A DNA stretch of 64,000 nt from Dysgonomonas sp. 520 (GTDB lineage Bacteria > Bacteroidota > Bacteroidia > Bacteroidales > Dysgonomonadaceae). A program made the position numbers and the translations under genes. The notes under the pieces are model-generated. The model searched no databases. It worked only from the letters and a program-made list of their open reading frames with translations, and had not been told where the DNA came from. The stretch lies in contig NZ_QVMP01000006.1 in the NCBI RefSeq assembly GCF_010501095.1, positions 1 through 64,000 of the forward strand. Reading direction: 5' to 3'. Below, piece by piece: positions 1-64,000 of the stretch (the first letter of the stretch is position 1; every line of letters starts with the position of its first letter).

Positions 1-13
1 TTTTAGATCAAAG

Positions 14-45
14 CCCTCATCATTTAATAAATGGTGAGGGTTTTT
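14..45 (+). terminator. Rho-independent terminator of a gene left of the window
   Basis: A 10-bp stem (14-23 with 31-40, one G-T pair) and a 7-base loop are followed directly by five T and then a T-rich stretch. The polarity fits a plus-strand transcript that begins outside the window. Confidence 0.75.
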
Positions 46-166
46 GCTTTTTATATATGTTCATTTGATAACAATTAGTAAGAGCCGGGACTAAAAAAAC
101 TGTGGATTCATGACTCTTAATCGTTTTGTATCATCTAACGTGGTAGAAGCCGAAAAAATAAAATAA

Positions 167-203
167 AGTCTGATATGATAATAAAATATCGGGCTTTTTT
201 TTA
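167..203 (+). terminator. Rho-independent terminator
   Basis: The arms 167-176 and 186-195 pair over 10 bp with two G-T pairs and are followed by a run of eight T. It lies about 120 bp after the previous terminator, so it may end a short separate RNA made from about 70-166; no ORF or tRNA is recognisable there. Confidence 0.6.
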
Positions 204-209
204 CTTTTG
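202..209 (+). promoter_or_regulatory. -7 box TAnnTTTG ahead of the Sel1-repeat gene
   Basis: TACTTTTG matches the Bacteroidetes -7 consensus and lies 43 bp before the ATG at 253. No good -33 box is visible at 19-21 bp upstream, so this is a half match. Confidence 0.4.
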
Positions 210-252
210 ATACTTGTATTGTAATCTATTTTTTTAATCTAATAATCACAAT

Positions 253-846
253 ATGAAAAAAGTATTATTGTTATGTGTTATAGTTTTCGCTTCTTTGTCT
301 ATTTGGGGGCAAGAAAGTGCAATTGAATTATATGAAAAAGGAGCTAATTTCTTTGAAAATGATAAAGTTTGCGATGCAGTTTATTGGTTCGAAAAATCAT
401 CTGAGAAAGGTTATCCTTTTGCATCGGTAATGTTAGGGTCGATCTCAAAAGATAAAAAAGATATTTCCAAAGCAATAACTTTATATAAGAAATCTCTGGA
501 GCAAGCCGAAAAATACGAAGTTCCAAATGAATTTTACGGTATTGTCGAAGGATATTTAGGCAATTGTTATTGCTGGGAATTAGAAGATGACGAACAGGCT
601 GTGTATTGGTATAAAAGAGCCGTCAAGAATGGCAATTATGATGCAATGGCAAATTTAGGGGGTATTTTGAGTGAAGGTGGAGATGGCATTGAAAAAGACG
701 GGAACACAGCTTTATATTGGCTCGAAAAAGCAAACGAGCATAAAGAGGAACTCGGATTTGGATATTATGAAAGTATTGTGGCAGTTTTAATAGTTCAATT
801 AAAAGAGGAAGGATATTCTTCTTCCAAAGCAAATATAGAAAAATGA
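253..846 (+). CDS. Secreted Sel1/TPR-repeat protein
   Basis: This is a 197-residue protein with an N-terminal signal peptide (Lys-Lys, hydrophobic core, likely cleavage after the Trp-Gly-Gln near residue 20). The mature part consists of helical-pair repeats of the Sel1/TPR type, with recurring motifs such as AVYWFEKSSEKG, AVYWYKRAVKNG and ALYWLEKANEH. Such repeats form protein-binding superhelices, in this case in the periplasm or on the surface. No catalytic motif is visible and no partner can be named. It stands alone between a terminator and dprA. The family assignment is secure; the function is unknown. Confidence 0.75.
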   Translation: MKKVLLLCVIVFASLSIWGQESAIELYEKGANFFENDKVCDAVYWFEKSSEKGYPFASVMLGSISKDKKDISKAITLYKKSLEQAEKYEVPNEFYGIVEGYLGNCYCWELEDDEQAVYWYKRAVKNGNYDAMANLGGILSEGGDGIEKDGNTALYWLEKANEHKEELGFGYYESIVAVLIVQLKEEGYSSSKANIEK

Positions 847-881
847 TGTATTTGTAATATACCCGAAAATATTAAATAAGA

Positions 882-910
882 TTTTTCAACTACTGATTCG
901 CATTATTTAA
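882..910 (+). repeat. Solo end of the MITE-like repeat (family B)
   Basis: The stretch reading TTTTTCAACTACTGATTCGC and on to 910 is nearly identical to the reverse complement of the left end of the element at 59065-59296. It lies in the spacer just upstream of the dprA promoter. Confidence 0.6.
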
Positions 911-919
911 TAAACTATC

Positions 920-927
920 TATCTTTG
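920..927 (+). promoter_or_regulatory. -7 box of the dprA promoter
   Basis: TATCTTTG is a perfect TAnnTTTG box 4 bp before the dprA ATG at 932, which implies a very short or absent leader. No clear -33 TTG is seen at the expected spacing. Confidence 0.5.
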
Positions 928-931
928 CAGA

Positions 932-2047
932 ATGAGTTTCGACGAAAAGCTTTTATATCAAATTGCTCTCACTAAAATAAATGGTGTCGGGGATATTACT
1001 GCCCGTCAACTGTTGGAGGTGATAGGCGATGAAAAAGAAATTTTCATGTCGAGCAAAAAGAACCTCATGTCTGTCAGGGGGATTGCACATTGTCTGGTGG
1101 AGGAAATACTTAATCCTGAAGTTTTAAGAAAAGCGGAAAAAGAACTCGATTTTGTTCTGAAAAATAATATCCAGACCTATTTCATTTCCGACGACAATTA
1201 TCCATTCCGTCTGAAAGAGTGTCTTGATGCTCCTGCATTGCTCTACTACAAAGGTAATGCGGATCTCAACAACACTAAGATAATCAGCATAGTAGGTACA
1301 AGGAAATCTACGAATTACGGTAATTCTTTTTGTGAAAAATTTGTTGAAGATATATCGAAAAACTTACCCCAAGCACTAATAGTCAGTGGTCTGGCGTATG
1401 GCATAGACATTCAGGCGCATAAGGCTGCATTGAAAAACAACCTCCCTACCGTTGGAGTGCTAGCTCACGGATTGGATAGAATTTACCCGTCCAGCCATAG
1501 GAATACGGCGATAGAAATGGTGAAAAATGGAGGACTGCTTACCGAATTTCCGAGCGAAACAGAGCCAGAACGATACAATTTTGTTCGTCGCAACCGTATC
1601 GTTGCCGGCATGGCTGATGCGGTTATTGTTATAGAATCGGACAAAAAGGGAGGCTCACTTATAACGGCCGAGATCGCTAATTCGTACAATAAGGATGTTT
1701 TTGCCACGCCGGGCAGAACAACCGACAAATATTCGGCCGGCTGTAATCAGTTGATAGAAGACAATAAAGCCATAATTCTGCAATCGGCCGAAAGTTTCTT
1801 ACGATTCATGAATTGGGATACTTCCAAAAAAAAGCAAGCGCAAGCGAAACAAAGACAACTGTTTTTGGACTTGTCGGAGAACGAGCAGGCTGTCTACGAT
1901 ATTCTTTTTCAGTCCGAATCGGTACACATCAACCTTCTGTCTTCTCAAGTAGAGATCAGTGTTTCCCAACTATTTCCAACTTTGCTTGAGATGGAAATGA
2001 AAGGCATCATCGAACCCCAACCCGGAGGATTATACAAATTGGTATGA
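932..2047 (+). CDS. dprA: DNA-processing protein DprA
   Basis: DprA binds incoming single-stranded DNA during natural transformation and loads RecA. The 371-residue product has an N-terminal helix-hairpin-helix-like region (residues 1-60), then the Rossmann-type DprA domain with VGTRKSTNYG (121-130), SGLAYGIDIQAH, the GVLAHGLDRIYPSSHR block, and RRNRIVAGM followed by KGGSLITAEIA. A C-terminal winged helix covers about residues 300-371. Length and domain order match the family. Its stop codon overlaps the next start as ATGA, so the two are probably translationally coupled. Competence genes are not otherwise present here. Confidence 0.95.
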   Translation: MSFDEKLLYQIALTKINGVGDITARQLLEVIGDEKEIFMSSKKNLMSVRGIAHCLVEEILNPEVLRKAEKELDFVLKNNIQTYFISDDNYPFRLKECLDAPALLYYKGNADLNNTKIISIVGTRKSTNYGNSFCEKFVEDISKNLPQALIVSGLAYGIDIQAHKAALKNNLPTVGVLAHGLDRIYPSSHRNTAIEMVKNGGLLTEFPSETEPERYNFVRRNRIVAGMADAVIVIESDKKGGSLITAEIANSYNKDVFATPGRTTDKYSAGCNQLIEDNKAIILQSAESFLRFMNWDTSKKKQAQAKQRQLFLDLSENEQAVYDILFQSESVHINLLSSQVEISVSQLFPTLLEMEMKGIIEPQPGGLYKLV

Positions 2048-3507
2048 ACACAGAATATAAATATAAAATAGACCCTACTTATTGGGTTATCGCGTGCTTA
2101 GGACTGATATACATATTATTGCCATCGACCAACAACTCGCTCGACGCATACGACTATGCTGCGTCAGCACAGGCTTTTACCGAAATATTCCGCCCTCACC
2201 ACCTGCTATATAGCATGTTTGGATATGTTTTTGCATTATTCGGAATCTCTAATATCTTGTCTGCCATGATTGCCGTAAACGCAGTTTTTGCCACCGGATG
2301 TTTGATCGTAATGCGACCTATCCTGCTCACCCTTACAAACGACAAAATGCGTTGTGCATTGTTGCTTATCCTTTTAGGTAGTTGCTTCGGATTTATGCGT
2401 TTTGCAACTGAAAATGAGACATATATTATCCCCCTGTTTTTCTCTTTGTGGGCCAGCTTAAATTATCTTAGAAACCGAAATATTTTCACTACTTCACTGC
2501 TTGCGGCAATTGCTTGCCTGTTTCATCAAATTCATTTCTTTTGGTGGCTGGGACTTATGATTTTGGCTCTAAGGACAAATGGGAAATCCGGCAAAATGAA
2601 GACTTTAATATTGTATTGTTCTGCTGCGTTAATAGTACCATTAGCATATTGTCTTGTTTTTTATTTTACCGAAAACGATAGTTCTAACATAATAGAATAT
2701 GTTTTTCATGACTATATGAAATACGATTCGGTAGAATTCACCATAAAATCGGTAACGTTACTGCTCACGCCAATTAGTTTTATACGTTCATTCATACAAG
2801 TGCATGGATATTTTCTTCTTCTGATTCTGAAATACCCATTTCTGATTATTGCGCCTATTCTCTCTGTTATTCTTTTTATTGTCGGTTGTGCCAAACTTAG
2901 AAAAGCTATATCAAAGAAGAATTCGGATCAATTTATAAAGATATTTGCTTCGGCTCACCTGATTATTTTCTTTCTGCAACTCCTTTTTGCCTTTATATCG
3001 GATGGAAACGCCGAATTTATGGTTATGCTTCCGTTTGCCCTGTGTATCTTTTTTATAGCCAATTATGATATCAAGCCGATTTGCCTTAAATATTTTTCGA
3101 TAGGAATATTGGTTTGGAACTTGTTCTTGGGAATTATTCCCGCTCATTTTATTGAATTGAGTGCAGACAAAAAGCTATGCCACTATATCGCCAAGCATCC
3201 TGCTGATTCATATCTGATAGGCGACCGTATCAAGATCGATCACATGCTGAACTATTATTATCCGCAACAAGAATTCAACTTTATCCGGCTAAAGGACGAA
3301 AATCTGGATTCAAAATTAGATTCTCTTTTGCAGACAAACGCCCAAGTCATCACCGATATGGTGAACAATACGAGTGTAATGTCTCGCTCTACAATGATCG
3401 GCGATAATAAAGACTTTCTGAAAAAATATAATACCGAAAAGATAGATAGCGTACAATACGATTTGGGAACTCTCAATATTAGCAAACTTTATCTACCTGA
3501 TCGCTGA
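2044..3507 (+). CDS. Polytopic membrane protein, GT-C/glycosyltransferase-39-like
   Basis: This 487-residue protein has about ten hydrophobic helices spread over residues 12-370 and a soluble C-terminal tail of about 110 residues. The first extracytoplasmic loop carries an acidic motif (LDAYDYA) and a nearby RPHHLLY, the layout seen in GT-C-fold enzymes that use polyprenyl-linked sugars. That similarity is by eye only; the acceptor and donor cannot be told. The ATG overlaps the dprA stop by 4 bp, so it is co-transcribed with dprA although no functional link is obvious. The convergent C69 gene ends 64 bp away. Confidence 0.6.
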   Translation: MNTEYKYKIDPTYWVIACLGLIYILLPSTNNSLDAYDYAASAQAFTEIFRPHHLLYSMFGYVFALFGISNILSAMIAVNAVFATGCLIVMRPILLTLTNDKMRCALLLILLGSCFGFMRFATENETYIIPLFFSLWASLNYLRNRNIFTTSLLAAIACLFHQIHFFWWLGLMILALRTNGKSGKMKTLILYCSAALIVPLAYCLVFYFTENDSSNIIEYVFHDYMKYDSVEFTIKSVTLLLTPISFIRSFIQVHGYFLLLILKYPFLIIAPILSVILFIVGCAKLRKAISKKNSDQFIKIFASAHLIIFFLQLLFAFISDGNAEFMVMLPFALCIFFIANYDIKPICLKYFSIGILVWNLFLGIIPAHFIELSADKKLCHYIAKHPADSYLIGDRIKIDHMLNYYYPQQEFNFIRLKDENLDSKLDSLLQTNAQVITDMVNNTSVMSRSTMIGDNKDFLKKYNTEKIDSVQYDLGTLNISKLYLPDR

Positions 3508-3571
3508 AAATAAATCAGGCACAGATAAAAATCCATGCCTGTATCTGAATAGAAAACTTATTGATTGGAAC

Positions 3572-5197
3572 TTAATACAAAACCTTATATTTATCTCCGG
3601 TTTCCTCTATCACTTTTTCATAAAACTCTTTCGGATAACCAACCCTTTGAGGTGAGGCTGCCCCGCCGTAGTCGTTTCGCTGAAACTGTCCGTCTTTTTC
3701 TTTACGAACCACTCCGTCCATATACTTAATAAGCAGGAACTCGCCAAGTTTTTTCCACCTGTCGAATGCGTATTGTGCCTGGTTTTTACTATAATTAGTA
3801 AGAATAGCCGGAGCGTCGGATAGGGAAGTTTTAGCTTCTGCTTCTATTTTTCCCTGATCGGCAAAGAATTTATTTTCAAGTTCTTGTTGAACCTTTTTCA
3901 CGTCTTCGTGCATGTAATCGTATTTTGAATACACCATATTGGCTACCCAATTGTGTATCCAGAAACTGGATGTCCACGAAAATGTATACAAATCGCCATT
4001 GCCCACTCTAAAACATTCCGGTGTTTCTGTTATTGAACAATACATAGGCGTATACACCGTATTGGCAGCATCATCCACGCCAAACCAAAGTATACCTCCA
4101 ATTGCATCAGGCAACCAAGAGCGCATTTGTGCCACAAAAACAAATCCGCTTTGTTGTGTAGCAATAGGACGTTCGTTACAATATTTTTGACCGTTCACTT
4201 CCCATTCAAGAGGCGACCAGCGATAAGGAGAATGAAACGCCCCGGCGCCAACATCATATCTCCAATCCAAGTCGGTTCCTTCATAATGGTCACGCATCAT
4301 TGCCTGCATGTCTTGCAACGAAAGTTTCCTGTCAGGCTTTACGTATAATGGCATGGGGTCTTGTGTTTCGCCCTTCGCATAAGTTACGAATTTAGCCATA
4401 TCCTTGTTATACTTGTTGAAGAAACTCCAAACACGAGCTTCGCAATAGCGTTGCCCTCCAAAATCGAGCGGATTGTAGGCCTTTGCAAAACTAAAATCTT
4501 CATCTTTTCCCGAATAGTATCCCATCTCTTTGGCAAAGGATATTACATCTTTCGAGTAAATGCAGTTCTTAGAATCCTTTAGCGGAAATTGCTGGATACG
4601 TGCCTGATTGGCATGTGCCGATATGCAATCGTCGGGAATGCGAACGGCTACCCACACAGCACCTTTTCGTCCTGTGCCTTTTCCTATCATTTCCAGAACC
4701 CATACTTCATTCGGGTCTGCAATTGTGAAAGATTCGCCACCGCTATAATATCCATATTCGGCAACCAAACCGGTCATCACTTTTATTGCCTCCTTTGCAT
4801 TTTTTGCCCGTTGCAACGTTATGTAAATGAGGCTTCCATAATCTATGATACCTGTTGTGTCTTCCAGCTCTTCCCTGCCACCAAAGGTGGTTTCGCCAAT
4901 AGCCAACTGATGTTCGTTCATGTTGCCCACCACATTGTAGGTTTCTGCCGCTTGCTTTATCTCGCCCAAATATTTACCTGTATCCCATTCGTAAACTTTC
5001 AGCATAGTTCCGGGAGCATGTTTGCCAGCCTTCCAATGATAAAGTTCTCCGTAAAGGGAATAAGAGTCGGCCGAATATGTAATCATTGTTGAGCCGTCAG
5101 TTGAAGCTGATTTTCCTACAATCAGATTTGTACAAGCAAAAATATCAATCGTATAGATTGAAAATAAAAGGAAAGTTGTTAAAATAATTTTTTTCAT
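3572..5197 (-). CDS. Secreted C69-family dipeptidase
   Basis: This 541-residue enzyme belongs to peptidase family C69 (PepD/U34), N-terminal-nucleophile hydrolases that cleave dipeptides. A signal peptide ends in IFA, followed by Cys22 in ACTNLIVG; family knowledge says this Cys becomes the N-terminal nucleophile after cleavage. Further family blocks include DGSTMITYSADS, the GGESFTIADPNEVWVLEMIGKG region and SAHANQARI. The sequence before Cys22 could be read as a lipobox, but Cys as nucleophile fits the family better. It stands alone on the minus strand; probably periplasmic or surface-exposed peptide degradation. Confidence 0.88.
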   Translation of the reverse strand: MKKIILTTFLLFSIYTIDIFACTNLIVGKSASTDGSTMITYSADSYSLYGELYHWKAGKHAPGTMLKVYEWDTGKYLGEIKQAAETYNVVGNMNEHQLAIGETTFGGREELEDTTGIIDYGSLIYITLQRAKNAKEAIKVMTGLVAEYGYYSGGESFTIADPNEVWVLEMIGKGTGRKGAVWVAVRIPDDCISAHANQARIQQFPLKDSKNCIYSKDVISFAKEMGYYSGKDEDFSFAKAYNPLDFGGQRYCEARVWSFFNKYNKDMAKFVTYAKGETQDPMPLYVKPDRKLSLQDMQAMMRDHYEGTDLDWRYDVGAGAFHSPYRWSPLEWEVNGQKYCNERPIATQQSGFVFVAQMRSWLPDAIGGILWFGVDDAANTVYTPMYCSITETPECFRVGNGDLYTFSWTSSFWIHNWVANMVYSKYDYMHEDVKKVQQELENKFFADQGKIEAEAKTSLSDAPAILTNYSKNQAQYAFDRWKKLGEFLLIKYMDGVVRKEKDGQFQRNDYGGAASPQRVGYPKEFYEKVIEETGDKYKVLY

Positions 5198-5528
5198 ATT
5201 TCGATTGTCTGATTTTATTGTCTCTTTTTTATTTTTTTATAATTATTATCGAGTGCAAAAAATGGTTTGGTGTGATGTAAGTGATTGTAAATTAGAAAGT
5301 AAATCTTTATCTGGATATTTGTGCGTTTTTGCACGATAAGAATTTATAAGAAAAACACCCCTTTTTTTTGTATGTTTTATAATATATTTTTTTGTTTGCA
5401 TAATAACTGTTAATCGATTTACTTTGTACTGATAACCTAAAAACAATCTTTTTACCTTAAATGCTAATATCTTGATTAACTCATAAGAGGAGATTCTGTG
5501 AAGAATCTCCTTTTGTATTTTCATCGGG
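5198..5528. other. AT-rich spacer with one hairpin
   Basis: This 331-bp stretch between two minus-strand genes holds no supported gene. The one clear structure is an 8-bp hairpin, GGAGATTC (5489-5496) with GAATCTCC (5503-5510), about 20 bp after the CDF transporter stop. On the minus strand it is followed by UCUUAU, a weak tail, so it may be the terminator of the CDF gene. The rest is low-complexity AT-rich sequence. Confidence 0.45.
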
Positions 5529-6455
5529 TTATATACAACATCCTTCGTCATGACCTTTCAATTTCCGCCCTTCCAATTGCAATGTTATATGTTTAATACC
5601 GGTTTTCTTTGTCAGTGCCAATAGAGCATCTTCCAGTATCTTATCCCTGTCAATATCAGGATTGACCATCATGTGAGCAGTCATTGCGGGAAATTCGGCC
5701 GTAATCATCCAGATATGGAGATCGTGAATATCAAGAACACCATCCACACCTAGTAGAATTTTTCGCACCTCAGATATACTGATATTGGAAGGTTTTCCTT
5801 CCATCAATATATTAACCGATTCTTTTATAATGTTGAAACCGCTATAAAGAACCAGAAGCGATACGATGATACTGGCTATCGGGTCGGCAATATACCATCC
5901 GAATGCCATTATCAGAATGGCTGCTGTGATAGCACCTACGGAACCCAGCAGATCGCCAATAACGTGAAGAAATGCGCTTCTCACATTCAGGTTTTCTTTT
6001 GCTTGGCCTCGAGACAGTATGTAAGCGACAACGATATTTATTATAAGCCCTGTCACTGAAATGAGCATCATGCCCGAACCCATTACTTCTACGGGTTTCG
6101 AGATGCGATGTATGGCTTCGTAGCAAATGTAGAAAGACAGGCATATAAGAATTATGCCGTTGAGGAGAGCCGCTAAAATCTCGAACCGCTTATACCCGTA
6201 AGTCTTACTTGCCGTGGCTGCCCTTGCCCCGAAAATGACCGCCGTGAGGCTCAATCCCAGAGCAACCGAATCGGAGAGCATGTGTCCGGCATCCGAGAGA
6301 AGAGCCAAACTGTCAGTATAAAGTCCTCCTAAAAATTCAACAAACATAAAACCCGTGATGAGTATGAAACTCAACATCAATGCTCTTTTGTTGGATGTAT
6401 GCGAATGGCCATGACTATGTCCGTGGCTATGGCTGTGTGAAGTATTCTGTGACAT
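5529..6455 (-). CDS. Cation diffusion facilitator (zinc-type efflux)
   Basis: This is a 308-residue CDF transporter that exports divalent metal, probably zinc, in exchange for protons. Residues 4-20 are a His/Ser/Gly-rich tail (HSHSHGHSHGHSH), typical of ZitB/CzcD-like members. Six membrane helices follow; helix 2 has the SLALLSDAGHMLSDS metal site and helix 5 HVIGDLLGS, giving HxxxD/DxxxD ligand pairs. A cytoplasmic C-terminal domain ends in a His-containing DEGCCI tail. I chose the ATG at 6455 over one at 6497 because a -7 box (6485-6492) puts transcription initiation downstream of 6497. Confidence 0.9.
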   Translation of the reverse strand: MSQNTSHSHSHGHSHGHSHTSNKRALMLSFILITGFMFVEFLGGLYTDSLALLSDAGHMLSDSVALGLSLTAVIFGARAATASKTYGYKRFEILAALLNGIILICLSFYICYEAIHRISKPVEVMGSGMMLISVTGLIINIVVAYILSRGQAKENLNVRSAFLHVIGDLLGSVGAITAAILIMAFGWYIADPIASIIVSLLVLYSGFNIIKESVNILMEGKPSNISISEVRKILLGVDGVLDIHDLHIWMITAEFPAMTAHMMVNPDIDRDKILEDALLALTKKTGIKHITLQLEGRKLKGHDEGCCI

Positions 6456-6484
6456 TTTGTTACAATTATTGATTTTGTAATACA

Positions 6485-6492
6485 CAAAAATA
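6485..6492 (-). promoter_or_regulatory. -7 box of the CDF transporter promoter
   Basis: On the minus strand this reads TATTTTTG, a perfect TAnnTTTG. It lies 30 bp upstream of the ATG at 6455 and decides the start codon of that gene. Confidence 0.5.
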
Positions 6493-6584
6493 GGCATTTT
6501 TGATGTAAAGTGTTCTTAAAAAGACAAAAAGAAAAGCATATTTAATCTAACAGGTTGTAAGGATGTTAAATCTCAATTTTTTTA

Positions 6585-6592
6585 TACTTTTG
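6585..6592 (+). promoter_or_regulatory. -7 box of the tyrosine phosphatase promoter
   Basis: TACTTTTG matches TAnnTTTG. Initiation about 6-8 bp downstream would leave the ATG at 6601 with almost no leader, which favours the second ATG at 6616. Confidence 0.5.
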
Positions 6593-6615
6593 TTACATTA
6601 ATGCAAGCTCTGTGT

Positions 6616-7167
6616 ATGAAAAAATATATTTTTATCTTATTCTTGATATTTACCGTTAATTCCATTTTCGGGCAGAGCACCCGTAAATCGGAATGGGCAA
6701 CTCCTGTTACAGGCATATCTCTAAAAAACATGTATAAGGTAGACAAAGGCGTCTATCGTTCGGCTCAACCGTCGGAGAAAAATTTTCTGGAATTGAAAAA
6801 TTTCGGAATAAAGGAGGTGCTCAATCTACGAAGCTATCATAGCGACAGGGATGAAAACGAGAAAGCCAAGCTTATTCTTCACAGGGTAAAAATGGATGCT
6901 CATGATATAGATACAGACGAAGTGATAGCAGCTCTGCGTATCATAAAGAACAGGAAGGGGAGCATTCTGATTCATTGCAAGCATGGTTCGGACAGAACCG
7001 GGTTGATTGTGGCTATGTACAGGATTGTTTTTCAGAACTGGAGTAAGAAAAAAGCAATTGACGAAATGAAAAACGGTGGCTATGGGCATCATTCCATATT
7101 CAGGAATATTCCGTCGTATATCAACAAAATTAATGTTTCGAAAATCAAGAAGGAACTAAATAATTAA
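6616..7167 (+). CDS. Secreted dual-specificity/tyrosine phosphatase
   Basis: The product is a 183-residue Cys-based protein phosphatase. A signal peptide (KKYIFILFLIFTVNSIFGQ) is followed by an N-terminal YRSAQPSE motif and the signature HCKHGSDRTG, placing the nucleophile at Cys121 and the P-loop Arg at Arg127. An upstream general acid is likely among Asp113-Asp116 region residues. It probably acts in the periplasm; the substrate (phosphotyrosine protein, polyphosphate or lipid phosphate) cannot be told. An in-frame ATG at 6601 would add five residues, but the signal peptide starts cleanly at 6616. It is a monocistronic gene divergent from the CDF transporter. Confidence 0.85.
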   Translation: MKKYIFILFLIFTVNSIFGQSTRKSEWATPVTGISLKNMYKVDKGVYRSAQPSEKNFLELKNFGIKEVLNLRSYHSDRDENEKAKLILHRVKMDAHDIDTDEVIAALRIIKNRKGSILIHCKHGSDRTGLIVAMYRIVFQNWSKKKAIDEMKNGGYGHHSIFRNIPSYINKINVSKIKKELNN

Positions 7168-7197
7168 TACGAAGCAGTTGCTGAAAAACAGGTTGAA
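7168..7197 (-). repeat. Solo end of the MITE-like repeat (family B)
   Basis: Read on the minus strand, this contains TTTTTCAGCAACTGCTTCGT, matching the copy at 19670-19688 (TTTTCAGCAACTGATTCG). It lies directly after the phosphatase stop codon. The remainder of 7198-7345 shows nothing else recognisable. Confidence 0.5.
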
Positions 7198-7345
7198 TTT
7201 AAACCAACTATTTTGTGACAGCAATTCCAAATATTCTTATTTTTCAGACAAAAGGACTCTTGTAAGATGATTGAGTGAAATTTCAAACAAACACGGCAGC
7301 AAATTGTCATTTATGAAATTTATATTGCTAAAAAGTGTAATTTTG

Positions 7346-7376
7346 TTTGTGTATTTCGGATAAATACATAACTTTG
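7346..7376 (+). promoter_or_regulatory. Promoter of the leucine operon
   Basis: The -33 TTTG (7346-7349) and -7 TAACTTTG (7369-7376) are separated by exactly 19 bp, a full Bacteroidetes housekeeping promoter. Initiation is expected near 7383, about 20 bp before the leader peptide ATG. Confidence 0.8.
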
Positions 7377-7404
7377 CATCACCATAATTAAAGCAAAAAG
7401 ATAT

Positions 7405-7479
7405 ATGTCACTTTTTTCTAACATTATTAGCATTATTATTCTCCTCTGGAAAACTCCTGGGGTGAATGTTGCTATGTAG
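7405..7479 (+). CDS. Branched-chain amino acid leader peptide (leu attenuator)
   Basis: This short ORF encodes 24 residues (MSLFSNIISIIILLWKTPGV followed by NVAM). Ten of the 24 are branched-chain residues: five Ile (all ATT), three Leu and two Val, with the cluster IISIIILL at residues 7-14. It begins about 20 bp after a well-formed promoter and its stop lies 23 bp before a strong intrinsic terminator that precedes leuA. This is the architecture of ribosome-mediated attenuation: stalling at Ile/Leu codons when charged tRNA is scarce should prevent the terminator from forming. An alternative antiterminator pairing was not convincingly identified by eye. Ile richness fits an operon that also holds a citramalate-synthase-like gene. 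Confidence 0.75.
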   Translation: MSLFSNIISIIILLWKTPGVNVAM

Positions 7480-7502
7480 TTAGATGTGCGAAAAATAACG
7501 AA

Positions 7503-7535
7503 AGCCTTTCTCCCAAAATGAGAAAGGCTTTTTTT
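7503..7535 (+). terminator. Attenuator terminator of the leu operon
   Basis: A perfect 10-bp stem AGCCTTTCTC (7503-7512) with GAGAAAGGCT (7520-7529), a 7-base loop and seven T. It lies between the leader peptide and leuA, with the leuA start 77 bp further on, so readthrough must be regulated. Confidence 0.85.
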
Positions 7536-7611
7536 GTTAGATATAGCTGCGAAAAAGCATCTCGAAATAGTGACGACAGGCTGGGAAATAAACAAAAAAA
7601 AATATTTGAGA

Positions 7612-9123
7612 ATGGAAAAGTTATTTATTTTTGACACAACATTGAGGGATGGCGAGCAGGTTCCCGGTTGCCAATTGAACACAATTGAAAAAATTGAAGT
7701 GGCAAAGGCTCTTGAGGCGTTGGGTGTTGATGTCATTGAAGCAGGATTTCCTGTATCCAGTCCGGGCGACTTTAACTCGGTTGTTGAAATTTCAAAAGCG
7801 GTGACGTGGCCAACGATATGTGCCCTTACCCGTGCAGTTGAAAAAGATATAGAAGTGGCAGCCGAAGCGCTCAAATATGCTAAGAAAAAACGTATACATA
7901 CTGGTATAGGAACATCCGACTATCACATCAAATACAAATTCAATTCAACTCAGGATGAGATACTTGAACGTGCAAAAGCATGTGTTAAATATGCCAAACG
8001 TTTTGTTGAAGACGTGGAGTTTTATGCCGAAGACGCCGGGCGCACAGACAACGCATATCTTGCCCGTGTGGTTCAGGCTGTGATTGACGCCGGAGCAACG
8101 GTTGTAAATATCCCTGACACCACAGGCTATTGTTTACCAACGGAATACGGTGCAAAGATCAAATACCTGATTGACCATGTGGATATGAAAAACGCAATTT
8201 TGTCTACACACTGTCATCAGGATTTAGGTATGGCAACTGCCAATTCCATCATGGGAGTTCTGAACGGTGCCCGTCAGGTTGAAGTTACAATAAACGGAAT
8301 AGGCGAACGTGCCGGAAATACATCTCTGGAAGAGGTTGTGATGGCAATCAAGAGCCACAAAGAATTGAAAATTGAAACAAATATCAATACACAAAAGATA
8401 TATCCGATCAGCAAAATGGTATCCAGTTTGATGAGTATGCCGATACAGCCGAATAAGGCGATTGTTGGGCGTAATGCTTTTGCTCATTCGTCCGGTATTC
8501 ATCAAGATGGGGTGTTGAAAGACCTTTCGACTTACGAAATCATCGACCCAAAAGATGTGGGAATTGACGACAATGCAATCGTTTTAACTGCACGCAGTGG
8601 TCGTGCCGCATTGAAAAACAGGCTGAATATACTAAGCATTCAGGTGAGTGACGATGAGTTGACAGAAGTCTACCAACGCTTTCTTGATCTGGCAGACAAG
8701 AAAAAAGACATTACTGATGAAGATTTGCTGACTCTTGCGGGCAAAGAAACAAACGGAATGAACCGTGTAAAGCTTGATTATCTTCAAGTTACATCGGGTG
8801 TAGGAGTGCGTTGCATAGCAAATGTAGGGATAGATATTGCAGGCGAAAAGTTCGATGCAGCCGCTTCGGGCAATGGACCTGTCGACGCCGCCATAAAAGC
8901 TGTATGGGAAGTTATATGCGACAATACGGTGATCAACGATGGAGAAACGGAAATAAAAGAATTTTTGATTCAAGCCATAAATAAGGGTAGTGACGATGTG
9001 GGTAAAGTTCACATGCAGGTTGAGCACAGAAAACAGATATATTATGGTTTTGCCGCTCACACCGATATTGTGGCAGCATCGGTCAAAGCGTTTATTAATG
9101 CTATAAATAAGTTCATTAAATAA
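7612..9123 (+). CDS. leuA: 2-isopropylmalate synthase
   Basis: The enzyme condenses acetyl-CoA with 2-oxoisovalerate, the first step of leucine synthesis. The 503 residues show [12 protein letters not shown] near the N-terminus, the metal-binding HCHQDLGMA motif, [12 protein letters not shown], and [13 protein letters not shown], followed by a C-terminal LeuA regulatory domain from about residue 380 that normally binds leucine for feedback inhibition. I start at the ATG at 7612 because the open frame that continues to 7534 would overlap the attenuator terminator and has no family similarity. It is the first structural gene after the attenuator. Confidence 0.95.
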
Positions 9124-9156
9124 GAGAGTACAAATTAAAATACTATATTGCAAGAA

Positions 9157-10548
9157 ATGAAAACATTGTTTGATAAAATTTGGGATGCTCATGTAGTATC
9201 GTCAGTTGAAGACGGACCTGTTCAATTGTATATCGACAGGCATTTCTGTCACGAAGTAACAAGTCCTCAGGCTTTTAATGGCTTGCGTGAACGTGGGTTG
9301 AAAGTTTTTCGCCCCGAAAAAACCACTCTGACGGCAGACCATAATACACCTACAATCAATCAGGATCAGCCGGTGAAAGATCCTATATCTAAAAATCAGT
9401 TGGATACGTTGTCTAAAAATGCGGCGGATTTCAACCTTCCGTTATTTTATCCGTTGGGACACATAAAGAATGGTGTTGTTCACATCATTGGTCCTGAAAA
9501 CGGATTCACTCAACCGGGAATGACCATTGTTTGTGGCGATAGCCACACGTCCACTCACGGAGCTTTCGGTTCTGTCGCTTTTGGTATCGGAACGTCTGAG
9601 GTTGAGATGGTTTTGGCAACACAATGTATTTTGCAATCGCGCCCCAAAACGATGCGGATCACATTCAACGGAAAGTTGGGCGAAGGTGTAACAGCAAAAG
9701 ACTTGGCTCTTTATATGATCTCTAAATTGACAACAGGCGGTGCAACCGGCTATTTTGTAGAATATGCCGGCGAAGCCATCCGCAACATGTCGATGGAAGA
9801 ACGCATGACGCTTTGCAATTTGAGCATTGAGATGGGTGCCCGTGGAGGCCTTATCGCTCCGGATGAAAAAACTTTTGAATATGTGAAAGGACGCGAGTTT
9901 GCACCAAAGGGTGAAGAGTGGGATAAATCTCTGGCTTATTGGAAAACTCTAAAGACGGACGAAGGTGCGAAATTTGATAAAGAATTGACTTTCGATGCTG
10001 CCGACATCAAACCGATGATAACATACGGAACCAATCCGGGCATGGGTATGCCGATTGATGCGTCAATACCAACTTTGGATGAGGTGGACGAAGCAGGACG
10101 CATTTCTTTTCAGAAATCTATGGATTATATGGGATTCGAACCCGGAGAAAAACTGGAAGGAAAGCAGATCGACTATGTGTTTCTAGGTAGTTGTACAAAC
10201 GGTCGTATCGAAGATTTCCGTGCATTCGCCAACTATGTGAAAGGCAAGAAAAAAGCCGACAATGTGGTGGCTTGGCTTGTTCCGGGTAGTTGGATGGTTG
10301 AAAAACAAATCAGGGAAGAAGGCTTGTACGATATTCTGAAAGAAGCCGGATTTGAATTGCGTCAGCCGGGATGTTCGGCATGTCTTGCAATGAATGACGA
10401 CAAAGTTCCTGCCGGAAAATATGCCGTTTCCACATCTAATCGAAACTTTGAAGGGCGTCAAGGTCCCGGAGCACGAACAATCTTGGCAGGCCCGTTAGTT
10501 GCAGCGGCAGCAGCGGTGACAGGAAGAATTACAGATCCGAGGAAATAA
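9157..10548 (+). CDS. leuC: 3-isopropylmalate dehydratase large subunit
   Basis: LeuC and LeuD form isopropylmalate isomerase, which converts 2- to 3-isopropylmalate with a [4Fe-4S] cluster. The 463-residue product has [19 protein letters not shown], and cluster ligands Cys346 (GSCTNGR), Cys406 and Cys409 ([10 protein letters not shown]). Length matches the family. The ATG at 9157 is preferred to a TTG at 9148 because [12 protein letters not shown] is the usual N-terminus. It follows leuA by 33 bp in the same operon. Confidence 0.96.
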
Positions 10549-10595
10549 TTGTCTAATAACTTAATACCGTTAGCGCACAGATAACGTAAATATAG

Positions 10596-10713
10596 TTTGT
10601 CATGCTGAACGATAGTGAAGCATCTGTATCTAGTAAACAAGATACATGATACTGTTTTTTCACTCGTCTACTTGTTTTTTTGCAGATCCTTCGTTACACT
10701 CAGGATGACAATT
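10596..10713. repeat. Palindromic GTCAT-CTGA repeat (family A, copy 1)
   Basis: The two arms, TGTCATGCTGAACGATAGTG (from 10598) and its inverted partner ending in ACACTCAGGATGACA (to 10710), flank a T-rich centre. The same unit recurs at 14197-14263, 43271-43334 and 63213-63284. It accounts for a third of the unusually long 320-bp leuC-leuD spacer; 10714-10868 shows nothing further. Confidence 0.8.
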
Positions 10714-10868
10714 AATAAATTATTTAAAAGCAACAAACATTGAAGTTGGACTTTTACTAAATTTCGGAAAGAAACCAATAGTAAAAAGAAAAATATACAC
10801 AAATGACAGAAAAGAGCTGATATAAATCTGTATATTCTGTGTTTTCAGTGTTCTAATAAAATGAAAAA

Positions 10869-11459
10869 ATGGAAAAATTTCAAACATTAAAATCGACATA
10901 CGTACCACTTCCTATCGAGAATGTGGACACCGACCAGATCATTCCCGCACGTTTCCTGAAAGCTACAACCAGAGACGGGTTCGGCGACAATCTTTTTGCC
11001 GATTGGCGTTACAATAAAGATGGTAGTCCGAAAGCAGATTTCGTTCTGAACAATCCCACGTATAGCGGGCAGATACTTGTTGCCGGAAAGAATTTCGGAA
11101 GCGGTTCGAGTCGCGAACATGCCGCTTGGGCAGTAGCAGGGTATGGTTTTAAAGCGGTAGTTTCAAGTTTTTTTGCAGATATTTTTAAAAATAATGCACT
11201 GAATAACGGGGTTCTTCCTGTGGTGGTTTCGCCCGAATTTCTGGCAAAAATATTTGAAAGCGTAGATAAAGACCCGAAAGCAACATTGACTATCGACCTA
11301 GAAAATCAGACAGTGACAAATGATGTGACAGGAGAATCGGAATCGTTCGAAATCAATGCGTACAAAAAAGAATGTCTGCTCAAAGGTCTTGATGATATAG
11401 ATTATCTGTTGTCGAAAAAAGATCAGATAGAACAATACGAAACAAACTCAAAACTATAA
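10869..11459 (+). CDS. leuD: 3-isopropylmalate dehydratase small subunit
   Basis: This 196-residue swivelling subunit of isopropylmalate isomerase carries [13 protein letters not shown] near residue 20, the [14 protein letters not shown] substrate loop, and [17 protein letters not shown]. Length is typical of LeuD. It is separated from its partner leuC by 320 bp holding a family-A repeat, so the operon appears stretched by repeat insertion. It ends 13 bp before the glycosyltransferase gene. Confidence 0.95.
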
Positions 11460-11472
11460 AGAATTGACTATA

Positions 11473-12633
11473 ATGGGAAATTCGGAGAAAAAAATAAAAG
11501 TTGGCTTTCTAGCTATGCGAAATCCACAAAATAAGGCGGCTTGGTCTGGCACAATTCATCAATTGTACGAAAATATAAAAGCAAATGATGTTGAAATTAG
11601 CTGGATACCCGTTTCTGAGAATAAATCTGCTCAGATGTTTAATCGCATTGTTAGTATTTTCACCAAACTTTTGAAGAAAAAAAAATCTCCGCATTTCACC
11701 TATATATCCAAGCAACTGGCCAGATCTGTCGATCTTGATCAATTGAATCAGGTAGATATTGTTTTCTCTCCGGCGGGTTCTGTAAACATCGCCTACCTGA
11801 AAACAAACAAGCCTATATTATACTTGACGGATACCACCTTCAAACTTATGTATAGTTACTATCCGGAATTTTCTAATTTCATGCCTTGCAATGTGATGCA
11901 GGGCAATAAATTGGAAAAGATTTCGGCAAATAAGGCTTGGCGGATAATTTCGGCATCCGATTGGTGCAGCAATTCATTGATCAACGACTATGGAGTTGAC
12001 AGTAAAAAAATAAAAGTTCTTGAGTTTGGGGCAAACATTACAGATATAAGCCTGAAAGCTGAATCAAGGTTTGATAAGAATAATACTTTAAATCTTCTTT
12101 TTCTTGGGGTAGGCTGGAAACGTAAAGGCGGAGATATAGCGGTCGATTGTGTGAAATCGCTCAATGAACAAGGAGTAAAAGCAACTCTTTCCATTGTTGG
12201 GTCGAAACTTCCTGAAAATCATCAAAATTGCGAATCTATCAAATCTTATGGTTTCTTGAATAAAAACAACGAGGATGAATACCAAATACTTAAACAGGTG
12301 ATTTCGGAAAGCGATTTGCTTATTCTCCCTACCAGTGCCGAATGTGCCGGGATTGTTTTTGCCGAAGCAAGTGCCTATGGTTTACCTATTTTCACTTACG
12401 ACACGGGAGGAATTCCGAATTATGTGATAAACGGAAAAAATGGGTATAGAATGAATATGAATTCGACGGGAAAAGATTTTGCCCTGAAAATAAAAGAATG
12501 TATAGATAATGAAGAATTTGAAACTTTAAAGAAAGGTTGCCTGGAAGTATATCATGAAAAATTGAACTGGACAGTCTGGCAAAAAAAGTTTCAGAAAATA
12601 CTTGATGAATACAGAAAGGAGTTTTATATATGA
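11473..12633 (+). CDS. Glycosyltransferase family 4-like protein
   Basis: The 386-residue product has a GT-B layout: an N-terminal half with KVGFLAMRNPQNKAAWSGT and a C-terminal donor-binding half with NLLFLGVGWKRKGGD, then LLILPTSAECAGIVFAEASA and FTYDTGGIPNYV, the EX7E-type region that contacts the nucleotide sugar. No membrane helix is seen, so it is cytoplasmic or peripheral. Start ATG at 11473 is chosen over a TTG at 11464. It is embedded in the leucine operon, 13 bp after leuD and overlapping the next gene by 4 bp; a leucine-related role is not evident, so it may be an inserted passenger. Donor and acceptor unknown. Confidence 0.8.
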   Translation: MGNSEKKIKVGFLAMRNPQNKAAWSGTIHQLYENIKANDVEISWIPVSENKSAQMFNRIVSIFTKLLKKKKSPHFTYISKQLARSVDLDQLNQVDIVFSPAGSVNIAYLKTNKPILYLTDTTFKLMYSYYPEFSNFMPCNVMQGNKLEKISANKAWRIISASDWCSNSLINDYGVDSKKIKVLEFGANITDISLKAESRFDKNNTLNLLFLGVGWKRKGGDIAVDCVKSLNEQGVKATLSIVGSKLPENHQNCESIKSYGFLNKNNEDEYQILKQVISESDLLILPTSAECAGIVFAEASAYGLPIFTYDTGGIPNYVINGKNGYRMNMNSTGKDFALKIKECIDNEEFETLKKGCLEVYHEKLNWTVWQKKFQKILDEYRKEFYI

Positions 12634-14141
12634 TCGAAATAATGGATACAACTCTTCGGGACGGGGAACAAACTAGTGGTGTTTCGTTTTCTTCTCAAGA
12701 AAAAATGAGTATAGCTCACTTGCTCTTGGTGGATTTAGGCGTAAACCGTATCGAGATTGCATCGGCTCGTGTTTCCGAAGGAGAATTTAATACGGTAAAG
12801 AAGATTGCAGACTGGGCTAAAGCCACAGGTTATATAGATAGGCTTGAGGTTCTGGGGTTTGTAGATAATGGAGCATCTATCGATTGGATAAAAGAAGTAG
12901 GATGCAACACGATTAATCTCCTGACAAAAGGTTCTTACAAGCATGTTACGGAACAATTGAGAAAAACTCCCGAACAACACCTCGAAGACATTAAACGTGA
13001 AATAAATATTGCGAAGGAAAAAGGTCTTACCGTAAACCTGTATCTCGAAGATTGGTCGAATGGCATACTTCATTCCGAAGATTATGTCTACTTCTTGATG
13101 GACAATCTGAAAGATATGCCGATAAAAAGATTCATGCTTCCCGATACGCTGGGAATACTGAATCCTCATACTACGTGGCGTGCCTGCCGTAGAATGACCA
13201 AACGTTATCCCGACCTCCATTTCGATTTTCATGCGCATAACGATTACGACTTGGCCGTTGCCAATGTCATGGTGGCAGTAGAAGTTGGCGTTCAGGGTGT
13301 TCATGTCACGATAAACGGATTGGGCGAACGTGCCGGAAACGCATCCCTGTCGAGTGTTGTTTCTATATTGCACGACCACTTAAAGATGGAGACAAGCATT
13401 AAGGAAGACCATATAAACAAGGTGAGCCGGGTGGTAGAAACTTACTCAGGCCTTAATATTGCAGCCAACCAACCCATCATCGGCGAAAATGTATTTACTC
13501 AGTGTGCAGGAATTCACGCAGATGGAGATCAGAAGAACAACCTATATTTCAACGACTTATCTCCCGAACGTTTTGGGCGGATACGAGAATATGCTTTGGG
13601 TAAGCTGTCAGGAAAATCCAATATAAGAAAAAATATTGAAGCCTTGGGTATCGAGCTGACTGAGCCGGAAATGATGAAGGTGACTAACCGTGTCATAGAG
13701 TTGGGCGATAAGAAAGAAATCATAACTCAAGCCGACTTGCCATATATAATTTCCGACGTATTGAAAAATGGTGAACGGGAAGATAAAATCAAGATAATGT
13801 CTTTTGCGTTTCTCCTGACAAAAGGACTACGCCCAACGGCAACCGTTCGTGTAGAGATTGATGGTGTTGAGTATGAGCAAACTTCGGCGGGAGACGGTCA
13901 GTATCATGCGTTTTCTAAGGCATTATGGAAGATTTATACTAAATTGGACAAGGAAAAACCCGATTTAGTGAATTATGTGGTTATAATTCCTCCCGGTGGA
14001 CGTACCGACGCCCTTGTTCAGACGATAATCACATGGAACTTCAAAGGCAAGGAATTTAAGACAAAAGGTCTGGATGCCGACCAAACAGAGGCGGCAGTGA
14101 AAGCAACAATAAAGATGTTGAACCTTATAGAGGATATGTAA
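12630..14141 (+). CDS. Second LeuA-family synthase, possibly citramalate synthase
   Basis: This 503-residue paralogue of LeuA has [16 protein letters not shown], the FHAHNDYDLAVAN metal motif, INGLGERAGNASLSS, AGIHADGD, and a C-terminal LeuA-type regulatory domain from about residue 385. It differs from the first LeuA around the substrate pocket (TSGVSF instead of VPGCQLN). Family members include 2-isopropylmalate, citramalate and homocitrate synthases; the leu operon setting and the Ile-rich leader make citramalate synthase (pyruvate route to isoleucine) a reasonable inference, not a proof. It overlaps the glycosyltransferase stop by ATGA. Confidence 0.75.
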   Translation: MIEIMDTTLRDGEQTSGVSFSSQEKMSIAHLLLVDLGVNRIEIASARVSEGEFNTVKKIADWAKATGYIDRLEVLGFVDNGASIDWIKEVGCNTINLLTKGSYKHVTEQLRKTPEQHLEDIKREINIAKEKGLTVNLYLEDWSNGILHSEDYVYFLMDNLKDMPIKRFMLPDTLGILNPHTTWRACRRMTKRYPDLHFDFHAHNDYDLAVANVMVAVEVGVQGVHVTINGLGERAGNASLSSVVSILHDHLKMETSIKEDHINKVSRVVETYSGLNIAANQPIIGENVFTQCAGIHADGDQKNNLYFNDLSPERFGRIREYALGKLSGKSNIRKNIEALGIELTEPEMMKVTNRVIELGDKKEIITQADLPYIISDVLKNGEREDKIKIMSFAFLLTKGLRPTATVRVEIDGVEYEQTSAGDGQYHAFSKALWKIYTKLDKEKPDLVNYVVIIPPGGRTDALVQTIITWNFKGKEFKTKGLDADQTEAAVKATIKMLNLIEDM

Positions 14142-14169
14142 TTTACTAGTGATCAGGATAACAGAGAAA

Positions 14170-14302
14170 CCGTCTAGACTTTTTCGTTTTATTCAATTTT
14201 GTCATCCTGAGAGTATCGAAGGATCTGTTTTTTAGATGTTTCACTACGTTCAACATGACAAAAACTCAAAAATTAAGTATAATTTAAAAAGTCTAGATGA
14301 CT
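14170..14302. repeat. Palindromic GTCAT-CTGA repeat (family A, copy 2) with outer inverted ends
   Basis: The core has TTTTGTCATCCTGAGAGTAT (from 14197) against the inverted CACTACGTTCAACATGACAAA to 14263. Outside this, TCTAGACTTTTT at about 14173 and AAAAAGTCTAGA at about 14287 form a further 12-bp inverted repeat, so the unit here may be 130 bp long. It fills most of the spacer before leuB. Confidence 0.75.
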
Positions 14303-14344
14303 TCAGAATAAAAAAATATAATACTAAAAAAATATAAACAAAAA

Positions 14345-15412
14345 ATGAAATTGAATATCGCAGTTTTGCCGGGAGATGGAATTGGTCCCGAAATTATTAG
14401 TCAGGCTTTGCGGGTGACCGAAGCTATTTGTGAAAAATTCGGACACGAGTTGTCTTATGAGTACGGTCTTGTTGGCGCATGTGCCATTGACGAAGTTGGC
14501 AGTCCTTATCCACAAGGAACTCACGACTTGTGCATGGAATCGGATGCCGTACTTTTCGGAGCCATCGGGGATCCTAAATACGACAACAATCCATCGGCAA
14601 AAATTCGCCCCGAACAGGGATTGCTAAAAATGAGAAAAGACTTAGGCTTATATGCAAACCTGCGGCCAATTACTACTTTCCCTTCATTGATACATAAATC
14701 GCCGCTTCGTGCCGATTTGGTTGAGGGTGCTGATTTTATGTGTGTGCGTGAACTCACCGGAGGACTTTATTTCGGTCGTCCACAAGGCAGAAGCGAGGAT
14801 GGAAACACTGCCTACGACACATGCGTATACACCCGTGAAGAAGTAGAGCGTATTTTGCATCTTTCATATAAATATGCCCGCCAACGCCGCAAGAAAGTTA
14901 CGGTTGTGGACAAGGCTAACGTGTTGGCTACATCACGTTTGTGGCGTGAAGTGGCACAGGAAGTTGAGAAACAATATCCTGATGTGGAAACCGAATATAT
15001 GTTTGTAGACAATGCAGCCATGCAGATAATTCAGTGGCCAAAACGTTTTGATGTATTGGTAACGGAAAATCTCTTCGGAGATATCCTCACGGACGAATCG
15101 TCTGTCATCACAGGCTCTCTAGGCATGTTGCCATCGGCTTCGATAGGTATTCACACTTCGGTTTTTGAGCCTATTCATGGGTCATACCCTCAGGCAGCGG
15201 GAAAAAATATTGCAAACCCAGTTGCAACCATTCTTTCTGCAGCAATGATGTTCGAATATGCATTCAACCTGATGGATGAGGGAAAACTGATTCGGGAAGC
15301 TGTTAACGCATCTCTCGATGCTAATATTGTTACGGAAGATATTGCCTCGGGAGGCAAAGCGTATACAACATCGGAGGTTGGCGACTGGATAGTTGAATAC
15401 GTGAAAAAATAA
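14345..15412 (+). CDS. leuB: 3-isopropylmalate dehydrogenase
   Basis: LeuB oxidises and decarboxylates 3-isopropylmalate to 2-oxoisocaproate with NAD. The 355-residue protein shows [41 protein letters not shown], the [13 protein letters not shown] substrate loop, [14 protein letters not shown] and the NAD-binding [17 protein letters not shown]. Length is normal. It is the last gene of the leucine cluster, 203 bp after the second LeuA-like gene with a repeat in between; no separate promoter is evident, so it probably depends on readthrough. Confidence 0.96.
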
Positions 15413-15477
15413 AATTATATAGTTCATTGCAGAAGAAAACGTTGGTTTACGTTCAACCTGTTTTTGAAAATGAAAAT

Positions 15478-15545
15478 GTAGGGGTGTAAAATTTTACGTC
15501 TAAGAAGAAAGAATATATGCGGGCGAATGTTTATTCGTCCCTACT
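15478..15545. repeat. Partial MITE-like repeat (family B core)
   Basis: GTAGGGGTGTAAAATTTTAC and GGGCGAATGTTTATTCGTCC match two of the three hairpins of the full element at 59065-59296. The preceding stretch 15451-15471 (GTTCAACCTGTTTTTGAAAA) resembles the flank of the copy at 7168. It occupies the leuB-comB spacer. Confidence 0.65.
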
Positions 15546-15604
15546 TTTTTTATCGAATTTAAAACAACTATTTCGCTGAACTTTAATCTCTCCTTTCTTT
15601 TTTG

Positions 15605-15612
15605 TACTTTTG
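15605..15612 (+). promoter_or_regulatory. -7 box of the comB-kdsA-maf operon
   Basis: TACTTTTG matches TAnnTTTG, 24 bp before the comB ATG. No clear -33 TTTG is seen at 19-21 bp upstream. Confidence 0.5.
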
Positions 15613-15636
15613 TCGATCAAATTATTACACAGATAA

Positions 15637-16344
15637 ATGAAAGTAGAATTATGTTTTTCTCCTGCGCTTTATCCCGCATACGAATCGGAAGATTCTATTG
15701 TTGTGGTAGTGGATATATTCAGAGCATCAACCACCATGTGCGCCGCCATTGCCAATGGAGCGAAAAGTGTGATTCCGGTAGATTCTATTGAGATAGCAAA
15801 ATCGTACAAAGATCAAGGCTATTTAGTGGGAGCGGAACGCAATGTCAAACGGGTTGAGTTTGCCGACTTTGGAAACACACCTTCCGAATATTCACCGGAA
15901 AAGGTGAGGGATAAAGATGTGGTTTTCACTACAACTAATGGTACTCATGCCATTGAAACGGCTAAAGGTTGTTACCGGCTTATAATCGGTGCTTTTTCCA
16001 ATTTGTCTGCTATTGCAGATTATTGTGCCCAAGAACAGAAAGATGTCCTTGTCTTGTGTTCAGGGTGGAAGGATAGATTCAATATAGAAGATAGCCTGTT
16101 CGGCGGGGCATTAGCCGATAAACTTATTCAGGAGAAAGGGTATACGGTAGACTCCGATGCTGTTCAGGTTGCATTGTCGATGTGGACTGAAGCCAAACCG
16201 GATCTGAACAAGTATATTCAACAATCGGAGCACATCAAACGATTGGCTGCAAACAATCTGTTGGATGTGGCTCAATATTGCCTTCGGATTGATACGGTTG
16301 ATGTTGTGCCTGTTTACAACGAAGAAACGAAACAAATAAACTAA
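15637..16344 (+). CDS. comB: ComB family 2-phosphosulfolactate phosphatase
   Basis: The 235-residue product has the ComB layout: VVVVDIFRASTT near residue 22, EFADFGNTPSEY, VVFTTTNGTHAI, and LCSGWKDRFNIEDSLFGG. ComB hydrolyses 2-phosphosulfolactate in coenzyme M synthesis of methanogens; homologues are frequent in bacteria that do not make coenzyme M, where sulfolactate production or another phosphatase role is assumed. It is the first gene of a likely operon with kdsA (10 bp apart) and maf. The family call is strong; the physiological substrate here is uncertain. Confidence 0.88.
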   Translation: MKVELCFSPALYPAYESEDSIVVVVDIFRASTTMCAAIANGAKSVIPVDSIEIAKSYKDQGYLVGAERNVKRVEFADFGNTPSEYSPEKVRDKDVVFTTTNGTHAIETAKGCYRLIIGAFSNLSAIADYCAQEQKDVLVLCSGWKDRFNIEDSLFGGALADKLIQEKGYTVDSDAVQVALSMWTEAKPDLNKYIQQSEHIKRLAANNLLDVAQYCLRIDTVDVVPVYNEETKQIN

Positions 16345-16354
16345 TAATAAAACT

Positions 16355-17149
16355 ATGAATATCTCGAAACTAAAAAATGATAATTTCTTTCTTCTGGCAG
16401 GTCCATGTGTAATAGAGGGTGAAGATATGGCTCTGAGCATCGCCGAGACTATAATGAATATAACCAGCCGGTTGAATATCCCTTTCGTGTTTAAGGGTTC
16501 GTACCGCAAAGCAAACCGTTCTCGGGTCGATTCTTTCACGGGAATAGGAGACGAAAAGGCATTGAAGATACTTCGCAAGGTAGGCGAAACTTTCGGTATA
16601 CCTACTGTAACCGATATTCACGAAACTCACGAAGCGGCTCTTGCTGCTGAATACGTGGATGTACTCCAGATTCCTGCCTTTCTTTGTCGTCAAACAGATT
16701 TGCTGATAGCTGCCGCTAAAACAGGTAAGATAGTAAATATAAAAAAAGGGCAGTTCCTTGCGCCCCATGCAATGAAATTTGCCGCTCAGAAAGTGATAGA
16801 TTCGGGCAATGATAATGTAATGCTCACAGAACGAGGTGTATCGTTCGGCTATGGTGACCTTGTAGTCGATTTCAGGGGAATACCTGAAATGCAGGAGTTT
16901 GGCTTTCCTGTGGTTTTGGATGCTACCCATTGTTTGCAGAAACCGAATCAGTCGTCGGGAGTAACGGGAGGTCAGCCTAAATTGATAGAAACTATGTGCA
17001 AGGCGGGAATAGCCACCGGTGTGGACGGGTTGTTTATGGAAACACATCCCGAACCGGATAAAGCTCTTTCGGATGGTGCTAATATGTTGCCTCTTAATCA
17101 ACTGGAAGCTCTATTGACTAAATTGGTTCGATTAAAGCAAGCATTATAA
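16355..17149 (+). CDS. kdsA: 3-deoxy-8-phosphooctulonate synthase
   Basis: KdsA condenses phosphoenolpyruvate with arabinose 5-phosphate to KDO 8-phosphate for lipopolysaccharide. The 264 residues include LLAGPCVIEGED, FKGSYRKANRSR, TDIHETHEA, NIKKGQFLAPHAM, LTERGVSFGYGDLVVDFR and DATHCLQKP. The Cys in AGPC is where metal-dependent (class II) KDO8P synthases have their metal ligand, whereas the E. coli type has Asn, so this enzyme is probably metal-dependent. The stop codon abuts the ATG of maf. Confidence 0.96.
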   Translation: MNISKLKNDNFFLLAGPCVIEGEDMALSIAETIMNITSRLNIPFVFKGSYRKANRSRVDSFTGIGDEKALKILRKVGETFGIPTVTDIHETHEAALAAEYVDVLQIPAFLCRQTDLLIAAAKTGKIVNIKKGQFLAPHAMKFAAQKVIDSGNDNVMLTERGVSFGYGDLVVDFRGIPEMQEFGFPVVLDATHCLQKPNQSSGVTGGQPKLIETMCKAGIATGVDGLFMETHPEPDKALSDGANMLPLNQLEALLTKLVRLKQAL

Positions 17150-17719
17150 ATGAAATTATCGAAGATTATACTGGCGTCTAATTCTCCTCGCAGACAAGAA
17201 TTGCTGAAAGGTCTGGATATTCCGTTCGAAATTAAAGTGTTACCCGATTTGGATGAGTCTTATCCTGATACTTTAGATGTAAATGACATACCCGAATATC
17301 TTGCCCGGAAAAAAGCCGAAGCATACGATTCTATTATTGACGAAGACACACTTGTTATTACTGCCGATACGTTGGTTATACTCAACGGAAAAGTGTATGG
17401 CAAGCCAAAAGACATTGTAGAAGCCAAACAAATGCTCGGAGACTTGTCGGGCAAAACTCATGAAGTGATAACCGGCGTTTGCTTGTATTCGAAAGATAAA
17501 AGAAAAACTTTTTCATCAGTTTCCGAAGTCAGGTTTGCACAACTGGACGAAGCAGACATAGATTATTATGTGAACCATTACAAGCCTTTGGATAAGGCGG
17601 GGGCATACGGTGTGCAAGAATGGATAGGATATGTAGGTGTGGAATATATTGCCGGCTCCTATTTCAATATAATGGGATTACCTGTGCAAAAACTGAGCAA
17701 GGAGTTGAAGGCTTTTTAA
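17150..17719 (+). CDS. maf: Maf-family nucleotide pyrophosphatase
   Basis: This 189-residue protein has the Maf hallmarks LASNSPRRQELL at the N-terminus, ITADTLVILNGKVYGKP, LSGKTHEVITG and the KAGAYGVQEWIGY block. Maf proteins hydrolyse non-canonical or excess nucleoside triphosphates; the QEW block suggests the dTTP/UTP-type subgroup. It starts on the base after the kdsA stop and is therefore in the same operon. The downstream adhesin-like fragment is in the same reading frame, separated only by the maf stop and four codons. Confidence 0.93.
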   Translation: MKLSKIILASNSPRRQELLKGLDIPFEIKVLPDLDESYPDTLDVNDIPEYLARKKAEAYDSIIDEDTLVITADTLVILNGKVYGKPKDIVEAKQMLGDLSGKTHEVITGVCLYSKDKRKTFSSVSEVRFAQLDEADIDYYVNHYKPLDKAGAYGVQEWIGYVGVEYIAGSYFNIMGLPVQKLSKELKAF

Positions 17720-17731
17720 AACAACGGAGAC

Positions 17732-18415
17732 ATGGATGTTGCCGACGATGTGGTTGTCACATCAGCCGGAAACGTGGGCATAGGCACGAACAGTCCCCAG
17801 ACAAAGGTCGATATCCGCAGCACGACACAAGGCAAAGGATTTCGGTTGCAGGATGGAAGTCAGGGCAATGGAAAAGTATTGACTACCGATGGTAATGGCA
17901 ATGGTAGTTGGAAAACTCCGGGTGTGGCTTATGCAAAATTGGGCACTATCCCTGCTAACCCAGTAACAAACCCTGTCCTCGACGCAACATCTGACAGTGA
18001 ACATATAGCATATTCGGGTATGTCAATTGAACTAACACCCGGTGATTATCAGGTAAATTTTACTGCATGGATTTCTCCACAGGGAGATAATGTTGCTGCT
18101 ACATTAGCTAATAATCGTTTTGCGTCAATCTTTTTTTCAACCTCTTCCACAGCTAACATTCCTCCAACCTATTTATCCCCAATCAAATCGGTTATTATTC
18201 AAAAATTATATAGTGAAGGTAGCATCCATCCTGATTATTACGGATCGGGAGCAATACCGATAAAAATAACGACAACAACAACTCTCTATTTATGGGCTTA
18301 TGTGAGTGCAACTAACTGGAATGGAGACAATAAGTTAATAACATCTTATAATGGACTAGCAGGATCGTATGGTCCCTACACTCAACTATACGCCGTTCCG
18401 TTCTACATCGAATAG
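17732..18415 (+). pseudogene. C-terminal fragment of a tail-fibre/adhesin-like protein
   Basis: The 227-residue frame starts in the middle of a known repeat style: VVVTSAGNVGIGTNSPQTKV, then GKGFRLQDGSQGNGKVLTTD and GNGNGSWKTPG. These GNVGIGT/KVLTSD blocks normally precede the C-terminal head of long Bacteroidetes tail-fibre or surface proteins. It has no signal peptide and no upstream stalk, and the same frame reads back (NNGD) to the maf stop at 17717-17719. I read it as the 3' end of a larger gene placed behind maf by deletion or recombination. The C-terminal 160 residues look like an intact beta-rich head. It could still be translated from the ATG. Confidence 0.55.
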
Positions 18416-18426
18416 ACGATGATTCT

Positions 18427-18457
18427 TCCCCTTCACCTCTTCAATGAGTGAGGGGGA
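18427..18457. terminator. Hairpin between convergent genes
   Basis: A 10-bp stem pairs 18427-18436 with 18448-18457 (one G-T pair). It lies between two convergent genes, but neither side has a run of T, so its role as a terminator is uncertain. Confidence 0.4.
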
Positions 18458-18473
18458 TAATTGAAATGTTCAG

Positions 18474-19517
18474 TTACTTCTTTCTTGAGGTTATTTCCCA
18501 GTTTTCGGTTTGATTCGGGTTCACCATATTACCAACAGACAGCCTGAACTGAAATGCTTTACGCTTGCTGTTGTATTGAAATTTGGATAGGGTATAAGTC
18601 CACTTATTATCCAATGTACCCGTTTTTTCTTCGTTGTCTTTGTATGTTTGTTTTTTATAGTTATCCGCAACTTTCTGAAGTGTACTTTTATATCGGGTGT
18701 TGTTGCGTAAGAAACCGATAAGGTCAAGAATTTTCTGCTGATAAAATTCTTTCGTTTGTGCCTGATGTGGAAAGTTGTACAGAGTCAACTCGAAAGACAA
18801 AGACAGGTTGTCGCACCCCGACAGGGAAGCCGTCACAAGAGTATCGCCTTTTACACACTTTTCTGATGAGTATTCCGTATAATCATGCATATCAATATTC
18901 CGGTCACGCTCCACGTTTGGCAGATCAGATTTGAATATTGTCTTGTCTTTCATCTTGCCCATTTCGCACTTGTTCAGATAACTCTCCTCGTACAGATTAC
19001 CATCTTTATAAAGAAAACTCACAGGCGTGCTTTTCAGTTCTCCATCCTCGTTATAATATGTCCTGAAATTCTGTGTTGCCACTCCCTTTAGTTTTCCATC
19101 TTTGTATTCCATTTCATCCAATATGTTATAGGAAAAAGGAGCGTAGCCAAGCACTGAATATTTCTTATCTATTGTTCTGTCATCCTTCATGATATAGTAA
19201 ATATACTCGTTGTTGGTATTGGCGTTTCCGCCCAACATTCCCTCCGAAACACGCCAAATCACATAATCTTCGATTCCGTCTCCGTTCAGATCTTCGTGAG
19301 CCAGCATGTGCATACAAACCGAAAAACGCTCAACATCTTCACCTATGTTTATGCAATAAGGTATGTCGAGCATATTCAATTCTACGTCTTCATATTCTCC
19401 GGTATCTTCATCAACCAGCAATTCGTTAATAAATCTTTTTTCTTCGTCCGTTTGCTGTGCCGATAGATTTATTGAAATTAAAGTAAATAGCAGTAGTAGT
19501 GTGTATTTCAGCTTCAT
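18474..19517 (-). CDS. Secreted protein of unknown function
   Basis: The 347-residue product starts with a clear signal peptide (KLKYTLLLLFTLISINLSAQ), which fixes the ATG at 19517; an upstream ATG at 19586 would bury it. The mature part contains DLNGDGIEDYVIWRVSEG, a calcium-loop-like DxNxDGxxDY segment as seen in FG-GAP/VCBS-type proteins, but not repeated. The rest, with many Tyr/Asp/Lys, is not recognised. It is monocistronic, convergent with the adhesin fragment, and preceded by a family-B repeat. Probably periplasmic or outer-membrane associated. Confidence 0.6.
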   Translation of the reverse strand: MKLKYTLLLLFTLISINLSAQQTDEEKRFINELLVDEDTGEYEDVELNMLDIPYCINIGEDVERFSVCMHMLAHEDLNGDGIEDYVIWRVSEGMLGGNANTNNEYIYYIMKDDRTIDKKYSVLGYAPFSYNILDEMEYKDGKLKGVATQNFRTYYNEDGELKSTPVSFLYKDGNLYEESYLNKCEMGKMKDKTIFKSDLPNVERDRNIDMHDYTEYSSEKCVKGDTLVTASLSGCDNLSLSFELTLYNFPHQAQTKEFYQQKILDLIGFLRNNTRYKSTLQKVADNYKKQTYKDNEEKTGTLDNKWTYTLSKFQYNSKRKAFQFRLSVGNMVNPNQTENWEITSRKK

Positions 19518-19599
19518 AAATTTTAATGTTCCGTAGAGTGTTTGTTTAACGTCGTAAAAATAGTATTTTTTTATCAGATAAGGCAAAGCATGACAAATC

Positions 19600-19692
19600 T
19601 TTCGGGTAGACCAGAGAGCCTACCCCTACAAAGCACCCCACCCGAAAATCGACAAATTAAAACAACGGTTTTCAGCAACTGATTCGTATAAT
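19600..19692 (-). repeat. Partial MITE-like repeat (family B, reverse)
   Basis: Read on the minus strand it runs colinear with 59065-59190: the terminal ATTATACGAATCAGTTGCTG end, a TTCGGGTGGGG segment and the GGTCTACCCGAAAG hairpin arm. It lacks the right half. It lies in the 310-bp spacer 19518-19827, where nothing else is recognisable. Confidence 0.65.
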
Positions 19693-19827
19693 ATATGAGT
19701 GATGTGAGAAATTGGCACGAAAAGCCGGTCTCTTTTTTGTCGACCGGAAACGTCTCTCTGTCGATTCTTCTTTTCATAACAATGACTTCTGTGTAATTTC
19801 GTTTCAGAACTAAAATAATTAGATGAA

Positions 19828-19965
19828 ATGAGAAAAGTATTGTTTACGCTTGCTTTTGTGTTTGCCGCTTTAAGTTTGTCTGCCCAACCACCTCAAGGAG
19901 GTATGGGAGGAAAAAGAGCTCTCGGTGGTGGAGGACACTTCCCCCTATGGATCAGGATGATATGA
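19828..19965 (+). pseudogene. N-terminal remnant of a secreted protein
   Basis: A 45-residue frame starts with a signal peptide (RKVLFTLAFVFAALSLSAQ) and a Gly-rich stretch (PPQGGMGGKRALGGGGHFP), then ends abruptly at a TGA inside sequence that belongs to the next remnant. It looks like the first 40 residues of an exported protein whose remainder has been deleted. The full-length family cannot be told from the stub. Confidence 0.55.
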
Positions 19966-20144
19966 TTTTAGGTATAAGTAGTTCTTTTATTGTGAAAAAT
20001 CTTTTATCTTGGCCTATCGATATTCAGGTGTATACCATTGCTTTGTCGTTTATAGTATGTTCGGCCACGGGTATATTCTTTGGCTGGTATCCTGCGAAAA
20101 AAGCATCGGATCTGGACCCTATCGAAGCGTTGAGGTATGAATAA
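19947..20144 (+). pseudogene. C-terminal remnant of a MacB/FtsX-type ABC permease
   Basis: The 65-residue frame ends in GIFFGWYPAKKASDLDPIEA followed by LRYE, the canonical C-terminus of MacB-like permeases, preceded by one membrane helix and part of another. The 340 or so residues that should come before are missing, and the frame overlaps the upstream signal-peptide stub in another frame. A deletion has therefore joined two genes. It lies 17 bp before the LytS-like kinase gene, so the pump was probably part of the same regulated locus. Confidence 0.7.
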
Positions 20145-20161
20145 CACTATCTAACAGCGAA

Positions 20162-21208
20162 ATGAAGAATTTTATAAAGGTATTTGTACATATTCTGATC
20201 TGGGCAATCATTCTGATCGTACCGACTTATATTATGTCGCGTGAGGGCACTCTGGACAATAAGCCGTTTATAAGCTATACCGTTCGGGTATTGATATTTG
20301 CAATAATATTTTATGTCAATTATTTGTATCTGATTGATAAGTTCTTGTTCAACAAAAAGTTTGTTTCCTATATCATCATAAATATTGTTTTGGTTGGCAT
20401 TTTATTCTTGGCACAATCGTTTTTCTTTGAGTTGTGCTTTTCTCAATATCCTCGTGTGGAGAGAATACCCCGCCATCATTCACGACCACCGTTTGCCATA
20501 CGTTTTATATCTGAATATGTACTTATATTCTTTGTGATAGGCATAAGTGTTGCCATCAAAACTACTGTGCGATGGTATCATGATTCCATCAAGATGGAAC
20601 AGGTAAAAAATATGCAATTGGAAGCCGATTTAAAAATACTCAGAACGCAGCTTAATCCTCATTTTCTGTTCAATACGCTGAATAATATCTATTCACTGAT
20701 AGCTATAGATCAGGAAAAAGCACAAGAGTCGGTGCATCGGCTTAGCGGTTTGCTTCGGTATGTTTTGTATGAAAATGATGAAAAATTTCTCCCGATTTCG
20801 CGCGAATTGCAGTTCACTCAAAACTATATAGATTTGATGAAATTGCGGTTGGGAAAAAACACTAAGCTAGATGTATTGATTGAAGACAACGAAAGCAGGG
20901 GTAAAATTGCTCCTTTAATGTTTATCACTCTAATCGAGAATGCATTTAAACATGGAACGAATTCGGCAAAAGAAAGTTTTATAAAGATAACTATCTTAGT
21001 GGAAGCTGAAAAAGGAGTTCTCTGCACAGTTGAAAATAGTTTGGACGAAAATATCAAGAATAATAATCTGGAGATAAAAGATTCGGGGGTAGGTTTGGCT
21101 AATTTAACGAAAAGATTGGATTTGCTTTATCCCGGCAAACATCAGTTTGAAACGGAATTGCGTCAGGATAGTTTTTTTGCAATGCTTCGGATAGATTTTA
21201 GTAAATGA
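20162..21208 (+). CDS. LytS/YehU-type sensor histidine kinase
   Basis: This 348-residue membrane kinase has four N-terminal helices (residues 5-135), a short coiled segment, then the His_kinase domain with LNPHFLFNTLNNIYSLI; the phosphoacceptor is His167. The ATPase part follows, with PLMFITLIENAFKHG (N box) and KDSGVGLANLTKRLDLLYPG (G box). It lacks a large periplasmic sensor, so it may sense the membrane or an adjacent transporter. Its partner LytTR regulator follows after 72 bp. The pump remnant just upstream suggests the pair has lost its cognate target. Confidence 0.9.
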   Translation: MKNFIKVFVHILIWAIILIVPTYIMSREGTLDNKPFISYTVRVLIFAIIFYVNYLYLIDKFLFNKKFVSYIIINIVLVGILFLAQSFFFELCFSQYPRVERIPRHHSRPPFAIRFISEYVLIFFVIGISVAIKTTVRWYHDSIKMEQVKNMQLEADLKILRTQLNPHFLFNTLNNIYSLIAIDQEKAQESVHRLSGLLRYVLYENDEKFLPISRELQFTQNYIDLMKLRLGKNTKLDVLIEDNESRGKIAPLMFITLIENAFKHGTNSAKESFIKITILVEAEKGVLCTVENSLDENIKNNNLEIKDSGVGLANLTKRLDLLYPGKHQFETELRQDSFFAMLRIDFSK

Positions 21209-21280
21209 TTGAGTTCTTGTATAATATGGTTGTTGGCTTATTTCTATTATTGAGTCGGATGAATAAAAAATAATTATACT

Positions 21281-21985
21281 ATGAAATTGAAATGCGTGAT
21301 TATTGATGACGAACCTTTAGCTATTGATTTGTTGAAATCGTACGTAAAAAAAACGCCGTTTCTCGATCTTATCGGAACTTTTGAGGAGCCGTTATCTTCT
21401 GTCGAAACTATTAAAAAAAATGATGTACAGGTTTTATTTTTAGATATCAATATGCCGCAAATCAGTGGAATGGAATTTGCTAAGACATTGCCTACCTCGT
21501 TGAAAGTCATTTTTACAACTGCTTACGATCAGTATGCATTGGAGGGGTTCAGGCAGAACGCATTGGACTATTTGTTGAAACCGGTCAGTTATGCAGAGTT
21601 TCTGCAAGCATCGCATAAAGCCTTGGAATGGTTCAACCTGACAGAGAATAATCAACCACCGTTGAACAGTATTTTCGTGAAATCGGGATACCGGATAGAA
21701 AAGATGGATTTCGATAATATCCTGTATATTGAAAATCAGAAAGATTATGTAAAGTTTCATTTACAATCGGCCACCGATCCGGTCAGTTCACTCATGAGCA
21801 TGCAATCTTTGGAAGAAAAACTTCCATCAAATAAGTTCATGCGTGTTCATCGTTCTTTCATTGTCAATTTGGATAAAGTGAAGACAATAGAACGCAATAA
21901 CATTGTTTTCGGAAAACAATATATCCCTGTGTCAGACTCCTATAAAGACAAGTTTATGGAGTTTTTGAGCAAACATTTTTTTTGA
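21281..21985 (+). CDS. LytTR-family response regulator
   Basis: The 234-residue regulator has a receiver domain with IIDDEPLAIDLL (acidic pocket), the phosphoacceptor Asp55 in FLDINMP, TTAYDQYALEGF and DYLLKPVS. A LytTR DNA-binding domain follows from about residue 135, with DFDNILYIENQKDYVKF and MRVHRSFIVNLDKV. LytTR proteins bind direct repeats upstream of their targets. It pairs with the histidine kinase upstream and ends 4 bp from the convergent cysE stop. Confidence 0.92.
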   Translation: MKLKCVIIDDEPLAIDLLKSYVKKTPFLDLIGTFEEPLSSVETIKKNDVQVLFLDINMPQISGMEFAKTLPTSLKVIFTTAYDQYALEGFRQNALDYLLKPVSYAEFLQASHKALEWFNLTENNQPPLNSIFVKSGYRIEKMDFDNILYIENQKDYVKFHLQSATDPVSSLMSMQSLEEKLPSNKFMRVHRSFIVNLDKVKTIERNNIVFGKQYIPVSDSYKDKFMEFLSKHFF

Positions 21986-21989
21986 AAAT

Positions 21990-22805
21990 TCAGATCGAAA
22001 AATTCAAAACATCATCAAAGTCGTTCGTAGAGCGTATCCTGATTTCGGATGTGTGAAATACGAGAGAGTAGGGGATTACACTTTTCGTCAACCACACATT
22101 CCCCCCGATTGTGGAATCATGCCCTACAATGGTGTTGCCTCCTAATATTGTAGCTCCGGCATATATAACCACATTATCTTCAATGGTCGGATGCCTTTTC
22201 TGGTTCTTCAAACTCCTCGAAACATGCAGGGCACCCAAAGTAACACCTTGGTATATTTTTACATTATCTCCGATGATGGTTGTTTCGCCGATAACGATTC
22301 CTGTGCCGTGGTCGATGAAAAAATTATTGCCGATTTGTGCCCCCGGATGAATGTCTATACCCACTTTTGCATGTGCATACTCCGAAAAAAGGCGGGGAAT
22401 AATCGGCACCTCCAGCTTGAACAGGAAATGTGCTATCCGGTGAACAGTTAGTGCAAAAAATCCGGGATATGTCAAAACAATCTCCTCCACCGATCTTGCA
22501 GCAGGGTCATTATGAATGAAACATTCGGCTTCTACCTTTAATCTTTCCTGAAAAAGAGGCAGTTCGTTGACAAAAGTATCAACGATTTTTGCAGCTTCGT
22601 CTTTATTCATCAAATTCGATATGTTCAGAAGAAGAGTGGTTTGAACGAATTTGATCTCTTTCTTTGTATCGCAATTCTCTACACAAATGGGAAATAGTAT
22701 TTGATGGAATAATACTTCCAAAACACTTTCCAGTTCGAGTTTGTTGATGGGTAAACGTTTCGAGTTTGAACCGAGTTGTTCTACTATTTTATCCAGATTG
22801 TCCAT
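21990..22805 (-). CDS. cysE: Serine O-acetyltransferase
   Basis: CysE transfers acetyl from acetyl-CoA to serine, giving O-acetylserine for cysteine synthesis. The 271-residue protein has a helical N-terminal domain (1-130) and a left-handed beta-helix of hexapeptide repeats with [20 protein letters not shown] and [20 protein letters not shown], containing the catalytic His-Asp pair. The divergent gene is gdhA. No riboswitch or attenuator is seen upstream; a -7 box lies at 22831-22838. Confidence 0.93.
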
Positions 22806-22830
22806 TTTGCGATCGTATATAATTAAAAAA

Positions 22831-22838
22831 CAAATTTA
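22831..22838 (-). promoter_or_regulatory. -7 box of the cysE promoter
   Basis: On the minus strand this reads TAAATTTG, a TAnnTTTG match 25 bp before the cysE ATG. The -33 region reads CTG rather than TTG. Confidence 0.4.
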
Positions 22839-22906
22839 GGAATTAAAAAACAGAAAAAGAGATGTTGAAAAGCAGATTTTTCAGATAAAAACAATCAACT
22901 GATAAA

Positions 22907-22938
22907 TTGTAAATATCATTTCTTAATTTATATATTTG
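22907..22938 (+). promoter_or_regulatory. Promoter of gdhA
   Basis: A -33 TTG (22907-22909) and a -7 TATATTTG (22931-22938) lie 21 bp apart. Initiation is expected near 22945, about 28 bp before the ATG. Confidence 0.65.
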
Positions 22939-22972
22939 TATACATGTAACAACCTTTAAAATGTAATAAAAT

Positions 22973-24310
22973 ATGAAAATAGATAACATTTTGTCATCTT
23001 TGGAAGCAAAGCATCCCGGTGAACCAGAATTTTTGCAAGCGGTGAAAGAAGTTTTGATGAGTATTGAGGAAATATATAACCGGCACCCCGAATTTGAGAA
23101 GGCTCGGATTATAGAGCGGCTGGTTGAACCGGATAGGATATTTACTTTCAAAGTTCCTTGGGTTGACGATAAAGGCGATGTTCAGGTCAACTTAGGCTAT
23201 CGTGTTCAGTTCAATAATGCGATAGGCCCTTATAAGGGAGGTTTGCGTTTTCATGCTTCGGTAAATCTCTCCACGCTCAAGTTTTTAGGTTTTGAGCAAA
23301 CTTTCAAAAATGCTTTGACCACTCTTCCTATGGGAGGTGCAAAGGGAGGTTCGGATTTCAATGTAAAGGGTAAATCAAATGCAGAGATTATGCGTTTCTG
23401 TCAGGCGTTTATGCTCGAATTGTGGCGGAATATAGGTCCCGACACGGATGTCCCGGCCGGAGATATTGGTGTTGGCGGACGAGAAATCGGCTATCTGTAT
23501 GGAATGTACAAGAAGTTAGCCCGTGAGAATACGGGAACTTTCACCGGAAAAGGATTGGATTATGGCGGATCGCTGATTCGTCCCGAAGCTACCGGTTTTG
23601 GCGGATTGTATTTTGTGAATGAAATGCTGAAAGCCAAAGGAATAGATATAAAAGGAAAAACGGTTGCTATTTCAGGTTTTGGTAATGTGGCTTGGGGCGC
23701 TGCCCTGAAAGCGACAGAGCTGGGTGCGAAAGTGGTTACTATATCAGGACCTGACGGTTATATCTACGACCCCGACGGGATTTCGGGAGAAAAAATTGAT
23801 TATATGCTCGAACTTCGCAATTCAGGAGAAGACATTGTTGCACCCTATGCCGAAGAGTTTAAGTCTGCAACCTTCTTTGCAGGCAAGCGTCCTTGGGAAC
23901 AGAAAGTGGATATCGCTTTGCCATGCGCCATTCAGAACGAATTGAACGAACATGATGCTCAACAGTTGATAAACAATAATGTGACTTGTGTTGCCGAAAT
24001 ATCCAATATGGGATGTACGGCAGAGGCGGTTGACCTGTTTGTCGAAAAGAAAGTCCTTTTTGCTCCGGGCAAGGCTGTTAATGCAGGAGGAGTGGCTACA
24101 TCCGGGTTGGAAATGACGCAAAACGCCATGCACATTCAATGGACAGCCGAAGAAGTGGACGCAAAATTACAACAGATAATGAAGAATATCCATGCGCAAT
24201 CTATTAAGTATGGGGCAGAAAAAGATGGGTATATCAATTATGTGAAAGGGGCGAATATCGCAGGATTTATGAAAGTTGCCAGCGCGATGATGGCTCAGGG
24301 AATAGTATAA
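22973..24310 (+). CDS. gdhA: Glutamate dehydrogenase (NADP-type)
   Basis: GdhA makes glutamate from 2-oxoglutarate and ammonia with NADPH. The 445 residues show YRVQFNNAIGPYKGGLRFH, LPMGGAKGGSDFNVKGKS with the catalytic Lys, DVPAGDIGVGGREIGYL, and the Rossmann segment AISGFGNVAWGAALKATELG. Length and motifs match the hexameric NADP-preferring class. It has its own promoter and a strong bidirectional terminator, so it is monocistronic. Confidence 0.95.
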   Translation: MKIDNILSSLEAKHPGEPEFLQAVKEVLMSIEEIYNRHPEFEKARIIERLVEPDRIFTFKVPWVDDKGDVQVNLGYRVQFNNAIGPYKGGLRFHASVNLSTLKFLGFEQTFKNALTTLPMGGAKGGSDFNVKGKSNAEIMRFCQAFMLELWRNIGPDTDVPAGDIGVGGREIGYLYGMYKKLARENTGTFTGKGLDYGGSLIRPEATGFGGLYFVNEMLKAKGIDIKGKTVAISGFGNVAWGAALKATELGAKVVTISGPDGYIYDPDGISGEKIDYMLELRNSGEDIVAPYAEEFKSATFFAGKRPWEQKVDIALPCAIQNELNEHDAQQLINNNVTCVAEISNMGCTAEAVDLFVEKKVLFAPGKAVNAGGVATSGLEMTQNAMHIQWTAEEVDAKLQQIMKNIHAQSIKYGAEKDGYINYVKGANIAGFMKVASAMMAQGIV

Positions 24311-24330
24311 AAGTTTGGTATGAAGCAAAA

Positions 24331-24364
24331 ACGGAGTGTGTTTTTTAGATACACTCCGTTTTTT
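24331..24364. terminator. Bidirectional terminator between gdhA and the BtuF-like gene
   Basis: The 9-bp stem ACGGAGTGT (24331-24339) with ACACTCCGT (24351-24359) is flanked by five A on the left and six T on the right. It can end both the plus-strand gdhA transcript and the minus-strand five-gene operon, whose last stop lies at 24366. Confidence 0.85.
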
Positions 24365-24365
24365 A

Positions 24366-25499
24366 TTATTCATTCATTTTTTTATAATACTTCGTTATCT
24401 CTCCTTCGAAAAGATCGGGGTGAAATATGATTGCGAAATCTTTTAAAATCCAATCGGGGTGAATTGTCAGATCTTCGTAATAGTTTGCTTTCGACATATT
24501 ACATTCGTAGATGCTCCTGTTTTTGAAAGCATCAAATTGTGCATAGCCTTTATTTTCCTTTTCAAGGCTGTTGTAGGTGAAATTTTGAGTGTTGTTGTAT
24601 TTTATCAGCCAAAAATCAGATTTTTCGCCTTTGTCCAACACCGACTCGAACGATAAACGTTGCGAACCTGTTGTTTTCACGTCATCCCAAATGTATGTCG
24701 CACCTGCATCGTGAAGCATGCTGACCACAAAACTGCCACCTCCCGCCATATACCAGATATTGTTGAACATTATATCCAGCATAACAGACGGCTTGCTGTT
24801 TGCTGTGGCTGTTTTTTCTATAATTGCATTGTAATTTGTCTTTGTAGCAGTAAATAATGAATCAGCCAGATCTTCTTTCCCAACAAAATAGGCATAGAAC
24901 CTAAGCCACTCGGCAATGCCTAAGGCTGATTTCTCCATATAGTCGGGGGTTTGGATGATGGGGATTTTCGTTTTCTCAATGGCTCCGAAAGTAGCCCCTT
25001 CAATTGGTGCGGCAAGTATGGCTTCGGGACTCAGCATGATTGCTTTTTCCACATCCGGAGCAGCTGCCTGACCCAAATTGACAATTGTATTGTCTGAAAT
25101 TCCCTTTTTCACAAATGGAAGATTGATATAATCAGGCTCACAAACACCTGTTATTATGTCTTGAACGCCTAACTCGGCAAGAGCAGCACAGTGTATGGAG
25201 GAATAAGCTGCAACACTCTTCAGGGGTGTTCTTATTATAATGCCTTCGGGCAGTTTCGACGGCAGTTCTTTCGTCCTGTCCACCAAAATATATTTTTGCA
25301 ATACTTTTAGAGTATCCCAAGGGTTACGCACGGTTATTTCGGTATAGTCATTTGTTTTATGCACCGTAAACCCCTGTGCATATTCCATCCGTATTTGACT
25401 ATCGGACGGAGATACGACCCTATCTTTTTCCGTTCCTTTACAGGCAGAAAAAGATAGAGTTAATAAAAATAGATAGAAATAAAACTTTATCAGTTTCAC
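24366..25499 (-). CDS. Periplasmic-binding lipoprotein, BtuF/FecB-like
   Basis: The 377-residue protein has a lipobox (LSFSAC, lipidated Cys20) and a type III periplasmic-binding fold: VAAYSSIHCAALAELGVQD near the start of the domain, DVEKAIMLSPEAILAAP and a C-terminal lobe with SVMLDIMFNNIWYMAGGGSF. Members carry cobalamin, haem or ferric siderophores to ABC importers. No FecCD permease or ATPase gene is adjacent, and no cobalamin riboswitch is seen, so the ligand is unknown. It begins 1 bp after the aminotransferase stop and closes the operon. Confidence 0.8.
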   Translation of the reverse strand: MKLIKFYFYLFLLTLSFSACKGTEKDRVVSPSDSQIRMEYAQGFTVHKTNDYTEITVRNPWDTLKVLQKYILVDRTKELPSKLPEGIIIRTPLKSVAAYSSIHCAALAELGVQDIITGVCEPDYINLPFVKKGISDNTIVNLGQAAAPDVEKAIMLSPEAILAAPIEGATFGAIEKTKIPIIQTPDYMEKSALGIAEWLRFYAYFVGKEDLADSLFTATKTNYNAIIEKTATANSKPSVMLDIMFNNIWYMAGGGSFVVSMLHDAGATYIWDDVKTTGSQRLSFESVLDKGEKSDFWLIKYNNTQNFTYNSLEKENKGYAQFDAFKNRSIYECNMSKANYYEDLTIHPDWILKDFAIIFHPDLFEGEITKYYKKMNE

Positions 25500-25500
25500 C

Positions 25501-26697
25501 TTATTTCAGTTTTGCCAGAGTTTCCTTGATGCGTCTGAATGCTTCGATCAGTAACTCATCGGCAGTTGCATAAGAAAAACGGATGCAGTCGGGAGCACCG
25601 AAAGCAGCACCGCCAACGCAAGCAACATGACCTTCTTCCAGTAAGAACATAGCTAGGTCGGCAGATGTTTCAATGGTTTTTCCGTTGTAAGATTTGCCTA
25701 AGAAATACGAGCAGTTGGGGAACAAATAAAAAGCTCCATCGGGTTTGCTGACTTTGAATCCTTCAATTTCACTTGCCAATTTATAAACAAGTTCTTTTCG
25801 GCGTTCAAATGCTTTGCGCATATCTTCCACACAAGTCTGATCGCCGGTATAAGCCGCTTCTGCTGCCTTTTGGGCGATAGATGAAGCTCCGGAAGTATAT
25901 TGTCCTTGCAGTTTGTTGCAAGCCGATGCCAGCCATTGAGGAGCTGCCATCCAGCCTAAACGCCATCCTGTCATTGCATAAGCCTTGGAAACTCCGTTCA
26001 CGATAGCGGTTCTTTCTTTAAGTGTACCAAACTGGGCAATGCTTTCGTGTTTGCCTATATAGTTGATATGCTCGTATATTTCGTCAGCAATAATTATGAC
26101 ATTCGAATGTTTTTCCAGAACATCAGCCAATGCTTTCAACTCATCCTTACTATAAACGCTTCCGGTAGGATTGGATGGCGAACACAATATTATAGCTTTT
26201 GTTTTTGGTGTTATTGCAGCTTCGAGCTGAGCAGCTGTTATTTTGAAGTTCTGATCAATTCCGGCAGAAATGATCACGGATTTTCCTTCCGATAACTTTA
26301 CCATTTCCACATAACTAACCCAATATGGTGCAGGTATGATAACTTCGTCACCCGGATTAACGATACACATCAAAGCATTACAAACAGACTGTTTTGCACC
26401 ACCCGAACATACGATTTGCTCCGGTTTGTATTCCAGATTATTTTCCTTTTTCAGCTTTTCGCATATCGCTTTTCTGAGGGAAAGATACCCCGGAACAGGT
26501 GTGTAGAACGAGAAATTATCATCTATGGCTTTTTTTGCAGCATCTTTTATGTGTTGAGGTGTGTTGAAATCGGGTTCGCCAACACTCAGATTGATTACGT
26601 CGATGCCTTGCGCTTTTAGTTCAGTGCTTTTTTGAGACATAGCTAAAGTCTCGGATGCCGATAGATTTGCAATACGGTCAGATACTTGTAGTGACAT
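25501..26697 (-). CDS. aspC: Class I PLP-dependent aminotransferase (aspartate-type)
   Basis: This 398-residue enzyme resembles subgroup I-gamma aspartate aminotransferases. It has NLSVGEPDFNTP near residue 36, SNPTGSVYSKDEL, IIADEIYEHINY with the PLP-contacting Asp and Tyr, and the Schiff-base Lys in GVSKAYAMTGWRLGWMAAP. Aspartate/2-oxoglutarate is the likely pair, but prephenate or other acceptors are possible in this subgroup. It is fourth in the lptG-type/ribBA operon. Confidence 0.85.
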   Translation of the reverse strand: MSLQVSDRIANLSASETLAMSQKSTELKAQGIDVINLSVGEPDFNTPQHIKDAAKKAIDDNFSFYTPVPGYLSLRKAICEKLKKENNLEYKPEQIVCSGGAKQSVCNALMCIVNPGDEVIIPAPYWVSYVEMVKLSEGKSVIISAGIDQNFKITAAQLEAAITPKTKAIILCSPSNPTGSVYSKDELKALADVLEKHSNVIIIADEIYEHINYIGKHESIAQFGTLKERTAIVNGVSKAYAMTGWRLGWMAAPQWLASACNKLQGQYTSGASSIAQKAAEAAYTGDQTCVEDMRKAFERRKELVYKLASEIEGFKVSKPDGAFYLFPNCSYFLGKSYNGKTIETSADLAMFLLEEGHVACVGGAAFGAPDCIRFSYATADELLIEAFRRIKETLAKLK

Positions 26698-26722
26698 AGT
26701 TTAGTTTAATATTATTTTTTAT

Positions 26723-27430
26723 TTATCTTCTGCTTCCTAATATTCTCAATAAGAACAAGAACAGGTTTATAAAATCGAGATATAACGATAATGCACCCAT
26801 CAATGCTATTTTTTGAGTGGATTCGTTGATTTCATTACCATGTTCCGATATTGCTCGTTTTATTTTTTGAGCATCATAAGCCGTAAGTCCGACAAAAATT
26901 ATCACACCGGCATAGGTTATTATCCAATATAGGGTCGAACTTCCTATTATCCAATTGGCTACGGATGCTATGATAAGTCCGATAAGAGCCATATAAAGAA
27001 TGCTGCCCCACGACGAAAGGTCTTTTTTTGTGAATGTGCCAATAAGAGCCATGACAGCAAAAGTACTTGCCGTAACGAAGAATGTGAGGGCTATTGAAGC
27101 ATCGGTGTATACTAAAAATATGAGAGAAAGCGCGAACCCGATTAAGACGGAATACGCTACAAAACAAATGGTTGCTGTTGTAAATGACAATGTGTTTATT
27201 TTAGCTGACAGGAACCAGACAAGAGCCAATGTAGCAATCAAGAAGACGATTTGATAGCTGTAAACAGTATTCACCAGATTAGGTGAACTAGCCACATACA
27301 TTGCTGTTAATCCTGTGATAACCAAAGCCAATGTCATCCAGATATAAACATTTCTGAATAAAACAGCCTGTGCTGCTTTGACAGCAGTGTCTTGTTGTTG
27401 AGTTTTAGATGATAATGTATTGAAATCCAT
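26723..27430 (-). CDS. Bax inhibitor-1/YccA family membrane protein
   Basis: The 235-residue protein has seven hydrophobic helices and the family segments NVYIWMTLALVITGLTAMYV near the start, VGLTAYDAQKIKRA and the C-terminal SLYLDFINLFLFLLRILG. Bacterial members act as calcium-leak channels or protease-associated membrane factors (BsYetJ, YccA). It sits between ribBA (52 bp) and the aminotransferase (25 bp) with no functional link visible. Confidence 0.9.
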   Translation of the reverse strand: MDFNTLSSKTQQQDTAVKAAQAVLFRNVYIWMTLALVITGLTAMYVASSPNLVNTVYSYQIVFLIATLALVWFLSAKINTLSFTTATICFVAYSVLIGFALSLIFLVYTDASIALTFFVTASTFAVMALIGTFTKKDLSSWGSILYMALIGLIIASVANWIIGSSTLYWIITYAGVIIFVGLTAYDAQKIKRAISEHGNEINESTQKIALMGALSLYLDFINLFLFLLRILGSRR

Positions 27431-27482
27431 AATAATAATTAAGTAAATGATAAAACCTGGGTTATAAAAAGGTTTGCGACCT

Positions 27483-28697
27483 TTAAATTTCGTGAAGATC
27501 GTGTCCCATTCTATCTTTTTTTGTCTTCATGTAGAACGAGTTGTATTTGTTAGGGGTTATTTCGATCGGTATATTTTCAACAATAGTCAGTCCGAAAGAT
27601 TCCAACCCTTTTCGCTTGACGGGATTGTTCGTCATCAAGCGCATCTTTGAGACACCTAGTTCACGCAGGATGCTTGCTCCGACGCCATATTCACGTTCAT
27701 CGGCACGATATCCCAAGTGGATATTCGCGTCAACCGTGTCCATGCCTTCTTCCTGTAGTTTGTATGCTTGCATCTTAGCCATCAGACCGATGCCTCGGCC
27801 TTCCTGATTCAGATATACAACTACACCTTTGCCTTCTTTCTGTATCATTTCCATCGATTTGTGCAACTGTTCGCCGCACTCGCAACGTTTCGAACCGAAT
27901 ATATCACCTGTCATGCATGACGAGTGAACACGGACAAGAATGGGTTCGTCTTTTTCCCAAGTTCCCTTTATCAGGGCAATGTGTTCCATTCCGTTCGATT
28001 TTTGCATGAACGGGATCAGGTGAAAGTCGCCATATTGGGTAGGCATTTTCACCTCTACACCTCTTTCAATCACGCTTTCTCTTTCCAGCCTGTATTTTAC
28101 GAGGTCTGCAATAGAAATTATTTTTATTCCGTATTCATCACCAAATTTCTTCAATTCGGGCAGACGAGCCATTTCCCCGTCTTCTTTCTTCACCTCTATC
28201 AATACGCCTGCCGGATATAGTCCTGCCAGTCTGGCCAAGTCAATAGCAGCTTCAGTGTGTCCTATCCGGCTCAATACACCTTTGTCTCTGGCTTTTAGAG
28301 GAAATATGTGTCCGGGACGGCCAAAATCTTCGGGTTTAGTATCGGGATTGGCAAGAGCCAGAATTGTTTGCGCCCTGTCGAAAGCTGATATTCCCGTCGT
28401 ACATCCGTTTGTCAGCAAGTCAATCGAAACGGTAAAAGGTGTTGCATGTACAGAGGTGTTGTTTGTTACCATCATGGGCAAGTCGAGCTCGTCGCAACGT
28501 TCTGCGGTGATAGGCGCACATATCAACCCACGGGCATGGGTTTCCATGAAGTTAACTTTTTCGGGGGTGATTGCTTCTGCCGCAATTATCAGGTCGCCTT
28601 CATTCTCACGGTCTTCGTCGTCAACCACAATCACGAAGTTTCCTTTTCTAATGTCTTCTATCGCATCTTCGACAGAATCTAATATTATTTTTTCCAT
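27483..28697 (-). CDS. ribBA: Bifunctional DHBP synthase / GTP cyclohydrolase II
   Basis: A 404-residue fusion that starts both branches of riboflavin synthesis. Residues 1-200 are DHBP synthase ([44 protein letters not shown]); residues 205-404 are GTP cyclohydrolase II with the zinc site [20 protein letters not shown] and [14 protein letters not shown]. Both domains keep their catalytic motifs. It follows the LptF/G-type gene by 41 bp; no FMN riboswitch is visible in that spacer. Confidence 0.95.
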
Positions 28698-28738
28698 TGT
28701 TGATTATATTTTTCTAAATGCTAAGAATACAAGGTGCC

Positions 28739-30328
28739 TTATACTTTTCCGGATTTTTTTTCATTTTTCTTACCTGTTTTCTTGAAAATAGACGCAAATT
28801 TATTGAAAGAATTAGAAATAGCGGTTGTTATCCTTTCTCCCAAAACTTTCTTAAAGAATTTACTGTATGCATCCGCATTGAGCAATGCCGAGTCATTATT
28901 TGCTTTATATGTCAAGAATATACCTAAAGGAAATAGTATGAAAGAGCTTAGCCAAACGCCTTGCCATGCTTCCCAAACCCCGTCACGAGCCATTTTGTAG
29001 CCCACATTGTCAATAATATAGTAGATGATGAACAGTATGACGGAAATTACCACGGGCATGCCCAATCCTCCTTTGCGGATGATGGCTCCCAGAGGAGCGC
29101 CAATGAAGAAGAATACGAGGCAGGCAAAAGATAGCGTGAATTTTCGGTGATACTCGGTGCGGTGCTGCCTCATGCTTTTTTGAGCCATTATTTTATACCC
29201 TGATCTCATTTTCAAATCCATATCATTGCTGGCGGATTGGTTTGCGGCATTTTGGTAAATTGTGACCCTGTCAGCAAGTTTGTACGAAGCCAGCAAAGTA
29301 TCTATTCCGATTATCGGAGGTGTGTCTTCTGCCTTTTTGGCTTTCGGACTCAAATCCAGATTGATAAGAGAATCCCTCTCCATGTTTATCTTGCGGTTTG
29401 CCCGATGGGGGATGTACGCATAATCGAGTATAAACTTTCGGTCGTCAGTGTTCAAACTGTCTATTTGCAAGTTGAGCGAATCGATGGAGACTTGCAATTC
29501 CCTGATATTTTTAGAAACCTGCGAGCCTTCCAGCATAGATTCGTCCAGACGGTTGAATCCGGCGTCGAACTCAATTATAATATCTTTTTCCTTAAAATTT
29601 TCCCTGCTGTAAGGAACAAAGTTTTTGTTGGTCGAATTTCGGTTTCCTCTTGTTCCCGATTGATTGAAATTGGCAAATTGTTGTCCGTGATAAAGTGTCA
29701 GCAACAGGTAGTCTTTAGCTGCCGAAGTTTTCATTTTTGCCGAATCGCAAACAATAACCGCCATATTTTCAAACCCTTTTGATGTGTCGTATATCATGAC
29801 ATCCTTAAGGGTTTTGGTTTCCTTGTCTTTCGATTTTACGTATAGGTTGTAGTTGTCTATTTCGTTGTAGAAAGCCCCTTCGGGAATATCCAATTCGGGC
29901 GATTTTTGTTTAACAGACCTGAGTAGTGTCCAGAATTTAACATTAATCTTGGGCATTGCGTCGTTCTGAAAGAAGAAAGCACTGATACTGATCAGGGCGA
30001 TAAGTATTATCAGCGGACGCATGGCTTTTATAAGAGATATTCCGGCAGCTTTAGTTGCCAGAAGTTCAAGGCTTTCGCCCATGTTCCCGAATGTCATCAA
30101 CGAAGCTAGCAGGATGGCCAGAGGTAGCGCCATCGGGATGAGGTTGAGGGCGGCATACAAGAACAATTCGCCAAGCACCATCGTGTCTAAACCTTTACCA
30201 ACAAGGTCTTCGACATACTTCCACAGAAACTGCATCAGGACAATGAATAAACAAATCCCAAAAGTCATCACAAATATAGGGATGAACTTCTTTAGTAAGT
30301 ATAAATATAAAGTTTTGATGAACGGCAT
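28739..30328 (-). CDS. LptF/LptG-family permease
   Basis: The 529-residue protein has three N-terminal helices, a long extracytoplasmic domain (about residues 125-395) and three C-terminal helices, with N-terminal LYLYLLKKFIPIFVMTFGIC and the C-terminal RKFTLSFACLVFFFIGAPLG. This is the YjgP/YjgQ layout of the LptB2FG exporter that moves lipopolysaccharide to the outer membrane. The periplasmic jellyroll region is longer than in E. coli, as is usual for Bacteroidetes. Whether it acts as F or G cannot be told. It heads a five-gene operon. Confidence 0.88.
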   Translation of the reverse strand: MPFIKTLYLYLLKKFIPIFVMTFGICLFIVLMQFLWKYVEDLVGKGLDTMVLGELFLYAALNLIPMALPLAILLASLMTFGNMGESLELLATKAAGISLIKAMRPLIILIALISISAFFFQNDAMPKINVKFWTLLRSVKQKSPELDIPEGAFYNEIDNYNLYVKSKDKETKTLKDVMIYDTSKGFENMAVIVCDSAKMKTSAAKDYLLLTLYHGQQFANFNQSGTRGNRNSTNKNFVPYSRENFKEKDIIIEFDAGFNRLDESMLEGSQVSKNIRELQVSIDSLNLQIDSLNTDDRKFILDYAYIPHRANRKINMERDSLINLDLSPKAKKAEDTPPIIGIDTLLASYKLADRVTIYQNAANQSASNDMDLKMRSGYKIMAQKSMRQHRTEYHRKFTLSFACLVFFFIGAPLGAIIRKGGLGMPVVISVILFIIYYIIDNVGYKMARDGVWEAWQGVWLSSFILFPLGIFLTYKANNDSALLNADAYSKFFKKVLGERITTAISNSFNKFASIFKKTGKKNEKKSGKV

Positions 30329-30351
30329 TTGTCTTTATTCAAATTGCAGTG

Positions 30352-30359
30352 CAAATGTA
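30352..30359 (-). promoter_or_regulatory. -7 box of the lptF/G-ribBA operon
   Basis: On the minus strand this is TACATTTG, 24 bp before the ATG at 30328. A TTG lies 22 bp further upstream (30382-30384), one base beyond the usual range. Confidence 0.5.
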
Positions 30360-30426
30360 GTAAAAAGCTTGATGAGTATAACAATAATAACAAAAGATAT
30401 ACCTTAAAATTTGCTTAAAGGCATGT

Positions 30427-30753
30427 TTATATCTTTATATACGATTTTGATTCGTCGTCCCATTCAAACTCTGTATTTTTTTTCTCTGAAATTATGCCGC
30501 TTAGTTCCGGCTTCCATTCCAGTATTTCCGACAGGTCGCGGGTTTCTGTATTTTCGGGGTTGTCAAGGTACTCTTCGTCTTCGTCTCCGTACATAAATCG
30601 CCACCCGCTATCTATTTTTATATCAGAGTATTCCCGATAACAATATCCTACAAAGTTTTCGTCTAAAGCCCGCTGGGTTACGAAAGCATATTTTTGCATT
30701 TCGTCAAATTCTTTGATTGACGGATCGTCCCAGTCTTCATCATCGTGACGCAT
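30427..30753 (-). CDS. DUF2185 (Imm33-like) protein
   Basis: This acidic 108-residue protein has AFVTQRALDENFVGYCYRE, GWRFMYGDEDEEYLDNPEN and a C-terminal ISEKKNTEFEWDDES segment, which match the DUF2185 family by memory. Some DUF2185 proteins are annotated as immunity proteins for polymorphic toxins. There is no toxin gene next to it, so it may be an orphan. It has no signal peptide or membrane segment. Confidence 0.65.
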   Translation of the reverse strand: MRHDDEDWDDPSIKEFDEMQKYAFVTQRALDENFVGYCYREYSDIKIDSGWRFMYGDEDEEYLDNPENTETRDLSEILEWKPELSGIISEKKNTEFEWDDESKSYIKI

Positions 30754-30844
30754 ATTTTGCTAATATTTTGATTGTTTAGTTTCAGTGCGTAAAAATAGTA
30801 AATTATAAACAAAGATCGATGTTTTTCAGGAATAGATTATACGC

Positions 30845-30884
30845 AAAAAAAATCTTCTTACATAGATTAATTGTAAGAAGATTT
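30845..30884 (-). terminator. Terminator of the small membrane-protein gene
   Basis: A 12-13-bp stem (30850-30862 with 30872-30884) is followed, on the minus strand, by a run of eight or more T. It lies 28 bp after the stop at 30912. Confidence 0.85.
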
Positions 30885-30911
30885 CAAATAAAAATATTGC
30901 GTTTTCTGTTT

Positions 30912-31328
30912 TTATTCTTTCTTGCCCGAAATTTGTCCCCAGATAATGAATAACAGGAGTAATATGATAACCGGTTTCAATCCGACTTTAGTCCAGAAAG
31001 GTATTTCCGGCTTATCTTTTATGTCCATATTGTATTCGCTTTTCAGAAGTTCGATATCTTCTTCTGTCAAATCCCAGTATGAGTTTTCGTCATCCGAAAT
31101 CAGGGCGTATTTAACTTCTCCGTAGTTCCATAAAGGAAGCCAGAAAAGGCCGAATTGTTCATACGATATACCAAAATTTACGTGTTGCCCACCATTTATT
31201 TTTACACTGTCCGGTAGTTTTTCCAGAACCGAAACCGCAGGTCCATTATGATATACAACTTGAGCGTCAGCTTTTTGTGAAATGCTTACAAAAAGAATCA
31301 AGGAAAGGAAAATAATAAGTTTCTTCAT
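30912..31328 (-). CDS. Exported protein with C-terminal membrane anchor, unknown function
   Basis: The 138-residue protein starts with a signal peptide (KKLIIFLSLILFVSISQKADAQ) and ends with one hydrophobic helix (KPVIILLLLFIIWG, residues 117-132) and a short basic tail. The middle 85 residues, probably periplasmic, are rich in Trp and acidic residues (FWLPLWNYGEVKYALI). I do not recognise the family. It has its own -7 box and terminator, so it is a monocistronic gene divergent from the nuo operon. Confidence 0.6.
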   Translation of the reverse strand: MKKLIIFLSLILFVSISQKADAQVVYHNGPAVSVLEKLPDSVKINGGQHVNFGISYEQFGLFWLPLWNYGEVKYALISDDENSYWDLTEEDIELLKSEYNMDIKDKPEIPFWTKVGLKPVIILLLLFIIWGQISGKKE

Positions 31329-31372
31329 CGAATTACGTAGTTAATAATTTATGTTTTTTATCATAGATTGGG

Positions 31373-31380
31373 CAAAGGTA
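31373..31380 (-). promoter_or_regulatory. -7 box of the small membrane-protein gene
   Basis: On the minus strand this reads TACCTTTG, 44 bp before the ATG at 31328. No clear -33 TTG. It shares the 359-bp spacer 31329-31687 with the divergent nuo promoter; the middle of that spacer is AT-rich with nothing recognisable. Confidence 0.45.
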
Positions 31381-31605
31381 TAAAAAACATTATTGACGAT
31401 AAAAAAAATGTGACAATATGATCCTTTATTGTATTCAGGTGTTAAAATAGGAGAGGGGTATTGTTGGCGTTTTGATAGAAAATATGTGTTTAATATATGT
31501 AAATATCAATTAACATAATAATTGTCATCTGGAAGTGGCAAAATATTACTTTATTGAAGTCTTTGGCTGTCATTTGTGACATATTGATATTTTTATTGCT
31601 ATATT

Positions 31606-31638
31606 TTTGGATATATGTAAGTCTAAGTAGTATATTTG
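31606..31638 (+). promoter_or_regulatory. Promoter of the nuo operon
   Basis: The -33 TTTG (31606-31609) and -7 TATATTTG (31631-31638) are 21 bp apart, a full match. Initiation is expected near 31645, about 43 bp before nuoA. Confidence 0.75.
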
Positions 31639-31687
31639 CCGCAAATTATAGCATTTTTATATTTTAAAGGTATTTAAAGATTGATTT

Positions 31688-32056
31688 ATGGAATCCACAT
31701 TGTTTGATTTCGTTCCCATTTTGATACAAATAGCATTTTCTACTGTGTTTGTGTTATTTGTGATTATCGTATCCACTTTTTTAGGTCCGAGCCGTCGGGC
31801 AAAAGGAAAAAACGTGAATTTTGAGTGCGGACTGGATTCGATAGGAAATGCCCGTTCGCCTTTTGCCATTAAGTATTTCTTGGTAGCTATCCTCTTTGTC
31901 CTTTTCGATATCGAGATCATTTTCATGTATCCCTGGGCAATAAATTTCAGTGAATTAGGAATTAGCGGTTTCTTGAAAATGGGCGGATTCATAGGCCTGT
32001 TGTTCATAGGATACCTTTATATAGTGAAACGCAAAGCTCTTGAGTGGGAAAAGTGA
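31688..32056 (+). CDS. nuoA: NADH-quinone oxidoreductase subunit A
   Basis: The 122-residue membrane subunit has three helices and the family core NFECGLDSIGNARSPFAIKY between helices 1 and 2, then FDIEIIFMYPWAI. NuoA helps couple quinone reduction to the proton-pumping arm of complex I. It is the first gene of a 14-gene operon directed by the promoter at 31606-31638. Confidence 0.95.
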   Translation: MESTLFDFVPILIQIAFSTVFVLFVIIVSTFLGPSRRAKGKNVNFECGLDSIGNARSPFAIKYFLVAILFVLFDIEIIFMYPWAINFSELGISGFLKMGGFIGLLFIGYLYIVKRKALEWEK

Positions 32057-32121
32057 TTTGTGAAGCGAAGCGACAACAACTTGTCAGTTCGTTTGCCTGT
32101 AACTTGTAACTAATAAAAAAA

Positions 32122-32673
32122 ATGAGTAAAACATCAAATATAAGAATAGCTCCTGCTCCCGAAGGATATTCGGGACAAGGGTTTTTTGCCACTAAATTTG
32201 ATTACCTGATAGGCTTGGCCAGAGCCAATTCGCTTTGGCCACTGCCTTTCGCTACGTCGTGTTGTGGCATCGAGTTTATGGCAACTATGGCATCAACTTA
32301 CGACATGGGGCGTTTTGGAGCCGAAAGAAACAGTTTTTCGCCACGTCAGGCCGATATGTTGATGGTGATGGGAACCATAGCCAAGAAAATGGTACCCGTA
32401 TTGCGTCACGTATATGAGCAAATGGCCGAGCCAAAATGGGTGATTGCTGTGGGTGCATGTGCCTCGTCGGGCGGAATTTTCGATACTTATTCTGTGTTGC
32501 AAGGCATTGATAAGGTGATTCCGGTTGATGTTTACGTTCCGGGTTGCCCGCCTCGTCCCGAACAAATTTTGGAGGGGGTGATGCAATTGCAGGAAATTGT
32601 TAAAAGCGAATCTATACATCGCAGAGGTTCTGAAAGATACGAAGAACTTCTCAAATCATATAAGTTTGAATAA
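32122..32673 (+). CDS. nuoB: NADH-quinone oxidoreductase subunit B
   Basis: NuoB carries cluster N2, the last electron carrier before quinone. The 183 residues contain the ligands in ATSCCGIEFMAT, GACASSGGIF and PGCPPRPEQ. The spacer to nuoA (65 bp) holds a TAACTTGTAACTAATAA motif that recurs upstream of nuoI. Its stop overlaps the nuoC start by one base (TAATG). Confidence 0.96.
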   Translation: MSKTSNIRIAPAPEGYSGQGFFATKFDYLIGLARANSLWPLPFATSCCGIEFMATMASTYDMGRFGAERNSFSPRQADMLMVMGTIAKKMVPVLRHVYEQMAEPKWVIAVGACASSGGIFDTYSVLQGIDKVIPVDVYVPGCPPRPEQILEGVMQLQEIVKSESIHRRGSERYEELLKSYKFE

Positions 32674-33203
32674 TGGCACTGGAAACAACAGATATTCAAA
32701 ACAGGATAATTGAAAAGTTTGCCGACCGGGTTTCCGATTTCAGGATGGAATATGATATCCTGACATTCGAAGCTGCGCCGGAAATAGCAAAAGAAGTGAT
32801 ACGCTACATGAAAGAGGACGAGGTTTTACGCTTCAACTTTCTGACAGATTTGTGCGGTGTTCACTATCCCGACAATGACAAGGAATTTCAGTTTGCAGTT
32901 GTCTATCTTCTTCACAATTGGATAGATAATGTGCGTGTGCGTATCAAGTCGTACATAGATGCAGACAAAGTTGAAATAGCAACAGTGTCGGACATCTTCG
33001 CATCTGCCAATTGGATGGAGCGTGAGACTTACGATTTCTACGGAATTGTTTTCACAGGACACCCCAATATGAAACGTATTCTGAACGACAATCACATGGT
33101 TGTTTTCCCTATGCGGAAAGAATATCCTATGGAAGACTCGGGACGAAGCGACAAAGATGACCGTTTTTTCGGAAGAACAACAAATAACTATCAACCTAAG
33201 TAA
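32673..33203 (+). CDS. nuoC: NADH-quinone oxidoreductase subunit C
   Basis: The 176-residue subunit is a stand-alone NuoC of the quinone-reducing module, with FLTDLCGVHYPD, VVYLLHNWIDNVRVRIK and the signature ERETYDFYGIVFTGHPNMKR followed by RKEYPMED. In Bacteroides and in E. coli NuoC is fused to NuoD; here the two are separate genes 9 bp apart. Confidence 0.94.
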   Translation: MALETTDIQNRIIEKFADRVSDFRMEYDILTFEAAPEIAKEVIRYMKEDEVLRFNFLTDLCGVHYPDNDKEFQFAVVYLLHNWIDNVRVRIKSYIDADKVEIATVSDIFASANWMERETYDFYGIVFTGHPNMKRILNDNHMVVFPMRKEYPMEDSGRSDKDDRFFGRTTNNYQPK

Positions 33204-33212
33204 AGACAGAAA

Positions 33213-34448
33213 ATGTCAGATCAATTCATAGACAAAGAACATCGTTTCGCTAAAATTGTAAGTGAGCAGACTTTCGAAGACGGACGCGAACTGTCGGTCC
33301 TGAATTTCGGCCCTACGCACCCTTCAACACATGGTGTTTTTCAGAATATCCTGTTGATGGATGGCGAACGTATTCTGGATGCCGATACCACTATCGGCTA
33401 CATCCATCGTGCATTTGAAAAGATTGCCGAAAACCGGACTTTCTACCAGATAACACCATTGACCGACCGCTTAAACTATTGCTCTTCGCCGATAAACAAT
33501 ATGTGTTGGTGGATGACCGTGGAAAAGGCTCTGGGTGTTGAAGTTCCGAAGCGTGCGCAATATATGCGTGTCATTGTGATGGAATTGGCTCGTATTACCG
33601 ACCATCTTATTTGCAACGGGATTTTGGGAGTAGACCTGGGAGCGTATTCACCATTCCTTTATGTGATGAAATACAGGGAATTGGCATACGAAATATATGA
33701 AGAAATCTGCGGAGCCCGTATGACTACGAATATGGGGCGCATCGGTGGTTTCGAAAGAGATTGGAGTGAGGCAGCATGGCGTAAGCTGGACGAGTTTCTG
33801 GAAGGTTTTCCGAAAGCGTGGAACGAATTGGAGACGGCTTATCTGCGCAACCGTATCTTTATGGATCGTACCATCGGCGTGGGAGCTATCTCTGCCGAAA
33901 AAGCGATGAATTACGGATTCACAGGACCAAATCTTCGAGCAACGGGGATAGACTACGATATTCGTATCGCTCAGCCTTACAGTTCTTACGATGATTTTGA
34001 TTTTAACATTCCCGTGGGAAGTGGTGGTGACACTTACGACCGTTTTTGCGTACGTTGCGGAGAAGTGAAGGAAAGTATCAAGATAATCCGTCAGGCAAGG
34101 GAAAACCTGCCCCAAGGTTCTTATCATGCCGATGTTCCTGACTATTACCTCCCTCCGAAAGAAAAAGTATATACAAGCATGGAAGAATTGATAAACCATT
34201 TCAAGATTGTTATGGGCGAAATTCCGGTTCCTGTGGCAGAGGTTTATCATTCGGTTGAGGCAGCTAATGGAGAATTGGGTATGTACCTCATAACTGATGG
34301 ATCACGTACACCGTTCAGGTTACACTTCAGAAGACCCTGCTTCGTATATTATCAGGCATTTCCCGAATTGATAAAAGGAGGAATGTTTTCGGATGCAGTG
34401 GCAACACTTTCCAGTATAAACGTTATTGCGGGTGAATTAGATGCTTAA
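33213..34448 (+). CDS. nuoD: NADH-quinone oxidoreductase subunit D
   Basis: The 411-residue 49-kDa subunit forms part of the quinone pocket. Visible blocks are NFGPTHPSTHGVFQNIL, GYIHRAFEKIAENRTFYQ, DRLNYCSSPINNM, and the C-terminal RLHFRRPCFVYYQAFPEL. A His pair in the THPSTHG loop contacts quinone in studied complexes. It overlaps the preferred nuoE start by 8 bp. Confidence 0.95.
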   Translation: MSDQFIDKEHRFAKIVSEQTFEDGRELSVLNFGPTHPSTHGVFQNILLMDGERILDADTTIGYIHRAFEKIAENRTFYQITPLTDRLNYCSSPINNMCWWMTVEKALGVEVPKRAQYMRVIVMELARITDHLICNGILGVDLGAYSPFLYVMKYRELAYEIYEEICGARMTTNMGRIGGFERDWSEAAWRKLDEFLEGFPKAWNELETAYLRNRIFMDRTIGVGAISAEKAMNYGFTGPNLRATGIDYDIRIAQPYSSYDDFDFNIPVGSGGDTYDRFCVRCGEVKESIKIIRQARENLPQGSYHADVPDYYLPPKEKVYTSMEELINHFKIVMGEIPVPVAEVYHSVEAANGELGMYLITDGSRTPFRLHFRRPCFVYYQAFPELIKGGMFSDAVATLSSINVIAGELDA

Positions 34449-34977
34449 GACAATGGAACAACGAGAATATACACAAGAAATAAACATAACCGACCAATTG
34501 ATGGCTCGCATCAATGAACTGGTTAGCCATTATCCCGAAGGCAAGAAGAAATCGGCTCTGATTCCGGTTCTTCACGAAGTACAGGATGCGCATGATAACT
34601 GGTTGAGCGTGGGACTGATGAACAAGGTTGCCGAAATATTGGATATCAAGCCGATAGAGGTTTACGAAGTGGTGACATTCTACACCATGTTCAACGAAAA
34701 ACCGGTAGGAAAATATATGCTTGAGTTTTGTCAAACTTCATGCTGCGCACTACGTAGTGGTGAAGAATTGATGGACTATACTTGTGAAAAATTGGGAGTT
34801 AAACCCGGAGAAACTACCACCGATGGCATGTTCAGCGTGGTTGGTGTAGAGTGCTTGGGCGCTTGTGGTTATGCGCCTATGTTGCAATTGGGCGATTTTT
34901 ATCACGAGCATATGACTAAAGAAAAAATAGACGCCTTGATTGAAGATTGCAGACAAGGTAAAATAAATTTGAGATAA
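34441..34977 (+). CDS. nuoE: NADH-quinone oxidoreductase subunit E
   Basis: This is the 24-kDa subunit with cluster N1a, 178 residues in the longest reading. A thioredoxin-like [2Fe-2S] domain has FCQTSCCALRSGEELM and GVECLGACGYAPML, giving the CX4-5C...CX3C ligand pattern. The ATG at 34441 overlaps nuoD; an ATG at 34453, 4 bp after the nuoD stop, is equally plausible and would remove four residues. NuoE pairs with NuoF in the NADH-oxidising module. Confidence 0.93.
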   Translation: MLKTMEQREYTQEINITDQLMARINELVSHYPEGKKKSALIPVLHEVQDAHDNWLSVGLMNKVAEILDIKPIEVYEVVTFYTMFNEKPVGKYMLEFCQTSCCALRSGEELMDYTCEKLGVKPGETTTDGMFSVVGVECLGACGYAPMLQLGDFYHEHMTKEKIDALIEDCRQGKINLR

Positions 34978-34981
34978 GGCG

Positions 34982-36337
34982 ATGGGCAGAAAGATATTAT
35001 TGGAAAATATAAATATTCCCGGAATAAAGGATTACGAAGTCTATCGCAAAAATGGCGGTTACACGGCTGTTGAGAAAGCGTTGAAGTCGATGACTCCCGA
35101 CGAGATTACCGAGCAGGTGAAAACTTCGGGAATGAGAGGACGTGGGGGAGCCGGTTTCCCTATGGGGATGAAGTGGAGCTTTATCGACAAAAAATCGGGA
35201 AAGCCTCGGCATCTGGTTGTAAATGCCGACGAATCGGAACCGGGTACATTCAAAGACCGCTACCTGATGGAGCACATTCCTCATCTTCTGATCGAAGGTG
35301 CTATAATATCCAGCTTTGCATTGGAGGCAAACCTTTCGTATATCTACATTCGTGGAGAATATATGTGGGTATACAATATTCTGGAAAAAGCCATCAAAGA
35401 GGCTTATGCAAACGGTTGGCTTGGAAAAAATATCTTAGGCACAGGGTATAATCTTGATTTGCATGTGCATTGCGGTGCAGGTGCTTATGTGTGCGGAGAG
35501 GAAACAGCCTTGATAGAATCGCTCGAAGGAAAAAGAGGGAATCCTCGTATGAAACCACCTTTTCCTGCGGTTAGTGGTTTGTGGGCAGAACCAACTGTGG
35601 TTAATAACGTTGAATCTATCTCTACTGTTCCGTGGATTATAAATAATAGTGGCGAGGAATACGCTAAAATAGGTGTAGGACGCTCAACAGGAACGAAATT
35701 AATTTCGGCTTCGGGTCATATCAAGAATCCCGGTGTATATGAGATAGAATTGGGCATGACAGTAGACGAGTTTATGAACTCGGACGAATATTGCGGTGGA
35801 ATGATGGACGACCGTCCGTTGAAGGCATTGGTGCCGGGAGGTTCTTCCGTTCCAATCTTGCCTGTTCACTACATATTTAAAACAGCAAACGGAGAAGATC
35901 GCCTGATGACTTACGAGTCGCTGGCCGACGGAGGGTTTGTGACAGGTTCTTCGCTTGGTTCGGGTGGATTTATCGTATACAACGACACTGCTTGCATTGT
36001 GCGCAATACGTGGAATTTTACACGTTTCTATCATCACGAAAGTTGTGGGCAATGTAGCCCTTGCCGTGAGGGTACAGGCTGGATGGAGAAAATTCTTTAC
36101 CGCATAGAAAATGGTATGGGAACAATGGACGACATAGATCTGCTGTGGGATATACAAAGTCAGATAGACGGAAATACGATTTGCCCTCTGGGTGATGCTG
36201 CCGCTTGGCCTGTAGCTGCTGCGATCCGTCATTTTCGTGAAGAATTTGAGTATCACGTTCGTTTCCCCCAAAAGATAAAAAACAGGGATCACTTTGTTAG
36301 TGAACCGATGGAAAAAGTAAGGCATCTATTAAAATAA
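34982..36337 (+). CDS. nuoF: NADH-quinone oxidoreductase subunit F
   Basis: The 451-residue NADH-binding 51-kDa subunit binds FMN and cluster N3. It shows RGRGGAGFPMGMKWSFI, VNADESEPGTFKDR, GAGAYVCGEETALIESLEG, and the cluster site ESCGQCSPCREGTGWM plus a distal Cys in GNTICPLGDAAAWPV. All family motifs are intact, so this complex I should use NADH rather than ferredoxin alone. It sits 4 bp after nuoE. Confidence 0.96.
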   Translation: MGRKILLENINIPGIKDYEVYRKNGGYTAVEKALKSMTPDEITEQVKTSGMRGRGGAGFPMGMKWSFIDKKSGKPRHLVVNADESEPGTFKDRYLMEHIPHLLIEGAIISSFALEANLSYIYIRGEYMWVYNILEKAIKEAYANGWLGKNILGTGYNLDLHVHCGAGAYVCGEETALIESLEGKRGNPRMKPPFPAVSGLWAEPTVVNNVESISTVPWIINNSGEEYAKIGVGRSTGTKLISASGHIKNPGVYEIELGMTVDEFMNSDEYCGGMMDDRPLKALVPGGSSVPILPVHYIFKTANGEDRLMTYESLADGGFVTGSSLGSGGFIVYNDTACIVRNTWNFTRFYHHESCGQCSPCREGTGWMEKILYRIENGMGTMDDIDLLWDIQSQIDGNTICPLGDAAAWPVAAAIRHFREEFEYHVRFPQKIKNRDHFVSEPMEKVRHLLK

Positions 36338-36349
36338 TTGCTTGGAAAT

Positions 36350-37399
36350 ATGAAAATTAATATAGATGGACATATAATTGAGGTAGATCCGGGAACAACC
36401 ATCCTTCAGGCTGCGCGCATGATTGGTGGACCGAGCGTTCCCCCTACCATGTGTTATTATTCGAAATTGGACGATTGCGGCGGAAAATGCCGTTGCTGTC
36501 TGGTTGAGGTAACAAAAGGCAGTGAGAAAGACCCTCGCCCGATGCCAAAGTTGCAGCCATCGTGTGTTACGGCTGTTCAGGATGGTATGGAGGTGAAAAG
36601 CGCAACTTCCGAGAGAGCCTTAAAAGCTCGCCGTTCCGTGTCTGAGTTTTTGTTGATTAATCATCCGCTCGATTGCCCCGTGTGCGACCAGGCCGGTGAA
36701 TGTGATTTGCAAAACCTGGCTTATGGCAATGAAAACTACAAGTCTCGTTTTAAAGAACAGAAACGCACATTCGAACCGGAAGATATCGGTCCATACATAC
36801 AATTGCACATGAACAGGTGTATACTTTGCTACCGTTGTGTGAAACTGGCCGATCAACTTACTCAGGAGCGTGTTCATGGTGTGATTTGCCGTGGCGACCA
36901 CGCACAGATATCGACATACGTTTCACGTGCTATCGACAACGATTTTTCGGGTAATGTGATTGATGTTTGTCCTGTTGGTGCTTTAACAGATAAGACCTTC
37001 CGTTTCAAGTCACGCGTTTGGTTCAACAAACCGTTCAATGCGCATCGTGATTGTCCTAAATGTTCGGGAAAGGTGGTTTTGTGGATGTTTGGCGATACAA
37101 TTCAGCGTGTGACTGCGCGTAAAGACGAATATCACGAAGTGGAAGATTTTATTTGTAACGAATGTCGTTTCGAGCATAAAGAAAATGTTGAGGATTGGGT
37201 GATAGAAGGGCCTCGCAAGTTCGAAAAATTCTCTGTCATCAATGCAAATAACTATACACGTCCGTTGAAAAAAGTGAAAATAGAAGTTGACGACCTCACC
37301 TTGGAAGGACGTAAGCAGGACGAGAAGAAAATAAGTATGAAAAGTTCGCCGTACGATGAGGACGAGCTGAATGCTATAAACGAGGTAAAAGGAGAATAA
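36350..37399 (+). CDS. nuoG: Compact NADH-quinone oxidoreductase subunit G
   Basis: The 349-residue NuoG lacks the large molybdopterin-type domain of the roughly 900-residue E. coli protein. It keeps the [2Fe-2S] site (MCYYSKLDDCGGKCRCC), the His-Cys3 cluster motif (HPLDCPVCDQAGECDLQN) and a CX2CX2C...CP site (NRCILCYRCVK, VIDVCPVGAL). After residue 225 only a short tail remains, with CPKC and CNEC pairs 37 residues apart in place of the usual N7-type spacing. The ATG at 36350 is preferred to a TTG at 36338. Confidence 0.92.
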   Translation: MKINIDGHIIEVDPGTTILQAARMIGGPSVPPTMCYYSKLDDCGGKCRCCLVEVTKGSEKDPRPMPKLQPSCVTAVQDGMEVKSATSERALKARRSVSEFLLINHPLDCPVCDQAGECDLQNLAYGNENYKSRFKEQKRTFEPEDIGPYIQLHMNRCILCYRCVKLADQLTQERVHGVICRGDHAQISTYVSRAIDNDFSGNVIDVCPVGALTDKTFRFKSRVWFNKPFNAHRDCPKCSGKVVLWMFGDTIQRVTARKDEYHEVEDFICNECRFEHKENVEDWVIEGPRKFEKFSVINANNYTRPLKKVKIEVDDLTLEGRKQDEKKISMKSSPYDEDELNAINEVKGE

Positions 37400-37424
37400 T
37401 TGATGGTGATAAGTTTTGAATTAT

Positions 37425-37463
37425 AATTTTTCACTTTTCATTCTTCATTTTTAATTTAAAAAT
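37425..37463. repeat. AT-rich intra-operon repeat (nuoG-nuoH)
   Basis: TTTTTCACTTTTCATTCTTC followed by an A/T tract to 37463. Its reverse complement resembles the AAGAATGAAAAATTAAAAAT and AAGAATGAAAAATGGAG stretches in the nuoH-nuoI and nuoI-nuoJ spacers. Confidence 0.5.
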
Positions 37464-37464
37464 T

Positions 37465-38499
37465 ATGGATTATATATTTTTATTGGAAAAGCTTATTCTT
37501 ATAGTGATTGTTTTCACTGTCACTTTGGTTTTTGCCATGTACGAAACATGGGCAGAACGTAAGGTTGCAGGCTTCATTCAAGATCGCTACGGACCCAATC
37601 GTGCCGGAATATTCGGATTGTTGCAGCCTGTTTGCGATGGGGCAAAACTTTTCTCGAAAGAAGAATTTATGCCGGCGTCTTCCAACAAGATACTGTTTGC
37701 GTTAGGGCCATCCGTGGCAATGATTGTTTCATTGCTGGGTTCTGCCGTAATTCCCTGGGCAAAAGAGTTTGTCGTATTCGGTTACCATTTTGTGCCGCAA
37801 GTGGCAGATGTGAACGTGGCTTTGCTTTACGTTGTGGCAGTTCTTTCCACAGGCGTTTACGGAATAGTGCTTGGAGGCTGGGCATCGGGTAATAAATACT
37901 CGTTAATCGGTTCTATCCGAGCAGGAGCACAAATGATATCTTACGAAATTGCGATGGGATTAGCCTTGATAGCTCTGGTGATGATGACAGGCTCGCTCAG
38001 TCTTCGTGAAATTACAGAGCAACAAAGCGGAATGGCTTGGAACGTATTTGTACAACCGTTGACTTTCCTCATATTCCTGGTTTGCTCGTTTGCCGAGTGT
38101 AACCGTACACCGTTCGACTTGGCAGAATGTGAATCGGAATTGGTGAACGGCCACCACACAGAATTTTCGTCTATGAAGATGGCATTCTATATGTTTTCGG
38201 AATATGTATCCATGTTTTTCTCTTCGGCTCTCATTTCGGTACTGTTTTTCGGTGGATATAATTATCCGGGAATGGATTGGGTCAGCGAAAACTGGGGTGT
38301 GAATATTGCCAATCTGTTGGCTGTCGGGTCCATTCTTGCCAAGACAACATTCTTTGTGTTCTTCTATATGTGGATTCGCTGGACAATTCCACGATTCAGA
38401 TACGACCAGTTGATGCGTCTTGGATGGAAGATGTTATTCCCTCTGGCTCTGATAAATATATTCATTGTAGGAGTTGTCATTCTTATAATGAAGAATTAA
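37465..38499 (+). CDS. nuoH: NADH-quinone oxidoreductase subunit H
   Basis: The 344-residue membrane subunit has eight helices and forms the quinone entry channel. Motifs include RYGPNRAGIFGLLQPVCDGA, the acidic loop AECNRTPFDLAECESELVNG and HTEFSSMKMAFYMFSEY. Length and topology are normal. A spacer of 65 bp with AT-rich repeats separates it from nuoG. Confidence 0.95.
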   Translation: MDYIFLLEKLILIVIVFTVTLVFAMYETWAERKVAGFIQDRYGPNRAGIFGLLQPVCDGAKLFSKEEFMPASSNKILFALGPSVAMIVSLLGSAVIPWAKEFVVFGYHFVPQVADVNVALLYVVAVLSTGVYGIVLGGWASGNKYSLIGSIRAGAQMISYEIAMGLALIALVMMTGSLSLREITEQQSGMAWNVFVQPLTFLIFLVCSFAECNRTPFDLAECESELVNGHHTEFSSMKMAFYMFSEYVSMFFSSALISVLFFGGYNYPGMDWVSENWGVNIANLLAVGSILAKTTFFVFFYMWIRWTIPRFRYDQLMRLGWKMLFPLALINIFIVGVVILIMKN

Positions 38500-38552
38500 G
38501 AATGAAAAATGGAGAATGGCTCAAAGCGACAAAACTTGTAACTTGTAACTAA
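38488..38552. repeat. AT-rich intra-operon repeat (nuoH-nuoI)
   Basis: AATGAAGAATTAAGAATGAA and onward, then CAAAGCGACAAAACTTGTAA and a second CTTGTAAC. The first part matches the nuoG-nuoH and nuoI-nuoJ spacers, the second the nuoA-nuoB spacer (GAAGCGACAACAACTTGTCA, TAACTTGTAACTAA). Confidence 0.5.
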
Positions 38553-38560
38553 ATAGAATT

Positions 38561-39064
38561 ATGTCAATAAAAAATATATCCCTCTCGGGCAAAAAAGTAG
38601 AAGCCTCCCGGAAAAAAATGAGTTTTTTGGAAAGCATTTATTTCATTGCCATCCTGAAAGGGATGATGATAACAATAAGGCACTTTTTCAAAAAGAAAAT
38701 TACGGTGCAATATCCAGAACAGAAACGCGAATTCAGTCCCGTATATAGAGGTCAGCATGTTTTAATGCGTGACCAAGAGGGTAGGGAGCGTTGTACTGCG
38801 TGCGGGCTTTGCGCATTGGCTTGTCCTGCCGAAGCAATAACCATGACAGCTGCCGAGCGAAAGAAAGGTGAAGAGCATCTTTATCGTGAAGAAAAATACG
38901 CTGCTGTTTACGAAATAAATATGCTTCGCTGCATTTTCTGCGGATTGTGCGAGGATGCCTGTCCCAAGGAAGCCATATTCCTGACTAAATCGCAAGAAAT
39001 GGTTAAGGTAGGTATGGATAGGGAAAGTTTTATCTATGGAAAAGATAAACTGGTTGTAAATTAA
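38561..39064 (+). CDS. nuoI: NADH-quinone oxidoreductase subunit I
   Basis: The 167-residue ferredoxin-like subunit carries clusters N6a and N6b: ERCTACGLCALACPAEAI and MLRCIFCGLCEDACPKEAIF. An amphipathic N-terminal region docks it to NuoH/NuoA. An internal ATG at residue 20 could also serve as the start; the first ATG is kept. It lies after a repeat-filled spacer. Confidence 0.94.
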   Translation: MSIKNISLSGKKVEASRKKMSFLESIYFIAILKGMMITIRHFFKKKITVQYPEQKREFSPVYRGQHVLMRDQEGRERCTACGLCALACPAEAITMTAAERKKGEEHLYREEKYAAVYEINMLRCIFCGLCEDACPKEAIFLTKSQEMVKVGMDRESFIYGKDKLVVN

Positions 39065-39091
39065 AAATTAAGAATGAAAAATTAAAAATAT
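39063..39091. repeat. AT-rich intra-operon repeat (nuoI-nuoJ)
   Basis: AAAAATTAAGAATGAAAAAT and onward fills the whole spacer; the same words occur in the nuoG-nuoH spacer in inverted orientation and in the nuoH-nuoI spacer. Confidence 0.5.
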
Positions 39092-39595
39092 ATGATTACG
39101 ATAATTTTTTACATTCTGGCTACGGTTACACTCGGTACTGCAATTTTGACCGTATTGTCGAAACATCCGGTACATAGTGCTGTGTATATGATCGTTTGCT
39201 TCTTTTCCATAGCAGGGCATTTCTTGATGCTCAACGCATTGTTTTTGTCTGTGGTTCATATCATTGTTTATACAGGAGCGGTTATGATATTGTTGCTGTT
39301 TACCCTCATGTTGATGAACCTGAACGAAGATCATGCACCCAAAAAGAAGGTGGCAAGCCGCATAGCAGCCGTTATATCTACCTGCCTGACTGCATTTGTT
39401 CTTTTGGCTGTACTTCTCAAGTCTAATACAGTTATAGATACTTACAGGGCAGAAAATATTGATTTTGCATCGGTGAAAGTGATCGGACAAGTTCTTCTGA
39501 ACGAATACCTTGTTCCGTTTGAATTTGCATCCATTCTGCTTATTGCCTCAATGGTTGGCGCAGTGTTGGTGTCTAAAAGAGAAAAAAAAGCATAA
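39092..39595 (+). CDS. nuoJ: NADH-quinone oxidoreductase subunit J
   Basis: The 167-residue membrane subunit has five helices and the typical HPVHSAVYMIVCFFSIAGHF and VYTGAVMILLLFTLMLMN segments, the latter including the pi-bulge helix that changes during coupling. It is followed 3 bp later by nuoK. Confidence 0.94.
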   Translation: MITIIFYILATVTLGTAILTVLSKHPVHSAVYMIVCFFSIAGHFLMLNALFLSVVHIIVYTGAVMILLLFTLMLMNLNEDHAPKKKVASRIAAVISTCLTAFVLLAVLLKSNTVIDTYRAENIDFASVKVIGQVLLNEYLVPFEFASILLIASMVGAVLVSKREKKA

Positions 39596-39598
39596 GAT

Positions 39599-39919
39599 AT
39601 GTCGAATATATTACAGGAAATAGGAATTAATAACTACATCTACCTTTCGGTATTGCTGTTTTGTGTGGGTGTATTGGGTATTTTGTTCAGGCGCAGTGCC
39701 ATTGTGATGCTGATGTCGGTAGAGTTGATGCTTGCTTCGGCAAACATGTTGCTTGCGGTATTTTCCGTGTATCATCAAGATGCTAGCGGACAAGTATTTG
39801 TCGTATTCTCTATGGCAGTGGCTGCGGCAGAGGTAGCGGTAGGGTTAGCCATATTGGTGGCGATATTCAGAAATATCGGCTCGATTGATATAGAAAAACT
39901 TAAAAACTTGAAAGGATAA
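39599..39919 (+). CDS. nuoK: NADH-quinone oxidoreductase subunit K
   Basis: A 106-residue protein with three helices and two conserved membrane Glu residues in VMLMSVELMLASANMLL and AAEVAVGLAILVAIFR, which form part of the proton path of complex I. Length is standard. It lies 6 bp before nuoL. Confidence 0.95.
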   Translation: MSNILQEIGINNYIYLSVLLFCVGVLGILFRRSAIVMLMSVELMLASANMLLAVFSVYHQDASGQVFVVFSMAVAAAEVAVGLAILVAIFRNIGSIDIEKLKNLKG

Positions 39920-39925
39920 TTTCGG

Positions 39926-41812
39926 ATGGAAACAGTTTTTGTATTATTACTTTTGATTTGTCCTTTTACAGGATTTTTAATAAACCTGCTTGCAGGAAAG
40001 AAAATGGGCAGAACATTGCCCGGTATCATTGCTACAACTGCCGTTAGTGCGAGTTTTGCCATATCGTTATTTTATTTTATTCAGATACTATCAACTAACG
40101 CACCTGTTGAAGTACGCTTGTTTGATTGGGTTACTTTCGGAGAGTTTAGTATCGGGTTCGATCTTGTACTAGATCAGCTCTCACTGCTTTGGCTGTTGGT
40201 TGTAACGGGAATAGGCGCGCTGATACATGTCTATTCGACAGGATATATGAAAGACGATGAGAATGTAGACCGTTTTTTCTCATATCTCAATCTATTCATC
40301 TTTTTCATGATACTTCTTGTTACGGCAGGAAACCTCGGTATCATGTTCATCGGATGGGAAGGTGTAGGTCTTTGTTCTTATCTTCTGATAGGGTTCTGGT
40401 ACAAGAACCAATCGTATAACGATGCTGCTAAAAAGGCATTCATAATGAACCGTATAGGAGACTTAGGATTTCTTGTAGGTTTGTTTATATTGGCTTATCT
40501 ATTAGGAACGGTTGATTTCAGAGCTATGTCGTTCGAACTTTCCGATATTTATGGTATAGATAAAAAGTTGTTAGGAGTAGCAGCATTGTGCCTTTTTGTT
40601 GGTGCAATGGGTAAAAGTGCTCAGATTCCGCTCTATACATGGTTGCCCGATGCGATGGCAGGTCCGACACCTGTTTCGGCATTGATTCATGCCGCTACGA
40701 TGGTTACGGCAGGGATTTTTATGGTAACTCGTATGAGTTTCCTTTTCGACCTGATACCCGATGTTCAGACTTTCATAGCCATCGTAGGTGCGGTTACAGC
40801 ACTGTTTGCAGCGTCAATCGGTATTGCACAGACAGATATAAAGAAAGTTCTGGCTTATTCCACTGTTTCTCAACTTGGATTGATGTTTATGGCTCTGGGA
40901 TTTGGAGCCTATCATGTGGCAGTTTTCCACGTTATCACGCACGCGTTTTTTAAAGCCTGCCTGTTCCTTGGTTCGGGTTCGGTGATACATGCTATGGGCG
41001 GAGAACAGGATATGCGTCGCATGGGAGGATTGAAAAAAGTGATGGGCGTAACTTTTGTTACTTTCCTCATTTCCACCTTGTCAATATCGGGAATACCTCC
41101 TTTCGCAGGATTTTTCTCGAAAGATGAAATAATGCTGGCGGCATTCGAACACAACAAGATTCTGTGGGCGATAGCTGCACTGGCATCCTTGTTAACGGCC
41201 TTTTATATGTTCAGGGTGTTGTTCCTCACATTCTATAAAGATTTCAGGGGAACGGCAGAACAGAAACACCACTTGCACGAGTCGCCCAAGTCGATGACTA
41301 TGCCTCTGATCGTTCTTGCGATATTAGCAACAGTTGGAGGCTTGATCAGTCTTCCTTTCGGCTTCAATTGGCTGAACGGCTATCTGCAACCTGTTATTCT
41401 TAACTTGCAAGGTGTAGAACATCACAGCCTTGATTCAACAGGTTGGATATTGATGGGAGTTTCCACCGCTATCGCACTGATCGGTTTCGGTTTGGCATAT
41501 TCTAAATACATATCAAAATCGGCAGTGCCACAAGAAGACGATAAGATTGGAGGCTTTGCTAAAGTCCTTTACAACAAATATTATATTGACGAGATATACA
41601 ATACTGTTTTCATAAAGCCTATCTATGCAATGGCAGATTTTTTCAAGAATGTGGTGGAAAAAATCGTAGCTGCATCCGTATTGGCTTTTGGTAAAGGTAT
41701 TGCTATTTTATCGGTATATACCAAGGCCTTGCATAACGGAAGCGTAGGATTTTATCTCTTTGTGTTTGTTATAGGCTTTTGCTCGGTAGTTTTTTGTTTA
41801 CTCCTTATATAA
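39926..41812 (+). CDS. nuoL: NADH-quinone oxidoreductase subunit L
   Basis: The 628-residue antiporter-like subunit has about sixteen helices. Conserved blocks are GWEGVGLCSYLLIGFWY, MGKSAQIPLYTWLPDAMAGP, SALIHAATMVTAGIFMVTR and the Lys-bearing DIKKVLAYSTVSQLGLM. A long C-terminal lateral helix region is present (residues 480-628). It is a proton-pumping subunit at the distal end of the membrane arm. Confidence 0.95.
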   Translation: METVFVLLLLICPFTGFLINLLAGKKMGRTLPGIIATTAVSASFAISLFYFIQILSTNAPVEVRLFDWVTFGEFSIGFDLVLDQLSLLWLLVVTGIGALIHVYSTGYMKDDENVDRFFSYLNLFIFFMILLVTAGNLGIMFIGWEGVGLCSYLLIGFWYKNQSYNDAAKKAFIMNRIGDLGFLVGLFILAYLLGTVDFRAMSFELSDIYGIDKKLLGVAALCLFVGAMGKSAQIPLYTWLPDAMAGPTPVSALIHAATMVTAGIFMVTRMSFLFDLIPDVQTFIAIVGAVTALFAASIGIAQTDIKKVLAYSTVSQLGLMFMALGFGAYHVAVFHVITHAFFKACLFLGSGSVIHAMGGEQDMRRMGGLKKVMGVTFVTFLISTLSISGIPPFAGFFSKDEIMLAAFEHNKILWAIAALASLLTAFYMFRVLFLTFYKDFRGTAEQKHHLHESPKSMTMPLIVLAILATVGGLISLPFGFNWLNGYLQPVILNLQGVEHHSLDSTGWILMGVSTAIALIGFGLAYSKYISKSAVPQEDDKIGGFAKVLYNKYYIDEIYNTVFIKPIYAMADFFKNVVEKIVAASVLAFGKGIAILSVYTKALHNGSVGFYLFVFVIGFCSVVFCLLLI

Positions 41813-41826
41813 TTTAGAAAAAGAAA

Positions 41827-43263
41827 ATGGATATCGCTATTATACTAATCATTCTGTTGGCAGGAACATTTGTTACATTCTTTTCGGGAGATAAGTATGC
41901 TTCGAGGGTAGCATTGTCTTTCAGCATCCTGACGGCAGCTTACTCTTTATTCCTGTTGCTTCAGTATCATACCACGGGCGCAGAATATTCGATACAATGG
42001 GTGGCATCGCCCAATCTTAATTTTTCGTTGAAATTGGACGGATTGTCGTTGTTGATGATTCTTCTCAACTCGATATTGTTGCCTGTTATTATCCTGACAA
42101 CATTGCCTCATAAAGTACCATTCGAGAAATTGCTTTATAGTTTGGTTATGTTTATGTCATTTGCTATGACCGGTGTGTTTTTGAGCAGCGATGCGCTTCT
42201 TTATTATGTGTTTTGGGAAGCGTCGCTTATCCCTATCTATTTCATCATAGTGATGTGGGGTAACGGAGACAAGTCGAAGCGTCGTCAGGCAGCGATGACT
42301 TTCTTCATCTATACATTTGCCGGGTCACTGTTTATGATGGCTGCGATCATCTATATGTATTCTAAAACAGGTAGTTTCCAGTTGATGGATTTCTACAATG
42401 CCGATCTGAATACGACCGAACAGATATGGGTATTCCTCGGATTTTTCTTTGCTTTTGCCATCAAGATTCCTATTTTCCCTTTCCACTCGTGGCAAGCCAA
42501 TGTGTATCAACGTGCTCCGCTAATCGGAACCTTGTTGTTGGGCGCATTGATGTCGAAGATGGGGTTGTACAGCGTTATCCGTTGGCAATTGCCGATAGCA
42601 CCTTATGCACTGCATAAATTTCAAGGGATAATACTTGTTTTGTGTATCATCGGTGTGATTTATGGTGCGATAATAGCCCTAAGGCAGAGCAATCTGAAGC
42701 GGTTTTTTGCTTATGCTTCTCTGTCTCATGTCGGATTTATCGCAGCCGGAACATACGCCCTTACTTTTGACGGACTATTGGGAGCCGTAATACTTATACT
42801 GGCTCACGGATTTGGTATTGTTGGACTGTTCCTTTCTGCCGAAATTATTCATAGAAGAATGAATACGACACAGATACCCGAAATGGGAGGCATAAAAGGA
42901 GTGGCACCGAAATTCACAATCGCATTCTTGTTGATGGTTTTGGCTTCGATAGCTATTCCGCTATCGTTCAACTTCACGGGTGAGTTTACTATCATGTATG
43001 GCCTGTATCAGGTGAATATCTGGTATGTGATTTTCATCGGCACATCCATGTTTCTGGGAGCGTTCTTTATGTTGAGGATGTATCAGCAGGTGATGTTGGG
43101 TGAGTGGACGTTTAAAGGCGCATTTAAAGATTTGACTCTCAATGAAGGGTTTATTTTCATCATATTGATTGCTGTTGTTTTATTCTTCGGTATCTACTCG
43201 AAACCGATAGTAGAAATTGTTACACCGGCATTACAGGAAATTTTGGTTTATATAAACAGATAA
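41827..43263 (+). CDS. nuoM: NADH-quinone oxidoreductase subunit M
   Basis: The 478-residue antiporter-like subunit has fourteen helices, with YYVFWEASLIPIYFIIVMWG (key Glu), FFFAFAIKIPIFPFHSWQAN and QSNLKRFFAYASLSHVGFIA. It follows nuoL by 14 bp. A family-A palindromic repeat separates it from nuoN. Confidence 0.95.
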   Translation: MDIAIILIILLAGTFVTFFSGDKYASRVALSFSILTAAYSLFLLLQYHTTGAEYSIQWVASPNLNFSLKLDGLSLLMILLNSILLPVIILTTLPHKVPFEKLLYSLVMFMSFAMTGVFLSSDALLYYVFWEASLIPIYFIIVMWGNGDKSKRRQAAMTFFIYTFAGSLFMMAAIIYMYSKTGSFQLMDFYNADLNTTEQIWVFLGFFFAFAIKIPIFPFHSWQANVYQRAPLIGTLLLGALMSKMGLYSVIRWQLPIAPYALHKFQGIILVLCIIGVIYGAIIALRQSNLKRFFAYASLSHVGFIAAGTYALTFDGLLGAVILILAHGFGIVGLFLSAEIIHRRMNTTQIPEMGGIKGVAPKFTIAFLLMVLASIAIPLSFNFTGEFTIMYGLYQVNIWYVIFIGTSMFLGAFFMLRMYQQVMLGEWTFKGAFKDLTLNEGFIFIILIAVVLFFGIYSKPIVEIVTPALQEILVYINR

Positions 43264-43270
43264 AGGATTG

Positions 43271-43334
43271 TTTGTCATGCCGATGGTAAGAAGCATTTTT
43301 GACATAGATTCTTCGTTACACTCAGAATGACAAT
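43271..43334. repeat. Palindromic GTCAT-CTGA repeat (family A, copy 3)
   Basis: TTTGTCATGCCGATGGTAAG and the inverted TTCGTTACACTCAGAATGAC pair around a short centre. It has inserted inside the nuo operon between nuoM and nuoN without breaking either gene. Confidence 0.75.
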
Positions 43335-43361
43335 CGCTTAAAAAAATAAGATAATTGTATA

Positions 43362-44753
43362 ATGATTACACTAGTTGCTGTTTCAGGTTTAGGCATATTG
43401 TGCCTCATATTAGAGATTATTAATTTAAGAAAAATACTTGTTCCTGTAACATTATTGGGATTAGTAGCCATTCTCGGAGCAACTGCTACTGAGTTTTATC
43501 TAAACGAACCATTTATCGAAATAGATAATTACAATATGGTGGAAACAAGCCGTTTTAGTCAGGCATTTTCAATATTGTTCATTCTTCTTACAGCCTTGAT
43601 TATAGGGATGAGTTCGAAGTTTTATGAAGATAAAATGACCAAAATAGCAGATTACGTTTCACTCAAGATTTTTATGCTTGCCGGAGCCATAGCAATGGTT
43701 TCGTTTGGCAATTTTGCCATGTTTTTTATTGGTATCGAGGTATTATCAATCTGCGGATATGTTTTAGCGGCAAGCGAACCTAAAAACCTGAAAAGCAACG
43801 AAGCTGGGATGAAATATTTTATCATGGGTGCATTTGCATCCAGTTTCATACTATTCGGTTTAGCCTTATTGTATGGAGCCACAGGTTCGTTCGATGTGGA
43901 AACAATCAAACAAATATTGGCTGTTCGAGGTGAAAGTTTACCTGTTTGGGCAAATTTGGGTTTTGTTATGGTTTTGGTAGGGTTGTTGTTTAAAGCATCG
44001 GTTGTACCTTTCCATTTCTGGGCTCCGGATGTGTACGAAGGTTCTCCAACTTTGGTTACGACAATAATGAGTACGCTTATAAAAGTTGCCGCCATTTCTG
44101 CCTTGTTCAAGTTTTTGACTATCATGTCGGTGCTTGTAACGCCTACGGTACAATTAGGATTAATCGTATTCTCTATCATAACAATGCTAGTGGCGAACAT
44201 TACGGCACTGAGACAGTCGAACCTGAAACGTATGATGGCATATTCAGGTATTTCTCATACAGGATTTATGATGATGGGTTTGCTTTCATTCAACGAAAGT
44301 GCTAACAGTACATTATACTATGCTGCGGCATATTCGTTTGCAGCGATTGCGGGATTTGCTGTTATCATGGCTGTTTGTCAGGATAAAGGAAACGAAAATA
44401 TCTCGAATATATTCGGTCTGGCAAGACGCCATCCTGCATTGGCAGGAATTATGGCATGTGCTATGGTTTCTCTTGGAGGTATTCCGGTATTTGCAGGTTT
44501 CTTTGCAAAGATGTTCGTATTCAGCCAAATGTTTGAAGCAAGGCAGATTATCTTGGTTATGTTTGGTATTGTGAGTTCCATCATTGCTATTTTCTATTAT
44601 TTTGGAACAACAAACGTAATGTTTACGAAGGAAAATCCTGAAGATATATCGTTCAAGGCTTCGAAGAGATATACCACAGTTGCGTTTATTGCAATCTCTT
44701 TAAACATACTTATAGGTGTTTGTCCATTTATTATTATGGATTTGCAGTTGTAA
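43362..44753 (+). CDS. nuoN: NADH-quinone oxidoreductase subunit N
   Basis: This is the last complex I gene, a 463-residue antiporter-like subunit with fourteen helices. Visible blocks include FFIGIEVLSICGYVLAASEP, LFKASVVPFHFWAPDVYEGS and RQSNLKRMMAYSGISHTGFM. With it the operon holds all fourteen subunits. No obvious terminator follows within the 59-bp spacer to hemH, although a -7 box is present there. Confidence 0.95.
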   Translation: MITLVAVSGLGILCLILEIINLRKILVPVTLLGLVAILGATATEFYLNEPFIEIDNYNMVETSRFSQAFSILFILLTALIIGMSSKFYEDKMTKIADYVSLKIFMLAGAIAMVSFGNFAMFFIGIEVLSICGYVLAASEPKNLKSNEAGMKYFIMGAFASSFILFGLALLYGATGSFDVETIKQILAVRGESLPVWANLGFVMVLVGLLFKASVVPFHFWAPDVYEGSPTLVTTIMSTLIKVAAISALFKFLTIMSVLVTPTVQLGLIVFSIITMLVANITALRQSNLKRMMAYSGISHTGFMMMGLLSFNESANSTLYYAAAYSFAAIAGFAVIMAVCQDKGNENISNIFGLARRHPALAGIMACAMVSLGGIPVFAGFFAKMFVFSQMFEARQIILVMFGIVSSIIAIFYYFGTTNVMFTKENPEDISFKASKRYTTVAFIAISLNILIGVCPFIIMDLQL

Positions 44754-44777
44754 GATTTTTAATTTACAAAAATGCCC

Positions 44778-44785
44778 TATCTTTG
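44778..44785 (+). promoter_or_regulatory. -7 box of the hemH promoter
   Basis: TATCTTTG, a perfect TAnnTTTG, lies 27 bp before the hemH ATG. The nearest TTG upstream is 27 bp away, too far for the usual -33 spacing. Confidence 0.45.
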
Positions 44786-44812
44786 TATTCTTATTTAAGA
44801 AAGTAATAAGAT

Positions 44813-45784
44813 ATGAGAGGGATTCTCATTGTAAATACAGGAAGTCCAAGAAGTAATCATAGGCATGATGTAAAAGAATTTATCGGGAAAATGCTTTCCG
44901 ATCCGTTATTGTTGTCTTCAGTTCCCGATTGGTTCAGGTCCATTTTGGCAAAAAGAATTATAGCCCCGGTCAGGGCGTTCGCTTCGTCAGCGCATTATTC
45001 TCTAATCTGGGATAAAGAAAATAATGTACCTCCTCTGTTATATCATACACAAAAACTGGCAGAGAAAATAGAACAGGAAACAGAAATGCCTGTGGAGATA
45101 GCTATGCGTTATTGCGACCCAAGCATAACTCTGGCGTTTGAACTACTGATGAAAAAATGCCCAACACTGCACGAAGTGGTCGTTGTGCCGATGTTTCCGC
45201 AGTATGCACAATCATCCTATCAGACAGTGGTGGATGAGGTTGGAAGATGTTTCTTCCAGCGAGATTACCCTTTCAGATTGAAAATTGTAGAGCCATTTTA
45301 TAATCAGTATGGTTATATAAAGCCTTTGGCCGAAAGGATACGGCCGTTTGTTGCTGAAGATTATGAACGGTTGGTATTTAGCTTTCATAGTCTTCCTCTG
45401 GAGCATGTAGAATCCGGGTGGAAAAAAGGAAAGGATTTTGACTATGTATACCAGATAAAGGAAACGGTAAGGCTGGTAACAAAGGAGCTTAATATAGACC
45501 CTAATAAAAACAGGATCGTTTACTCTTCTTCCATCGGGAAAAACTGGCTCAAACCGGATCTGCTAGAGACAATGAAAGAGTTGGCAGAGGAAGGCATAAA
45601 GAGGATTGTAGTTCTGACAGCCGGATTCCCTGCCGATAATTTAGAGTCGCTTTATGATATTGATATCGAAGCCCGCAAAGTCTTCATGGAGCATGGCGGC
45701 GAGAAGTTTTCGTTCGTTCCCGGATTGAATAGTGAAGATTGTTGGGTGCAGGGTGTAATAAAGATAGTGACATCCAAAAAATAG
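44813..45784 (+). CDS. hemH: Ferrochelatase
   Basis: HemH inserts iron into protoporphyrin IX. The 323 residues include LIVNTGSPRSN at the N-terminus, PMFPQYAQSSYQTVVDEV, the catalytic His in VFSFHSLPLEHV, and the Glu-containing TAGFPADNLESLYDIDIEA. There is no C-terminal [2Fe-2S] extension. It may instead insert iron into coproporphyrin, which sequence alone does not settle. A barstar-like gene follows 19 bp later. Confidence 0.93.
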   Translation: MRGILIVNTGSPRSNHRHDVKEFIGKMLSDPLLLSSVPDWFRSILAKRIIAPVRAFASSAHYSLIWDKENNVPPLLYHTQKLAEKIEQETEMPVEIAMRYCDPSITLAFELLMKKCPTLHEVVVVPMFPQYAQSSYQTVVDEVGRCFFQRDYPFRLKIVEPFYNQYGYIKPLAERIRPFVAEDYERLVFSFHSLPLEHVESGWKKGKDFDYVYQIKETVRLVTKELNIDPNKNRIVYSSSIGKNWLKPDLLETMKELAEEGIKRIVVLTAGFPADNLESLYDIDIEARKVFMEHGGEKFSFVPGLNSEDCWVQGVIKIVTSKK

Positions 45785-45803
45785 CTTGCAGAAGTTTTAG
45801 AGT

Positions 45804-46199
45804 ATGATAAAAACAATTATCATAAATGGAAATAATATACATGATATCCCTTCTTTTTACGAAGAAATAAACCGTGTGTTTATGGCTGATGAAGACTGGA
45901 AGATAGGTCAGAGCCTAGACGCCCTTAATGACATGTTTTATGGGGGATATGGCGAAATAAATGGTGACGAAGAGGTTCATTTGGTGTGGACTAATTTTGA
46001 GCAAAACAGAAAAGATTTAGGTTACGAGCTTACAAAGTCATACTATCAGCGCAAACTAGAACAACCCTCAATATTTAATGTCGATTTTGTGAAGAAGAAA
46101 CTTACAGAATTGGAAAATGGTACAGGGCAAACTTATTTCGAAATTATATTGGAAATTATTGGTGAGCACAAGAATGTTAAACTAATTGATTCTTATTGA
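45804..46199 (+). CDS. Barstar-family protein
   Basis: This 131-residue acidic protein resembles the ribonuclease inhibitor barstar: a short beta strand (KTIIINGNNI), a helix with SFYEEINRVFM and the core SLDALNDMFYGGYGEI. The family's known member blocks barnase by occupying its active site. No barnase-like nuclease is encoded nearby, so the target is unknown or distant. It is likely co-transcribed with hemH. Confidence 0.65.
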   Translation: MIKTIIINGNNIHDIPSFYEEINRVFMADEDWKIGQSLDALNDMFYGGYGEINGDEEVHLVWTNFEQNRKDLGYELTKSYYQRKLEQPSIFNVDFVKKKLTELENGTGQTYFEIILEIIGEHKNVKLIDSY

Positions 46200-46222
46200 A
46201 GTTTAAATTAACGGCTCGAATG

Positions 46223-46248
46223 AAAAAAGTCGCTATAAAAGCGACTTT
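46223..46248 (-). terminator. Terminator of the tRNA operon
   Basis: The stem pairs AAAGTCGC (46226-46233) with GCGACTTT (46241-46248); on the minus strand a run of six T follows. It lies 17 bp after the tRNA-Leu gene. Confidence 0.75.
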
Positions 46249-46264
46249 CAAGATTGATACTTAG

Positions 46265-46348
46265 TGCACACGACGAGACTCGAACTCACACGAGCTTGCG
46301 CTCACCACCCCCTCAAAGTGGCGTGTCTACCAATTCCACCACGTGTGC
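46265..46348 (-). tRNA. tRNA-Leu (anticodon GAG)
   Basis: The 84-nt minus-strand gene folds into a class II cloverleaf: 7-bp acceptor (GCACACG with CGTGTGC), a D arm with GGTAGAC, an anticodon stem CCACT/GGTGG with loop TTGAGGG, a long variable arm and the T loop GTTCGAGTC. The anticodon GAG reads CTC/CTT leucine codons. The 3' CCA is not encoded. It follows tRNA-Gly in one transcript. Confidence 0.93.
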
Positions 46349-46395
46349 AATCTGTGTATTTAGAGAAAAAAAAAATGTGACCATTGTCACATTTG

Positions 46396-46468
<73 letters not shown>

Positions 46469-46479
46469 AATTTCGACGA

Positions 46480-46510
46480 CAAAGATAATGTGAATTTTTA
46501 TTCCTTCAAA
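46480..46510 (-). promoter_or_regulatory. Promoter of the tRNA-Gly/tRNA-Leu operon
   Basis: On the minus strand, TTTG (46507-46510) and TATCTTTG (46480-46487) are exactly 19 bp apart. Initiation would fall a few bases before the tRNA-Gly 5' end. Confidence 0.8.
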
Positions 46511-46554
46511 AGATTTATCGAAATATTTTATGAGATTTATAGAATAAACGTCGT

Positions 46555-46590
46555 GCAAATAAAAAAACATGCCTGTTTTGGCATGTTTTT
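46555..46590. terminator. Bidirectional hairpin after korB
   Basis: AAAAAACATGCC (46561-46572) pairs with GGCATGTTTTTT (46579-46590) around a six-base loop; both strands end in runs of T. It lies 26 bp after the korB stop and serves the minus-strand korAB operon. Confidence 0.85.
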
Positions 46591-46615
46591 TAGGTTTTTA
46601 TAGATATTAACCGGA

Positions 46616-47650
46616 TTATTTTACCTCCCAAACATTTCCTTTCATCAAAAGATCGTTCAAAGTCATGTTTGGATTTTTTGCTTTCATTTCGTTTGTAGTC
46701 CTTTCCACTTCGGCGTCATAAGCCAAACCTTCGGCATCTCTGATTACGCCTAATGCAAGAGGGAAGCCATTTTCAGGAGCCATCAAACCGAGTTTCAGGT
46801 GCAGGGTATTGTCTGTTGCGTGAGCGTCGTGAGTTAAAACGTGGTCAAGAGTGTAACCGTCTGCCCCGATTGTCACGACTTTCAAATTCCAGCCATCAAG
46901 AACAATTCCTTTGTTTTTATCTTTGCCGAAGATCATTTTCTCGCCATGTTTCAGTAGAATCGTATTGTCATCTCTCAGCGATTTATCCACAACTATATTG
47001 TGAACGTTGTCATTAAAGATCACACAATTTTGAAGTATTTCTACAACCGATGCTCCTTTATGTTTGGCGGCTTTGACGAATGTATCTGTCGCATTTTTCA
47101 GGTCAACGTCAATGCATCGAGCAAAGAATGTACCTCTGGCTCCCATAGCCAACTCTACCGGGCGGAAAGGGTCTTCCACCGTGCCGTAAGGCGACGATTT
47201 GGTTATAGTGCCCCTGTCTGTTGTTGGAGAGTATTGTCCTTTCGTCAAGCCGTATATTTTATTATTCAGCAGAAGAATGTTTATATCTATGTTGCGTCTT
47301 ACGGCATGAATGAAGTGATTTCCCCCAATGGCAAGGCAGTCTCCGTCTCCTGTTGCCAACCATACCGAAAGTTCGGGTTTAGCCACTTTAACACCTGTTG
47401 CTACGGCTGCGCCACGCCCATGAATGGTATGGAAGCCGTAAGTATTCATATAATATGGAAGTCGAGACGAACATCCGATACCCGAAATCACAGCAACTTT
47501 GTGCGGTTTGAGGTCTAGTTCGGCCATTGCCTTGTGCAATACATTCAATGCGGCATGATCTCCACATCCCGGACACCAACGCACATTCTGATCGCTTTTA
47601 TAATCACGGGCTTGTCTTTCGCCCGCCATTTTTATATTTGATATATCCAT
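46616..47650 (-). CDS. korB: 2-oxoglutarate:ferredoxin oxidoreductase, beta subunit
   Basis: The 344-residue thiamine-diphosphate subunit has RWCPGCGDHAALN, GIGCSSRLPYYMNTYGFHTI and the TPP/Mg motif GDGDCLAIGGNHFIHAVRRN followed by LLNNKIYGLTKGQ. With KorA it converts 2-oxoglutarate and CoA to succinyl-CoA and reduced ferredoxin, or runs in reverse. It starts 30 bp after korA. Confidence 0.93.
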   Translation of the reverse strand: MDISNIKMAGERQARDYKSDQNVRWCPGCGDHAALNVLHKAMAELDLKPHKVAVISGIGCSSRLPYYMNTYGFHTIHGRGAAVATGVKVAKPELSVWLATGDGDCLAIGGNHFIHAVRRNIDINILLLNNKIYGLTKGQYSPTTDRGTITKSSPYGTVEDPFRPVELAMGARGTFFARCIDVDLKNATDTFVKAAKHKGASVVEILQNCVIFNDNVHNIVVDKSLRDDNTILLKHGEKMIFGKDKNKGIVLDGWNLKVVTIGADGYTLDHVLTHDAHATDNTLHLKLGLMAPENGFPLALGVIRDAEGLAYDAEVERTTNEMKAKNPNMTLNDLLMKGNVWEVK

Positions 47651-47680
47651 GATAGTTTTCTTTTTTCTAAGTTTAAGTTG

Positions 47681-49528
47681 TTAATTTTTAAGTTGTTCAG
47701 TAAAGTACTCAACCAGATCTTCAACACAGAAAGGTTGTCCTTCAACTTTATTGTATTTGGTCAATTTCAAACCATCTATCTTATCAAGCAGATGCCCGGC
47801 AAGATGTCCGTTATTTTGTTCTGCCACAACAACTTTCTTATATTTAAGCAACACCTCTTTTGTGTTTTTCGGTAGCGGGTTTATGAATTGGAAATGAGCG
47901 AAAGCAACATTGTTTCCATTGACATTCATCTTTTCGGTAGCTTCGCGAAGATGCCCGTATGTTCCGCCCCAACCAACAATTAAAAGGTCGGCATTTTCAT
48001 CCCCCATCACTTCAAGATCGGGTATACAGTTGGATATATAATCTATTTTTTCTTGGCGAACGTTCACCATCTTTTGGTGGTTTACTGGGTCGGTAGAAAT
48101 GCTTCCCGTAACAAAATCCCTTTCCAATCCGCCAATTCGGTGAGTGTAACCCTCGGTTCCGGCTTCGGCCCAATATCTGACGTTTGTTGTCTTGTCTCGT
48201 TGTGCCATAGTCCAGCTTTCTCCTTCATATTGAGATACATTATGAGGTACGATGGCAGGATATTCGTCCATATTTGGAATTTTCCAGGCAGATGATCCGT
48301 TTGCGATGAAGCCATCGGTCAAGAGAATTACGGGAGTGATATGCTCCAATGCTATTTTAGAAGCCCAATAAGCGGCATCGAAGCAGTTTGTAGCACTTGA
48401 TGCAGCAATCACAACAAGCGGACTTTCGCCGTTTCTTCCGTACAAAGCCTGACGCAAGTCGGTTTGTTCGGATTTGGTTGGCAATCCGGTTGATGGGCCT
48501 CCCCGCTGAACGTCGATAATAACAAGCGGAAGTTCGGCCATGACAGCCAGTCCGATAGCTTCACTTTTCAGAGCCAGACCGGGACCCGATGTTGATGTAG
48601 CTGCCAGGCTTCCGGCAAAACTTGCGCCGATTGCCGTACATATCCCCGCAATTTCGTCTTCCATCTGGATTGCTTTTACTCCCAGATCTTTACGTTTTAC
48701 CAGTTCTTGTAAAATATCGGTTGCAGGCGTAATTGGGTATGAGCCTAAAAACAGTTCTTTCCCTGCTTTTTCGGCGGCAGCTATTAAACCGTACGCTGTG
48801 GCAGTATTGCCGTTTACGTCTGTGTAGAATCCTTTTTCAGTATTTGCCGTTTCGATGCGATAGGTAGATACTGTGGCATCGGTGTTTTGTCCGTAATTGA
48901 AACCGTCGGCCATCACTTTTATGTTGGCCTGAGCCAATAATGGTTTTTTCGAAAATTTATCGGACAATATTTCATTGGCAGCGTCCAGAGTTTTATTGAA
49001 TAACCAACATACCAATCCCAAGGCAAACATGTTTTTACACCTGTCTTTGTCTTTGGCGCTCATTTCGAAGTTTTCGAGGCTTTTCTTGGTCATCGAAGTG
49101 ATAGGTACAAACAAAGGTTGAACATCAGTTAAGCCAAGTTCAGCCAACGGATCGTTGGTCTTGTACAATGCCTTTTCCAAGTCTTTCTGTTCAAACGAGT
49201 CGCTGTCGGCCAATATGACCGAGTTCTTTTTCAGGCGGTGAGCATTGACCTTCAGTGCGGCAGGGTTCATAGCCACCAACACATCAACCTTATCGCCGGG
49301 AGTGTAGATGTCAGACCCTATATGTACCTGAAATCCGGAAACACCACTGAGTGAACCTTGTGGAGCCCTGATTTCGGCCGGATAATCGGGAAATGTTGCG
49401 ATCTCATCACCCAAAATAGCCGATATGTTAGAAAAAATTGTTCCTGACAATTGCATACCATCCCCCGAATCGCCGGAGAAGAGTATTACAATATCCTTTA
49501 CATTTTGTACATTTACTTTTTGAAGCAT
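47681..49528 (-). CDS. korA: 2-oxoglutarate:ferredoxin oxidoreductase, alpha subunit with fused gamma domain
   Basis: The 615-residue protein begins with a gamma domain (residues 1-190; VILFSGDSGDGMQLSG and EIRAPQGSLSGVSGFQVHI) followed by the alpha subunit with LFLGSYPITPATDILQELV, MEDEIAGICTAIGASFAG and the TSTSGPGLALKSEAIGLAV motif. This two-gene gamma-alpha/beta arrangement is typical of Kor enzymes. The spacer upstream (49529-49682) shows no clear minus-strand promoter. Confidence 0.93.
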   Translation of the reverse strand: MLQKVNVQNVKDIVILFSGDSGDGMQLSGTIFSNISAILGDEIATFPDYPAEIRAPQGSLSGVSGFQVHIGSDIYTPGDKVDVLVAMNPAALKVNAHRLKKNSVILADSDSFEQKDLEKALYKTNDPLAELGLTDVQPLFVPITSMTKKSLENFEMSAKDKDRCKNMFALGLVCWLFNKTLDAANEILSDKFSKKPLLAQANIKVMADGFNYGQNTDATVSTYRIETANTEKGFYTDVNGNTATAYGLIAAAEKAGKELFLGSYPITPATDILQELVKRKDLGVKAIQMEDEIAGICTAIGASFAGSLAATSTSGPGLALKSEAIGLAVMAELPLVIIDVQRGGPSTGLPTKSEQTDLRQALYGRNGESPLVVIAASSATNCFDAAYWASKIALEHITPVILLTDGFIANGSSAWKIPNMDEYPAIVPHNVSQYEGESWTMAQRDKTTNVRYWAEAGTEGYTHRIGGLERDFVTGSISTDPVNHQKMVNVRQEKIDYISNCIPDLEVMGDENADLLIVGWGGTYGHLREATEKMNVNGNNVAFAHFQFINPLPKNTKEVLLKYKKVVVAEQNNGHLAGHLLDKIDGLKLTKYNKVEGQPFCVEDLVEYFTEQLKN

Positions 49529-49682
49529 GCTGTTAGTATATATAGTATAGGTTTAATAATTAAGAACTCGGAGCAATTTGCAATTTTTATGTGTCTTTGC
49601 GAAACAAATTCCCGTAAAATTAGTAATTTTATAAACATTTTGCAAGAGAGCAGCTTAAAAAAAGTAATCTTAACTTTTTATT

Positions 49683-49713
49683 TTTGCTCTCTGTCGAAAG
49701 TTTTATATTTTTG
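49683..49713 (+). promoter_or_regulatory. Promoter upstream of the YD-repeat protein gene
   Basis: TTTG (49683-49686) and TATTTTTG (49706-49713) are 19 bp apart. Initiation near 49720 would give a leader of about 200 nt before the ATG at 49923, unusually long for this window. Confidence 0.6.
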
Positions 49714-49804
49714 TATATTCATCTGTAATTGTGCTAAATCAGTAATAAAAACAAGTGTTCTTTTAATAAATCTAAAAGCAAAGACGTCAAGTTTCTCTTT
49801 GTCA

Positions 49805-49817
49805 TTTTTTTTTTTTT
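49805..49817 (+). repeat. Run of 13 T in the leader of the YD-repeat gene
   Basis: A homopolymer of 13 T lies between the promoter at 49683-49713 and the start codon at 49923. Tracts of this length are prone to slippage. The other parts of the 394-bp spacer 49529-49922 are AT-rich with no further feature seen. Confidence 0.6.
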
Positions 49818-49922
49818 GAACGATTCACATATTTCAATGAATAGAACACATCTGATTGCAAAACATCTAATATTATTAAAAAAAACGTTACGATTGTAAA
49901 CCCTAACAAAGATTTTGTATTT

Positions 49923-51491
49923 ATGAAATTATACCTAAAAACGCTGGTCTTGTCCATACTGATGTCGCCTTTATGTCTTTGTGCAAATAACGAGCCTGAC
50001 AGTATGATAGTATACGACTCAAGTTCAGCAGCCACGTACAAAGAAATATATGATTATGATGCTACGGGTAAGAGGTCGTTGATAAAAGGATATAAAAAAA
50101 ATGCCGGAGATTGGGCGCAAGACAATGAGGTCAATTATACGTACGACGTAAATGGAAATATATCGGGAAAATCCGGTTCTTTCTCCCTTGATGGCACAAG
50201 CAATTTGATTCCGGTCTACAAGTATAATTTTTTGTATGATGCAAGCGGATTTTTTGTTTCAGATGAATATCTTTCGAAAGCCGCCAATGAGTCCGTATTA
50301 AAGGGTGTGTCGAAGCATCTTTACGTATACAATGGAGACAAAATTGAAGAAGTCGTCAAATATACATGGGATAGTAAATCGAACGATTGGGCATACAGCG
50401 AAAAATACATCTATGCGTATGATGCCAAAGGAAACCAAGTGTTGGCAGAAGTTTATTCCTTCTATTTAAGAAACAATGTTTGGCAGACGGTGAGAAAGGA
50501 AGAAAAAAGCTATTCTGCGGACAATAAATTGCAGGTTGAAACATATTACGAAAATAACAACAGCAGAGAAGGTTGGAAAAATCTGAGTAAGACAGAATAT
50601 GAATATAGTGGCGATATCTTGCAAAATAAGGTAACTTATACTACTCAGTCAGGGGATGACTGGATTAACAACAGTAGATATACATATACTTATACCGGTT
50701 CCGACTTGAATAAGGTGAGCATAGAATTCTGGGATCAGGCGACGGGCAATTGGGCTCAATCGGGGCAAGACGTGTATGTGTATGATAATAATAAGTTGGC
50801 GGGAGTTAATTCACAGTTGTGGAATAAAGGTAAAAATTTGTGGGTCAATTCGCAGGTTAAAAACTATGCATATCCCGGAAATTTTTCGATAGAAGAAACA
50901 GTCAGTATGTTCGACCCAAAAGGTAAGATGTTGGGTACTTACAAAAGTGAGACTGAAAAAGACGAAGATGGCAATTTATTGTTAAGCCGCACATCGCAAT
51001 GGAATGACATAAAACAATTGTGGGTGCCAACCGATAGTGAAATTTATAGCTACGATTCGTCTAACTTGGTTTCGTCCGAAAAATATTCTTTATATAATCA
51101 GAGTCTTGAGAGTTATTTTAAGGCTACTTACGACTATTTTACCAGCGACTATCTGGTTAAGGAAGACTTGTATTCGTGGAATAAAAATAGTGCCGATTGG
51201 GACAAGGTTCAAACTATCCGCTATTTTTACGAAGGAGTGGAAACGGGTATCGATAATGAAAAAGACGACAACAAGGATTCCCGTATAAAAATATGGTCGA
51301 AATCGGGCATTTTGCATATAGATACCGATGAACCCGTTAAGCTGGTTAATGTTTATTCTCTGGTGGGCAAGATGCTGTATAATGGAACAGCAAACGAGAT
51401 TTCTACAATGGGGTGGGGCGAAGGTGCTTATATTGTTAACGTGAAAACAGCAAAAGGTATAACTAAAAGTGAAAAGGTTATTGTAAAATAA
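49923..51491 (+). CDS. Secreted YD-repeat-like protein with type IX-style C-terminal tail
   Basis: The 522-residue protein has a signal peptide (KLYLKTLVLSILMSPLCLCA), then about eight degenerate repeats of roughly 45 residues built around a Trp and a Y-x-Y-D-x-x-G-N turn, e.g. NDWAYSEKYIYAYDAKGNQ and NYTYDVNGNISGK. After an acidic linker the last 70 residues resemble a type A T9SS sorting domain (VKLVNVYSLVGKMLYNG, GAYIVNVKTAKGITKSEKVI). It is therefore probably exported through the type IX system and held on the surface. The repeats recall RHS/YD and DUF3836 proteins; the ligand is unknown. Confidence 0.7.
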   Translation: MKLYLKTLVLSILMSPLCLCANNEPDSMIVYDSSSAATYKEIYDYDATGKRSLIKGYKKNAGDWAQDNEVNYTYDVNGNISGKSGSFSLDGTSNLIPVYKYNFLYDASGFFVSDEYLSKAANESVLKGVSKHLYVYNGDKIEEVVKYTWDSKSNDWAYSEKYIYAYDAKGNQVLAEVYSFYLRNNVWQTVRKEEKSYSADNKLQVETYYENNNSREGWKNLSKTEYEYSGDILQNKVTYTTQSGDDWINNSRYTYTYTGSDLNKVSIEFWDQATGNWAQSGQDVYVYDNNKLAGVNSQLWNKGKNLWVNSQVKNYAYPGNFSIEETVSMFDPKGKMLGTYKSETEKDEDGNLLLSRTSQWNDIKQLWVPTDSEIYSYDSSNLVSSEKYSLYNQSLESYFKATYDYFTSDYLVKEDLYSWNKNSADWDKVQTIRYFYEGVETGIDNEKDDNKDSRIKIWSKSGILHIDTDEPVKLVNVYSLVGKMLYNGTANEISTMGWGEGAYIVNVKTAKGITKSEKVIVK

Positions 51492-51506
51492 CTTTCACCG
51501 AAACAC

Positions 51507-51544
51507 AAAAAATGGCCGGATCTGTAAAATTCGGTCATTTTTTT
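51507..51544 (+). terminator. Terminator of the YD-repeat protein gene
   Basis: An 11-bp stem (51510-51520 with 51530-51540, two G-T pairs) is followed by a run of seven T. Confidence 0.8.
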
Positions 51545-51578
51545 AAGCAAATCCGGAGAGTTTTATTCTTTTATGAAG

Positions 51579-51707
51579 TTACACAATAAAAAATCTCACA
51601 GGTTTTCTTCTTCTCTTTTTCTTTTCGTGTGCGATGGCACAGAAAACTAATGTTGCGGCTATTCCTACCCCAACGGCAAGCAGAAGTGGTTGTTTCACTT
51701 TTTCCAT
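51579..51707 (-). CDS. Small single-pass membrane protein, 42 residues
   Basis: This ORF starts MEKVKQPLLLAVGVGIAATL, continues VFCAIAH and ends with a polybasic tail (EKKKRRRKPVRFFIV). It has one hydrophobic helix (residues 8-26), a short cytoplasmic start and a cluster of seven Lys/Arg, which by the positive-inside rule should stay in the cytoplasm. A complete promoter lies 58 bp upstream on the same strand, which is the main reason to believe it is real. It is not recognised as a known family. It is divergent from the SGNH-MBOAT cassette. Confidence 0.55.
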   Translation of the reverse strand: MEKVKQPLLLAVGVGIAATLVFCAIAHEKKKRRRKPVRFFIV

Positions 51708-51764
51708 ATCAATTGTGTGTATTTCAGTTTTAACAATTCTTTTTTTATGATAGACGTTTCTCTA

Positions 51765-51795
51765 CAAATATATCCATTTATAACTCTATGCGCAA
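51765..51795 (-). promoter_or_regulatory. Promoter of the 42-residue membrane protein
   Basis: On the minus strand, TTG (51793-51795) and TATATTTG (51765-51772) are 20 bp apart. Initiation is expected near 51758, about 50 bp before the ATG at 51707. Confidence 0.6.
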
Positions 51796-51896
51796 TAGTG
51801 CAATTCTTAAATTAGTAAAAAAGTAATTTACAGAAGCTGTTTATAACTTTTCGGAATATTTACGGATGCAAATAATGTTAATTCGGAGAAAGTAGG

Positions 51897-51904
51897 TATA
51901 TTTG
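51897..51904 (+). promoter_or_regulatory. -7 box of the SGNH-SGNH-MBOAT operon
   Basis: TATATTTG is a perfect TAnnTTTG match. The -33 region reads TGTTA instead of TTG. The expected leader is about 80 nt. Confidence 0.5.
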
Positions 51905-51992
51905 CGACATTTTCAAATGTATTGTTGGTATCAAAGCTATTATAGGCTGAAAATTTATATGTTGCGTTTCTTAAAGTTTCTTACAGATTTTT

Positions 51993-53369
51993 ATGCGTAA
52001 AAAGGTGAAAAATTATTTCCTGGCGGCATTCATTACCATTATCATTGCCATAGGTGTTTTTTGTATTTTAAAATACCTGATGCCAAAATCTTTATTTTCG
52101 GCCGAAAACGACGATTTAACCGAAGTTGTAGTAGATAGTATGGCTTTGCAGGCAATGAGCGAAACAGACTCAGGCTTAGTGGAGTCTTCGAAGCAAATGA
52201 AGCAGGTTGAGGAAATAATTTTGCCATCCATGCACACGCAAGGCTATACGAACCTGTTGTCATTCTATTCGAAGATATATGGCATAGAAACAACAAAGAA
52301 GGGAAAGGTGCGTGTTGCGTATTTTGGCGATTCGATGACCGATGGCGACCTCATAGTTCAGGATATACGAAGCCGTTTTCAGGATAACTTTGGAGGTGAA
52401 GGCGTTGGATTTGTAGGGATGACTTCTCTTTCCGCAGCATCGAGGTTGTCCGTATCGCATAAATATTCTAAAAACTGGCAAACATGTTCTTATCTTAATC
52501 CGAAAAAATCAAAGTTTCCTTTCGGGATTGATGGTCAGGTATCTACCATCAGGTCGAGCGAACCGGCTTGGTTGAAACTGAGTGCCGGTGATGTGGTGCA
52601 TCTTACCGAACTATGTTCGCCTACATTGTTTTATGGACGTTCGGACAACAATGAAGGCTCGATAAGCGTAAAGACAGAAGTTGGCGAACCAAGAGAAGCA
52701 AAATTGACACCGGGTAAGATATTGAATACGGCTGTGCTGTCGGATAGTCCCGTGAAAAATTTTACGGTGAATTTCTATAAATCTGAAAATATCCCCTTTT
52801 ACGGAGTTAATATCGATAATGAAAACGGTGTCTATGTAGATAACTTTTCGATGCGGGGAAATTCAGGCTTGCCAATGGGGGCTTTGGATAAGGAATTATT
52901 ATGTAACTTTGACTCCATATTGAATTATGATCTTATAGTTCTTCACTATGGAGCTAACCTGTTGGGGTATAAGTCGAAAGATTTTGGTTGGTACGAAAAG
53001 AAGATGAACAATGTTGTTCTGCATTTGCGGGAATGTTTTCCGAATGCCGATTTCTTGATTATATCAACAGCCGACAGGGCTCTGAAATATGGTGGAGAAA
53101 TGAAAACCGATAGAGCAGTGTCGCCATTGATCACTGCGCAACGGACTTACGCAAAAGCAACAAATTGTTGTTTTATAGACATGCTTTCATTGATGGGTGG
53201 CGAGGGTTCTATGGTGAAGTGGGTGAATGGGTCGCCTAGTTTGGCAAATAAAGACTACACGCATTTTAATATCAGAGGATCGAGAAAAATAGCAGACCTG
53301 TTGTACGGAGAAATAAACGGGGGATACGAAAAATTTAAACAGCTGAAACAAGAAGGAAAGATTAAATGA
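51993..53369 (+). CDS. SGNH/GDSL-type hydrolase, membrane-anchored
   Basis: The 458-residue protein has an N-terminal membrane anchor (residues 7-30), then an SGNH fold with block I VAYFGDSMTDGDLI (nucleophile Ser), an Asn in HYGANLLGY (block III) and the C-terminal DYTHFNIRGS (Asp-x-x-His). The complete triad suggests an active O-acetyl esterase or transferase outside the membrane. It heads a three-gene operon with another SGNH protein and an MBOAT, the same logic as AlgJ/AlgX with AlgI. The polymer that is acetylated is not known. Confidence 0.78.
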   Translation: MRKKVKNYFLAAFITIIIAIGVFCILKYLMPKSLFSAENDDLTEVVVDSMALQAMSETDSGLVESSKQMKQVEEIILPSMHTQGYTNLLSFYSKIYGIETTKKGKVRVAYFGDSMTDGDLIVQDIRSRFQDNFGGEGVGFVGMTSLSAASRLSVSHKYSKNWQTCSYLNPKKSKFPFGIDGQVSTIRSSEPAWLKLSAGDVVHLTELCSPTLFYGRSDNNEGSISVKTEVGEPREAKLTPGKILNTAVLSDSPVKNFTVNFYKSENIPFYGVNIDNENGVYVDNFSMRGNSGLPMGALDKELLCNFDSILNYDLIVLHYGANLLGYKSKDFGWYEKKMNNVVLHLRECFPNADFLIISTADRALKYGGEMKTDRAVSPLITAQRTYAKATNCCFIDMLSLMGGEGSMVKWVNGSPSLANKDYTHFNIRGSRKIADLLYGEINGGYEKFKQLKQEGKIK

Positions 53370-54607
53370 CAAAGAGAATAATATATGTAATATTATTTAT
53401 ATCATACTCGGTTTCAATATATTCAGGGTCGGACAACTGCCGTGGGGCGGGTAAGTCTTATTTTGTCAATTCTTCGTTGTTAGATGATTTTTTCGAAAAA
53501 CTCCTTTCTCTGGAAAATGATAAGCAGGGCAAAGTAAATATTGTTCATATCGGCGATTCGCATATTCAGGCCGATTTTTTCACGCATGCAATAAGGCAGA
53601 GGATGCAGCAAAAGTTTGGAAATGCGGGTTATGGGTTCACATTTCCTTATTCACTGGCTAAAACCAATGCCAATAATATTGTGAAATATGGAAGTAACGT
53701 GAATTGGAGTTCTGCAAAGGTTTTAGGTTCACCAGCCGATCTATCCATTGGTTTGGGCGGCATAAACCTGAGAACTTCATCCGATGGTTTTAATATAAAG
53801 TTATCAGTATCCGGTGCTTACAGTTTCAATACAGTTAAAATCGTTCATCCGGCATGGGATTCCGTATTTACATTGAATGGTTTGGATATTCCGCCAATTG
53901 CGGAGGGTGTGCCCTCTCAAAATTCGGAAGAGGAAGAAGCTGTTTTGCCTACTACAATGAAGCAAGGTGATTTTACGATAGTGCAGGATAAATATGTCAC
54001 AAGTTTCTCAGCCACAGACTTGCTCAGGGAGGTGAACATCACAGCAAATGAGAATAAGGCGGTATACACATTAAATGGCATTGTTCTAGAGAAAGATGAC
54101 GCGGGCGTTCTTTATCACAATATTGGAGTGAATGGAGCAAAACTGTCGGATTACAATAAGCAGGAACTATTTTTTGAACAATTGTCTGTTCTTTCGCCCG
54201 ATCTGGTGATTGTCTCATTCGGAACAAATGAATCGTTTGGCAAGTTGAGCGCTTCGTCATATATGAAGCAGGTTGACACATTCGTTGCAAATGTTATGAG
54301 GGAAAATCCTTACACCACTATATTATTCACAACACCAGCACCTTCTTTGCTGAAAAGGAAAATTTTGAACCATCTTATACAAGACTATACAGATAAACTA
54401 ACCGGACAAACATCTTTTCCGGTTTGGGACATGTTGAGGGCGACAGGCGGCATAAAAGCGCCGTTGTCGGGCAGATATGGCGGTTATATGGCTAAGGATA
54501 AAGTACACTATAAACGTGAGGGGTATGTGATGCAGGCAAATTTGTTTGTTGATGATTTGTTGTGCCTTTACGAAAAATATAAATACGAGAAAAACTTAAA
54601 TAACTAA
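53366..54607 (+). CDS. Second SGNH/GDSL-type hydrolase, secreted
   Basis: This 413-residue protein has a signal peptide (KRIIYVILFISYSVSIYSG) and SGNH blocks NIVHIGDSHIQADFF, IVSFGTNESFG and DKVHYKREGYVMQ (Asp-x-x-His), so all catalytic residues are present. A beta-rich insert (about residues 130-230) separates the first two blocks, as in acetyl-transfer proteins of the AlgX/PatB type. It overlaps the upstream SGNH gene by 4 bp (ATGA) and is probably co-translated. It likely takes the acetyl group delivered by the MBOAT partner. Confidence 0.75.
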   Translation: MTKRIIYVILFISYSVSIYSGSDNCRGAGKSYFVNSSLLDDFFEKLLSLENDKQGKVNIVHIGDSHIQADFFTHAIRQRMQQKFGNAGYGFTFPYSLAKTNANNIVKYGSNVNWSSAKVLGSPADLSIGLGGINLRTSSDGFNIKLSVSGAYSFNTVKIVHPAWDSVFTLNGLDIPPIAEGVPSQNSEEEEAVLPTTMKQGDFTIVQDKYVTSFSATDLLREVNITANENKAVYTLNGIVLEKDDAGVLYHNIGVNGAKLSDYNKQELFFEQLSVLSPDLVIVSFGTNESFGKLSASSYMKQVDTFVANVMRENPYTTILFTTPAPSLLKRKILNHLIQDYTDKLTGQTSFPVWDMLRATGGIKAPLSGRYGGYMAKDKVHYKREGYVMQANLFVDDLLCLYEKYKYEKNLNN

Positions 54608-54635
54608 TAAAGCAAACTCAGACTCAAAACTATAC

Positions 54636-56111
54636 GTGTTAGGCTTCATAAATAAAGAAGAAATAGTATCTTGGTTCGTCTTCGATCCAGACAACCGTTT
54701 ACTATTCAGTTCTCCACTTTTCTGGGGAATGTTTATCCTGTTTTATGGGGTTTATATTTTTACGAAAGACCATCGGAAGTTCAGGACAATATATGTGTTG
54801 TTGTTTTCACTTTTCTTCTATTACAAAGCCGGAGGAGAGTATGTTCTTCTGTTATTGGCATCGCTTATGTTCAACTTCATCTTGTCCGAACTGATGGATA
54901 TAACCCGCATACAGTGGAAGCGAAAGGCGTTGCTTGTTATCCTTATATCGGCAAACTTACTATTGCTCGGATATTATAAATATACCAATTTCTTTATTGA
55001 TAATGTAAATTCTATCTTTTCGCAACATTTTTCACTGAAAGACATTGTGTTGCCAGTTGGTATTTCATTTTTCACTTTTCAGGCCATCAGCTATATTATA
55101 GATTTATACAAGAAACAGATAAAACCGGCAAGAGATCTTCAGGATTTTGCTTTTTACCTGTGTTTCTTTCCTCAACTGGTTGCCGGACCAATAGTTCGGG
55201 CAAAGGACTTTCTTCCTCAGATGGAGAAGCGGTTGAAGTTGTCGAATCGTGATTCAGGAATTGCTATCTTTATGATTATGATTGGGTTGATAAAGAAAAC
55301 AGTAATATCCGATTATATCTCCTTGAACTTTGTCGACCGTGTTTTCGATTCGCCCATGTTGTATTCTTCTTTCGAGAACCTGATGGCGACCTACGGTTAT
55401 ACGCTTCAGATATACTGCGACTTTTCGGGGTATTCCGATATTGCCATAGGCTTGGCGTTGCTGATGGGTTTTAAATTACCCGAAAACTTTCGTACTCCCT
55501 ATAAATCGACTTCGATTACCGAATTTTGGAGACGTTGGCATATATCCCTCTCGTCGTGGCTCAGAGATTATTTGTATATACCATTGGGTGGTAACCGTAA
55601 GGGACGCATAAGAATGTATGTCAATCTTATGATAACTATGTTGTTAGGCGGATTATGGCATGGCGCTTCGTGGAAATTTGTCATGTGGGGAGGTTTGCAT
55701 GGTGCTATGCTGGTTATAGAGAAGTTCTTTAAGAAGAAAGTGAAACTGCCCGGAGGTTTTATCTCAAAGACTGTATCTCTGTTGTTAACATTTCACTTTG
55801 TGGCTTTTTGCTGGATATTTTTCAGAGCAGAAAATTTTAGTGTTGCAATGGAAGTCGTGAATAATATTACAGACCTGACATTTCACTTTTCCGAATGGCT
55901 TGTCATAATAGAAGCATACAAAAATGTATTCATCTTGTTTGCTATCGGATATGTTATGCACTTCTTGCCCGATAGGTTTGTTTCTGTGGTTAAAGATAAA
56001 TACATCGCGCTACCTTTTGTCGCAAAGGCTATAATCTTGGGATTAGTGTTTTGGCTGGTTTACGCTACATCTGCAAGCGGGCCACAACCATTTATCTACT
56101 TCCAATTCTAA
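54636..56111 (+). CDS. MBOAT-family O-acyltransferase (AlgI-like)
   Basis: The 491-residue polytopic protein has about twelve helices and the AlgI/DltB core: FPQLVAGPIVRAKDFLPQM, YCDFSGYSDIAIGLALLMGF, EFWRRWHISLSSWLRDYLYI and LLGGLWHGASWKFVMWGGLH, the last with the essential His. It passes acetyl groups across the membrane for esterification of an extracellular polymer. The start is GTG at 54636; the first ATG is 31 codons inside and would remove the conserved FVFDPDNRLLFSSPLFW start. It is the third gene of the cassette. Confidence 0.88.
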   Translation: MLGFINKEEIVSWFVFDPDNRLLFSSPLFWGMFILFYGVYIFTKDHRKFRTIYVLLFSLFFYYKAGGEYVLLLLASLMFNFILSELMDITRIQWKRKALLVILISANLLLLGYYKYTNFFIDNVNSIFSQHFSLKDIVLPVGISFFTFQAISYIIDLYKKQIKPARDLQDFAFYLCFFPQLVAGPIVRAKDFLPQMEKRLKLSNRDSGIAIFMIMIGLIKKTVISDYISLNFVDRVFDSPMLYSSFENLMATYGYTLQIYCDFSGYSDIAIGLALLMGFKLPENFRTPYKSTSITEFWRRWHISLSSWLRDYLYIPLGGNRKGRIRMYVNLMITMLLGGLWHGASWKFVMWGGLHGAMLVIEKFFKKKVKLPGGFISKTVSLLLTFHFVAFCWIFFRAENFSVAMEVVNNITDLTFHFSEWLVIIEAYKNVFILFAIGYVMHFLPDRFVSVVKDKYIALPFVAKAIILGLVFWLVYATSASGPQPFIYFQF

Positions 56112-56192
56112 AATTCCGGTAGGGTTTATCCTGAATTTCGTTTTAGGTATATCTTTTTCTTTGTTCTTCTTAAGATGATGGATATTAACTAA

Positions 56193-56873
56193 TTAATCTT
56201 CTTCAACAAATCGCAGCCAACCAAGAACCTCTCCACCTACTTTCGGAGAGATATCTACATCATATTTCTCCCAGTTTTCTTTGTATGGCTCATGAAAGCG
56301 ATTTTTATACATTGCTATGATGTTTGACTGCTTTTTGGGAGTGTAAATGATGTCGTAGGCAAAAGTCAGAACCTTTATCGACTGTGCAGCCAGACTGTTT
56401 GGCAGTTCGGAGTCTATCAATTTCACGTATTTAGAAACTTCCGGAACTAAATAATAATTAGTACTGTCAAATTCAGACATTAGCATATACAGCAAACGAT
56501 ATTCGGCAGGGATTTTCTTATCCGTGAAAAATACAGTATTATATTCGTTAAACAAACGTTGTAAAAATTCTTCCCTGTAGTCTTCAAAATACGACACTTC
56601 ATCTTTATCTCGGTTTTCGTCCAGATAGGCGAACTCAAAATAGGCAGAGAGTGTACTAATCAAAGTGATCTTTTCGCCCAGAAGCCTTTCTTCCGAAAAC
56701 ATGAATTCCAGAAATGAGTCTTTGTCAATGCCTTTTTCCTTTACGCCCCAGATAACCGGATCGTCTCTATACAGGTTATATTCAAAATCGAATGACGATA
56801 GGTATGACGAATCGGCAAATGATGCAGTGTTGACTGTGAGAATTGATATTAATAATAAGAGTATTTTTTTCAT
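56193..56873 (-). CDS. Secreted protein of unknown function
   Basis: The 226-residue product has a signal peptide (KKILLLLISILTVNTASFA). The mature part is acidic, rich in Tyr, Phe, Glu and Asp and predicted mostly helical by eye, without recognisable motifs or repeats. It begins 31 bp after the tex stop on the minus strand, so it is probably in the tex transcript. I do not recognise the family and no role is evident from its neighbours. Confidence 0.6.
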   Translation of the reverse strand: MKKILLLLISILTVNTASFADSSYLSSFDFEYNLYRDDPVIWGVKEKGIDKDSFLEFMFSEERLLGEKITLISTLSAYFEFAYLDENRDKDEVSYFEDYREEFLQRLFNEYNTVFFTDKKIPAEYRLLYMLMSEFDSTNYYLVPEVSKYVKLIDSELPNSLAAQSIKVLTFAYDIIYTPKKQSNIIAMYKNRFHEPYKENWEKYDVDISPKVGGEVLGWLRFVEED

Positions 56874-56904
56874 AAGAGTATTATTAGATATATCTAACCT
56901 TATA

Positions 56905-59031
56905 TTAATTTATTCCTTTCATAGACAATTGAACTCGTTTGCGAGCCACATCAACAGACAAAACTTTTACCTGAACATACTGATGCAGAGATACGATCTC
57001 CGTAGGGTCGGAAACAAAACGGTCTGCCAGTTCAGATATGTGAACCAATCCGTTTTCTTTGATGCCCACATCAACAAAGCAACCGAAGTTTGTCACATTG
57101 GTCACAATACCCGGAAGAATCATGCCTTCGCGCAGGTCTTCAATTGTTTTTATTGATTTATCGAACTCAAAAGCCTGAATCTTTTTACGGGGGTCACGTC
57201 CCGGTTTATCCAATTCCTCCACAATATCGTTCAGAGTGGGAAGCCCGACCTTTTCCGATACATATTTATTCAGATTCAGTTTCTTTTTCAACTCTTTATC
57301 TTCTATCAATTCCTTAACCGTGCAGTTCAAATCTTTTGCCATCGTTTCCACCACATGATAGCTTTCGGGGTGTACGGCAGAATTGTCTAATGGATTTTTT
57401 GCATCGGCAATGCGAAGAAATCCTGCACATTGTTCAAATGCTTTTTCTCCCATGCGGGCAACTTTCATAATCTCTTTACGGCTTTTGAATGCGCCGTGTT
57501 CTGCACGATAATCAACTATATTTTGGGCTAGGGTAGGGCCTAATCCAGAAATGTAAGTCAATAGGTGTTTACTTGCCGTATTCACATTCACGCCAACAAG
57601 GTTAACGCAACTTTCAACCGTCAAATCGAGCGATTTTTTTAGTTTAGTTTGATCCACATCGTGCTGATATTGCCCTACACCAATTGATTTCGGATCAATT
57701 TTAACCAACTCGGCCAAAGGGTCCATCAGTCGTCTGCCGATGGAGACAGCTCCACGCACAGTTACATCATAGTCGGGAAATTCTTCACGGGCAACTTTTG
57801 AGGCTGAATAGACGGATGCTCCGTTTTCGCTGACAACAAATACCTGAACCTCTTTTTCGTATCTCAGGTTTGTGATGAAATTTTCCGTTTCACGGCTAGC
57901 CGTACCGTTTCCGATGGCAATAGCATCAATATTGTATGTGGAAACAAGTTTCACTATCTTATTCCCTGCTTTTACATATTCGTTTTGAGGGGGATGAGGA
58001 TAGATTGTTTCGTTGTGAAGCAAATTTCCCTGAGCGTCGAGGCATACAATCTTGCAGCCGGTTCTGTAACTGGGGTCAACGCCCAAAACCCGCTTTTGAC
58101 CTAAAGGTGCAGCCAATAGCAATTGCCGTAGGTTTTCCATGAAAACACGAATTGCTTCTTCATCTGCCTTTTCTTTCGAAAGGGCAGCAAATTCGGTTTC
58201 GATAGATGGCTTCAACAGGCGTTTGTAGCTGTCTTTTATAGCATCTGCCACATATCCGATAGCTTCGGCATTGCCGTTTTTAAGGAAACGTTTGTCCAAT
58301 CTGTCCAGAGCATCGTCTTCGTCAGGCGAAATACTCACCCGAAGAAATCCTTCGGCTTCACCACGACGCATAGCCAATAATCTGTGTGAAGAACAGCGGC
58401 TCAACTTTTCCGACAGATCGAAGTAGTCACGGTATTTATCACCCTCTTCTTCTTTACCCTTCACCACCTTAGATGTAATAATGGCTTCACGCTCAAACAG
58501 GTTACGGATCGAGTTTCTTGCATGTTCGTCTTCGTTTACCCATTCGGCTATAATATCGCAAGCGCCTGCCAAGGCTTCGTTAATATCTTTTACATCACCC
58601 TTTACAAAAGGTAATGCTTTCGATTCTACATCAAAGTTTTGTTGAGTCATAAGGAGTTTAGCCAAATCTTCCAGACCTTTTTTACGTGCTATTTCGGCAC
58701 GAGTCTGGCGTTTGGGTTTATATGGCAGGTATATGTCTTCCAACTCGGTAGAATCCCAACAACCCTCTATTCTCGATTTTAATTCCGGAGTTAATTTTTC
58801 CTGATCTTCTATTGATTTTAAAATAGTCTGCTTCCTTTTCTGAAGCTCTTTAAACTTGTCATTTTGCTCCTTAATAGCAGCAATCTGTACCTCGTCCAGA
58901 CCACCCGTAACTTCCTTCCGGTATCGGCTGATGAAAGGAATTGTGGCTCCATCTTCCAGAAGTGCAATTGTTTTTTCAATTTGTGTCTCCCTGATATTAA
59001 GTGCTGATGAAATTAGTCTTGAGATAGTCAT
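56905..59031 (-). CDS. tex: Tex-family RNA-binding transcription accessory protein
   Basis: The 708-residue protein has an N-terminal helical domain with TIPFISRYRKEVTGGLDEVQ, a YqgF-like RNase H fold (LGVDPSYRTGCKIVCLD), helix-hairpin-helix repeats (YISGLGPTLAQNIVDYR), and a C-terminal S1 domain starting at GMILPGIVTNVTNFGCFVDV. Length and order match Tex/Spt6-like proteins that bind nucleic acid and RNA polymerase. It is preceded by the MITE-like element. Confidence 0.93.
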   Translation of the reverse strand: MTISRLISSALNIRETQIEKTIALLEDGATIPFISRYRKEVTGGLDEVQIAAIKEQNDKFKELQKRKQTILKSIEDQEKLTPELKSRIEGCWDSTELEDIYLPYKPKRQTRAEIARKKGLEDLAKLLMTQQNFDVESKALPFVKGDVKDINEALAGACDIIAEWVNEDEHARNSIRNLFEREAIITSKVVKGKEEEGDKYRDYFDLSEKLSRCSSHRLLAMRRGEAEGFLRVSISPDEDDALDRLDKRFLKNGNAEAIGYVADAIKDSYKRLLKPSIETEFAALSKEKADEEAIRVFMENLRQLLLAAPLGQKRVLGVDPSYRTGCKIVCLDAQGNLLHNETIYPHPPQNEYVKAGNKIVKLVSTYNIDAIAIGNGTASRETENFITNLRYEKEVQVFVVSENGASVYSASKVAREEFPDYDVTVRGAVSIGRRLMDPLAELVKIDPKSIGVGQYQHDVDQTKLKKSLDLTVESCVNLVGVNVNTASKHLLTYISGLGPTLAQNIVDYRAEHGAFKSRKEIMKVARMGEKAFEQCAGFLRIADAKNPLDNSAVHPESYHVVETMAKDLNCTVKELIEDKELKKKLNLNKYVSEKVGLPTLNDIVEELDKPGRDPRKKIQAFEFDKSIKTIEDLREGMILPGIVTNVTNFGCFVDVGIKENGLVHISELADRFVSDPTEIVSLHQYVQVKVLSVDVARKRVQLSMKGIN

Positions 59032-59064
59032 AATTTGTAAAAAATAAAGAAATTGAAAGAAATA

Positions 59065-59296
59065 AATAATGCGAATCAGTAATTGAAAAATGTTGGTTTA
59101 GATTAGTCGTTGTTCGGGTGGAGTAGAACCCCACCCCCTACAATAAAATTTATTGATGTAGGGGCAGGCCTCTGGTCTGCCCGAAAGTAGGGGCGTAAAT
59201 TTTTACGCCCGAATATCAGGGCGAATGTTTATTCGCCCCTACAATCGTTATTATTGAAAATAAAAGAACATTTTTGCGAATACTGATTGGCATAAT
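59065..59296. repeat. MITE-like element with inverted ends and three hairpins (family B, full copy)
   Basis: The left end (59065-59096) and right end (59268-59296, inverted) are about 80 percent identical over 30 bases around AATCAGTA. Between them lie three palindromes: GGGCAG...CTGCCC (59162-59182), GGGCGTAAATTTTTACGCCC (59191-59210) and GGGCGAATGTTTATTCGCCC (59219-59238). No ORF is inside. Partial copies lie at 882-910, 7168-7197, 15478-15545 and 19600-19692. Confidence 0.75.
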
Positions 59297-59430
59297 ATAA
59301 TATGTTCCGTTTTATAATTTGGTTTGATTTTTTATTAGCCAAAGCAACGAAGAGGTCTGTGCCCCCCTTTGATGAGGCAAATATATGTTATAAATAATTA
59401 ATCACATAATCATTTTTGAAGTCATTGTGA

Positions 59431-59438
59431 TATTTTTG
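59431..59438 (+). promoter_or_regulatory. -7 box ahead of the apbE-rnfCD-like operon
   Basis: TATTTTTG matches TAnnTTTG; the nearest TTTG upstream is only 12 bp away, so it is a half match. The expected leader of about 85 nt contains a half copy of the family-A repeat. Confidence 0.35.
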
Positions 59439-59473
59439 TATTTCAGAATATAGTTAGTTGTTATATTGAAGTA

Positions 59474-59505
59474 ACAGATGCTTCGTTTTACTCAGCATGA
59501 CAAAA
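59474..59505. repeat. Half copy of the palindromic GTCAT-CTGA repeat (family A)
   Basis: ACAGATGCTTCGTTTTACTC followed by AGCATGACAAAA equals one arm of the family-A element, with no inverted partner. It lies just before the 80-residue gene. Between 59297 and 59473 nothing else is recognised. Confidence 0.6.
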
Positions 59506-59528
59506 ATAAATAATCATATATCTCCATT

Positions 59529-59771
59529 ATGAATCTATTCAAAAAAATATTGCTTTTCTTATTTGGGATTTTCCTGATTGCTTTCGGAAACAGGGAAGCG
59601 ATAGATACGCTTGTTAATGGTGGTGCCGAAAATAAGGATACAGAACCGACAAATTCCGTTGAAAATGGGGAAGGGGTGAAGCAAGAACCTATTTCATCAA
59701 ACGAAAGTAGTAATGGTGGGGAAACAACTGTGGAACCGGATAAAACAGAAGACGCAACTGCAACCGAATAA
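59529..59771 (+). CDS. Small exported acidic protein
   Basis: The 80-residue product has a hydrophobic N-terminal segment (residues 6-21, FKKILLFLFGIFLIAFG) that may be a signal peptide or anchor, then a low-complexity tail of about 55 residues rich in Glu, Thr, Ser, Asn and Gly (NSVENGEGVKQEPISSNESS). No domain is recognised. It lies 4 bp before apbE, so it is in the same operon and could be a periplasmic companion. It contains no FMN-attachment S/T-G-A-T motif. Confidence 0.55.
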   Translation: MNLFKKILLFLFGIFLIAFGNREAIDTLVNGGAENKDTEPTNSVENGEGVKQEPISSNESSNGGETTVEPDKTEDATATE

Positions 59772-59775
59772 TTGA

Positions 59776-60699
59776 ATGTTGTATAAAACACAGACTCGAA
59801 AACTGTTTCATGCCCACATAAAAATAAAGTTTCCTATCTATTACGGAGATGAATTGTTTGACGAATTGTATGCCATTCTGGAAGAAACAGACAGGCTTTA
59901 TAATTCATATTCCGATTGGTCGTATATTCGCCGGATAAATGAAAATGCGGGAGAGTTTGTTGAGGTTGACGATGAAACAACTGATATTCTGAGGCGGGTT
60001 GCCATCATATCTGATTTCTTTGATGGAGAATTAGATATAACGATAATGCCTCTTATCAGGCTGTGGGGTTTTTATAGAAACGAGCAAGTGATAGTTCCGG
60101 ATGAAAAAGACATTCGGGTTGTGAAAAAACTTGTTGACTATAAGCAGATTGAAATAGATAAAGGAAAAGTTAGGGTAGGGAAGAATCAGGAGATAATAAC
60201 GGGAGCTTTTGTCAAGGCGTATGCTGTGGATAAAATGATTGTGCGAATGCAGGAAATAGGCATTTCCGATGCGATAGTAAATGCAGGAGGAAGCACCATA
60301 AAGGCTCTGGCAAACGAAAATCATCCCTTTTGGACTATCGCTGTGAAAGATCCGGAGAATCTAAAAGGGCTATTTACATTAAAATTGTCCAATAAATGTT
60401 TTTCTACTTCGGCACAAAATAAGACATTTGTAGAGATAAATGGTGAACGATACGGGCACATTCTCAGTCCCCGGACGGGGTTTCCGTCAACAAACATACA
60501 AGTGGGGATTATTTCGGACGATTGTTTTACGGGAGATTTGATTTCCACCGGATTATTCAACCTTGTGGGCGACGAGTTTGTGGATAAGATGAAACATTTA
60601 TCAGATATGTTTAATATCGAGGGTTTTATGATAGACAAGAACAATAATATATTTTTTTCGGAAAAGTTTAAACAATACATAATTGAGGATGCTTTATGA
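59776..60699 (+). CDS. apbE: ApbE-family FMN transferase-like protein
   Basis: ApbE enzymes attach FMN to threonine in electron-transfer proteins. The 307 residues contain DELYAILEETDRLYNSYSDW, TGAFVKAYAVDKM (family KGYAVD-like), AIVNAGGSTIKAL, TIAVKDPEN, GHILSPRTGFPS and DCFTGDLISTGLFNL with the Mg-binding Asp/Thr. No signal peptide or lipobox is present, unlike most exported ApbE proteins. It overlaps the RnfC-like start by 4 bp. Confidence 0.85.
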   Translation: MLYKTQTRKLFHAHIKIKFPIYYGDELFDELYAILEETDRLYNSYSDWSYIRRINENAGEFVEVDDETTDILRRVAIISDFFDGELDITIMPLIRLWGFYRNEQVIVPDEKDIRVVKKLVDYKQIEIDKGKVRVGKNQEIITGAFVKAYAVDKMIVRMQEIGISDAIVNAGGSTIKALANENHPFWTIAVKDPENLKGLFTLKLSNKCFSTSAQNKTFVEINGERYGHILSPRTGFPSTNIQVGIISDDCFTGDLISTGLFNLVGDEFVDKMKHLSDMFNIEGFMIDKNNNIFFSEKFKQYIIEDAL

Positions 60700-61985
60700 T
60701 GCATATCTTTTCGGCTAAAAGCAAGACTAAAAAGGAGAAAATCACGGATTTGAAAGATGCTCCTGTTTTTTATATACCAATGTTGCAAAATATTGGCACT
60801 CCGGCTACACCAATAGTAAAAGTTGGCGACACGATAAAGAGGTTTCAACTGATAGGAGAGGCAACCGGGCATTGTTCGGCAAACATTCATTCTCCAATAT
60901 CCGGAGTGGTGATTGATATATGTCCGCACCCTTTGGCTGATGGAACGGTGGTTGAGACAATAATTGTTGAGAATGATTATCTCAATACGGAAATAATGCT
61001 GGGTGCAGAAAAAGACGTTGATTTGAAGAAAATGTCTTCCGAAGAAATATTGTCTGCCATAAAAGATTGTGGCATTGTTGGGGAAGGTGGCGCTCAGTTT
61101 CCTACGCACAACAAATACGACATAAAGGATAAGGAGATAGACACTTTCATCATAAACGGAACAGAATGTGAGCCGTTCTTGACAGCCGATTATGCCCTGA
61201 TGAACGAGTTTCCCAACTTGTTGTTTACGGGTATTAAAATGATTAATAAAGTGCTGAAAGCGAAGGAAGTTGTCATCACGGTTGAAGCTCAGAATAAAGA
61301 TATTATGGATAGTTTCAATTATCTGATGAACAAGCCAGAGTACAGCAATTATAAAGTGATGATTTTTCCGGATAAATATCCGCAGGGAGGTGAATTGCAG
61401 TTGATAAAATCTGTGACGGGGAAAGAACTGGGCAAGGGAAAACTTCCGTCCAGTATTGGATTGATAGTTAGCAATGTGGGAACCGTGATTGCGGTTTATA
61501 AAGCTATCGTAAACCGTAAACCTTTGGTGGAAAGGGTGGTAACTGTTTCGGGCGACTTTCTGCAAGGTGCGGGCAATTATAACATAAAAATAGGGACTCC
61601 CGTTCAGCATATTATTAAAGAACTGAAGTTGGATTCGGATATTGAAAATAAGGGGATTGTTTTAGGTGGCCCTATGATGGGAAAGGCTGTGAGCAGTATG
61701 CTGGCTCCTGTTACTAAAGGGTCTTCGGGCGTATTGACTTTTAAGAAGAAGGAAGTAAGCCGAAACAATTGTATAATGTGCGGATATTGTGCCGATGTGT
61801 GCCCCATGCACTTGATGCCAATGAAGTTTGAGCAGCTCTTTCGCAGGGGGAAATATTCGTCTTTGGCTGGTTTCAGCATATCGGAATGTATAGAATGTGC
61901 TGCCTGCGAATACATTTGCCCGAGCAATGTGTCGTTGATGGAAAGTATAAAAGAAGGAAAATCACAATTAAAGAATTTGAAATAA
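60696..61985 (+). CDS. rnfC: RnfC-like electron transport subunit
   Basis: RnfC transfers electrons between NADH and ferredoxin at the cytoplasmic side of the Rnf complex. This 429-residue protein has an N-terminal biotinyl/lipoyl-like segment (GEATGHCSANIHSPISGVVI), the 51K-like nucleotide domain with GIVGEGGAQFPTHNKY and INGTECEPFLTADYAL, and two [4Fe-4S] sites at the C-terminus (NCIMCGYCADVCPMH, ECIECAACEYICPSN). It overlaps apbE (ATGATG). The other Rnf subunits apart from RnfD are not adjacent. Confidence 0.85.
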   Translation: MMHIFSAKSKTKKEKITDLKDAPVFYIPMLQNIGTPATPIVKVGDTIKRFQLIGEATGHCSANIHSPISGVVIDICPHPLADGTVVETIIVENDYLNTEIMLGAEKDVDLKKMSSEEILSAIKDCGIVGEGGAQFPTHNKYDIKDKEIDTFIINGTECEPFLTADYALMNEFPNLLFTGIKMINKVLKAKEVVITVEAQNKDIMDSFNYLMNKPEYSNYKVMIFPDKYPQGGELQLIKSVTGKELGKGKLPSSIGLIVSNVGTVIAVYKAIVNRKPLVERVVTVSGDFLQGAGNYNIKIGTPVQHIIKELKLDSDIENKGIVLGGPMMGKAVSSMLAPVTKGSSGVLTFKKKEVSRNNCIMCGYCADVCPMHLMPMKFEQLFRRGKYSSLAGFSISECIECAACEYICPSNVSLMESIKEGKSQLKNLK

Positions 61986-62076
61986 GGTCGCAGGCCTATT
62001 TTATTACTTTGGTAAATAAAACAACCTTAACAGGTTATAATTTAGTAATATATCATTAAATTTTATTTGTTACTTA

Positions 62077-63171
62077 ATGGAGACAGTTCAAACAAAAATA
62101 TATTCACCGTTTGTAAGAGCAAAGGATAGTACTAGAAAAGTAATGGGAGGTGTTGTTATCTCCCTGATACCCTGCATCGTATTTTCTTATCTGGCTTTTG
62201 GGTATATCCCCTTGTTGGTTATACTGGTAGCTGTTGGTAGTGCTGTTGCAGCCGAATTTCTTTTTTCGGCGTTTTTCCTCAATAAGAAAGATTCAGTTAA
62301 AGACGGTTCTGCTATTGTTACGGGTGTGCTTTTGGCTTTAACTCTTGCTCCGTTTACTCCACTTTACGTAGTGGCTTTTGGCGGTGCCATGGCAGTTATT
62401 TTCGGTAAGCTGATATGGGGCGGATTGGGGCGTAATCCTCTTAATCCGGCTCTTGTGGGACGAGAATTTATGACCGTGTTTTTTCCTGCCATAATGACCT
62501 CCGGCGCAATTTGGTTCGACAAAAGCCAGATGAATTATATCGCCATAAAGCCTTTCAGTTGGTTTGGTGAAAGTCCTTTTATAGAATACCTGAATACATT
62601 GTTTTTCAAGGCATCGGGCGCCGTTGGCGAATACTCTGTCATATTCATCATTCTGGGAGGGGTATTCCTTCTCGTAAGGAGGCGCATTTCGTGGCACATC
62701 CCGTTTGCATTGCTGGTGACATTCTTTGTCTTAATACAGATATTTTCGGGTTTTGATCCTAAATATTCTTTAGGCGGATTGTTGTTGGGAACGATATTCA
62801 TGGCAACAGATATGCCATCCAGTGCTACCACAAATAACGGAAAGTTATTTTATGGGGCGATGATCGCCGTAGTCGCTATCATCTGCATACTGAATGGCAT
62901 CAGGTATGAGTATATGTCGTATTCCATCTTGTTGGTCAATGCATTCAACCGACCTATCAGCGATAGCTTCCTGCCCAGAGTATGGGGGCAAAAGATTGAC
63001 TATAAAAAACGTCTTATCCGGTCGGGCATTCTGGTGGTTGCTATAATAGCATCAACTTACCTCGTCATACTGTTACATAATCTGGATGCGATAAGATATC
63101 TTCTATTCGCCTATATTCTTGGAACGATAATCTATTTTGTAATTAGGGGATATGATTCGAAAAAATCTTGA
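62077..63171 (+). CDS. rnfD: RnfD-like membrane subunit
   Basis: The 364-residue protein has about ten helices and RnfD/NqrB family segments: MGGVVISLIPCIVFSYLAFG, GGLGRNPLNPALVGREFM, and SLGGLLLGTIFMATDMPSSA. In studied RnfD proteins FMN is linked to Thr in a D-G-x-(S/T)-x-A-T-P motif near residue 187; here the matching stretch (MNYIAIKPFSWFGESPFIEY) has no such motif. It follows the RnfC-like gene by 91 bp; after it come only a family-A repeat and a minus-strand nitroreductase, so rnfG, E, A and B are missing from the cluster. Confidence 0.82.
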   Translation: METVQTKIYSPFVRAKDSTRKVMGGVVISLIPCIVFSYLAFGYIPLLVILVAVGSAVAAEFLFSAFFLNKKDSVKDGSAIVTGVLLALTLAPFTPLYVVAFGGAMAVIFGKLIWGGLGRNPLNPALVGREFMTVFFPAIMTSGAIWFDKSQMNYIAIKPFSWFGESPFIEYLNTLFFKASGAVGEYSVIFIILGGVFLLVRRRISWHIPFALLVTFFVLIQIFSGFDPKYSLGGLLLGTIFMATDMPSSATTNNGKLFYGAMIAVVAIICILNGIRYEYMSYSILLVNAFNRPISDSFLPRVWGQKIDYKKRLIRSGILVVAIIASTYLVILLHNLDAIRYLLFAYILGTIIYFVIRGYDSKKS

Positions 63172-63212
63172 ACAGAACATTCAAGAACTAAAGTAATCAG
63201 CAGAAATGCTGG

Positions 63213-63284
63213 TTTTGTCATCCTGAATGAAACGAAGGATCTGTGTGTTGTCAGTAGATTCTTCACTACATTCAGAATGACAAA
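63213..63284. repeat. Palindromic GTCAT-CTGA repeat (family A, copy 4)
   Basis: TTTTGTCATCCTGAATGAAA and the inverted TTCTTCACTACATTCAGAAT arm, ending TGACAAA, match the other copies. It lies between the convergent rnfD-like and nitroreductase genes, where it may also act as a terminator hairpin. Confidence 0.75.
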
Positions 63285-63302
63285 TTATATTTAAGATTTT
63301 CC

Positions 63303-63932
63303 TTACAATTCAATAAACAAGTCTTTGCTGTCTTTACGCACTTTCTTAAGATGAACGAGAGAGTCGGTTTCTTCATCCCTGTATCCCAGAGGGAGTAGTA
63401 AGACCGATGTCAGGTCTTTTTCTGACAGATTTAGTATTTTATTCAAAACAACATGATCAAAACCCTCAACAGGAGTTGAATCAACCCCTAACCGGGCAGC
63501 AGCGATGGAAGCGTAAGCCATAGCTATATAAACCTGACGGGATGTCCAGGCTACTTTTTGTTCGTCGGTCATGTCTATGATGCCTTGAAAACGAGCTCTG
63601 TAAGTTGCCAGGCTGTCTAACGGAACTTGTCTGACCTCAGAGATATGTTCAACATATTCGTCTACGGTTTCGTCCGTAACTTTTGTATAAGCGGCAAATA
63701 CAAGTAGTCGTGAACAGCCGTCTAGCATCAATTGACGGGGAGCAGCCTCTTGTTCTATTTTTTTTATTAACTTCTTATCCTTTATCACAAACACCTTGAA
63801 TGCCTGCAAACCCATTGATGTGGGTGCCAGCCTTATAGTTTCCAGTATTTTATCAATGTTTTCCTGAGATACTTCATCTCCGTTCATACGTTTTGTGGCA
63901 TATCGCCAATTCAAACTTTCTAATAAACTCAT
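63303..63932 (-). CDS. Nitroreductase-family NAD(P)H oxidoreductase
   Basis: The 209-residue flavoprotein belongs to the NfsB-like group: N-terminal NWRYATKRM for FMN phosphate binding, TIRLAPTSMGLQAFKVFV, and the C-terminal LLLPLGYRDEETDSL. It probably reduces nitroaromatics or quinones as a side activity; the native substrate is unknown. The ATG at 63932 is chosen because the conserved start SLLESLNWRYATKRM lies there, with an unlikely extension from 63974. Confidence 0.87.
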   Translation of the reverse strand: MSLLESLNWRYATKRMNGDEVSQENIDKILETIRLAPTSMGLQAFKVFVIKDKKLIKKIEQEAAPRQLMLDGCSRLLVFAAYTKVTDETVDEYVEHISEVRQVPLDSLATYRARFQGIIDMTDEQKVAWTSRQVYIAMAYASIAAARLGVDSTPVEGFDHVVLNKILNLSEKDLTSVLLLPLGYRDEETDSLVHLKKVRKDSKDLFIEL

Positions 63933-63956
63933 AATAAATCGATATAATGTTAATAC

Positions 63957-63988
63957 AAAAAAACCGCCGACCAATAAGGCAAGCGGTT
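63957..63988 (-). terminator. Terminator of a minus-strand gene right of the window
   Basis: On the minus strand, AACCGC and GCGGTT arms with an internal loop and a second CC/GG pairing are followed by a run of seven T. It must serve a gene that ends beyond position 64000. Confidence 0.6.
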
Positions 63989-64000
63989 CTAGCTTTTTGT

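Follow-up and report, generated by a model that had tools for sequence, protein, structure and literature searches.

The window, the whole 64,000-nucleotide stretch of Dysgonomonas sp. 520 DNA that was analysed, carries a leucine operon that begins with leuA, leuC and leuD, continues with a GT4-type glycosyltransferase gene and a gene resembling citramalate synthase, and closes with leuB (Table 1). The segment upstream of leuA, positions 7346-7611, can be read directly as a promoter, a leader open reading frame and an intrinsic terminator, and a gene on the same strand ends further upstream at 7167. The initial annotation had described this arrangement of promoter, leader, stop, terminator hairpin and leuA, and its description is accurate. 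The promoter is of the Bacteroides type, the consensus of which is general knowledge, and the motif TAnnTTTG lies 5' of the leader in 47 of 87 relatives, against 6.25 expected in shuffles. A sigma-70 promoter scan does not detect the window's promoter and was dropped as a test, being uninformative in Bacteroidota. The glycosyltransferase gene (11464-12633) lies between leuD and cimA, and no similar gene is found between these two genes in the loci of 80 named relatives. Similar palindromic repeats of the TGTCAT.CTGA ... ATGACA type are seen in the leuC-leuD gap (10590-10710) and in the cimA-leuB gap (14200-14260), and are possibly MITE- or REP-like elements within the operon.

Table 1. Features of the leader region and the operon downstream of it (window coordinates).
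Feature	Position	Strand	Details
Bacteroides-type promoter	7346-7376	+	TTTG 7346-7349 (-33); TAACTTTG 7369-7376 (-7)
Leader ORF, MSLFSNIISIIILLWKTPGVNVAM and stop	7405-7479	+	ATG 7405, TAG 7477-7479, 24 codons; homologous leaders in relatives
Protector/pause hairpin (1:2), control codons paired with strand 2	7417-7484	+	-22.4 kcal/mol; shuffle mean -15.5
Control codons, RNA strand 1	7423-7446	+	ATT ATT AGC ATT ATT ATT CTC CTC (Ile x5, Leu x2)
Antiterminator strand 2, UGGGGUGAAUGUUGCU	7458-7473	+	encodes the G-V-N-V-A tail; starts 11-12 nt beyond the final Leu codon
Intrinsic terminator (3:4)	7500-7535	+	stem 7500-7512/7520-7532; T run 7529-7535
Strand 3, AGCCUUUCUCCCA	7503-7515	+	terminator 5' arm and loop; can pair with strand 2
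leuA, 2-isopropylmalate synthase	7612-9123	+	NF002086, 707 bits
leuC	9157-10548	+	profile match
leuD	10869-11459	+	profile match
cimA-like citramalate synthase (isoleucine branch)	12630-14141	+	NF042433, 650.9 bits; 3ble, E 7.5e-115
leuB	14345-15412	+	profile match

Isoleucine, leucine and valine account for 10 of the 24 leader codons, with five ATT codons ahead of the CTC CTC that closes the run, exactly as had been annotated. Seven such residues within eight codons arise in 0.4% of 3000 dinucleotide shuffles of 7346-7611, and an Ile/Leu(/Val) run ahead of strand 2 is also found in the leaders of relatives. The choice of codons differs from that of the structural genes: CTA makes up 34% of Leu codons in the leaders and 3% in leuA of the same genomes, GTC 55% and 11% of Val codons, and ATT 84% and 40% of Ile codons. 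The leader is thereby predicted to be a translatable short reading frame harboring control codons for the product of the operon; the window's peptide has no match in Pfam or NCBIfam. Its tail, WKTPGVNVAM, had been singled out as unusual. The tail is present, but it is not a special peptide, as its residues vary between species while RNA with a GUGAG core is kept, and a role as an arrest peptide is rejected on the same grounds. The RNA is conserved because the tail is the antiterminator strand, which often overlaps the leader stop codon.

The terminator stands between the leader and the first gene of the operon, the position expected in an attenuator, and the annotated hairpin is confirmed as a stem of 13 pairs with a loop of 7 nt and a T run to 7535. 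Terminator-like sites number 3 against 0.7 expected, and the fold of 7378-7540 has a z-score of -4.3 relative to shuffles. A 10-pair terminator stem is conserved in 26 sequences, with three of its pairs changed on both sides. In the minimum-energy folds the strand-2 side is paired with the control-codon side in 86 of 87 cases.

For the comparison, leuA loci were drawn from whole genomes and from named genomes, and 87 distinct leuA leaders were kept. In the first set of loci, all family members whose upstream DNA could be read have an Ile/Leu(/Val) leader, and nearly all of them a terminator beginning CCTTTCTC. Examples of the leaders are MNQSFIHILLCGIIILLAKVGGSECRA in Bacteroides fragilis, MKQEKLNSLIISLNIILLWGQDRK in Parabacteroides massiliensis, MNTHSIAILVISILLLEDFRG in Petrimonas and MKLFTNILSSIILLWENLRVSSAA in Dysgonomonas sp. 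HGC4. A covariance model trained on 26 leuA leaders matches 93 of the family's 101 genomes (among those of good quality, 60 of 62) and 90 of 295 genomes of the order, matches that lean on sequence because the only base pairs in the model are those of the terminator. At distant leuA loci, of about 67% identity, the element is mostly absent. The initial annotation had taken an absence of the short reading frame or hairpin from relatives as refutation; leader, terminator and antiterminator pairing are all conserved in Bacteroidales. The alignment that it proposed likewise returned the synonymous bias that it sought, the control block having changed at 0.258 per synonymous site and 0.106 per non-synonymous site. 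Such conservation places the predicted element far beyond chance. Loci from Apibacter and from 'Flavobacteriaceae' metagenome-assembled genomes (four in all) have a leuA 79-82% identical to that of the window and a leader of the Bacteroidales type, such as MSLFTNIISIILILGQTQGE; the operon may possibly have been transferred between orders together with its attenuator.

The third structural component, the antiterminator, is most clearly seen in the relatives. Their strand 2 lies at the end of the leader reading frame and has the core GUGAG, often across the stop codon UGA; this segment is complementary to CUCAC of the terminator 5' arm and to the terminator loop, so that across the family the antiterminator and the terminator exclude one another. 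Over 68 distinct sequences, 82.5% of the cells of a 10-pair 2:3 helix are paired, against 74.8% in shuffles. Cells in which both sides have changed number 102, against 49.9 (sd 8.5) in shuffles, none of the 500 shuffles reaching 102; this comparison is inflated by the relatedness of the sequences, which is retained in slid-register controls, where sliding destroys the signal and leaves 5-38 such cells. Six of the pairs show changes on both sides, and in the near-invariant core a UA-to-CG replacement has occurred on both sides in five sequences. The strand-2 core was picked by a GUGAG-like motif, which favours the unslid register within the core, and most of the covariation is held by the outer five pairs, which were not selected for. 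When terminators are swapped between leaders, the pairing energy of -15.8 kcal/mol for leaders with their own terminators weakens to -13.4 kcal/mol, the best of 100 swaps giving -14.0. Scoring truncated transcripts by whether the leader forms at least five pairs with strand 3 was dropped as a test; since 93% of shuffled leaders reach that threshold, only energies and covariation carry weight. Strand 2 usually begins no more than about 12 nt past the last Ile, Leu or Val codon in relatives, a spacing that would let a ribosome stalled on the run leave strand 2 free and one that reaches the stop cover it.

We consider that the element is a ribosome-mediated transcription attenuator of the leuACD-cimA-leuB operon, with a probability of about 0.87. 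The initial annotation had proposed this mechanism by analogy with the ilv and leu leaders of enterobacteria, and the conserved leader, terminator and covarying antiterminator argue for it. Sequence and comparison supply its foundations, namely the leader, its codon choice, the terminator, the family-wide 2:3 pairing and the pathway-matched sibling leaders described below; from these we infer the stalling, the termination and the response in the cell, as well as the continued working of the window's weak 2:3 pairing. In outline, a ribosome would be translating the 24-codon peptide as RNA polymerase transcribes the leader. Where charged Ile-tRNA or Leu-tRNA is scarce, the ribosome would stall on the ATT/CTC run, and the stall would free strand 2 to pair with strand 3, with the result that no terminator forms and leuA is transcribed. 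With isoleucine and leucine both in good supply, the ribosome would cover strand 2 up to the stop, allowing the terminator to form and transcription to end near 7535. If the leader is not translated, strand 2 would be sequestered in the 1:2 hairpin, and termination would again be the outcome.

The conserved antiterminator pairing that the initial annotation sought thus exists and covaries in the family, but in the window's copy it is shifted and weak. The ancestral pair is altered both in strand 2 (UGGGGUGAA) and in the terminator (CUCCCA), and the two can be matched only by shifting the register, with UGGGG opposite UCCCA. According to the target used, the duplex energy ranges from -8.5 to -10.6 kcal/mol, which is near the weak end of the family; 79% of distinct terminators would pair better with the window's leader, and its truncated transcript does not outperform shuffles, 73% of which fold as low. 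The leader reading frame also extends about 15 nt beyond the strand-2 core, so that masking by the terminating ribosome would be looser than in relatives with the stop inside strand 2. It may therefore be asked whether, within a family of real attenuators, the window's copy is degenerating, with an eroded antiterminator and a terminator that serves as a constant brake and regulates little. The pairing no better than shuffled sequence, the loss of the ancestral register and two broken core positions are what such decay would produce. However, the promoter, the leader with its control codons, the 1:2 hairpin and the terminator have all stayed intact, and the ancestral helix is replaced on both sides by a 4-pair Watson-Crick helix, UGGG/CCCA, a joint change that suggests compensation. 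The duplex energy of -10.6 is moreover close to those of two relatives, L002 (-11.6) and L004 (-12.6). We regard degeneration as improbable, on a comparison set that represents the genus by this one genome.

Still less probable is control of termination by a metabolite-binding riboswitch or a protein-binding leader that dispenses with translation of the peptide. A terminator and alternative folds exist, and a riboswitch would use them too, yet no Rfam riboswitch reaches its gathering score, the matches being weak and below cut-off, and neither a peptide whose composition tracks the downstream pathway nor a non-random codon choice fits such a device. That the short reading frame is a chance product of AT-rich DNA, and the terminator merely the end of the transcript of the upstream gene, accords with that gene lying on the same strand and with the 8% of the 3000 shuffles that contain a frame with at least 10 Ile, Leu or Val codons, a frequency due to the AT-richness of the region, but is refuted by the retention of leader and terminator before leuA where the surrounding sequence of relatives has diverged, by the synonymous bias of the control block and by the covariation of the terminator with the leader, and is the most remote of these explanations.

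The attenuator reading has also to account for isoleucine codons in the leader of a leucine operon. The product of 12630-14141 is nearest to Leptospira CimA, scoring 650.9 bits with NF042433 against a curated cut-off of 950, and far above any LeuA model. It matches the solved structure 3ble, and in the alignment Leu81, Leu104 and Tyr144, which we take to set pyruvate specificity in Leptospira CimA, appear conserved. Threonine deaminase was sought in the genome with PF00585, which gave no match while control families were detected, and with TIGR01127, whose only match scored 66 bits, the cut-off being 379. At least 54 of the 80 named loci retain the order leuA-leuC-leuD-cimA-leuB, and many of the others are truncated. 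Leucine and isoleucine are therefore most likely both products of the operon, the latter formed through citramalate, and the isoleucine codons fit a leader that would sense both. The earlier suggestion of joint isoleucine and leucine sensing gains support from the cimA-like gene, from the lack of a threonine deaminase above cut-off and from the Val-rich leaders found before ilvD.

These ilvD leaders belong to a wider set. In the same genome the covariance model picks out a second element, which precedes ilvD (contig C11, 164079-164238), with the Leu/Val/Ile leader MTKSAYNYLVLDILLVCTNK followed by a stop; its strand 2, UGAGAAAGGU, overlaps the stop and is exactly complementary to the terminator arm ACCUUUCUCA. 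Valine residues average 1.1 in leu leaders and 3.8 in ilvD leaders (p 2e-10), and isoleucine residues 4.3 and 2.6, respectively (p 4e-7). The covariance model also weakly matches the leader of a trpB-like gene in this genome (contig C30, 3783-3919), MFQKKNTYWWWRLQLSKVVS and a stop, with the run WWW; this element passes the Rfam Bacteroid-trp model (RF01692) at 49.2 bits, the gathering score being 49. Elsewhere, a Phe-rich leader, MAVRFFTYFFFYFYFNR and a stop, is found with a terminator before a gene resembling prephenate dehydratase in one genome. Asn-rich leaders, MALFNNNNINLNNNCNDRLLQRGGYY and MFILNNFNLLINNNPFER, lie with terminators before asnA- and asnB-like genes in genomes G129 and G081, respectively; among the asnA loci examined for Asn-rich leaders, only that of G129 has one, start-codon finding being imperfect. 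At four loci in four genomes, G081 and G129 among them, tandem model matches fall within about 250-350 nt before ilvD-, ilvE- or similar genes, and these pairs are possible tandem leader attenuators. We tentatively raise, as a doubtful generalization, an attenuator scaffold spread across the order Bacteroidales, consisting of the terminator CCUUUCUC...GAGAAAGG and a strand 2 over the leader end or stop, which would have been copied between operons, sometimes in tandem, and re-coded by exchange of its control codons. The leuA version would carry Ile/Leu codons and the ilvD version would be Val-rich, with Phe versions at pheA-like and Asn versions at asnA/asnB-like genes in some lineages. The form shared by the leuA, ilvD, Phe and Asn elements could also have come about through convergence rather than common descent.

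For Bacteroidales, Bacteroides fragilis and Parabacteroides among them, the element provides a concrete and testable regulatory feature of branched-chain amino-acid synthesis, in a place covered by no Rfam family. It offers a reason for the isoleucine codons at their leucine operons, where isoleucine is probably made via citramalate, and would help annotators to find dozens of overlooked leader genes and give them names.

Attenuators of the enterobacterial leu and ilv operons make use of leader-peptide control codons and mutually exclusive hairpins, and favour rare Leu codons. The Bacteroidales element resembles leuL and ilvL (of leu and ilvGMEDA) in its control codons for the pathway product, in three mutually exclusive hairpins with a terminator before the first gene, and in a preference for rare Leu codons, computed here for the Bacteroidales leaders. 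It differs in showing no sequence relation to them, in combining Ile and Leu codons in the leuA leader, with cimA in the operon, and in having a strand 2 that overlaps the leader end or stop codon. Among the Rfam leader families tested, including Leu_leader, none scores over its gathering threshold with the leu element, the best being Thr_leader at 29.4 bits against 55, and Bacteroid-trp RF01692 gives no match at E up to 10. Bacteroid-trp RNA is the known trp example from Bacteroidota (Rfam RF01692; Weinberg et al. 2010, PMC2864571) and shares the phylum, a leader peptide and a terminator, but has Trp codons, serves trp genes and has the family terminator CCUGUCGCACC where the leu element has CCUUUCUCACC. 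Also within Bacteroidota, leader-peptide attenuation has been suggested for amino-acid operons of Flavobacterium psychrophilum (PMC9723704), and short reading frames in long 5' UTRs have been described in B. thetaiotaomicron (PMC7366714); neither a leu leader nor any structure or covariation appears in the relevant passages of these reports. A search of the open literature yielded no paper on a leu leader of Bacteroidales, though the comparative study of Lopatovskaya et al. (2010; cited in PMC4833913) may have predicted some. The kind of attenuator is thus well known, and the Bacteroidales leu element is a widely conserved member of it that Rfam does not list.
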